Under the pieces are notes generated by a model that had not been told where the DNA came from, did not search any database, and saw only the letters and a list, made by a program, of their open reading frames with translations. A DNA stretch of 32,531 nucleotides, taken from contig CALJFZ010000020.1 in the NCBI GenBank assembly GCA_938074325.1, forward strand, positions 1 through 32,531, given 5' to 3'. Positions 1-32,531 of the stretch are shown here, piece by piece. Within the stretch, counting starts at the first letter, position 1. Each line of letters opens with the position of its first letter. Both the position numbers and the translations under genes were made by a program. This DNA is from an uncultured Flavobacteriales bacterium (lineage in GTDB: Bacteria > Bacteroidota > Bacteroidia > Flavobacteriales_D > Sanyastnellaceae).

Positions 1-1
1 G

Positions 2-469
2 GCAGAAGCGGGGTTCGAGCATTATGAAGTATCAAATTGGGCCAAATCAGGCGGCCATGCCGTGCACAATCAGCACTATTGGTCGGGGCTACCGTACTGG
101 GGCATTGGCCCGGGAGCGCACGGTTTTGATGGGGCCAAACGATACGCCAATGTGTCCAACAACCCCCGCTACATTCAAGCCCTCGAACACGCCCAGGCCG
201 CCAGCGACCTGCCTGTGACCACTGAATGCCTGAGCCCTACCGACCGGTACAACGAATCCCTCATGACCGGCCTTCGCACTGCGCGTGGAATCCAACTCGA
301 AGAACTCGAGCGGTCTTACGGATTGCGGCCGGATACCGCTGAATCACAGGTGTGGGAAAAGCTCGTCAACACAGGCCAATTGACCCAGTTAGACTCCGGC
401 GCGTTCCGAATCCCCGAACAGCACTGGGTGCTAGCCGACGCCATCGCATCGGAGTTGTTCTACGCCTGA
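2..469 (+). CDS. hemW: HemW-like radical SAM protein, C-terminal part (5' end outside window)
   Basis: The frame is open from the first bases and ends at TGA 467-469, so only about the last 155 residues are present. It reads GFEHYEVSNWA, then HNQHYW and GIGPGAHGF, the conserved segment of HemW (formerly annotated as oxygen-independent coproporphyrinogen III oxidase-like). This is followed by the HemW C-terminal region with an NESLMTGLRTARGI stretch and a small winged-helix-like end. HemW proteins are radical SAM enzymes thought to act as haem chaperones that insert haem into respiratory proteins. The catalytic CxxxCxxC region must lie upstream of the window. The last 10 bases overlap the end of the convergent transporter gene. 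The family call is firm; whether it is HemW or a paralogue such as HemN cannot be settled from this end alone, but the GIGPGAH context favours HemW. Confidence 0.88.
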   Translation, partial: AEAGFEHYEVSNWAKSGGHAVHNQHYWSGLPYWGIGPGAHGFDGAKRYANVSNNPRYIQALEHAQAASDLPVTTECLSPTDRYNESLMTGLRTARGIQLEELERSYGLRPDTAESQVWEKLVNTGQLTQLDSGAFRIPEQHWVLADAIASELFYA

Positions 470-1380
470 TCCTCTGCACGCAGCCGTGCTCTCCGCTTGA
501 GCCATGCATTGACAAACACCGCCCCTACGATGATGGCTGCGCCCAGGTAAAAGCCCCCGTGCATGCGCTCTTCATCTCCGAAAATCAAGGCTGCCAAGGC
601 AATGGCATAGACAGGTTCCAAATTGATGGCCACGGCCGTGGTAAACGGGGACAGCTCCTTCATCACCTCTATGCTCATCAAGAACGCAAAGGCCGTGGCC
701 AAGGTCGCGAGCAAGCCCAACCACACCCAGTCCTCCGTTGGGACACTCCAAAACTCCACGTCCAGCCCCTTGCCCTGCGCCAGAAACAAAACGGCCAGAA
801 CAAACGCCGCACTCAACAATTCTACGCGGGTCAAATTCGCCGAATCATGCGAACGAACCAGGACCGAATTAAAAGTGGCAAACACGGCCGCGAGGGCAGC
901 TGAAATCAAGGCCAGGCCCACCCCGTTGTAATACGCACTTAAATCGATCATGGCACCTGTAGGCGCCGGCCCCCAGAGCAACACCACCAGCCCAGCAATG
1001 ATCACAACCCCCAGCACCACCTCCCGCATATCGACTCGGCGTTTGTGCACCAGCGGTTCAATTACGCTCACGAAGACCGGGGTTGTCGCCAGGGTCGCCA
1101 AAGCCACCGAAACGTTGCTGATCTTGATGCTGGCGAAAAAGGCAATCCAGTGAGCAGCAGCCGTACACCCGACCAACGCAATTTTCCAGATGTCCTTTCG
1201 CGAAAAACGTTGGGTGTTGCCCCGAAGGGTCAACCACAGCCATACCAACCCACCCCCGAGCAATACCCTCCAAAACACCAGCCGTTCCGCTTCGAGTGAA
1301 ATGAGCTTTCCCAATATTCCGGTAAAGCCGAAAATCAAAACGATGAAGTGGAGCATCCACGTGCTCTGACGGCGGTTCAT
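460..1380 (-). CDS. DMT superfamily (EamA-type) transporter
   Basis: The protein is about 306 residues and almost entirely hydrophobic, with roughly ten predicted membrane segments in two similar halves, the layout of EamA/RhaT-type drug/metabolite transporters. The second half contains the typical EamA stretch with NLEPVYAIALAALIFGDEE near the end and a basic C-terminus (LKRRARLRAEDQA). I chose the ATG at 1378-1380 (MNRRQSTW) rather than the ATG at 1405-1407, because the first membrane segment follows at once and the shorter start leaves room for divergent promoters before 1428. The substrate cannot be read from the sequence; family members export amino acids, nucleosides or other metabolites. 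The gene converges on hemW with a 10-base overlap. Confidence 0.85.
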   Translation of the reverse strand: MNRRQSTWMLHFIVLIFGFTGILGKLISLEAERLVFWRVLLGGGLVWLWLTLRGNTQRFSRKDIWKIALVGCTAAAHWIAFFASIKISNVSVALATLATTPVFVSVIEPLVHKRRVDMREVVLGVVIIAGLVVLLWGPAPTGAMIDLSAYYNGVGLALISAALAAVFATFNSVLVRSHDSANLTRVELLSAAFVLAVLFLAQGKGLDVEFWSVPTEDWVWLGLLATLATAFAFLMSIEVMKELSPFTTAVAINLEPVYAIALAALIFGDEERMHGGFYLGAAIIVGAVFVNAWLKRRARLRAEDQA

Positions 1381-1427
1381 ACCGGCAAATCTACCCGTAA
1401 CTTGCATGCGCTTCGAACCTCTTTCGC

Positions 1428-3185
1428 ATGAAAAATTTCATCCTTTTTCTTCTTGTTTTGGTCGCCCTTCCCGCCTGGGGGCAAATCCAATTGGACAACC
1501 AATTTGAAGACTGGGCGGACCTGCCGCACATCAGCAGCGAGAGCGGTCCGTTCGCCTCTGCTGCGGTGACCAGCAACGCAGACTGGCTCTACTTGCACAT
1601 CGCGCTAGCAGAGGAGGTGGCGTTGGATGAAAACGCCTTGCCCAACGACTACCGCATCTTGCTCGATTTGGACAACGACGTCAACACCGGGGTGGATTAC
1701 GCGGGCCAGGGGCTGGGCGTGGACTTGCTCATCAACCTCGCTTCTCGCCAAGCAATTCGCTACACCAATGGATCCGGCATCGAGTCGTTCAACGAGGTGG
1801 GCATGCGAGCCGCACCGACCTACAGCGCGACGGAATTTGAATTGGCCTTCGACCGCGATTTGACACAAGTTGTGGGGCCTGAAGTGCGCATCAAGTGGTA
1901 CGCCAACGGCACGCAAATTGGATTCCCTGAAAGCGGAATCGAACACACGCTTTTGGACGCCCCCGACACCTTCGCACCTGTCAGCATCGCACGAGCACCC
2001 GGCACGCTCAACCGCGTAGCCTTTTGGAACGTCAACAACCGCATGGACGAACTCTTCGCCCAGCAGGCCATGAAACGAATCCTGCAAGCCGTGGACCCAG
2101 ACATTTTGGCTTTATCGGAAGTTTCCAATGTGAGCGCATCCTATGTCGAAGCGTTGCTCGATGATTGGCTGCCCTTAGAAGGCGGCGCATCATGGAACGT
2201 GGTGAAGGACGACTGGGACTTGATGGTCGCGTCCAAAGGCGCCATCCTCTCGTCGTATCCAAGCGTCATGCGGCAATTTCCCGCACTCGTGGAAGGGCAT
2301 CCGGGTTGGGGTGTACCGTTGCTCATCACCAGCAGCCACCTCAAATGCTGCGGAGGCTCCTCCAACGAGGCTCAGCGCCAAGCCGAAGCAGACGAATACA
2401 TGGCCTTCCTTCGGGATGCGATGTCCGGCGAAGGGGACTTGACACTTGCGCCCAACACCCCAGTCGTTTACGGCGGGGACTTGAACATGGTGGGATTGGA
2501 TGACCCTATCTACACCTTGGTCAGCGGCGACATCAGCGACGAAACAGCCTACGGACCGGACTTCGCGCCGGACTGGGACGGAACGGCCCTCACGGAACAG
2601 CCTTTGCTGCAGACCGATCACGGGTTCGACTTCACCTGGATGAGCAGCAACATCAATTCAGAATGGATGCCTGGGAAGTTGGATTACCTCATCACTTCCG
2701 ACGCCTCCATCGACCTGCGCGCGGGGTTTGTGGTGCGCACGGAAGACATGAGCGAAGAGCGGCTTGCGGAATTCGGATTGCTCGCAGGCGATGCGCTGGA
2801 TGCCTCCGACCACTTTCTGGTGGTGGGCGACCTGGGGTTGGGCGACCTGTTGGGTTCAGCGCCTGACACAGATGAAGACGGCATCAACGATTACGAGGAC
2901 AACTGCGTTTATGCCAACAACGGCGACCAAAGCGACTTCAACGGCGACGGCGTAGGCGATGCGTGCAGCGATGCGGACGGCGACGGACTCAGTGACGCGC
3001 TCGAGATCAATGTGTATGGAACGGACCCCCTGCTTGCAGACACCGATACGGACGGGGTATCGGATGGGCTAGAATTGTGCGTTTGCAGCGCCATTGACCA
3101 ATGCCCCGGCGACCTGTCCAACGACGCGGTGGTATCGGTCGCTGACCTGCTGCTGCTGCTCGGTCTGTTTGGTGCAACATGCTGA
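1428..3185 (+). CDS. Secreted endonuclease/exonuclease/phosphatase-fold protein with thrombospondin type 3 repeats and dockerin-like tail
   Basis: The 585-residue protein begins with a signal peptide (MKNFILFLLVLVALPAWGQ). Residues about 20-185 form a beta-rich N-terminal domain. Residues about 194-470 carry the EEP (DNase I-like) fold: N201/N203 in FWNVNN, E231 in LALSEV, H304 in SSHLK, D351 and N353 in GGDLN, D419 in KLDYL, and the closing S460-D461-H462. These are the expected metal and phosphate residues of the family. Residues about 478-550 are Asp-rich calcium-binding thrombospondin type 3 repeats. The end (CPGDLSNDAVVSVADLLLLLG) resembles one dockerin/EF-hand-like half repeat, a C-terminal form I have seen in Bacteroidota secreted proteins. 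It probably cleaves extracellular DNA or another phosphodiester; the substrate is inferred. The stop codon abuts the stop of the convergent neighbour. Confidence 0.85.
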   Translation: MKNFILFLLVLVALPAWGQIQLDNQFEDWADLPHISSESGPFASAAVTSNADWLYLHIALAEEVALDENALPNDYRILLDLDNDVNTGVDYAGQGLGVDLLINLASRQAIRYTNGSGIESFNEVGMRAAPTYSATEFELAFDRDLTQVVGPEVRIKWYANGTQIGFPESGIEHTLLDAPDTFAPVSIARAPGTLNRVAFWNVNNRMDELFAQQAMKRILQAVDPDILALSEVSNVSASYVEALLDDWLPLEGGASWNVVKDDWDLMVASKGAILSSYPSVMRQFPALVEGHPGWGVPLLITSSHLKCCGGSSNEAQRQAEADEYMAFLRDAMSGEGDLTLAPNTPVVYGGDLNMVGLDDPIYTLVSGDISDETAYGPDFAPDWDGTALTEQPLLQTDHGFDFTWMSSNINSEWMPGKLDYLITSDASIDLRAGFVVRTEDMSEERLAEFGLLAGDALDASDHFLVVGDLGLGDLLGSAPDTDEDGINDYEDNCVYANNGDQSDFNGDGVGDACSDADGDGLSDALEINVYGTDPLLADTDTDGVSDGLELCVCSAIDQCPGDLSNDAVVSVADLLLLLGLFGATC

Positions 3186-6100
3186 TCAGCGCGCAGCGCG
3201 AATCAACTTCACAGATTTGGTGCCAGAAGCCGTGGTGATTTGGGCCACGTACACGCCTGCTGGCCATCCGGAGACATCCAATGCGTGACGCACTTGGTTC
3301 GGAGTGTGCGATTCCACAAACCGACCGTCCATGCCGAAGACTTCGATGCGCTCCATGGACAGCGACGACTCGAAAACAACCGATCCCGTTGCGGGGTTGG
3401 GCCACAAACGTGCCTGCACGTCCAATTCGTCCACCGAAACTACGATGACATCCACCTCCACGACCATTTGGTCAGAACAGTTACCGTCGCTGCTGTACAC
3501 CGTCAGGTTCACCTCGTAGACGCCTTCCTCCGTGTAGGCATAGGCCGGCACCTCCTCATCGCTCGTTCCTCCGTCGCCAAACGACCAATAGTATCCACTG
3601 GCGCCCGAGCTGTTGTTCTCAATCAGCAGGTCACCGTCCAACAAATTCCACGGCGACTCCACCGAAAAACTCGCCTGCACTGGCTCCGTCAAATCCGATT
3701 GATAGCGCGGGGAAATACGGTACCCTTGGAAATATGGTTCGTCAAAATCCCGTTGGTCTCCAATGCCCGAAACGCCGAAAACGCCAATGGGCGGCTCCGT
3801 CAAAAACAGGTCGGTATTCGCATCGATGCGCATGGTATACACCGCTGCACCGGTGGTAATGTCAACCTCAAAACTTGGGGCGCTGTTCGTCCACTGCGCC
3901 GGGTCCACCAACTCCACGCACTTCAACTTAATCACGTGTGATTCCGTATCCTCGTTGAGTTCCTGCACCAATTCCGGTTGTTCGGTCAAGAAGCCCGACC
4001 CTTCGTAAATCACGGTGTCAGCAATGATCTGCGTCAACCCGGCAAACTGAGCGATGGTTCCGCGAACGCGCAAGCTGTCTCCGGGCACAACCTCTTCATA
4101 TCCAAAATCAGAAAGCGGGCTGAACACATTGATGCCGTGGGTGGAATCGATGAGGGTAAACTGCAAACCTGAAGGGTAGTCGTTCCACCCGTGGGCAATT
4201 CCGCGCAACTCGCACGACACCCCCAAACTGTCCGTGACACCCGTCACGAAATCCACCGATCTCACCGTCGCGATATCGTATACCGGGTAGGTGAGATCCG
4301 ATGGCTGAATGTGAATGGTAACCGTGTCGATGAGCAATACCACTTCCCCTGAAGTGACTTGAATGGCCAATTCCACTGTCTCCTCTCCTTCCGGCTCTTC
4401 GTCGTCGATGGCGGCGAAAGTGAACGTTTGGTCGTTGAGCAGACCAATGGGGAACGAGAATTCAGGAAGCGGGAAAACGCCCGGGAAGTCCTCGCCAGCT
4501 GTCGCCGTTCCGCCCACCACGTCCACCACCACCGTCGCGTCCTGGAGGGGGTATGCCACTTGCATCACCACTTCCGCACCGCCGCCTTCAAACACGTACA
4601 GATCTGTGGCTGCGAAGCCCAACTCCATGTCGGGCGTACCAGTGCATGTGGCCGAGTGATAACCGATGAAATCAAAGGTGTCTTGCGGGTACACGTCCCA
4701 TTGGTATTGGCCCACTTCCCAATCCGTGCTTCCCTGGGAGACATTGGCCTTCCGCACCAGCGTGTACTCCGCCATTTCGCCAGCGCCTCCATCCACTGTA
4801 AACGGCGAACCCGGGTCGGGACCAAATTCCCCCATTTGATCAATGATGACCCCATCGTGGTACAGCACAATGACATCGTTCCCGTTGAACCACGTCACCT
4901 GGCTTTCGATGTCAGCTGCGCTGTAGAGTTCTGGTGCCGCGAGTGCATTCATGATCACAAAAACGCCGTTGGGCTCGATCACCCCTTCCAGCAATTGGGT
5001 ATTAGTCGGTTCTGTGGCGCCGTTGTTCCACGTTTCCATGGAATACCCCTCGAGGTTAATGGCCACTGGGGAGGGGTTGTACAACTCAATGGCTTTGTTG
5101 TTGCTGTTGCCCTCGATGTACTCCGAAATGAAAAGTTCTTCGCAGAAACTGGCGTTGGTGCAATCCAAAATTTCCACTTCCAAAAACGAGTTGCTCAGGC
5201 TGTCGCACTCAACGCCTTGAATCCCCTCCAGCGCACTGCCCGGCTCCAAAGTTGCGGCGTCAAATCCCCCTAAACCGCTGCTGCCCCACACTTGGTAGGT
5301 GCCTACACCCAATGCCGTGAAGTCGTATTGTGGGAATCCCGTCGTGTCCAAAATGGACTGGGCCTGGTCGGTGATGACAAAAATGTACTCCGCATCTACG
5401 GCTTCTGACGTGTAGCCGAACGTGACCACTGCGTTTTCCAATCCCACGCATCCGAGGGCGGACGGCGTGCCCGAGGCATCGGTCACATTCCCTCCGTCAC
5501 ACGCAGGGGGATCACAGGTTTCGCCCGCGATCTCAATGGAGTTGAACGCAAATGCGTAGCACCCTTCGCCTTCGATGCCGTCGACGGGTTGGCCAGGAGC
5601 CAATGTAGCGGCGACGAGCGGTAAGTCATGCGAAATACCGAACACTTCCAGCAGCGCATCGCCCATACCGGCCAAGTTGACTGCCACACCGTCAAACGCC
5701 GCGATGATGGCGCCCGTCTCCGCGTTGGCCACAACGGAAGTGAAGGCGGCGTCCGGCACGTCATTGGTGTGGTTCAATTGCACCAAAACCAACTCGCCCG
5801 AGTCCGTGCATACGGTGCTGTTTGCTGAATTCTGCAGCTCAATTTGTCCGCCATCGCAGACCAATACATTGCTGTATCCCGGTGTTGGAGCCTGCAATAT
5901 GAAGTCGCCCGGAGTCTGCGGAGTCCCTCCATCTGGCACCCGCGACAGGCTTTGGTAGTCCGCCAAACCCTCCGCGCTTTCATTGAGTTGCGTCCCTCCC
6001 GGAGTCAAAACGTCTACCAAGCTCAACATCGGGGGTTGGTTGTTTCCGTAAACGATTCCATCCAAAATATCCTCATCTGTGACCGGTGTTCCATTGGGGA

Positions 6101-6488
6101 AATTCGCCGCATCTGCGTCGTAAAGCGCAATCCCTTCTTGGCCAACTTGAAGCCAGTTCGTGCCTTCAATCACCACATCCGCTTCTGGCAATCCCGGCCC
6201 GCCAATTAAGAGAAAGCCGTTGGCGTTCAACGACAAACCGGTCAAATCCACGGTCAAATTTGACTGGGCGTTCGAACCGTTGTAGATGACCAGGGCATAT
6301 CCCGACAGGTCCTCACCCGGCGCACCATAGAGTTCCACAAACTCTTCGGTGTCAATGCCCGGTCCTGAAGGATCGAATTCATTGATGACCACTTGTGCTG
6401 TCGAAGCCAGTGAAAAAAGGGAGATGAGGCCGATTGTGAAAAGGCCTTGCTGCAATTGGGCAGCGAAAAGAAGGATGTTTGCACGCAT
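3186..6488 (-). CDS. Large secreted T9SS protein with two lamin-tail domains, Calx-beta, OB-like and PKD domains
   Basis: About 1100 residues. I chose the ATG at 6486-6488 (MRANILLF), which gives a signal peptide ending near ASTAQ. An upstream in-frame ATG at 6530 lies beyond a perfect -7 promoter box and is unlikely to be used. Domains, in approximate residues: lamin-tail domain 20-135 (VVINEFDPSG..EEFVELYG); lamin-tail domain 448-560 (LFISEYIEGNSNNKAIELYN); Calx-beta 627-727; an OB-fold-like segment 740-830; PKD 940-1013 (YYWSFGDGGTSDE); T9SS type-A sorting domain 1026-1100 (LWPNPATGS..GVYVAQI). No catalytic domain is visible, so it is most likely a surface adhesin or scaffold exported by T9SS. 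Lamin-tail and OB-like domains often accompany extracellular nucleases in this phylum, which fits its convergent EEP-fold neighbour, but a joint role is inference. Confidence 0.87.
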   Translation of the reverse strand: MRANILLFAAQLQQGLFTIGLISLFSLASTAQVVINEFDPSGPGIDTEEFVELYGAPGEDLSGYALVIYNGSNAQSNLTVDLTGLSLNANGFLLIGGPGLPEADVVIEGTNWLQVGQEGIALYDADAANFPNGTPVTDEDILDGIVYGNNQPPMLSLVDVLTPGGTQLNESAEGLADYQSLSRVPDGGTPQTPGDFILQAPTPGYSNVLVCDGGQIELQNSANSTVCTDSGELVLVQLNHTNDVPDAAFTSVVANAETGAIIAAFDGVAVNLAGMGDALLEVFGISHDLPLVAATLAPGQPVDGIEGEGCYAFAFNSIEIAGETCDPPACDGGNVTDASGTPSALGCVGLENAVVTFGYTSEAVDAEYIFVITDQAQSILDTTGFPQYDFTALGVGTYQVWGSSGLGGFDAATLEPGSALEGIQGVECDSLSNSFLEVEILDCTNASFCEELFISEYIEGNSNNKAIELYNPSPVAINLEGYSMETWNNGATEPTNTQLLEGVIEPNGVFVIMNALAAPELYSAADIESQVTWFNGNDVIVLYHDGVIIDQMGEFGPDPGSPFTVDGGAGEMAEYTLVRKANVSQGSTDWEVGQYQWDVYPQDTFDFIGYHSATCTGTPDMELGFAATDLYVFEGGGAEVVMQVAYPLQDATVVVDVVGGTATAGEDFPGVFPLPEFSFPIGLLNDQTFTFAAIDDEEPEGEETVELAIQVTSGEVVLLIDTVTIHIQPSDLTYPVYDIATVRSVDFVTGVTDSLGVSCELRGIAHGWNDYPSGLQFTLIDSTHGINVFSPLSDFGYEEVVPGDSLRVRGTIAQFAGLTQIIADTVIYEGSGFLTEQPELVQELNEDTESHVIKLKCVELVDPAQWTNSAPSFEVDITTGAAVYTMRIDANTDLFLTEPPIGVFGVSGIGDQRDFDEPYFQGYRISPRYQSDLTEPVQASFSVESPWNLLDGDLLIENNSSGASGYYWSFGDGGTSDEEVPAYAYTEEGVYEVNLTVYSSDGNCSDQMVVEVDVIVVSVDELDVQARLWPNPATGSVVFESSLSMERIEVFGMDGRFVESHTPNQVRHALDVSGWPAGVYVAQITTASGTKSVKLIRAAR

Positions 6489-6517
6489 GTGAATGGTCGC
6501 TAGCAATTTGGGGGAAC

Positions 6518-6525
6518 CAAAAGTA
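6518..6525 (-). promoter_or_regulatory. Bacteroidota -7 promoter box for the lamin-tail T9SS gene
   Basis: Read on the minus strand the site is TACTTTTG, a full match to the Bacteroidota sigma-ABfr -7 consensus TAnnTTTG. It lies 30 bases upstream of the chosen ATG (6488). No clear TTG -33 element is present at the expected distance, so the assignment rests on the -7 box and its position. Confidence 0.5.
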
Positions 6526-6603
6526 CGCACATTCCCGCTGAACCCTTTTCCATGTGCATGAAGCGACCGTTAAACCGGGGTTGGATTGTAACTTCGTAAG
6601 GCT

Positions 6604-9600
6604 ATGACTCCGCGCGGAAGCCTCCTTCAAAAACTGGATGAATTCATCCGAGCCTATTACCTCAACCAACTGGTCAATGGGGCGCTTCGGTCTTTGGCGG
6701 TTTTAGTGTGCGCAGTCTTCGGGTTTGCCCTGCTTGAATACGTTGGGCATTTCGGCATCGCCGGGCGAACGGTCATTTTCTGGACGCTTGCCGTCGGCAG
6801 CGCGGCAGTAATCGTTGCTTGGCTTCTTCACCCGCTGCTCAAATGGGCCCGAATTAACAAAGGGTTGAGCTATGAAGAAGCCAGTGAGTTGATCGGTTCC
6901 CATTTTCCGGAAATCAGCGACCGCCTGCTCAATGTCTTGCAACTTCAAAACCAGCTTGGTTCAGGCGATCTGGGCACAGACACCTCGCTTCTTGAAGCCT
7001 CCATCGATGAGCGAACGCAAGCCCTTCAGCCCATTGCTTTCAAGCGCGCCATCGATTGGGGAAGAAGTGTTTCGTTGATGAAATACGCCCTTCCTGTTCT
7101 CGCGGTGGCCGGAGGGCTATGGGTGTGGAACCCAGGGTTGGTCAAAGAGCCCGCAACCCGAATCATTGCCTACCGACAAGACTTCGTGCCTCCGCCGCCC
7201 TTCTCCTTTGCGATTGAAGCGGACCTGCGTGTGCCCGCCATGCAGTCGTTTACACTGTCAGCCACCACCCAAGGAGAAACCGTGCCCGATGTTGTGATGG
7301 TGGAAGTGGGTGAAAGCCGCTACCGCATGGAACGAAGCGGCAACCGATTTGAACACACGTTTCCACTCGTCCGGGATGACATTGAATTCCGCTTAATTGG
7401 TGGCGGCGTAGCCTCAAACCTGTTCACGTTGCAAGCCCTCCCCGTGCCCACCCTAATCGGCCTCGAGGTCACGACCACGCCACCTGCATACACCGGCCTG
7501 CCTTCAGAGACCCAAACGGACATCGGCAACCTCCGAGTACCCGAAGGCACTACTGTCAATTGGGTTGTAAAAAGCAAGGACACGGACTCCCTGCGCATTG
7601 TGGTTCCGGGGGCTGATCCGTCGATTCAACAAGGTGCTGCAGGAATTTTCACCGGTTCGATTCGCGCATCCGAAAGCGGCCCTTATTGGTTGATTCCACA
7701 GAACAAAGCGGTGGGCACTTTGGATTCACTGCGGTATTACTTGCAAGTCATGTCCGACCAGTATCCGCGCATCAGCGCGTCGGAGCAAGTGGATTCTTCC
7801 ATGCAGGCTTTGCGCTATTTCAACGGGGAGGCGGCCGATGATTTCGGATTCACCCGCTTGGAATTCGCCTATCAGTGGCTCGAGCTTGGGAACCGCCCGG
7901 AAGAATTACTGGTGTCAACTCGCCCCGAAATCAACGCGGTGGCGCGCATCCCATTGCCGACTCCAAATGGGGCTTCGGACAGGTTCTTCTTTGAATGGTC
8001 GTTGCTTGACCTGGGAATTGTACAAGGCGACGTGCTGGAATATTGGTTCGAGGTCTGGGACAATGACCGCATCCACGGAGCGAAAATGGCCCGGTCCACC
8101 CCCCGCACCTTCTCTCCTCCTTCCGAATTGGAAATTCGTGAGGAACGGGATGAGGCCAACGAGGACATCGAGGACCGCATGCAGCAGGCCCGAGAAAGTG
8201 CGGCCGAACTGCGCGAAGAAATGGAGGCGCTTCGCCGTCAACTGGCGGAAGACACGGAAATAGACTGGAAGGACGAGCGCGCCATGGAGGAGCTCATGAA
8301 GAAGCAAGAGGAGCTCCGAGAAAACCTGGAAGAGCTGCAAGAGCGCAACCTCGAAAAAGACCAACGCGCCAACGAATTCAGCCCAGAAGAAGAGCGCATT
8401 TTGGAAAAGCAGGAGCAGCTTCAGGAACTAATGGAACAGGTCATGAGCGATGAGCTCAAGGAGATGTACGAGGAAATGCAGCGCCTGATGGATGAGATGG
8501 ACCCCGATGCGCTTGAGCAAATTCAAGAGCAGTTGGAGAACATGCAGGTGGACCAAGAGTCGTTAGAAAAGGAGCTTGACCGGGCATTGGAGCAGTTTAA
8601 GCAGCTTGAATACGAGGTGAAAATGGAGGAGGCCATTGATGACCTCAAAGAATTGGCTGAAAAACAAGCGGAACTCGCTGAACAAACGAAAAACGAAGAA
8701 GAGCCCAGCGACAGCCTCAAGGCCGAACAAGACAAACTAAACGAGGAGTTCAAAGAAATTCAGGAGCGTTTGGACCAATTGGAAAAGGACAACGAGGAAC
8801 TCGAAAACCCCAATGCCACCATGGACCGCGAAGAAGAGCGCGAGAGTATTGAGCAACAGATGAATGAAAGCTCAGAGCAACTGGATCAGGAGAAAAACAA
8901 AAAGGCCGCTCAAAACCAACAAAACGCCGCTGACGAAATGCAGCAGATGGCGGAACAGATGGAGAGCATGATGCAGCAACAAAGCGAAGAGTCCCTCGAA
9001 ATAGACATGGACGCACTTCGTGCGCTGCTGGAAAACATCATCGACCTGTCCTTCGATGAGGAGGGCCTTATGGAAGCGCTGCGCACTACGAGTGACAACG
9101 ATCCCGCCTACGTGGTCCATGGACAGACCCAGCGTCGCCTGAAAGACGATGCTCGCATGGTGGAGGATTCCCTGTTCCAATTGAGTATGCGCATTCCTCA
9201 GCTCGCTCCAGCGGTGAATCGGGAAATCGGCCTCATCAATCACCACATGGGGCAAGCGCTGGGAGGTTTTGGAGACCGAGAAACCGACCTCATCACCAAC
9301 AACCAGCAATACGTGATGACCAGCTTCAACAACTTGGCCCTGATGTTGGACGACGCGCTGCAACAGATGCAACAGGACATGGCAAAGAAGCAGCCTGGAA
9401 GCGGAAACTGTGAAAACCCCGGTGGAAACGGCAAGCCCAAGCCCGCCCCTAGCGCAGGCGACATCAAAAAGATGCAGCAATCCCTTGGTGATCGCTTGGA
9501 GAAGATGAAAGAAATGATGGGAGAAGGGGCCAGCGCTGGAAAGAGCGGCAAGCAGCAGCGTCAACTCAGCAAAGACTTGGCACAAATGGCCGCCCAACAA

Positions 9601-10023
9601 GCGGCCCTGAGGCAAATGGCTGAAAAAAAGGCACAGGAGCTCAACGCCGACGGTTCAGGCGACGGCACCCAGATGAGCGACATCGCACGGGAGATGGAAG
9701 AAATCGAACGCGACTTGGTCACCAAGGACGTCACCATCGAAACATTGCAGAGGCAACAAGAGCTGCTTGTCCGCTTACTGGAAGCTGAAAAAGCCGAGAT
9801 GACCCGGGGTGAGGACGACAAACGGAAGTCCAAATCCGGCAACCAAAACCTGGCCACAGCGCCAACCCCTTTGTTAGAATACCTCGATCAGAAATCCCGA
9901 GAAGCGGAGTGGTTACGAACAATTCCACTTGAATTGCAAGATTATTACCGCGACCGAGTCAACGATTATTTCAATAATTTGGACGACACAAAGACCGCTC
10001 CCGAGCTTCAACCTGAACGCTAG
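6604..10023 (+). CDS. DUF4175 family membrane protein with long coiled coil
   Basis: The 1139-residue protein has three membrane segments near the N-terminus (about residues 29-46, 56-75 and 160-176). A beta-rich, probably periplasmic region follows (about 190-500). Next comes a very long charged coiled coil (about 510-790) rich in Glu, Gln, Lys and Met, with heptad-like runs such as EELRENLEELQERNLEKD. A Gln/Met-rich segment follows, then a C-terminal part ending in LLEYLDQKSREAEWLRTIPLELQDYYRDRVNDYF. This architecture matches the Bacteroidota DUF4175 family, whose function I do not know. It is the first gene of a tight operon: the next gene starts 5 bases after its stop, followed by ybeY and mnmG. 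Conserved linkage to the GHKL ATPase suggests a shared envelope-signalling or stress role, which is inference only. Confidence 0.82.
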   Translation: MTPRGSLLQKLDEFIRAYYLNQLVNGALRSLAVLVCAVFGFALLEYVGHFGIAGRTVIFWTLAVGSAAVIVAWLLHPLLKWARINKGLSYEEASELIGSHFPEISDRLLNVLQLQNQLGSGDLGTDTSLLEASIDERTQALQPIAFKRAIDWGRSVSLMKYALPVLAVAGGLWVWNPGLVKEPATRIIAYRQDFVPPPPFSFAIEADLRVPAMQSFTLSATTQGETVPDVVMVEVGESRYRMERSGNRFEHTFPLVRDDIEFRLIGGGVASNLFTLQALPVPTLIGLEVTTTPPAYTGLPSETQTDIGNLRVPEGTTVNWVVKSKDTDSLRIVVPGADPSIQQGAAGIFTGSIRASESGPYWLIPQNKAVGTLDSLRYYLQVMSDQYPRISASEQVDSSMQALRYFNGEAADDFGFTRLEFAYQWLELGNRPEELLVSTRPEINAVARIPLPTPNGASDRFFFEWSLLDLGIVQGDVLEYWFEVWDNDRIHGAKMARSTPRTFSPPSELEIREERDEANEDIEDRMQQARESAAELREEMEALRRQLAEDTEIDWKDERAMEELMKKQEELRENLEELQERNLEKDQRANEFSPEEERILEKQEQLQELMEQVMSDELKEMYEEMQRLMDEMDPDALEQIQEQLENMQVDQESLEKELDRALEQFKQLEYEVKMEEAIDDLKELAEKQAELAEQTKNEEEPSDSLKAEQDKLNEEFKEIQERLDQLEKDNEELENPNATMDREEERESIEQQMNESSEQLDQEKNKKAAQNQQNAADEMQQMAEQMESMMQQQSEESLEIDMDALRALLENIIDLSFDEEGLMEALRTTSDNDPAYVVHGQTQRRLKDDARMVEDSLFQLSMRIPQLAPAVNREIGLINHHMGQALGGFGDRETDLITNNQQYVMTSFNNLALMLDDALQQMQQDMAKKQPGSGNCENPGGNGKPKPAPSAGDIKKMQQSLGDRLEKMKEMMGEGASAGKSGKQQRQLSKDLAQMAAQQAALRQMAEKKAQELNADGSGDGTQMSDIAREMEEIERDLVTKDVTIETLQRQQELLVRLLEAEKAEMTRGEDDKRKSKSGNQNLATAPTPLLEYLDQKSREAEWLRTIPLELQDYYRDRVNDYFNNLDDTKTAPELQPER

Positions 10024-10028
10024 CGATT

Positions 10029-10448
10029 ATGATTGATACCATGCAAAAATTGGAATTCGCTTCACGGCCTGAAAACATCGCAATCATCGAGCGTCTCATC
10101 GATGAAATCCGTGAAAACAATGCGTTCGACGAAGAGTGTTATGGCGACGTATTGATCGCCATGACCGAGGCTGTGAACAACGCCATCGTCCACGGGAACA
10201 AGTTGCATGAAGACAAGGTGGTCGTGGTCGAATACGAACTTCAGGAGCGCAACCTGTATTTCAAAATCACCGACCAAGGCGCTGGATTCGATTTCGATAA
10301 TGTTCCAGATCCCACGTCTCCTGAAAACCTGGAGAAACCCAATGGCCGAGGCGTATTCCTCATGCGCAGCTTGGCTGACGAGTGTGCGTTTGAAGACGAC
10401 GGTCGCATCGTGGAGTTGACATTCAACGACGTCTTCTCAGCGTCCTAA
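10029..10448 (+). CDS. GHKL ATP-binding protein, RsbW/SpoIIAB-like anti-sigma factor type
   Basis: A 139-residue stand-alone HATPase_c domain. The N box is TEAVNNAIVHGN (E47, N50, N51), the G1 box is DQGAGFD (D82, G84, G86), and the G2 loop is NGRGVFLM (G106-G108). This size and motif set is typical of serine-kinase anti-sigma factors of the RsbW/SpoIIAB type. No partner anti-anti-sigma (STAS) or sigma factor gene is seen in the window, so the target is unknown. It sits between DUF4175 (5-base gap) and ybeY (13-base gap), and is probably translated from one transcript with them. ATG 10029 is used; a second in-frame ATG four codons later (10041) is also possible. Confidence 0.85.
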   Translation: MIDTMQKLEFASRPENIAIIERLIDEIRENNAFDEECYGDVLIAMTEAVNNAIVHGNKLHEDKVVVVEYELQERNLYFKITDQGAGFDFDNVPDPTSPENLEKPNGRGVFLMRSLADECAFEDDGRIVELTFNDVFSAS

Positions 10449-10461
10449 ACCGCCCCGCATC

Positions 10462-10890
10462 TTGGCATTACACTTTCACAATGCCGACCACGCATTTCGC
10501 TGCCCGCAGCGCCGAAAAATCCGCGCGTGGATCGAAGAGTTTGCTCGCACCCACGGAAAGCGTATTGGTGAAATCTCCATTGTCTTCTGCAGCGATGCCT
10601 ACCTGCTCGAGGTGAACAAAACCCACCTCAATCACGATTACTACACGGACATCATAACCTTTGACTACTGCGAAGCCGGAGAGTTAAACGCAGATCTTAT
10701 GCTCTCCATTGACCGCATCAAAGAGAACGCAAAAACACATAATCAATTGTTTTTCAATGAGTTAATCCGTGTCATCATCCACGGACATCTCCACCTCGTT
10801 GGCTACAAAGACAAAAGCGAAAAAGAACAGGTAGCCATGCGCAATCAAGAAGACGCGTGGATCACCACATTCCACCAATCCGCCTCATGA
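10462..10890 (+). CDS. ybeY: YbeY endoribonuclease (rRNA maturation)
   Basis: A 142-residue protein with the UPF0054/YbeY signature HGHLHLVGYKD. YbeY is a metal-dependent single-strand RNase involved in 16S rRNA 3'-end maturation and ribosome quality control. The first two zinc ligands are H107 and H111. The third ligand position (+10 from the first) is D117 instead of the histidine of E. coli, in the form GYKDKSEKEQ that I associate with Bacteroidota. No ATG precedes the conserved N-terminus (MALHFHNAD aligns with the usual start), so the likely start is TTG 10462-10464. The last bases overlap the mnmG start as ATGA (10887-10890), indicating translational coupling. Confidence 0.9.
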   Translation: MALHFHNADHAFRCPQRRKIRAWIEEFARTHGKRIGEISIVFCSDAYLLEVNKTHLNHDYYTDIITFDYCEAGELNADLMLSIDRIKENAKTHNQLFFNELIRVIIHGHLHLVGYKDKSEKEQVAMRNQEDAWITTFHQSAS

Positions 10891-12758
10891 TCCACGATAC
10901 TTACGACGTTATAGTAGTCGGAGCTGGGCACGCTGGCAATGAAGCCGCTGCTGCTGCCGCCAACCTAGGGGCCTCTACCCTGCTCATCACCATGAACATG
11001 GGGGTCATTGGTCAGATGTCTTGTAACCCCGCTATGGGTGGAATCGCAAAGGGTCAAATCGTCCGTGAAATCGATGCGCTTGGAGGTTACTCAGGAATCG
11101 TGAGCGATCACAGCGCCATTCAATTTCGGATGCTCAACCGCTCAAAGGGACCCGCTATGTGGTCTCCCCGGACACAGAACGACCGCATGCGATTTGCCGA
11201 AAAGTGGCGCCTGATGTTGGAACAAACGAACCGGCTTGATTTTTGGCAAGACGCCGTCACAGAATTGCTCATAGAAAATGGCACTTGTGTTGGGGTTAAA
11301 ACACAACTTGGCGCCACCATTCGATCGAAATCCGTAGTGGTCACAGCAGGAACCTTTCTCAATGGGTTGATGCACATCGGAGAAAAACAATTCGGCGGTG
11401 GCCGCGCTGGCGAGAAAGCCATTCGCGGCATCACAGAGCAACTGGTCGATCACGGTTTCAGCGCAGACCGCATGAAAACCGGTACTCCGCCCCGCGTAGA
11501 CGGAAGAAGTATCAACTACGCTGTCCTCGAAGAGCAATTGGGGGATGAAAATCCGCAACGATTCTCTTACGCGGACACCCCGCAACTCAAAGAACAACGA
11601 AGCTGCCACATTGCCTATACCAACCTGGATGTGCACGATTTGCTCCGGGAAGGTTTTGATCGATCGCCCATGTTCAATGGCCGAATCCAGGGACTTGGCC
11701 CTCGTTACTGCCCGAGCATCGAAGACAAAATCGAACGATTCAGCGACAAGGACGCTCACCAACTTTTTGTCGAACCCGAAGGATGGGACACCATTGAAGT
11801 GTACGTCAACGGCTTCAGCACCAGCCTGCCTGAAGATGTCCAGGTAAAAGCATTGCGGGCCGTACCTGGATTCGAGAACGTGAAGTTCTTCCGGCCTGGC
11901 TACGCGGTGGAATACGACTTCTTCCACCCCACCCAACTTCGACACAGCCTCGAAACCAAGGCCATCAGCAATCTATTCTTTGCGGGCCAAATCAACGGTA
12001 CCACCGGTTATGAAGAAGCCGCTGCCCAAGGCATCATGGCCGGCATCAATGCAGCACGTTCCACGTGGAACCAAGATCCGGTTGTGTTAAAACGCAATCA
12101 AGCCTACATCGGTGTCTTGATTGACGACCTGGTTACCAAAGGCACCAAAGAACCGTACCGCATGTTCACATCCCGAGCAGAATACCGGATTCTGCTCCGT
12201 CAGGATAATGCCGATGCGCGTTTAACCCCGTTGTCCCATGCCATTGGTTTAGCAAGCGATGAGCGCATGCAACAACTGGAGGCAAAACAGTCCCGTATTC
12301 ACGCGGCTAAAAAAGGGCTGGAAAAATTGAGTGTCGCACCCAATGAGGCAGAAACGCTTCTCAGCGAGAAAGGCTCTGCGTCGCTCAAGCAGAAACAAAA
12401 AGCCATTTCCCTTCTTACACGCCCCAACATCGGCATAGCCGATATGGCCACACATGTTGACAGCATTCAGGCCTTGCTCACCGATCACCAACTCACCCCG
12501 GAGGACCTTGAAAGCATGGAGGTAGAGGTAAAGTACCAGGGCTACATCGAAAAAGAACAAGCCGTGGCAGACAAACTCCAACGCTTGGAGTACGTCAACA
12601 TCCCAAAGGACTTCAACTATCACGCCTTGGAATCATTGAGCAGCGAGGCCCGAGAAAAGCTCACTGAAGAGAGACCGGACACTTTGGCAACTGCTTCAAG
12701 AATTTCTGGAGTCAGCGCTTCTGACCTCGCCGTTCTGCTGGTTAAGCTCGGCCGGTAA
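10887..12758 (+). CDS. mnmG: tRNA uridine-5-carboxymethylaminomethyl modification enzyme MnmG (GidA)
   Basis: A 623-residue protein, close to the usual MnmG length of about 620-630. The FAD-binding Rossmann motif is VVGAGHAGNEAA (G12-x-G14-x-x-G17). Other family signatures are SCNPAMGGIAKG, FRMLNRSKGPAMWSPRTQ, GTFLNG, KTGTPPR, QINGTTGYEEAAAQG and KEPYRMFTSRAEYR. The C-terminal MnmE/tRNA-binding region includes YQGYIEKE and DFNYHALESLS. With MnmE it installs the carboxymethylaminomethyl group on U34 of certain tRNAs. I use ATG 10887, which overlaps the ybeY stop as ATGA, in preference to an upstream GTG at 10857. A parS-like palindrome lies inside the gene at 12057-12072 and a perfect parS lies directly after its stop. 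Confidence 0.97.
   Translation: MIHDTYDVIVVGAGHAGNEAAAAAANLGASTLLITMNMGVIGQMSCNPAMGGIAKGQIVREIDALGGYSGIVSDHSAIQFRMLNRSKGPAMWSPRTQNDRMRFAEKWRLMLEQTNRLDFWQDAVTELLIENGTCVGVKTQLGATIRSKSVVVTAGTFLNGLMHIGEKQFGGGRAGEKAIRGITEQLVDHGFSADRMKTGTPPRVDGRSINYAVLEEQLGDENPQRFSYADTPQLKEQRSCHIAYTNLDVHDLLREGFDRSPMFNGRIQGLGPRYCPSIEDKIERFSDKDAHQLFVEPEGWDTIEVYVNGFSTSLPEDVQVKALRAVPGFENVKFFRPGYAVEYDFFHPTQLRHSLETKAISNLFFAGQINGTTGYEEAAAQGIMAGINAARSTWNQDPVVLKRNQAYIGVLIDDLVTKGTKEPYRMFTSRAEYRILLRQDNADARLTPLSHAIGLASDERMQQLEAKQSRIHAAKKGLEKLSVAPNEAETLLSEKGSASLKQKQKAISLLTRPNIGIADMATHVDSIQALLTDHQLTPEDLESMEVEVKYQGYIEKEQAVADKLQRLEYVNIPKDFNYHALESLSSEAREKLTEERPDTLATASRISGVSASDLAVLLVKLGR
12057..12072. promoter_or_regulatory. parS-like ParB-binding palindrome inside mnmG
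   Basis: The sequence contains the 14-bp perfect palindrome GTTCCACGTGGAAC at 12058-12071. This is the variant parS core known from pseudomonads (TGTTCCACGTGGAAC-type), with both outermost bases (12057 and 12072) being C. It encodes R-S-T-W-N at a place in MnmG that is not an obvious conserved motif. It lies about 700 bp from the perfect parS at 12760, and real parS sites often cluster. ParB binding is inferred. Confidence 0.5.
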
Positions 12759-12759
12759 G

Positions 12760-12775
12760 TGTTTCACGTGAAACA
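12760..12775. promoter_or_regulatory. parS centromere-like site (ParB binding), perfect palindrome
   Basis: The 16-mer TGTTTCACGTGAAACA matches the conserved bacterial parS consensus at all 16 positions and is a perfect palindrome. It begins two bases after the mnmG stop codon. parS sites load ParB/Spo0J for chromosome segregation and lie mainly near the replication origin, so the window is probably origin-proximal. A random 16-bp match is very unlikely in 32 kb. No parA or parB gene is in the window. Confidence 0.88.
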
Positions 12776-12824
12776 TGTCGAAAACCGTTGTTTCCCGCCC
12801 ATTTAGCGCCTAAAACACCCTTGA

Positions 12825-12839
12825 TGAACCACTGGTTCA
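12825..12839. repeat. Inverted repeat between mnmG and the aldehyde dehydrogenase gene
   Basis: TGAACCA and TGGTTCA form perfect 7-base arms around a single central C. The spacer is too short for a normal RNA hairpin and there is no T-run, so an operator-type protein site is more likely than a terminator. It lies about 80 bases upstream of the aldehyde dehydrogenase promoter box. Its function is unknown. Confidence 0.35.
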
Positions 12840-12918
12840 ATTCTTTGAGAACTAATGATTTTATAAAGTCTTGATTTTCAGTTTCTTATGCTGAAAACCC
12901 ACCCAAAACCCACCCCAC

Positions 12919-12926
12919 TACCTTTG
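12919..12926 (+). promoter_or_regulatory. Bacteroidota -7 promoter box for the aldehyde dehydrogenase gene
   Basis: TACCTTTG is a full match to TAnnTTTG, with the following GCACC that commonly trails this box in the phylum. It lies 19 bases before the ATG at 12946, implying a short leader. No good -33 TTG is seen at the expected distance. Confidence 0.6.
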
Positions 12927-12945
12927 CACCTGAATATTTCCCGCC

Positions 12946-14478
12946 ATGGACATCCAAAACATCCTCTCTGAACTCAAGATTGAAAAGACCAACTCCGGCG
13001 TCATGATCGGAACCGAAGCATTCGGGTCAGGTCCTCTCATCGAATCCATTTCCCCAGTAGACGGCAAAATCATTGCGTCGCTCACAAGCGCTACGGAAGA
13101 AGAATACGAACGTGTTGTGGAAGCCGCTCACGCCGCTTTCATCGAATGGCGCAACGTACCCGCACCAAAGCGAGGCGAAGTGGTGCGTCAGTTCGGCGAT
13201 GCCCTGCGCGAAAAGAAGGATGCGCTTGGCGCTTTGGTGAGTTACGAAATGGGCAAGTCCCTTCAAGAAGGTTTAGGTGAAGTGCAGGAGATGATTGACA
13301 TCTGCGACTTCGCAGTGGGCATGAGCCGTCAACTGTATGGCATGACCACACATTCAGAGCGACCCGAACACCGCATGTTCGAACAGTACCACCCGCTCGG
13401 CGTTGTTGGCATCATCTCCGCCTTCAACTTTCCTGTAGCCGTGTGGGCTTGGAATACAGCATTGGCTTGGATTTGTGGCGATTCCTGTGTCTGGAAGCCC
13501 TCTGAGAAAAGCGCTTTGTGCTCGCTCGCGTGTCAACATATTTGGAATGAGGTTGCCGAAGCCAATGAGGTTCCTGCAGCACTCTCGTGCGTCGTGAACG
13601 GCTACGCCAACATCGGTGAGAAAATCAGCGCAGACTCGCGCATCCCATTGGTCAGCGCTACTGGTAGCACCCGCATGGGAAAGGCGGTAGGCGCCACCGT
13701 AGGAGCTCGTCTCGGACGTGCGTTGCTTGAGTTGGGTGGCAACAACGCCATCATCATCACGCCAGACGCAGACCTGGATATGGTGGTTCCAGCGGCTGTC
13801 TTTGGCGCTGTCGGTACGTGCGGTCAACGTTGCACGTCCACTCGTCGCCTCATCATTCACCGTTCCATTTACGATCAGGTCAAAAACGTCTTGGCCAGTG
13901 CTTACACGCAATTGAGTATTGGCAACCCCTTGGATCAAAACAACCACGTGGGTCCATTGACCGACCAAGCCGCCGTCCAGATGTACCTCGATGCCCTCAA
14001 AGCCGTAGAGGACCAAGGCGGCAACTTTGTGGTAAAGGGAGGTAAGCTCGAAGGACCAGGCTATGAGAGTGGTTGCTACGTAAGCCCATCCATCGCAGAA
14101 GCCAGCAACGACCTCGCTATTGTGCAGCACGAGACCTTCGCGCCCCTTCTGTTCATCATGCCTTACGATGAATTGGATGAAGCAATTGCCATGCAAAACG
14201 GTGTCGCCCAAGGTTTGTCATCTGCGATCATGACCAACAACGTCCGGGAAGCTGAAGCATTCTTGTGTGCAAGCGGTTCTGATTGCGGCATTGCCAACGT
14301 CAACATCGGCACCTCCGGCGCAGAGATTGGCGGAGCCTTCGGCGGTGAAAAAGAAACAGGTGGAGGCCGAGAATCTGGTTCCGATGCTTGGAAAGCATAC
14401 ATGCGCCGCCAAACCAACACCGTAAACTACGGCCGCACCTTGCCACTGGCTCAAGGAATCAAATTCGACCTCGGTTGA
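12946..14478 (+). CDS. ALDH7-type aldehyde dehydrogenase (alpha-aminoadipic semialdehyde dehydrogenase-like)
   Basis: A 510-residue NAD(P)-dependent aldehyde dehydrogenase. Visible active-site elements are N161 in SAFNFPVAVW, K184 in VWKPSE, E262 in LLELGGNNA, and catalytic C296 in TCGQRCTSTRR. The C-terminal signature SGAEIGGAFGGEKETGGGRE, followed by SGSDAWKAYMRRQTNTVNYG, is characteristic of the ALDH7/antiquitin family. Members oxidise alpha-aminoadipic semialdehyde in lysine catabolism or other aldehydes in stress protection; the lysine-related role is the best guess. The gene starts downstream of a good -7 box. Its TGA overlaps the next gene's ATG (TGATG at 14476-14480), so the two are probably co-translated. 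Confidence 0.92.
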   Translation: MDIQNILSELKIEKTNSGVMIGTEAFGSGPLIESISPVDGKIIASLTSATEEEYERVVEAAHAAFIEWRNVPAPKRGEVVRQFGDALREKKDALGALVSYEMGKSLQEGLGEVQEMIDICDFAVGMSRQLYGMTTHSERPEHRMFEQYHPLGVVGIISAFNFPVAVWAWNTALAWICGDSCVWKPSEKSALCSLACQHIWNEVAEANEVPAALSCVVNGYANIGEKISADSRIPLVSATGSTRMGKAVGATVGARLGRALLELGGNNAIIITPDADLDMVVPAAVFGAVGTCGQRCTSTRRLIIHRSIYDQVKNVLASAYTQLSIGNPLDQNNHVGPLTDQAAVQMYLDALKAVEDQGGNFVVKGGKLEGPGYESGCYVSPSIAEASNDLAIVQHETFAPLLFIMPYDELDEAIAMQNGVAQGLSSAIMTNNVREAEAFLCASGSDCGIANVNIGTSGAEIGGAFGGEKETGGGRESGSDAWKAYMRRQTNTVNYGRTLPLAQGIKFDLG

Positions 14479-15647
14479 TGCGGGCTGCGGTCACTATCCT
14501 GGGCATTGTCCTATTGTCCGCTTGCAGCAATCCTTCCAGTAAACCTGTGGAACGCGAAGTACTTTCCTTTGTGCTGAATGATTCTACCCGGGCCCGCGTT
14601 CAACTGGGCGCGCACGACGGTGAATGGATAGTACGGAATGGGGGAGAGGCCATCCGGCTTGAGCGGATAAGCGATGGTCTTTACCATGTTCCTGTGTTCA
14701 ATGGGAGCATCAAAATGATCAATGACACCCAAGGTACGTGGACCGATTCATTGCGCCCGCAAGGCGCTAATGGACCTTATCAGGTCGATGTAGAACGCTT
14801 ATATGAGTCCATTGGAACCGGTAAAACCATCGCAGGCACCTGGGATGTTTGGTTCGGTGAAAACAGCCTTTTGCACGAAGGGGAGGCGCGTTCCCAATTG
14901 GATCTCCAAACCGTGGGGAACGAAATTCACGGGACCATGCGAACCCCAACCGGCGACTATCGGTACCTCAATGGTTCATTCGATGGAGCTCAACTCGTGC
15001 TCCAAACCTTTGACGGAGCGCACCTCTTTCGGTTCGACGCTATCCTAGAAAATGGGGGGTGGACCCAGGGGAATTTCTACAGCGGCAACCACTACCATGT
15101 AAACTGGTCCGGTCTGCCTGCTCAACCTTGGGCCAATTCTGCATCGGTTGAACGCATCGAAACGCCACTGGACTCTTTAATCGTTCGCTGCATCGACCGC
15201 GCTGGTAATCCGATAACCCTGTCGCTGCTGCCAGAAGCTGGACACGTCAAAATTGTCGACATCCTGGGCACTTGGTGCCCGAATTGCATGGATGAAGTTC
15301 GGCTATTATCGTCCCTGGACGGTGAGCACCTCGAACGGCTTTCTGTAGCCTTTGAGCGTCCAAATGAGGCCGAGGCAGCCTATCAACGAATCGATGACTT
15401 CACCCGCGAAATGGATGTCAACTGGGATGTCATCCTAGGTGGAGCGGCAAATAAACAAGTCGCTGCTACCGCATTCCCTTTCCTGGAGGAAGTCATCAGC
15501 TTTCCGACAACGCTGTTCATCCAGCACGACGGCACCGTCCATATCCACTCCGGATTTAACGGACCCGCAACAGGCGATCACCACCAAACCGAGATCGCCA
15601 CGTTCAATCGGTATTCCTCACCTGTTACTTCTCTGGAAAATCGTTGA
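14478..15647 (+). CDS. Lipoprotein with C-terminal TlpA/thioredoxin-like domain
   Basis: A 389-residue protein starting at ATG 14478, which overlaps the stop of the aldehyde dehydrogenase by one base. The lipobox is VLLSAC with the lipid-attached Cys at residue 16, followed by SNPSS. The middle (about 30-245) is beta-rich and resembles the N-terminal domain of Bacteroidota TlpA-like proteins. The C-terminal redoxin domain has the active site GTWCPNC (C267, C270) and a later SFPTTLF segment with the cis-proline region. It is probably a membrane-anchored periplasmic thiol reductase or peroxide-related protein. The last 23 bases overlap the convergent M28 frame. An earlier in-frame ATG inside the dehydrogenase gene is rejected because it would bury the lipoprotein signal. 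Confidence 0.85.
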   Translation: MRAAVTILGIVLLSACSNPSSKPVEREVLSFVLNDSTRARVQLGAHDGEWIVRNGGEAIRLERISDGLYHVPVFNGSIKMINDTQGTWTDSLRPQGANGPYQVDVERLYESIGTGKTIAGTWDVWFGENSLLHEGEARSQLDLQTVGNEIHGTMRTPTGDYRYLNGSFDGAQLVLQTFDGAHLFRFDAILENGGWTQGNFYSGNHYHVNWSGLPAQPWANSASVERIETPLDSLIVRCIDRAGNPITLSLLPEAGHVKIVDILGTWCPNCMDEVRLLSSLDGEHLERLSVAFERPNEAEAAYQRIDDFTREMDVNWDVILGGAANKQVAATAFPFLEEVISFPTTLFIQHDGTVHIHSGFNGPATGDHHQTEIATFNRYSSPVTSLENR

Positions 15648-17547
15648 CCCGGTCCACTTCAATGCGTTTCGCTTGGTTCGCTAATTGCCAAGCTGTGTAA
15701 AACACAAGTTGACCAATTTCAGCGGTCTTATCGTAGTGAATTTTTTCTGGATCGTCGCCTGGCCGGTGGTAATCCTCGTGTACGCCGCTGAAGTAAAAAA
15801 TCACCGGGATGTTGTTCTTCGCAAAGTTGTAGTGATCCGATCGGTAGTAGAATCGATTGGGATCATCCGGGGCATTGAATGTGTAGTCCAGCGCCAAATT
15901 CGTGTAAGTAGAGTTGGCTGTTTCGCTGATCTCGTGCAGTTCCGAGGACAACTTATCTGACCCAATCAAGTAGACATACCGATCGTCATCCGGGTGGGCT
16001 TCATCGACGCGACCGATCATATCAATGTTGAGGTTCGTCACGGTATTCTCCAACGGCCAAATCGGATGATCCGCATACCATTCACTGCCCAACAATCCTT
16101 TTTCTTCTCCTACCACGGTCATTAACAAAACGCTTCGCTTGGGACCCATGCCCGCATTGACAGATTCCATGAAGGCATCCGCTAATTCGAGGACCGTTAC
16201 CGTTCCTGAACCGTCGTCGTCTGCACCGTTGTGAATCTCGCCGTCGATAATACCCACGTGGTCATAGTGTGCGGTAATGACGATTAACTCGTCTCGTAGG
16301 AGTGAATCCGAACCCGGGATGTAGCCGAGGACATTTTGTGCCGTTACTGACTCTTCTGTTCGATCCAACGAGAACGTCCAAGACACCGCAAGCTCAGCCG
16401 GTTGCATAGCCTTGTTCTTGGTCCTCTTCTTGGTCCATTTCTTCCAAGATTTAACCGCCGAACCTTTCCACCAGTGGCCCGTCGCTCCTGCATCCACCAT
16501 GAAGGTCGGAATGCGCGTTCCCTCGCCGTTTTCAGGCTGTTCCCGGTCCAATCGCAAGGACTTGCGCAACAACCAGGGCTTCATTCGGCTGCGCAAGGTG
16601 CTGATGTCGTCGCTCACCGCAATGACAGCCACCGCGCCACCTTCGTTTGCCGCTTCACGTGCCTCGTTCAGTCCGGATCCCATCGGAATAACCACCGCTT
16701 TTCCATCAACATTTGCGTTGGCCACGTCTGCAGCTGAATCGATGGCAATCATCGGTACATCCTGCATCTCGGTCACACGTAGGCCTGGATAAAACAGGAA
16801 TTCTTCCAAAAATTCCAAGGCCTCATCGCCTGCACGTGCACTTCCTCCTTGAACCTGCGATCGAATCAATTTCACAGGTTGGTAGTAGGTCGATCCATCG
16901 TACGGAGCGATGCCAATGGAGTTGAAATGACTCGCTATGTATGCAGCAGCTTTTTCGGCTCCGCGTTCCCCTGTCTCGCGGCCTTCAAACGCATCACTTG
17001 CCAAAACCATCAAGTGGTTTTCCAAGTCTCCGGCCGTGATGGTCTCCGCGTAAGATGTAGGATCTGCAATTTGCCCAATTGCTAACTGAGGCAACCACGC
17101 CAGCAATCCAAGGAAAACAGCACAAGCAATTTTGCTCACGCGACGTTCATGGCGTCCTCCTTCAAAGTCTTCTTCGAGGTAAGCTTTCAAGATGGCCAAA
17201 CCTTCTTCTTCGGAGACAAACCGTGCGGGAATGCAAAGTACGTTGGCATTGTTGTGCAACTTTACCAACCGTCCTACCTCCTCATTCCAGGCCAGGCCCG
17301 CACGAACTTGCTGATGCTTGTTGGCTGTCATTGCCACCCCATTTGCAGATCCGCAAATCAAAATACCGAAATCAACAGCTCCATTCGCCACATCTTCCGC
17401 AACCGCATGCGCATGATCTGGATAATCCACACTGTCTTCTGCATCAGTGCCTCGATTGATAATTTCCACTCCCTTGGATTCCAAGTATGTTGTCAGGACC
17501 TTCTTCAAGGCGGGTCCTGCGTGATCACCTCCGATTGAAACGCGCAT
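15625..17547 (-). CDS. Single frame joining RpiB ribose-5-phosphate isomerase to a secreted M28 metallopeptidase
   Basis: One open frame of 640 codons with no internal stop. Residues 1-140 are a complete RpiB: D8-H9 in GGDHAG, C65 in ICGSANGVAMTANK, H98 in LHNNANVLC, ending in the typical RpiB terminus FEGGRHERRVSKI. Residues about 137-160 then form a signal peptide (VSKIACAVFLGLLAWLPQ, then LAIGQ). Residues about 160-640 are an M28 peptidase with a PA-like insert near 255-350 and Zn/catalytic residues H427 (TAHYDHVG), D443 (NGADDDGSG), E481-E482 (GEEKG), D509 (NIDMIG) and H594 (EDYHRPGDD). The peptidase may be produced separately from the GTG at 17137-17139, which begins the signal peptide exactly. 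A real fusion would place a cytosolic isomerase in front of an internal membrane signal. An assembly or sequencing error that removed the rpiB stop is also possible. ATG 17547 is preferred over an upstream TTG. Confidence 0.87.
   Translation of the reverse strand: MRVSIGGDHAGPALKKVLTTYLESKGVEIINRGTDAEDSVDYPDHAHAVAEDVANGAVDFGILICGSANGVAMTANKHQQVRAGLAWNEEVGRLVKLHNNANVLCIPARFVSEEEGLAILKAYLEEDFEGGRHERRVSKIACAVFLGLLAWLPQLAIGQIADPTSYAETITAGDLENHLMVLASDAFEGRETGERGAEKAAAYIASHFNSIGIAPYDGSTYYQPVKLIRSQVQGGSARAGDEALEFLEEFLFYPGLRVTEMQDVPMIAIDSAADVANANVDGKAVVIPMGSGLNEAREAANEGGAVAVIAVSDDISTLRSRMKPWLLRKSLRLDREQPENGEGTRIPTFMVDAGATGHWWKGSAVKSWKKWTKKRTKNKAMQPAELAVSWTFSLDRTEESVTAQNVLGYIPGSDSLLRDELIVITAHYDHVGIIDGEIHNGADDDGSGTVTVLELADAFMESVNAGMGPKRSVLLMTVVGEEKGLLGSEWYADHPIWPLENTVTNLNIDMIGRVDEAHPDDDRYVYLIGSDKLSSELHEISETANSTYTNLALDYTFNAPDDPNRFYYRSDHYNFAKNNIPVIFYFSGVHEDYHRPGDDPEKIHYDKTAEIGQLVFYTAWQLANQAKRIEVDRVNDFPEK
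17137..17139 (-). promoter_or_regulatory. Candidate internal GTG start codon for the M28 peptidase
   Basis: In the RpiB-M28 frame, codon 137 is GTG and starts the segment M(V)SKIACAVFLGLLAWLPQ, which is a well-formed Sec signal peptide with a short basic start, a hydrophobic core and a LAIGQ end. A GGAGGA run lies 15 bases upstream, too far for a classical ribosome site. Initiation here would yield a 504-residue secreted peptidase independent of RpiB. Use of this start is inferred. Confidence 0.4.
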
Positions 17548-17927
17548 TTTCAAGAATTTGAGCGGCAAGTTAATTCACAACCCAGCCGTTGAAAGCGCTC
17601 ATTCGATGTGAAGAACTCCACAACAACTCCATTTTTATTTTCAGCCAAACCGCCTAAGCCAACGTGACCATCAAAATTCAAAATTTTGAACCGGGAATTT
17701 TCCCTTCCTGTTTTCCCGAAAAAAGCTCAGGTTATTGACGATGAACGTTGGGATAAATTATCCAATTAGCCATTCATTCACACGGTGTTTAAAACCATCT
17801 TTAACCTTTGAAAATCAAGGATTCTTTTTGAGCGAGGGTGTTCAGAACTGATTCCAATTTCGTTGAGAACTCATTTTTCCAAGGTGTTTTGCACTCCCTT
17901 ACCAACAGTTTCAACAGACCTATAACG
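17548..17927. other. Non-coding, AT-rich, palindrome-rich intergenic region
   Basis: This 380-bp stretch separates the divergent RpiB-M28 and MORN genes and holds no credible gene. It is clearly AT-richer than its surroundings. It contains three palindromic elements: TTCAAAATTTTGAA (17677-17690), GGGAATTTTCCC (17693-17704, 5-base arms) and GGATAAATTATCC (17751-17763). The last includes two divergent partial matches to a DnaA box (TTATCC plus flank). An ORF extending upstream of the MORN start on the plus strand is not supported by a signal peptide. No perfect -7 box was found before 17928; AACCTTTG at 17803-17810 is one base off the consensus. Confidence 0.6.
17677..17704. repeat. Adjacent palindromes upstream of the RpiB and MORN genes
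   Basis: A perfect 14-bp palindrome TTCAAAATTTTGAA (17677-17690) is followed after two bases by GGGAATTTTCCC (17693-17704). An 11-base match to the second element (GGGAATTTTCC) recurs upstream of the peroxiredoxin gene at 27784-27794. These could be regulator binding sites; no regulator is identified. Confidence 0.4.
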
Positions 17928-19454
17928 ATGTATTTATTTTCTAAGAAAGAGAATATATTATTGTTATGCCTGTGGATGACATCTTGCTGTTTTTCGCAGG
18001 ATCTGTCGGCTGAATGCGAATGGACGGTGTATACCTTTCCAAACGGAAACAAAGCAAGCGAAGGATGTTTAATCAATGGTCAACCCGAGGGAATTTGGAC
18101 GGCGTACCACGCCAATGGCCAGGTCAAAAGCAAGGGCAATCGACAAGACTTTCAATTGGAGGGCACTTGGGAATTTTTCGACTCGACTGGGGTGAAGCTG
18201 AGATCGGTCGAGTATGCAGCAGGTGCGAAGTCGGGTTGGGAGCGAATGTACCGACTCGACAGAACACTGAAAGCGGAACAACACTTTCAGTCAAATAAGC
18301 GCGAAGGGTGGACCTATGAGTACGATGGCAGTGGCCAACGCCGAAAAGCGATACCATTTCGAAGCGATTTAGAAGACGGAAAAGGAAAGGAATATGCTGC
18401 AGACGGCCGAACCATCGCATTGCTGGAATACGACAAGGGGTATTTGCGGAACGTGGAGAAGATCAATCGATACGATCTCCAGGGCGAAAAAACCGGCATG
18501 TGGATGGAGTGGAATGACAACGGAATTCTCATGGAACAGGGTCCCTGGCAAACTGGTAAACGCAACGGTTTATTCCGGTTCTACGATCAGTGGGGACAAC
18601 TTGAAGATGTGATCAAATACCTTGACGGCGAAGTGGTCGTTGATGCGGAAGAGGCGCAAGAGATCGACATCAGAACCACGGAACACGAGAATGGGGTGAT
18701 TGCGTCACGGGCAACTTACGAGAATGGTGTTCGGGTTGGGGTGTATACGGAGTACGCTGAGGATGGAAGTATTGTGTCGGGGGCGTTGTATGAAAAGGGC
18801 GTAAAAATAGGCGAAGGCATCACGAATGCAGAAGGCAAACGGATAGGGCAGTGGAAGCAATATTATCCTGACGGGGCATTGAAATCAGAAGGTGAGTTCA
18901 TAGACGGGAAACGTGAAGGAAACTGGCGTTTCTATGCGGAAACCGGTCAGTTGGTTCAGGAAGGAACGTATCGGGATGGTGCATTCAATGGAAACTGGCG
19001 CTGGTATTACCTGGATGGTTCGCTGCACCGCGATGAGTCCTACAGGAGAGGAAAAGCGGATGGCGAATTCCAGGAATTGGATAAGGCAGGAAAAACGCTG
19101 GTGAAGGGACGATATGATTTTGGATTGAAACAGGGTCCATGGATTGTTGATGTGAACGACAATCGGGAAGAAGGTGAATACGTTGACGGCGAACGGAACG
19201 GAGATTGGAAACACACGTACCCCGACGGGACAGCGCAATTCGAAGGCAGCTACGAATTGGGAATCCCAGTAGGCAAGCACATTTACAAAGACACCAATGG
19301 ATCAACCGTTCGCGTCGAGCGTTACGAACTGGGGCAACGCGATGGAAAATGGTTGTTTTACGGACCGAACCAAATGCTTCAACAAACCCTGGAGTACAAA
19401 CGCGGAGAGTTGGTTCGAATTGACGGAAAACGCATCAAACCCATTGAGGGTTAA
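17928..19454 (+). CDS. Secreted MORN-repeat (YwqK-type) protein
   Basis: A 508-residue protein starting at ATG 17928, which gives a signal peptide (MYLFSKKENILLLCLWMTSC, then CFSQ). A lipoprotein reading is possible but the -3 residue is Met, which is not canonical. The rest is built of roughly a dozen repeats of about 20-25 residues of the form E-G-x-x-x-x-G-x-x-x-G-x-W-x-x-Y-x-x-x-G, for example KREGNWRFYAETGQLVQEG and GKRIGQWKQYYPDGALKSEG. This is the MORN_2 variant found in proteins often auto-named YwqK antitoxins. No toxin partner is present, so a toxin-antitoxin role is not supported. It stands 11 bases before the histidine kinase gene and is probably in one operon with the kinase and response regulator, which makes a sensory accessory or surface role plausible. 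Confidence 0.85.
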   Translation: MYLFSKKENILLLCLWMTSCCFSQDLSAECEWTVYTFPNGNKASEGCLINGQPEGIWTAYHANGQVKSKGNRQDFQLEGTWEFFDSTGVKLRSVEYAAGAKSGWERMYRLDRTLKAEQHFQSNKREGWTYEYDGSGQRRKAIPFRSDLEDGKGKEYAADGRTIALLEYDKGYLRNVEKINRYDLQGEKTGMWMEWNDNGILMEQGPWQTGKRNGLFRFYDQWGQLEDVIKYLDGEVVVDAEEAQEIDIRTTEHENGVIASRATYENGVRVGVYTEYAEDGSIVSGALYEKGVKIGEGITNAEGKRIGQWKQYYPDGALKSEGEFIDGKREGNWRFYAETGQLVQEGTYRDGAFNGNWRWYYLDGSLHRDESYRRGKADGEFQELDKAGKTLVKGRYDFGLKQGPWIVDVNDNREEGEYVDGERNGDWKHTYPDGTAQFEGSYELGIPVGKHIYKDTNGSTVRVERYELGQRDGKWLFYGPNQMLQQTLEYKRGELVRIDGKRIKPIEG

Positions 19455-19465
19455 ATTAGAGGAGC

Positions 19466-22345
19466 ATGGAGACCCAAAATCACATGGTGGCGTGGACAGA
19501 TGCGTGGACGGATCCCACCTTGGTTTTTGATGAATCCGGCAATGTGCTTCATGAAAATTCGGCGGCTCGACGTGTGTTTTCAGATTCTGAGCGAGAATCT
19601 GCGAAAGCCGTTTGGTCGCACATCACGGCACACCCTGAAATGCACCCATTTTCATGGTCACCTCTAAGCCCTGATTCGGCTTATACAGTACACCCTGGTC
19701 GCGTTGGCGATTGCGTTTACGCAGTGTTCAAAGATGCGCGAGAGCCGGGTGAGCTTGTGGCTGCACTGAATCACAACAAACTGTTATACAGTGGATTGGC
19801 AAACGGAACCATCGAGGGACTCGCACTGGTGAACCAGGGAAAAGTTATCGATTCAAACCCCCAAATGTGGCAAATCATTGGTGTGAGCAACGCGCATGAA
19901 TTGACGGAAGTAGGGTTGGAGTCGCTCCTTGGAGATCGCAATTGGAAGCGCATGGCAGTGCGCCTAGGCGAGGTGATTGAATTCGAGTTTGTCAATGCAT
20001 TGGGTCAATCTATGGTGATCGAGGGTCGAATGACCCAGGTCGCACAAGACGGAGCAAATTTTGCCCTCGCATTGCTCGACATCACGGAAAAGCGCAAGAT
20101 TTCGAAGGACTTGCTGCAGACGAAAGAGCGGTTTAGGCTGTTGGTGGAGACCAATCCATTTGGCCTCTTATTGACGGTGCAAGGCGAAGTACGCTACGCC
20201 AATCAATCGGGATTGGAAATTCTAGGCATTGAGGACGAGGAAGATGTGTTCAACCGACAACTTGCTTCTTTTTTCGAGGCGGGCGATCAAGGACGCATTG
20301 CCGAGGATATGGGGCGGATTTTGGCCGGAGAGAAGGCGGCTTACACAGAGGTGAGCATCCGCCAAGTTTCAGGTGAATTGCGGGAAGTCGGCGTGCAAAT
20401 GGTGCTTTCGTTTTTCGATAACCAGCCGGCCGTTCAAGTGACCGTCAATGACCTGTCTACGCGGATGCAATTGGTGCGCGAACAGATGCGCCGTTCTTCC
20501 GCGGAGGAAGCCAATGCGCTACTCAAGGAAGAAATTGAGCAGCACCGAAAGACGCAAAAGCAATTGATGCGAACTGAGCGGTTCAATCGTTCTATCATTG
20601 AAAGTTCGATTGACATGATCATGGCGTTCGATGCAGCCGGCAACATCATTCAGTTCAACCATGCTGCATCGGTTGAATTCGGCATGACGGCGGAGGATGC
20701 CATGCAGTTGAAGGGCCATGATTTCTTGGAAAATCCGCAGGATTTCGAGTTGATAATGAAGGATTTGCGAGAGCAACGGTATTACGCAGGCGAAGTGGCG
20801 GGTCGGCGCGCCAGTGAGGAAGTCTTCCAAATGCTGATATCGATCGCCGCCCTTCAAAATGAGGAAGGGGAGGGCACCGGATTTGTGTTGGTGGGACGGG
20901 ATATCACGGATATCCGATTGGCGGAGCAGGAATTGCGTCGCAGCGAAGAACGGTACCGAGACATCTTGGACAATGCGAGTGATTTGGTGTTCCTGGTGGA
21001 CGACGAAGGCCGCCTGAATTACGCCAATCCCGCATTTTTCTCGACGCTGGGATACGATGCACAGGCATTGAAGTACATTCGGATTCAAGAGATTGCCGAA
21101 GCCCCGGACGGGCAGGAAGTCAAGGACTGGAAAGAGTGGTTAGTGGGCGATCGAAATGAATTGACTTTCCGGGGCAGTTCAGGAGAAGCGTTGAAAATGC
21201 TCGGTGGCGGATCTGTTCAAACGGATTCAAGAGGAAAGGTCGTCGGATTGAGGTGCATCTATTTGAACGTTTCGGAAGTCCGCGCATACCAGCGGGATGC
21301 CTTGGTGAAGTCAGCTAAGTTGGAATCGATATTCAATTCCACCCGCTACCTGTTGATGTTCACCATTGATCAGAATTTCCAGGTCACATCGGTGAACCAA
21401 AACTTGGTGGATGTACTGGCAGAGCAATTTGGGTTCAATACAATCGTTGGAACCCCCATTCTCGAACTCTTGAAGGAAGTGGTATCGGAGGAGTTTTATC
21501 GCGGCCAGTTCCAGTTGTTTGTTCGCGCTGCTCAGGGGGTTCAACAGCAATTTGAATTGCCCTTGGTCAACCAAAAAGGGGATTTGGTTTGGTACCAGTT
21601 GTTTGTCAACCCCGTTCAATACGACGAAGGAACCAAGGAACTCAGCTGCATTGCCTACGACATCACCGAGCGCAAGTCCATTGACAACCAAATCAGGGAA
21701 GCGCTCAAGGAGAAAGAAATCCTGCTCCAGGAGGTACACCACCGCGTCAAAAACAACCTGCAGGTTATTTCGAGCATGCTGAACCTGCAACGTCGATTCG
21801 TGGACGATGCAAAAATGTTGGAGGTGTTGGACGAGAGCCAGAACCGGATCTCAACGATGAGTTTCATCCACGAAAGCCTCTACAAGAATTCAGATTTCAG
21901 CAGCATCGGTTTTTCCGACTACCTAGAGCGCCTGACCCAGAACCTCATCCACAGCTACTCCAACGTCACAGCGCGCGTGAAGTTGACCACCAAGTTGGAC
22001 GATGTGCACATCAACCTCAAGCAGGCCATCCCGTGTGGATTGATTGTTAATGAGTTGGTTTCCAACTGTTTGAAGTACGCTTTCAAGGGCAGAGAAGAAG
22101 GGAACATCTTCCTTCGTGTAGAGCGAGTAGGGGAGAACCTGGAAATCCAAGTTGCCGACGACGGAGTGGGTTTGCCGGAGGATTTTGATTTTGAGACGAA
22201 CGAAAGCCTAGGGGTCTACCTCGTCTCTGCTTTGACGGACCAGTTAGACGGAACCCTTACTGTGGATAACAAACACAGGGATAATGCGTTAGAATGGACA
22301 AACGGGGCATCTTTTTTGGTTAGTTTTACCCCGTTGACCGAATAA
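19466..22345 (+). CDS. Multi-PAS soluble histidine kinase (HisKA_2 type)
   Basis: A 959-residue protein with no signal peptide or membrane segment, so it is cytosolic. About six PAS-like modules lie at residues 10-95, 98-208, 220-335, 371-485, 494-605 and 616-733, with a short coiled coil near 345-370 between the third and fourth. Several modules end in the typical DIT(E/D) boundary (LLDITEKRK, GRDITDIR, AYDITERKS). The phosphoacceptor region LLQEVHHRVKNNLQ places the histidine at 758 (or 759), the HisKA_2/HWE-like form that often lacks classical DNA-binding partners. The ATPase part has NELVSNCLKYAF (N box, about 857) and ADDGVGLP (G1). ATG 19466 follows a purine-rich GAGGAG. The LytTR response regulator starts 12 bases after the stop and is the likely phosphotransfer partner. 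Confidence 0.9.
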   Translation: METQNHMVAWTDAWTDPTLVFDESGNVLHENSAARRVFSDSERESAKAVWSHITAHPEMHPFSWSPLSPDSAYTVHPGRVGDCVYAVFKDAREPGELVAALNHNKLLYSGLANGTIEGLALVNQGKVIDSNPQMWQIIGVSNAHELTEVGLESLLGDRNWKRMAVRLGEVIEFEFVNALGQSMVIEGRMTQVAQDGANFALALLDITEKRKISKDLLQTKERFRLLVETNPFGLLLTVQGEVRYANQSGLEILGIEDEEDVFNRQLASFFEAGDQGRIAEDMGRILAGEKAAYTEVSIRQVSGELREVGVQMVLSFFDNQPAVQVTVNDLSTRMQLVREQMRRSSAEEANALLKEEIEQHRKTQKQLMRTERFNRSIIESSIDMIMAFDAAGNIIQFNHAASVEFGMTAEDAMQLKGHDFLENPQDFELIMKDLREQRYYAGEVAGRRASEEVFQMLISIAALQNEEGEGTGFVLVGRDITDIRLAEQELRRSEERYRDILDNASDLVFLVDDEGRLNYANPAFFSTLGYDAQALKYIRIQEIAEAPDGQEVKDWKEWLVGDRNELTFRGSSGEALKMLGGGSVQTDSRGKVVGLRCIYLNVSEVRAYQRDALVKSAKLESIFNSTRYLLMFTIDQNFQVTSVNQNLVDVLAEQFGFNTIVGTPILELLKEVVSEEFYRGQFQLFVRAAQGVQQQFELPLVNQKGDLVWYQLFVNPVQYDEGTKELSCIAYDITERKSIDNQIREALKEKEILLQEVHHRVKNNLQVISSMLNLQRRFVDDAKMLEVLDESQNRISTMSFIHESLYKNSDFSSIGFSDYLERLTQNLIHSYSNVTARVKLTTKLDDVHINLKQAIPCGLIVNELVSNCLKYAFKGREEGNIFLRVERVGENLEIQVADDGVGLPEDFDFETNESLGVYLVSALTDQLDGTLTVDNKHRDNALEWTNGASFLVSFTPLTE

Positions 22346-22357
22346 GAACCACTTGAC

Positions 22358-23107
22358 ATGCCTATCAATATTCTCGTAACCGAAGACGAAAGCATCGTAC
22401 GCAAAGACATTGAGCGTTGCCTTGGCAACCTCGGCTACAACGTCGTTGCCTCTGCCGATAACGGCGAAGATGCCATCAACATGGCCATGAAGCACAAGCC
22501 TGATTTGGCGCTCATGGACATCATGATCAAGGGGGATATGAACGGCATTGCGGCCGCAGAAGAGATCAAGCGCAACATGGACATTCCCGTGGTATTCTTG
22601 ACAGCTTACGCGGATGAAAGCACGCTCAACGAAGCGAAAATGGCCGAGCCACATGGCTACATCTTGAAGCCTTTCAAGGACGTGGACATCCAGACAGCGA
22701 TTGAAATGGCCTTGCACAAGCACGGCAAGGAACAGGAAGTCCGTCAGGAAACAGATTTCTTGCGCAGCTTGGCGGAGCACAAGGAGGACTCAGACATCAT
22801 TTTCGTGAAGAACCGCAGTCGTTTGATTCGCGTCAAGAACGAGGACTTGCTGTTTGTGGAAGCGTTGAAGGATTATGTGGTCGTTCACACCACCAACGAG
22901 AGCTACACCATCCACTCCACCATGAAGGATGTGGAAACCAAGTTGAGCGGTTCTGACTTCATGCGGGTGCACCGCAGCTACATCGTCAACATCGAGGCGA
23001 TCGAAAGCATCAAGTACTCCATGATCACTATCCGTGGAATGGAAAAAGAGATTCCGGTAGGCGGAAGCTACAAGGACGCGTTGGCACAGCGCATCAACTT
23101 GCTGTAA
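22358..23107 (+). CDS. LytTR-type response regulator
   Basis: A 249-residue protein. Residues 1-120 are a CheY-like receiver with the acidic pair D10-E11, phosphoacceptor D54 (LMDIMIKGD), T82 (FLTAYAD) and K104 (LKPF). Residues about 145-249 form a LytTR DNA-binding domain (DIIFVKNRSRLIRVKNEDLL, then FMRVHRSYIVNIEAIESI and IPVGGSYKD). It is probably phosphorylated by the multi-PAS kinase directly upstream and controls genes through LytTR-type direct repeats. The targets are unknown. A terminator hairpin follows 25 bases after the stop, closing the MORN-kinase-regulator operon. Confidence 0.93.
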   Translation: MPINILVTEDESIVRKDIERCLGNLGYNVVASADNGEDAINMAMKHKPDLALMDIMIKGDMNGIAAAEEIKRNMDIPVVFLTAYADESTLNEAKMAEPHGYILKPFKDVDIQTAIEMALHKHGKEQEVRQETDFLRSLAEHKEDSDIIFVKNRSRLIRVKNEDLLFVEALKDYVVVHTTNESYTIHSTMKDVETKLSGSDFMRVHRSYIVNIEAIESIKYSMITIRGMEKEIPVGGSYKDALAQRINLL

Positions 23108-23132
23108 TTCCAACCCTACAGAAGAACATTGG

Positions 23133-23160
23133 AACGGCGGCCTCATGGCTGCCGTTTCTG
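23133..23160 (+). terminator. Rho-independent terminator after the LytTR regulator
   Basis: AACGGCGGCC (23133-23142) and GGCTGCCGTT (23147-23156) form a 10-base stem with one G-T wobble and a TCAT loop, followed by a weak T-rich run (TTTCTGTT). It lies between the regulator stop and the glycosyltransferase start. It overlaps the alternative upstream ATG of that gene (23145), which argues for the later start at 23175. Confidence 0.65.
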
Positions 23161-23174
23161 TTAGCCCACATGCG

Positions 23175-24356
23175 ATGAAAGTCTTGTTGATGTCCCTTGG
23201 TAGCCGCGGCGATATGGAGCCGTTTTTGGCATTGGGGCAAGAGTTGGTGGAGCAAGGAATGGAAGTTGGCTTTTGCATGCCCGCGCAATTCGAATCCACG
23301 GCGCAGGAGGTATCACCTCACTTCTTCCCCCAAGATGTATCGTTCATTGAACTGATTGAAGGGCCGGAGATCCGTAAGGTCATGGGCCAAGTGGGAAGCG
23401 GCTTTTCGCGTTTGGCAACCATGATTCGTTTGGCAAGGCAGACCAAACCCATACAACAGCAGTTGATTTGCGACCAGGAGGCAGCCGTCCAGGCATTCGC
23501 TCCCGACGAGGTGGTGTTTCACATCAAATGCATTTACCCGGTGTTGTATGCCTTACGCTTGGGAGGACGCGTGCGCATGCTGAGCCCGATGCCGTGCTTG
23601 ATTCACCCCACCGCTCTCCATCCGCACATTGCATTCGGAAAACCAAGGAATGGATGGTGGAATCGAATGACGTACGCCATAGCCGAAAGGGCCCTTGTGC
23701 ACCAGAGCATCCTCGGATACGGCAAGGCTTTTTTAGAGGAGAAGGGGTGGAAACTGACGGGGTCAGAGCTGAGAAGCTTTTACCGCCGTTCATGTCCTGT
23801 GGAATACGCCTACGACGCGTCGTTGTTCAAACGTCCAGCAGATTGGCCGGCACAAGCAAAAATCACCCGTTTTCGGGAACGTAAAAAACCTTTAGAAGGC
23901 CGTTGTCCAGATGGTTTAGAAGCCTTTTTATCGGCCCACAACGAAGTGATTTATGTGGGTTTTGGAAGCATGGTCAACCCCCAACCCCAACGGGTAGCTG
24001 AGGACGTCATGGCTGTTTGTGCGGAGGCAGGATTGGGTGTGATTATGAACCGATCATGGGGTGGTTTGAAGCCGCCGGAGCCGCTTCCTTCGCATGCGTT
24101 CTTGGTGGACGATGTTCCGTTCGAATGGTTGTTTCCACAGGTGAAGGCTGCAGTTCACCACGGGGGATCGGGCACGACCCACAGCGCGTTGCGTTGCCAA
24201 ACCCCTCAGGCCATCATTCCCCACATTGCGGATCAATTTTTCTGGTCACGGCAAGTGGTTGAAGCGGGAGCAGGCGTACCGGGATTTCCAATTAAGCACT
24301 GGTCACGCGAACGGTTTGCTGCCGTAGTTGTAGACCTGAAAAACCAATTCAAATGA
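23175..24356 (+). CDS. GT1-like glycosyltransferase (UGT/MGT type)
   Basis: A 393-residue protein with a GT-B fold. The N-terminus MKVLLMSLGSRGDMEPFLALGQEL is the typical start of GT28/GT1 sterol- or macrolide-type glycosyltransferases, which carry GxRGDxxP. The C-terminal donor-binding region contains VIYVGFGSMVNP, then AVHHGGSGTTHSALRCQTPQ and IPHIADQFFW (about residues 320-350), the bacterial form of the PSPG box. It probably moves a sugar from a nucleotide-sugar to a small lipophilic acceptor such as a sterol-like lipid, carotenoid or polyketide; the acceptor is not known. I use ATG 23175 rather than 23145 (inside the terminator). The stop overlaps the next gene's start as ATGA. Confidence 0.88.
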   Translation: MKVLLMSLGSRGDMEPFLALGQELVEQGMEVGFCMPAQFESTAQEVSPHFFPQDVSFIELIEGPEIRKVMGQVGSGFSRLATMIRLARQTKPIQQQLICDQEAAVQAFAPDEVVFHIKCIYPVLYALRLGGRVRMLSPMPCLIHPTALHPHIAFGKPRNGWWNRMTYAIAERALVHQSILGYGKAFLEEKGWKLTGSELRSFYRRSCPVEYAYDASLFKRPADWPAQAKITRFRERKKPLEGRCPDGLEAFLSAHNEVIYVGFGSMVNPQPQRVAEDVMAVCAEAGLGVIMNRSWGGLKPPEPLPSHAFLVDDVPFEWLFPQVKAAVHHGGSGTTHSALRCQTPQAIIPHIADQFFWSRQVVEAGAGVPGFPIKHWSRERFAAVVVDLKNQFK

Positions 24357-25207
24357 ACCCATCAACCATCATTGCCGGCACCATGAAATGGGGGGTCTGG
24401 GGCGCAAAAATGAACCCTGTACAAGTGGCGGCTACCGTTCATTCAGCGCTGGATGCCGGCATCCACACCTTTGATCACGCGGATATTTACGGAGGCTACA
24501 CCACCGAGTCTGACTTTGGGGCCGGATTTGCGGAGAGCGGAATCGAACGTTCATCAGTGGAGTTCATTTCCAAGTGTGGCATTTGTTATCCCGCCGATAG
24601 GCAGGCGCATTCCGTGAAGCATTACAACTACTCTTCTGAACACATCCGGACTTCCGTTGAGAACAGCTTGCGGAATTTGCGAACGGACTACATCGACCTG
24701 TACCTCCTGCACCGTCCGAGCCCGCTGATGGACGCAAAAGAAGCGGTAGACGCGCTTCAAAAACTGCAGGATGAGGGTAAGATCAAGGAGTGGGGGGTGT
24801 CCAATTTCACACCGTCGCAAGTTCAGTTGATGGCGACGCAAGCGATTCCTGCGTGGAATCAGATCGAGTGTTCGTTGGCCCACACGCATCCCTTGACTGA
24901 CGGGACCTTGGATGTTCATCAGACCTTGGGTGTCCGGACAATGGCGTGGGGGCCCCTCGGGAAATTGTTGGGCGGAGAAAATGCACGCGTGACAGAGGTG
25001 TTGGGCCGGTTATCGGCTGAGTACGATGTCGAGCCTTCGGCCCTTCTGTTGGCTTGGTTGTTGCGCCACCCGGCGCGCATTGTCCCTGTTGTGGGAACAA
25101 CACAATCCGCCCGTTACTCCGCGCTTGTGAAGGCGGGACAGGTGGACATGGAGCTTGAACACTGGTTCCAATTGCTGGAAGCCAGTTGGGGACGCAAAGT
25201 GCCCTGA
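24353..25207 (+). CDS. Aldo/keto reductase, YdhF-like
   Basis: A 284-residue TIM-barrel oxidoreductase. The catalytic tetrad is D41 and Y46 in FDHADIYGGY, K74 in ISKCGI and H120 in LLHRP. DHADIYGGY, SKCGI, LLHRPSPLMDA and WGVSNFTPSQ closely resemble E. coli YdhF. The C-terminus has the NADPH-binding PVVGTTQSAR stretch. It reduces aldehydes or ketones using NADPH; the natural substrate is unknown. It starts inside the stop of the glycosyltransferase (ATGA), so the two are likely co-translated and may act on the same metabolite. The stop codon directly abuts the stop of the convergent T9SS gene. Confidence 0.93.
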   Translation: MNPSTIIAGTMKWGVWGAKMNPVQVAATVHSALDAGIHTFDHADIYGGYTTESDFGAGFAESGIERSSVEFISKCGICYPADRQAHSVKHYNYSSEHIRTSVENSLRNLRTDYIDLYLLHRPSPLMDAKEAVDALQKLQDEGKIKEWGVSNFTPSQVQLMATQAIPAWNQIECSLAHTHPLTDGTLDVHQTLGVRTMAWGPLGKLLGGENARVTEVLGRLSAEYDVEPSALLLAWLLRHPARIVPVVGTTQSARYSALVKAGQVDMELEHWFQLLEASWGRKVP

Positions 25208-26479
25208 TTACGGTTTGATGACGAGTTTGTCAGAGGTATCCCCAAGGCGGTACACGTAGAGGCCTGGTGCGAGTTGTGGCAAGGCAACCGGCCCTGATTG
25301 CAGCACCATGCGGTCGAAGACCACTTGTCCTGACAAGTTGTTGATGACCAATGGAGTGGGCTCAGCGCACTGAACCGTCACAGTTTGGCCCGCAGGAAGC
25401 AAGGTGGGGTAGAGCATGGCAGCGTCGTCGTTCGGTGTCAATACGCTTGCGGTATTGCCGTTGAAGGTGACGTTGTCGTAGTAGTAGGACGTGGTACCGC
25501 TCAAGTAACCGGGGTTGCCAAAGTCGAAGAAAATGGACAGGATGGTGTAGTCGGTGTTGTAATTGATGGCCGGGGTACCTGGCACCTCCAAATTCAGGTC
25601 AAACGTCAAGGTCTCCCATTCGTAGGCGACAGTGGTGTTGATTTGGGTTTCCACGCTCTGGGTCATGTCAAGGTATTGTTCGGCCTTGAGGCGCACTGGC
25701 AATCCGGCAACAGGGCTGTAAACGTCCACACTGATGGTGGTGTAGCCGGGCTCAAAAGCGATGGGGCTGGCCAATCCCAACGGTGTACTCATGGTGGTAC
25801 CCGCGTAGTCCAAACCGGTCCAGTGTTTGGTCACTTTCATGACGGTGTTGCTGGCGTCCACAGGGTCTGCTGCGATATCGGCCAAGGCCCCGGCAAACGA
25901 GGTTGTTTGGTAATGGGTTCCGGGGTCTTCATGGGTGATGGGCAGGTCCACCTGGATCAAATCACCCGCACCATCAAAGAGCTCCACGTCGTCGAAGTAG
26001 ATGGTGCTCAACGCTGTTCCATCGCCGTACAGACCGAAGTCGAGCATGAACGCTACCTGGTTGAACACACCGTCGGGCAATCCTGTAAAATCCCATTCTA
26101 ACTCTTCCCATTCGTTGGCAACGGTGGTCATGGCATCGATTTCAGCGGTGCCATTTCCTTCGAGCTTGATGCGCATCAACGACCCCTGAATGGGTGCGTG
26201 TACCTTCATGCGAATGGCGCCGATTTCCGATAAATTCAGGTAATACGGAAGGGTTACAATGGATCCCGCCCAGATTTGACCCCCTTCATTTCTCACCATT
26301 TGAGCCACGAAATCACTGGGGTTGTTGGCGTTGGGATTGGGGTTGGGAACTACTGTGGTGACCGCAGCTTCAAAGTCTACGAAGGCGGGCGTGCTGGCCT
26401 CCGTTTCAAAATCAAAAGGGAAGTCCACTTGGGCAAAAGCAGCAAATGGCACAAGGAAAAGGGCTAGTAAAATGCGCAT
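25208..26479 (-). CDS. Secreted T9SS protein with two tandem carbohydrate-binding-like domains
   Basis: A 423-residue protein with a signal peptide (MRILLALFLVPFAAFAQ). Two similar beta-sandwich domains follow, at about residues 20-175 and 180-345. Each has a W-E-x-L-x-(W/F)-D-(F/L) strand and a final Y(F/Y)(D)DV segment (TIYFDDVELFDG and SYYYDNVTFNG), as in galactose-binding-like carbohydrate modules attached to glycoside hydrolases. The last 70 residues (MLYPTLLPAGQTV..GLYVYRLGDTSDKLVIKP) form a degenerate type-A T9SS sorting domain, with YPT in place of the usual YPNP. There is no catalytic domain, so it is probably a surface glycan-binding protein. The aldo/keto reductase stop touches its stop; a terminator hairpin lies just upstream of its start. 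Confidence 0.82.
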   Translation of the reverse strand: MRILLALFLVPFAAFAQVDFPFDFETEASTPAFVDFEAAVTTVVPNPNPNANNPSDFVAQMVRNEGGQIWAGSIVTLPYYLNLSEIGAIRMKVHAPIQGSLMRIKLEGNGTAEIDAMTTVANEWEELEWDFTGLPDGVFNQVAFMLDFGLYGDGTALSTIYFDDVELFDGAGDLIQVDLPITHEDPGTHYQTTSFAGALADIAADPVDASNTVMKVTKHWTGLDYAGTTMSTPLGLASPIAFEPGYTTISVDVYSPVAGLPVRLKAEQYLDMTQSVETQINTTVAYEWETLTFDLNLEVPGTPAINYNTDYTILSIFFDFGNPGYLSGTTSYYYDNVTFNGNTASVLTPNDDAAMLYPTLLPAGQTVTVQCAEPTPLVINNLSGQVVFDRMVLQSGPVALPQLAPGLYVYRLGDTSDKLVIKP

Positions 26480-26501
26480 GATCGCAAGGTACCAGTAAAA
26501 G

Positions 26502-26532
26502 AAAAGCCACCCCCTGAGGAGTGGCTTTTTTT
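26502..26532 (-). terminator. Rho-independent terminator after the peroxiredoxin operon
   Basis: AAAAGCCAC (26502-26510) and GTGGCTTTT (26521-26529) form a strong stem with a 10-base loop. On the minus strand the stem is followed by CTTTTCTTTT. It lies 19 bases beyond the stop of the last operon gene (26551). A T-run also follows on the plus strand, so it could act in both directions. Confidence 0.8.
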
Positions 26533-26550
26533 GATGGGAATCAAAAAGAC

Positions 26551-26808
26551 TTACCTATCAATGGAACCCATGACGCGCTGCATGAAGGCGTTCATCGCCT
26601 CTTTTTTTGGCGTTCCGGAATCCATCATTTCTTGTACCTCGACCGCACCGTACATATTGGAAATCAATTCGCCGATGACGTCGAGCTCCTCGTCCTTGAG
26701 GTTTTCACTTTCGGTCAGGAATTCCAGCGTTTCAATGGCTTCAATGACGAAGTCCCGATCGTTCTGCTCGATGAACTCGGTGAGGTGTTTAATCAGTGGT
26801 AACCGCAT
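26551..26808 (-). CDS. Small conserved Bacteroidota protein (DUF6952-like)
   Basis: An 85-residue acidic, helical, cytosolic protein with the recognisable run DEELDVIGELISNMYGAVEV and a C-terminal MQRVMGSIDR. I recall close relatives directly after thioredoxin genes in flavobacteria, annotated as DUF6952; the exact family number is from memory. Its start overlaps the end of the thioredoxin gene by 20 bases, so translation is coupled. Function unknown; the linkage suggests a part in thiol or peroxide defence, which is inferred. Confidence 0.8.
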   Translation of the reverse strand: MRLPLIKHLTEFIEQNDRDFVIEAIETLEFLTESENLKDEELDVIGELISNMYGAVEVQEMMDSGTPKKEAMNAFMQRVMGSIDR

Positions 26809-27100
26809 CGACCATCTCTTTGAGTACTTCGAACTTGTTTGTCTGCACCTGGTTCACCAACTCACCATTGGAGAAAGCAGCGAATGTGGGGAGGTTGTCG
26901 ACTTTTGCCAACTGCCGGGAGGCAGGGAACTTTTCGGCATCCACCATCACAAACACTGCGCCCTCATTTTCGCGGGCGAGCTTTTTGAACTTCGGCTTCA
27001 TGATGCGGCAATTGCCACACCATCCGGCTGAGTACTGAACCAGAACAGTAGCGTTTTCAGCTACAACGGACTGGAGGTTGTCTTCTTGTAATTCAATCAT
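26789..27100 (-). CDS. Thioredoxin family protein with CGNC active site
   Basis: A 103-residue cytosolic thioredoxin fold. The redox centre is GWCGNC (C28, C31), with Asn in place of the usual Pro (CGPC), and the cis-proline is in NLPTFAAF. The replaced proline is expected to make the disulfide more oxidising than standard thioredoxin, which could suit a dedicated role. The ATG at 27100 lies one base after the peroxiredoxin stop, and the gene overlaps the following small gene by 20 bases. It is probably the reductant for the adjacent peroxiredoxin, as the gene order suggests. Confidence 0.9.
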   Translation of the reverse strand: MIELQEDNLQSVVAENATVLVQYSAGWCGNCRIMKPKFKKLARENEGAVFVMVDAEKFPASRQLAKVDNLPTFAAFSNGELVNQVQTNKFEVLKEMVDAVTTD

Positions 27101-27101
27101 T

Positions 27102-27740
27102 TTAGTGGCTGCTGAGGTAGTCCGCAACGCCGTCTCGGTTAGCGTTCATTGCGTCCTTTCCTTCTTCCCAGTTTGCAGGGCAAACTTCCCCTTTCTCTTG
27201 GACGTGCGTGTACGCGTCGATCAAACGGAGGAACTCGTTTACGTTTCGGCCCACAGGCATGTGGTTAACGCCTTCGTGGAATACCAACCCGTCCTCGTCG
27301 ATGAGGTAGGTAGCGCGGTAGGTCACAAAATCACCTACGATCAAGTCGAGACCGGTTTCTTCGTCGATGGTGTGGTCGGCTACATCCAAGATGTCCAAAA
27401 CGCGTGACAAGTTTCGGTTGCTGTCTGCGAGGATGTCGTACGTGACACCTTCAATCCCTCCGTTGTCTTTCGCTGTGTTCAACCAAGCGAAGTGTACTTC
27501 AGCGGTATCACAAGAGGCACCGATGACGATGGTGTTGCGCTTTTCGAATTCTGGGAGGGCTGCTTGGAATGCGTGCAACTCCGTTGGGCAAACGAACGTG
27601 AAGTCTTTGGGGTACCAGAAAAGCAAAACTTTCTTGCCCTCCTTGATTGCCTTTTCGACAACGTTCAACTCAAATGTGTCGCCCATGTCGTTCATTGCTT
27701 TTACGGCAATGCTTGGGAATTTTTTACCTACGATGCTCAT
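27102..27740 (-). CDS. Typical 2-Cys peroxiredoxin (AhpC/Prx1 family)
   Basis: A 212-residue peroxiredoxin. The peroxidatic cysteine is C51 in DFTFVCPTE, the active-site arginine is in TYRATYLID, and the resolving cysteine is C187 in GEVCPANW. It reduces hydrogen peroxide and organic hydroperoxides in the cytosol and needs a thiol donor, most likely the CGNC thioredoxin encoded one base downstream. No ahpF is seen. A full-match -7 box lies 35 bases upstream on the minus strand. This is the first gene of the three-gene stress operon that ends at the 26502-26532 terminator. Confidence 0.95.
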   Translation of the reverse strand: MSIVGKKFPSIAVKAMNDMGDTFELNVVEKAIKEGKKVLLFWYPKDFTFVCPTELHAFQAALPEFEKRNTIVIGASCDTAEVHFAWLNTAKDNGGIEGVTYDILADSNRNLSRVLDILDVADHTIDEETGLDLIVGDFVTYRATYLIDEDGLVFHEGVNHMPVGRNVNEFLRLIDAYTHVQEKGEVCPANWEEGKDAMNANRDGVADYLSSH

Positions 27741-27774
27741 GTTGTTGGATTGATTCTTCCGTTAAAATTGGGAG

Positions 27775-27782
27775 CAAAATTA
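27775..27782 (-). promoter_or_regulatory. Bacteroidota -7 promoter box for the peroxiredoxin operon
   Basis: The minus-strand reading TAATTTTG is a full match to TAnnTTTG, 34 bases upstream of the peroxiredoxin ATG (27740). No TTG was found at the usual -33 spacing. The palindrome-like GGGAATTTTCC just upstream (27784-27794) is shared with the region near 17693. Confidence 0.5.
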
Positions 27783-27871
27783 GGGAATTTTCCTACCGGA
27801 GTTTGGTGCGCGGGGTCACCATATTGTCGGAAAAAACGCAAAATGATTGCCCAAAGGCTGTTGTCAAAACA

Positions 27872-27885
27872 CCTCGAATCCGAGG
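27872..27885 (-). terminator. Weak terminator hairpin after the YdeI gene
   Basis: CCTCG and CGAGG form a 5-base stem around AATC. On the minus strand this is followed by a short T-rich run (TGTTTTG). It lies 5 bases beyond the YdeI stop (27891). The stem is short, so efficiency is uncertain. Confidence 0.4.
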
Positions 27886-27890
27886 GATGT

Positions 27891-28544
27891 TCACCCCTTG
27901 CCTGATTGGTACTTATCATTCAAACCCACGCCGTTGAGGATGTTTTCCGTGGCCTTATCGATTCGATGCTTCCGGGTTTCTGCTTTTTTCGGCTGACTGA
28001 AATGCATGAGGTAGGCGCGTCGGCGCCCTGGGGTAAGTTTTTCGAAGGCTGCGGCAAGTGCTTCATCGCTGTCCAATGAATGCTCGAATTCTGCAGGGAT
28101 GTCGCATTCAGCGGGCTTTTTCAATTCAACCCGCTTTCCTTGCGCTTCGTTGGCAATGGCTTCTGCTAAAAACCGAGACAGCACGCCTTTTGCTGCGTGC
28201 ACTTGCTCAGCAGTGGTAAACCGCACCTGCCGGGTCGACTGGCTATTGCTTCCGGGGGATTCTAAAACACGCTCAGGATCGTGGAGTAGGGCGCCTTGGA
28301 AAAAGCTGATCAGGCAATGCCCTTTGAACGCGCCGATCAACGCCACGTTTTTTCCTTTTTCGTTGACGTAGCAGGGCACCCTCCATTTTCTCATTTCATT
28401 CAACCCGGACTCCAACGCGATTTCTCGGAGGGCGGCAAGCGCCCCAGGCCAAAGGTGCACCCGGCAGTCGGGTGTTGCGTGCAAGTTGCACCGCCCACAC
28501 CCTTCCTTAAAGTAACCGCTCACGTCCGGATTGGGTTTGCCCAT
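27891..28544 (-). CDS. YdeI/OmdA family protein with DUF1801 domain
   Basis: A 217-residue cytosolic protein. The N-terminal half has the DUF1801-type fold (LREIALESGLNEMRKWRVPCYVNEKGKNVALIGAF). The C-terminal half has the OmdA-type segment DIPAEFEHSLDSDEALAAAFEKLTPGRRRAYLMHF, then KKAETRKHRIDKA. This pairing is the YdeI/OmpD-associated family, widespread in soil and aquatic bacteria; its biochemical role is not established. Four cysteines and two histidines at the N-terminus (CGRCNLHATPDCRVH) hint at a metal site, which is inferred. It is divergent from the alpha/beta hydrolase gene with 46 bases between starts. Confidence 0.85.
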   Translation of the reverse strand: MGKPNPDVSGYFKEGCGRCNLHATPDCRVHLWPGALAALREIALESGLNEMRKWRVPCYVNEKGKNVALIGAFKGHCLISFFQGALLHDPERVLESPGSNSQSTRQVRFTTAEQVHAAKGVLSRFLAEAIANEAQGKRVELKKPAECDIPAEFEHSLDSDEALAAAFEKLTPGRRRAYLMHFSQPKKAETRKHRIDKATENILNGVGLNDKYQSGKG

Positions 28545-28576
28545 GGAAGCAAGGTATGAACATTGCGAGTGGCTTG

Positions 28577-28584
28577 TACCTTTA
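28577..28584 (+). promoter_or_regulatory. Near-consensus -7 box for the secreted alpha/beta hydrolase
   Basis: TACCTTTA matches TAnnTTTG at all fixed positions except the last. It ends 6 bases before the ATG at 28591, implying an almost leaderless message if used. The call is weak. Confidence 0.25.
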
Positions 28585-28590
28585 ATTTAC

Positions 28591-29679
28591 ATGAAGAGGA
28601 TTGCGCTTTTTTTTGGGATTGCTTTCATAGCACTCCCGGGTTTCGGACAAGTGGAGCAGACGCAATGGACGCTCGTGGATGCGGAGCGGGACGACCGCCA
28701 GATCCCTTGTGAGGTTTGGCACCCGTCTGAACCGGCAAGCATGCTCCCAGCAGTTGTGTTTGCTCACGGGTTCGTCATGGGAGCAGACGATTACACAGGG
28801 CTGGCAGAGGCTTTGGCCACGGAAGGGTATGCGTTTGTTTCGATTGCCACGGAACAGGGGTTTACGCCAGACCACGAAGCATATGGACAAGACCTGGCCT
28901 TTGTAGCCGACGAGATTGCAGCGAATGCTGTGGGTGGCGTTTTAGAAGGCCAATTCAATGGGCGAACGGCCATTGGTGGGCACAGCATGGGAGGCGGAGC
29001 TACCTGGCTCTCCGCGGCTGCTCAACCGCAAATCGACGCGGTGTTTGTGTTGGCCCCTGCCGAAACAAACCCATCTGCCATTGCCGCAGGTCCGGCCATG
29101 AACGTGCCCGCGATGGTGGTGTCTGGGGTGGACGACGCGGTGACTCCACCGGCGGTCCATCATGCCCCTATATACGGGTCCGCCGTAAACGCTCCGTGCC
29201 GCGCGTTGGTATCGATTCCGGACGGTGGGCACTGCGGTTTTGCCGATCCAGGTACACTCTGTGACTTAGGAGAGCTCGGTTTTCAAGGCGTGTCGCACGC
29301 TGAGCAACTTGCGCTGACGGTGGGGGTTGTTCTGCCTTGGTTGGATGCGTTTTTGAAAGACGATCCTGCGGCCTTGGATGCATTGGAGCAATCAGCAAAT
29401 GACGCCGGTTTGGACTTGGAACTGTCCTGTGAGTTGGGAACATATCCGGAGTCCGCAGAACCGAAGGGCTTTGAGGTCGCGTACCAAAATCCTCCTGCAG
29501 GGCTTGTGTTGAAGAACCCAGCAGAAACCCCCATTTGCTTGACGTTGTGGTCCATTCACGGAACAATCGTCATGAGCCGCACCCTTGAACCATTGGAGCG
29601 CTGGGCGCCGGACGTCCAACACGGGATGTACGTGGTTACTGCTGAAGGGTTTCCAGCGAGGAGCGTAGTTGTTCGGTGA
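28591..29679 (+). CDS. Secreted alpha/beta hydrolase (cutinase/polyester-hydrolase or chlorophyllase-like) with T9SS-like tail
   Basis: A 362-residue protein from ATG 28591, with a signal peptide (MKRIALFFGIAFIALPGFGQ). The oxyanion strand is VVFAHGF (H59-G60-F61). The nucleophile elbow is GGHSMGGGATW (S132), with acid D181/D182 in VSGVDDAVTP and H214 in DGGHCGF. The GHSMGGG elbow and the pattern 'AHGF..dYtglaeaLAteGYaFVsi' resemble bacterial cutinases and PET-hydrolase-type enzymes as well as chlorophyllase/dienelactone hydrolase relatives. Residues about 295-362 (AYQNPPAGLVLKNP..LWSIHGTIVM..HGMYVVTAEG) look like a degenerate type-A T9SS sorting domain. Its substrate is probably a carboxyl ester outside the cell. 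I use this start rather than an upstream in-frame ATG in the divergent gene because it opens the signal peptide. Confidence 0.85.
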   Translation: MKRIALFFGIAFIALPGFGQVEQTQWTLVDAERDDRQIPCEVWHPSEPASMLPAVVFAHGFVMGADDYTGLAEALATEGYAFVSIATEQGFTPDHEAYGQDLAFVADEIAANAVGGVLEGQFNGRTAIGGHSMGGGATWLSAAAQPQIDAVFVLAPAETNPSAIAAGPAMNVPAMVVSGVDDAVTPPAVHHAPIYGSAVNAPCRALVSIPDGGHCGFADPGTLCDLGELGFQGVSHAEQLALTVGVVLPWLDAFLKDDPAALDALEQSANDAGLDLELSCELGTYPESAEPKGFEVAYQNPPAGLVLKNPAETPICLTLWSIHGTIVMSRTLEPLERWAPDVQHGMYVVTAEGFPARSVVVR

Positions 29680-29685
29680 GGTCGA

Positions 29686-31143
29686 TCAGTACACCAAAGT
29701 CTGCATGGCGTGCGGCAAGATGGACGTCCGTACCTCTTGGTCTTCGACAATCAACGTGTACTCCATGGGCTCGTCCGTTCGGTTCATGACCACCGTGACC
29801 AAGCTTCCATCGGGGTTCTGGAACGTCGTGCTTTCGATGGTGCTGCGGCTGGCTGATGTGCTCACCCGCACCGCTCCAGGCTCAATGAACCGAGAGAAAT
29901 GCCCGATGTAGTAATACGTCGGGGTGAAGATCAAGGAGTCGTTTTGGGTGTCGGCGTGAACGGGGGCGAAGCAAAGGTTCTGCACGTGATTGGGTCCGCC
30001 GGTCTCATCGAGGAGGATGTTCCAATCCGTCCAGCCCACCGTACCGCTGTTGAAGTCATTGATCATTGAGTTACCGTATCGCTCGGCATTTGACCAACGC
30101 TCGTATTGCTCGGCATCGAATCCCTCTTGGCACCCTTCCGTGAATAGCAGTTGCTTGTCTGGGTAGGCCTCTTTGACGAGCTTGAGGTTGTCGTATTTGG
30201 GGTTGCCGCCGGTCCACGTTTCGTACCAATGGAAGCCGGTGCCCCAAGCATACTTCGAAGCTTCTGGGTCATCGAAAATCGTGTTTGCGCGGTGCGTAAT
30301 GAGGTCGCGGTTGTGGTCCCAAACGACGATTTTCTTGTCTCCGTAACCGGCCGCCTCCATGGTGGGGCCGAGGTTGTTTTTCAAGAAGTCGCGTTCTTGT
30401 TCAGCGGTGTAAATGCAGGATTCCCAGCGCTGAGTCGCCATGGGTTCGTTTTGGATGGTCACCCCCCAAACAGGAAGTCCTTCCGCTTCGTAGGCTTCGA
30501 TGAACTTGACAAAGTAGTTGGCCCAGGCTTGGTAGTACTCAGGCAAAAGGGAGCCACCGCGCAGCATGTTCTTGTTTGTTTTCATGAAGGCTGGAGGGCT
30601 CCATGGGCTCGCGTAAAACACCAGGTCATCCCCGATCATGGCAGCAGCACGCTTGATCATTGGAATTCGCTTTGCACGGTCGGGTTCGATGTCGAACGTG
30701 GTCAAGGCTGAATCCCCTTCTTCGATGTACGTGTGGCTTCCAAGGCCAAAGTCGCAGCTGTGGATGCTCGTTCGAACAATGTTGTAGTTGATGCCCCCTT
30801 CCCCGAAGTAGGCGTCCATGAATTGCGATTGTACGGGGGCGCTCAACGTTGAAAACACCTCAGCTGAGGCGTCTGTGATGGCCCCGCCGATTCCCATGTA
30901 AGACTGAAAGGTATTATTTGGGTTGACAAAGACGGCGACTTCCGTTTCGAGTGGTTGTTTAGCTGGTGCAAAATCCAACCCCTTGCCTTCGCTCAACCGC
31001 AATCCGGTGTTTTCTGCGGTCTCAATGACCCGAGCGCTTTCACGGTCGATGTGTGAGTCGGCAGGAGTTGTTTCGGGGGCTTTGTTTTGCGGTCCGCAGG
31101 CGACGAGCGCTACAGCAAGGAAAAGGGTCAGTGTTCGGAACAT
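29686..31143 (-). CDS. GH30 glucosylceramidase-like lipoprotein
   Basis: A 485-residue protein from ATG 31143. The lipobox is ALVAC with Cys at residue 16, so it is lipid-anchored. The catalytic barrel begins at GIGGAITDASAEVFSTL (residues 84-100). The acid/base is E233 in VTIQNEPMATQRWESC and the nucleophile is E336 in LLFTEGC, both in the GH30 context; YASPWSPPAFMKTN is another GH30 hallmark. The C-terminus is the usual GH30 beta-sandwich (VVMNRTDEPMEYTLIVEDQ). Family members hydrolyse beta-glucosylceramide or beta-1,6-glucans; the length and motifs best fit the glucosylceramidase/beta-1,6-glucanase subfamilies, but the exact substrate is not certain. It converges on the hydrolase gene with 6 bases between stops. 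Confidence 0.93.
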   Translation of the reverse strand: MFRTLTLFLAVALVACGPQNKAPETTPADSHIDRESARVIETAENTGLRLSEGKGLDFAPAKQPLETEVAVFVNPNNTFQSYMGIGGAITDASAEVFSTLSAPVQSQFMDAYFGEGGINYNIVRTSIHSCDFGLGSHTYIEEGDSALTTFDIEPDRAKRIPMIKRAAAMIGDDLVFYASPWSPPAFMKTNKNMLRGGSLLPEYYQAWANYFVKFIEAYEAEGLPVWGVTIQNEPMATQRWESCIYTAEQERDFLKNNLGPTMEAAGYGDKKIVVWDHNRDLITHRANTIFDDPEASKYAWGTGFHWYETWTGGNPKYDNLKLVKEAYPDKQLLFTEGCQEGFDAEQYERWSNAERYGNSMINDFNSGTVGWTDWNILLDETGGPNHVQNLCFAPVHADTQNDSLIFTPTYYYIGHFSRFIEPGAVRVSTSASRSTIESTTFQNPDGSLVTVVMNRTDEPMEYTLIVEDQEVRTSILPHAMQTLVY

Positions 31144-31224
31144 GGTTGCAACTTCGCGCTCAAGATGCAGTTCTGCAAGGCTTGTTCTGGAATCAATTAG
31201 CCGAAACCGCTCCGGAGATGGCCG

Positions 31225-31251
31225 CAAAAAACCGCGCAGTTACGCGCGGTT
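31225..31251 (-). terminator. Terminator hairpin after the GNAT gene (repeat copy 1)
   Basis: AACCGCGC (31230-31237) and GCGCGGTT (31244-31251) form an 8-base GC-rich stem around AGTTAC. On the minus strand the stem is followed by a run of T (positions 31231-31226). It lies about 80 bases beyond the GNAT stop. A near-identical copy stands at 31920-31946. Confidence 0.7.
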
Positions 31252-31270
31252 CTCATTTTCCTTGCCCCTC
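31225..31270. repeat. Hairpin repeat, copy 1 of 2
   Basis: The 22-base hairpin core (31230-31251) is identical to the copy at 31925-31946. The flank to the right is also similar (TTTTCCT then GC and C-rich bases), giving about 40 bases of homology. The two copies bracket the GNAT gene in the same orientation. Confidence 0.75.
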
Positions 31271-31333
31271 TCTTCAACTCAGAGGCGCATCTTAAGTCAA
31301 TCTGTTAGATCGGCGTGTGAACACCATGTGTTT

Positions 31334-31855
31334 TCAAAGCTCTTTTTTCATTGCAATGAACTCGAAATTTTCTTTTCCGATTTGAAAGTCGTGACGACCG
31401 ATTGTTTCAAACCCTGTTTTTTGGTAGAAGCTAATTGCTCTCTCGTTGCTGTTCAGCACGGAAAGCCAGACGTTATTAAAATTCAATTCCTTTGCTTTCT
31501 TCAGGAGAGAATCTTGCAACTTAAATCCAATCCCCATCGACAGAAAGTCTTTTAAAACGTAGATTTTCTGGAGCTGGCAAACGTCCGTTGATTCAATGAA
31601 TTCTGAATTGGAGTGCAGTTTCAGTTTTGCGTACCCTACAGGTAATCGGTTGACAAAAGCTATCCAGAAAATGTTGTTTGATTTCTCAATTCCATCTTCA
31701 ATTTTTTGAACTGAAAACGTCCTGTCGTAGTAGTCCCTCAGATCTTTTGGATCTCTAAAGAAATGCCCGAATGTTTCCGTAAACGTTACCCTCCCAAGTA
31801 GAGCAATAAATTGGGCATCTTCTTTTTTCGCTAATCTGATTTCAACAGAATTCAT
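31334..31855 (-). CDS. GNAT family N-acetyltransferase (PaiA-like)
   Basis: A 173-residue GNAT protein. The acetyl-CoA-binding motif A is LQKIYVLKDFLSMGIGFKLQ (the Q/R-x-x-G-x-G/A region), followed by VWLSVLNSNERAISFYQKTGF (motif B) and a C-terminal QIGKENFEFIAMKKEL. This resembles spermidine N1-acetyltransferase PaiA and related proteins. Polyamine acetylation is the best guess for activity, but GNAT substrates are hard to predict. The gene is visibly AT-richer than its neighbours and sits between two copies of a terminator-like hairpin repeat, which suggests it was acquired as a unit. Codon use also looks less GC-rich. Confidence 0.9.
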   Translation of the reverse strand: MNSVEIRLAKKEDAQFIALLGRVTFTETFGHFFRDPKDLRDYYDRTFSVQKIEDGIEKSNNIFWIAFVNRLPVGYAKLKLHSNSEFIESTDVCQLQKIYVLKDFLSMGIGFKLQDSLLKKAKELNFNNVWLSVLNSNERAISFYQKTGFETIGRHDFQIGKENFEFIAMKKEL

Positions 31856-31919
31856 ACGTCGTTACTTGGCAGCAGGGTTAAGCCCAAAAAGAGTATACGT
31901 ATCGGGGAAGGGTAAAAAT

Positions 31920-31965
31920 AGAAAAACCGCGCAGTTACGCGCGGTTTTCGTTTTCCTAGCTCCCC
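31920..31965. repeat. Hairpin repeat, copy 2 of 2
   Basis: The core at 31925-31946 is identical to copy 1 over 22 bases (AACCGCGC stem, AGTTAC loop, GCGCGGTT stem) and similar for about 20 more bases to the right. On the minus strand it also has a T-run after the stem, so it could terminate a leftward transcript. No leftward gene is seen to its right. Confidence 0.75.
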
Positions 31966-32212
31966 TTCCTGGACTTATCTCGAACCAAGTGTACGAGGGA
32001 TTCGCTCAACTCTACGAACTGAGGGCCTTCATGGAATATGACGGAAATTATGGGATCATGTTACCAACAAAGCCTTCCCATTCTGATGCTTTAAAAAAGC
32101 AAGAAAACACCACCTAGTGAAGTTGAATGTCTACATGATATAGGGATCGATCAATCCCAACTTTCTTGATCGAAACAAAACATTGAACTGCTATAAATGG
32201 ACTTTAATAAGC

Positions 32213-32233
32213 AAAAAATACGCTTTCAGCGTA
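32213..32233 (-). terminator. Orphan terminator-like hairpin
   Basis: TACGCT and AGCGTA (32219-32233) form a 6-base stem with a TTC loop. On the minus strand the stem is followed by six T (complement of AAAAAA at 32213-32218). No minus-strand gene is visible to the right, because the next gene is on the plus strand. Confidence 0.5.
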
Positions 32234-32253
32234 ATTAGACATCAGTTTAGCTG

Positions 32254-32261
32254 TATATTTA
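32254..32261 (+). promoter_or_regulatory. Near-consensus -7 box for the partial secreted protein
   Basis: TATATTTA fits TAnnTTTG except for the last base and lies 25 bases before the ATG at 32287. It is the best candidate in the AT-rich leader, but weak. Confidence 0.3.
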
Positions 32262-32286
32262 GTGCAAATTGTAAAGAACAAAGAGA

Positions 32287-32531
32287 ATGAACCCTCTAAA
32301 ACCCCTAATAGGATTGCTGCTGCTGTTTATTAGTGTCCAAGCCCAAAGCCAAGCAGATCTAAATGATTTTCTTGGAGGACAGGTTGTTGGCAATGAGATC
32401 TTTATGGAGTATGACTACCGAGCGATGCTGGACTCCATTGATGTGCTCAACGCAGGCACCTCAAGCTCGTCGACTCCCGCATCCACCCCATGGGGTCTCT
32501 ACTCAGCAATAGGCGCTGACATCGACGGCGA
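32287..32531 (+). CDS. Secreted protein of unknown function, N-terminal part (runs off window)
   Basis: From ATG 32287 the frame stays open to the window end, giving about 81 residues. It begins with a clear signal peptide, MNPLKPLIGLLLLFISVQAQ, with likely cleavage near VQAQS. The mature part starts QADLNDFLGGQVVGNEIFME and continues with a Ser/Thr/Pro-rich stretch (GTSSSSTPASTP) before ADIDGD. This is too little to assign a family; it is probably a secreted or surface protein of the kind common in this region. It is the first gene after a 430-bp non-coding stretch. Confidence 0.7.
   Translation, partial: MNPLKPLIGLLLLFISVQAQSQADLNDFLGGQVVGNEIFMEYDYRAMLDSIDVLNAGTSSSSTPASTPWGLYSAIGADIDG

Follow-up and report, generated by a model that had tools for sequence, protein, structure and literature searches.

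A palindrome beside mnmG is very probably one of two paired chromosome-segregation sites in a marine Flavobacteriales bacterium

Introduction

The switch of ParB to a CTP clamp is part of the known biology of ParABS, and Bacillus subtilis has an intragenic parS. In chromosomal ParABS systems the parS sites are origin-proximal, as reviewed in the part of PMC7333895 available to us, and in gut bacteria, two Bacteroidetes among them, parS clusters have served to locate the origin; the accessible text of that study (PMC10197239) states that the origin is not systematically accompanied by dnaA and gives no known condensin for those two species. The BUS origin architecture, as described in the accessible part of PMC8287927, consists of DnaA boxes, a spacer and DnaA-trios.

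The locus described here resembles chromosomal ParABS, as presented in the available part of the review (PMC7333895), in the palindrome itself, in having few and clustered sites, in the presence of ParB and a ParA-like gene, and in its location beside a skew switch, but it differs in that parAB and dnaA are remote from parS and in that the core sites detected in its family are confined to mnmG. As in the available text of PMC10197239, a parS cluster and GC skew mark the origin, and here too no SMC scores over cut-off; within that text gidA has 0 occurrences and an intragenic site goes unmentioned. ParABS is already known, as is the parting of origin and dnaA (PMC10197239, available text). Our literature search returned no title or abstract on parS at mnmG/gidA in Bacteroidota and, within the literature searched, no codon-frozen parS inside a gene; the parS survey of Livny et al. 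2007 was not covered by it and may list such sites.

Two exact parS sites at mnmG

The window, which is the whole 32,531-nt stretch of DNA analysed, constitutes the entire contig C20 of a draft genome of 2,153,914 bases in 59 contigs (87.9% complete). It contains mnmG and, immediately downstream, a palindrome that matches the parS palindrome at 16 of 16 positions (Table 1). The initial annotation had described a full 16-bp parS directly after mnmG, and this stands as written, with a single base separating the TAA stop codon (12756-12758) from the 16-mer. An in-frame GTG upstream, at 10857, also opens the mnmG frame. Assuming 53% G+C, the exact 16-mer would be expected in ~6e-6 copies in the window and 4e-4 in the genome. 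With up to two mismatches it is found in one place only in the draft genome, as is the reversed control pattern, and with three mismatches 23 of 100 window shuffles contain matches; because looser matching also returns control and shuffle matches, the weight rests on the match being exact.

A relaxed-core search with GTTNCACGTGNAAC revealed a second exact parS core, inside mnmG, which differs from the 16-mer at 4 positions and was absent from the initial annotation. When 2 mismatches are allowed in the relaxed core, 50 of 100 shuffles reach two matches; both matches in the window are exact. Specifically, the exact core GTTYCACGTGRAAC has 2 copies in the draft genome, both at mnmG, against 0.03 expected and 0 for the reversed control, and the two lie 703 bp apart, so that the sites are few, clustered and non-random. 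The earlier reading had hinged on the 16-mer not being scattered over the chromosome, and in the assembled genome it is not. In our view it is highly likely that the palindrome belongs to a pair of parS sites and that this pair is the sole centromere detected in the assembled portion of the genome.

Table 1. Features of the window (coordinates are window positions)
Feature	Position	Strand	Remarks
mnmG (gidA), host of the parS pair	10887..12758	+	TIGR00136, 820 bits against a cut-off of 525
parS site A, GTTCCACGTGGAAC	12058..12071		mnmG codons 391-395 counted from 10887, R-S-T-W-N
parS site B, TGTTTCACGTGAAACA	12760..12775		exact palindrome; downstream core site in 73/80 named loci
ORF, in-frame fusion of an RpiB domain and a peptidase-like part	15625..17568	-	flanks candidate oriC
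Candidate oriC, an AT-rich gap from which rpiB and the repeat-protein gene diverge	17551..17927		skew minimum 17926
DnaA-box-like tandem, then CC and a degenerate DnaA-trio-like run	17899..17930	+	block AACA-N(1,2)-CCTA
Repeat-protein gene	17928..19454	+	flanks candidate oriC

Linkage of parS to mnmG in the family and beyond

Of the 114 genomes of the family, 103 have the core and 13 the reversed pattern (hand count). Nine of the 11 genomes that lack the core have no mnmG in the assembly, one (G008) has part of the gene and one (G031) has the full gene; G031 (locus L308) encodes ParB and a complete mnmG and has no exact core, and the one-mismatch variants in its mnmG region are perhaps drifted sites. 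Sixty fetched regions, each comprising mnmG and up to 1.5 kb on either side, contain 113 core sites, which are all 113 counted genome-wide for those genomes, and the two regions without a site are again those of G031 and G008. Counting instead over the family core-site list up to G056, with a single G057 row covered by the fetched regions, 71 of 74 sites (48 genomes) fall within 656 bp of the mnmG match, with 36 upstream, 25 downstream and 10 inside; two of the three unlinked sites are on a different contig from mnmG and the third is in an assembly without mnmG. We also observed that the mnmG match of G003 (G003:C12:3988-5862) has 21 internal stops and that the match of G102 (G102:C49:1963-4144) consists of two pieces.

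We further examined 80 named loci totalling 1.63 Mb, which are the highest-ranking 80 among 582 matches; one locus is assigned to Bacteroidia only. All 189 core sites in these loci are at mnmG, with up to 10 kb searched per side and many flanks ending at contig ends; 104 lie ≤250 bp upstream, 73 ≤1250 bp downstream and 12 inside the gene, and both flanks carry sites in 66 of the 80 loci. The sets overlap, several named loci also being among the 114 family genomes. At the phylum level, the core occurs in 274 of 296 genomes, against 14 of 296 for the reversed control (hand count), and is absent altogether from 22; sites lie within ~210 bp in 28 of the 30 best-scoring mnmG loci, 24 of which come from one family (f23), and the other two have none. 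Among the matches listed, a hand comparison of class-level genomes places a site ≤1 kb from mnmG in 22 of 24, a count that leaves out six core-carrying genomes without mnmG among those matches. The exceptions are G150, with its site on another contig, and G278, with its site 26.6 kb from mnmG; one of the two sites of G184 is ~25 kb away. The wider Bacteroidota thus mostly agree with the mnmG linkage, and exceptions exist. In the Aquimarina loci (L070, L074-L076, L079-L081, L086, L088), three to four parS sites are spaced ~40 bp apart upstream of mnmG and one further site is found downstream.

An intragenic parS site with frozen codons

Site A encodes the peptide RSTWN. In an alignment of 34 full-length carriers, 265 columns have an invariant residue (columns with one residue other than M or W being counted), and the only four that also have an invariant codon are the four site A codons other than Trp, a placement with odds of 1 in 2e8 if columns are exchangeable. 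A smaller alignment of 12 genes (the window, six near relatives and five others, leaving out the partial gene L068) has 345 invariant-residue columns, 6 of which have an invariant codon, 4 of them belonging to site A. Partial or broken genes (G102, G067, G008, G060, G084, G094 and G070) were left out of the 34-carrier alignment; three of these, G060, G067 and G070, do carry the intragenic site. Together, the alignments indicate that site A is preserved as DNA and has dictated part of the MnmG protein. Like the intragenic parS of Bacillus subtilis, it lies inside coding sequence, and unlike that case, the peptide of the carriers differs from those of all aligned non-carriers and the site codons are the only fully frozen ones. 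The site at codons 391-395 requires one change on a tree that includes its columns and two changes (one gain and one loss, or two gains) on a quick tree built without them. Other genera have further intragenic sites, near codons 229, 465 and 527, and the positions of these vary among the relatives shown.

ParB, ParA and the split layout

The genome does not lack parB, which we found on another contig, C2, as a single match of 298 aa. The protein passes TIGR00180 (177-178 bits, cut-off 58) and is top-scoring against the nucleoid-occlusion (Noc) model TIGR04285, at 225 bits, below the cut-off of 315. At E ≤0.001 it aligns with 15 distinct sequences of solved structure, ParB/Spo0J and Noc chains among them (aligned ParB residues 40-235 for 7bnk, 4-243 for 6t1f, 34-230 for 1vz0 and 43-230 for 6sdk). 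Directly upstream lies a gene for a ParA-like ATPase of 270 aa, which matches ParA/MinD models and is over cut-off in none of NCBIfam, and dnaA is on the same contig, ~8 kb from parB. Across the family, parB is matched in 99 of 114 genomes, 96 of them over cut-off; many of the 15 genomes without a match are incomplete, but G068 is 95% complete. For SMC, the best result in the genome of the window is one match at 18.8 bits against a cut-off of 567, and none is over cut-off. The layout is split, with parS, mnmG and the origin together, and dnaA and parAB together elsewhere.

Skew and the replication origin

The initial annotation had predicted that the window lies near oriC, and the skew supports this: the cumulative GC skew of the window reaches its minimum ~5 kb from parS, and in a relative assembled as a single contig of 4,097,636 bp (G047) the chromosome-wide skew likewise flips ~5 kb from parS. 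One correction concerns dnaA and parB, which are on another contig here and ~1.66 Mb from parS in G047. Across 21 samples, the skew of G047 stays below zero between 1.76 and 3.63 Mb and above zero from 3.65 Mb, across the contig ends, to 1.54 Mb. The minimum of the fine profile is at ~3.646 Mb and the three core parS sites are at 3.639-3.641 Mb; dnaA (1.984 Mb) and parB (1.971 Mb) are 0.2-0.4 Mb away from the other switch. The 4,049,130-bp scaffold of Maribacter thermophilus has negative skew from 0.88 to 3.07 Mb, with one sample near zero at 1.54, and positive skew from 3.30 Mb round to 0.68 Mb; its mnmG at 3.034 Mb is 30-265 kb from the flip, and its dnaA, at 0.705 Mb (G408:C1), is beside the other switch. 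Maribacter thermophilus supports the near-origin location more loosely than G047 does, and the chromosome of G230 gave no interpretable skew pattern. A location of parS near the replication origin is supported, the evidence throughout being skew. We also considered dnaA as the origin marker and rejected it: on contig C2 the skew is positive in 25 of 25 4-kb bins, covering 100 kb around dnaA and parB, and there is thus no flip there. By skew, dnaA (G047, G408) and parB (G047) lie toward the replication terminus.

Within the window, the skew minimum falls in the AT-rich gap between rpiB and the repeat-protein gene. This divergent gene pair is found in 17 of 17 stretches (15 distinct contigs, as L065 is identical to G054 and L066 to G068) and is inverted in G039 and G009. 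The gap contains a box-like tandem, TTACCAACA at 17899-17907 and TTTCAACAG at 17909-17917. Like the BUS architecture in the available part of PMC8287927, it shows a box-like tandem whose first box is 12 bases from CTA-type trios, and clear trio runs are present in L064, G061 and G009; unlike BUS, the boxes of the window are weak and its trio run is weak and degenerate. Thirteen of the 17 gaps (11 of the 15 distinct ones) contain the block AACA-N(1,2)-CCTA, with a single-base-shuffle chance of 0.01 to 0.05 each, for a pattern chosen after the sequences had been inspected; the match counted in G047 lies earlier than the block near the gene start. The trio run comprises 5 trios in L064, 4 in G061, 6 in G009 and 1 in the window, and 1-2 in the remaining 9 block-bearing rows. 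No three DnaA boxes (≤1 mismatch) fall within 350 bp in any of the 17 stretches, window included, and because there is no cluster of strong DnaA boxes we refer to the gap as a candidate only.

Alternative explanations

A 16-base palindrome just after a stop codon could fold in RNA and act as a hairpin or terminator where the mnmG transcript ends, and we rejected this reading, which we regard as very improbable, on the site positions, the pair-breaking variants and a terminator scan. Such a role does not suit the 104 of 189 core sites that lie upstream of mnmG or the 12 inside it; moreover, 16 of the 189 sites have C/A, a combination incompatible with pairing in RNA (11 have T/G, a wobble), and a scan for terminators over 12600-13000 returned a sole site at 12825-12839, which is not the palindrome, where shuffles give 0.4. 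Binding by another dimeric regulator that controls mnmG rather than segregation would account for why the sites cluster at a single gene, frequently 20-40 bp ahead of the start codon in a position open to a repressor. There is little chance that this is correct, since the sites have the parS consensus sequence in a genome that encodes ParB and mnmG lies by the skew switch, and intragenic sites at four different positions fit a centromere better than an operator. For site A in particular, the intragenic copy could be a by-product of the protein sequence, given that RSTWN is identical in all 34 full-length carriers. That peptide can be encoded in 288 ways, of which a single one is used in 34 of 34 carriers, and codon choice varies in every one of the other 261 invariant-residue columns; 29 of 29 aligned non-carriers have other peptides at codons 391-395, and RSTWN in other codons is found in none of the 63 aligned genes, which leaves this explanation with almost no probability.

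A more serious alternative accepts the sites as parS and places the origin outside the gap at 17551-17927, elsewhere within some tens of kb. It draws on the two local skew minima seen around mnmG in several relatives, the lowest skew lying in G061 and G047 on the side of mnmG opposite the rpiB gap, and on the lack of a DnaA-box cluster. Against it, the lowest skew point (2-kb steps) is ≤2 kb from the rpiB gap in 7 of 9 stretches, namely the window, G059, G068, G054, G043, G039 and G009, the gap being inverted in the last two. We consider this alternative unlikely, though by no means negligible.

Proposed role and implications

Our preferred reading is that this marine bacterium very probably uses the palindrome as one docking site of a pair when it pulls its copied chromosomes apart. 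By extension from known ParABS biology, ParB dimers would bind both sites at mnmG, close into CTP clamps and slide from there over the gene and its neighbours, and ParA would separate the resulting complexes together with the newly copied origins next to them. More tentatively, and with doubt about the combination as a whole, we speculate that mnmG is centromeric over much of Bacteroidota, with parS bracketing the gene or lying in frame within it at four places and ParB clamps covering it; that this association outlived the linkage to dnaA and parAB and left one genus group with a rewritten tRNA-modifying enzyme; and that expression of mnmG might be tied to segregation of the origin through the loading of ParB.

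In draft Bacteroidota genomes, mnmG could serve as a portable marker for the centromere and probably for the origin, where dnaA can mislead. Site A offers a clean case of a DNA site fixing both codons and residues inside a gene, and the layout raises the question of why parS stays at one gene while parAB sits elsewhere.

Genes flanking the candidate origin

The repeat protein reads as MORN-like, its sole NCBIfam match being below cut-off. On the other side of the gap, the start of rpiB is probably the ATG ending at 17550. No stop separates the RpiB domain from the peptidase-like part, which reads as M28, and a signal-peptide-like stretch lies between the two. The frame is open through in 11 of 12 stretches including the window, and G047, unlike the other stretches checked, has a stop after RpiB.
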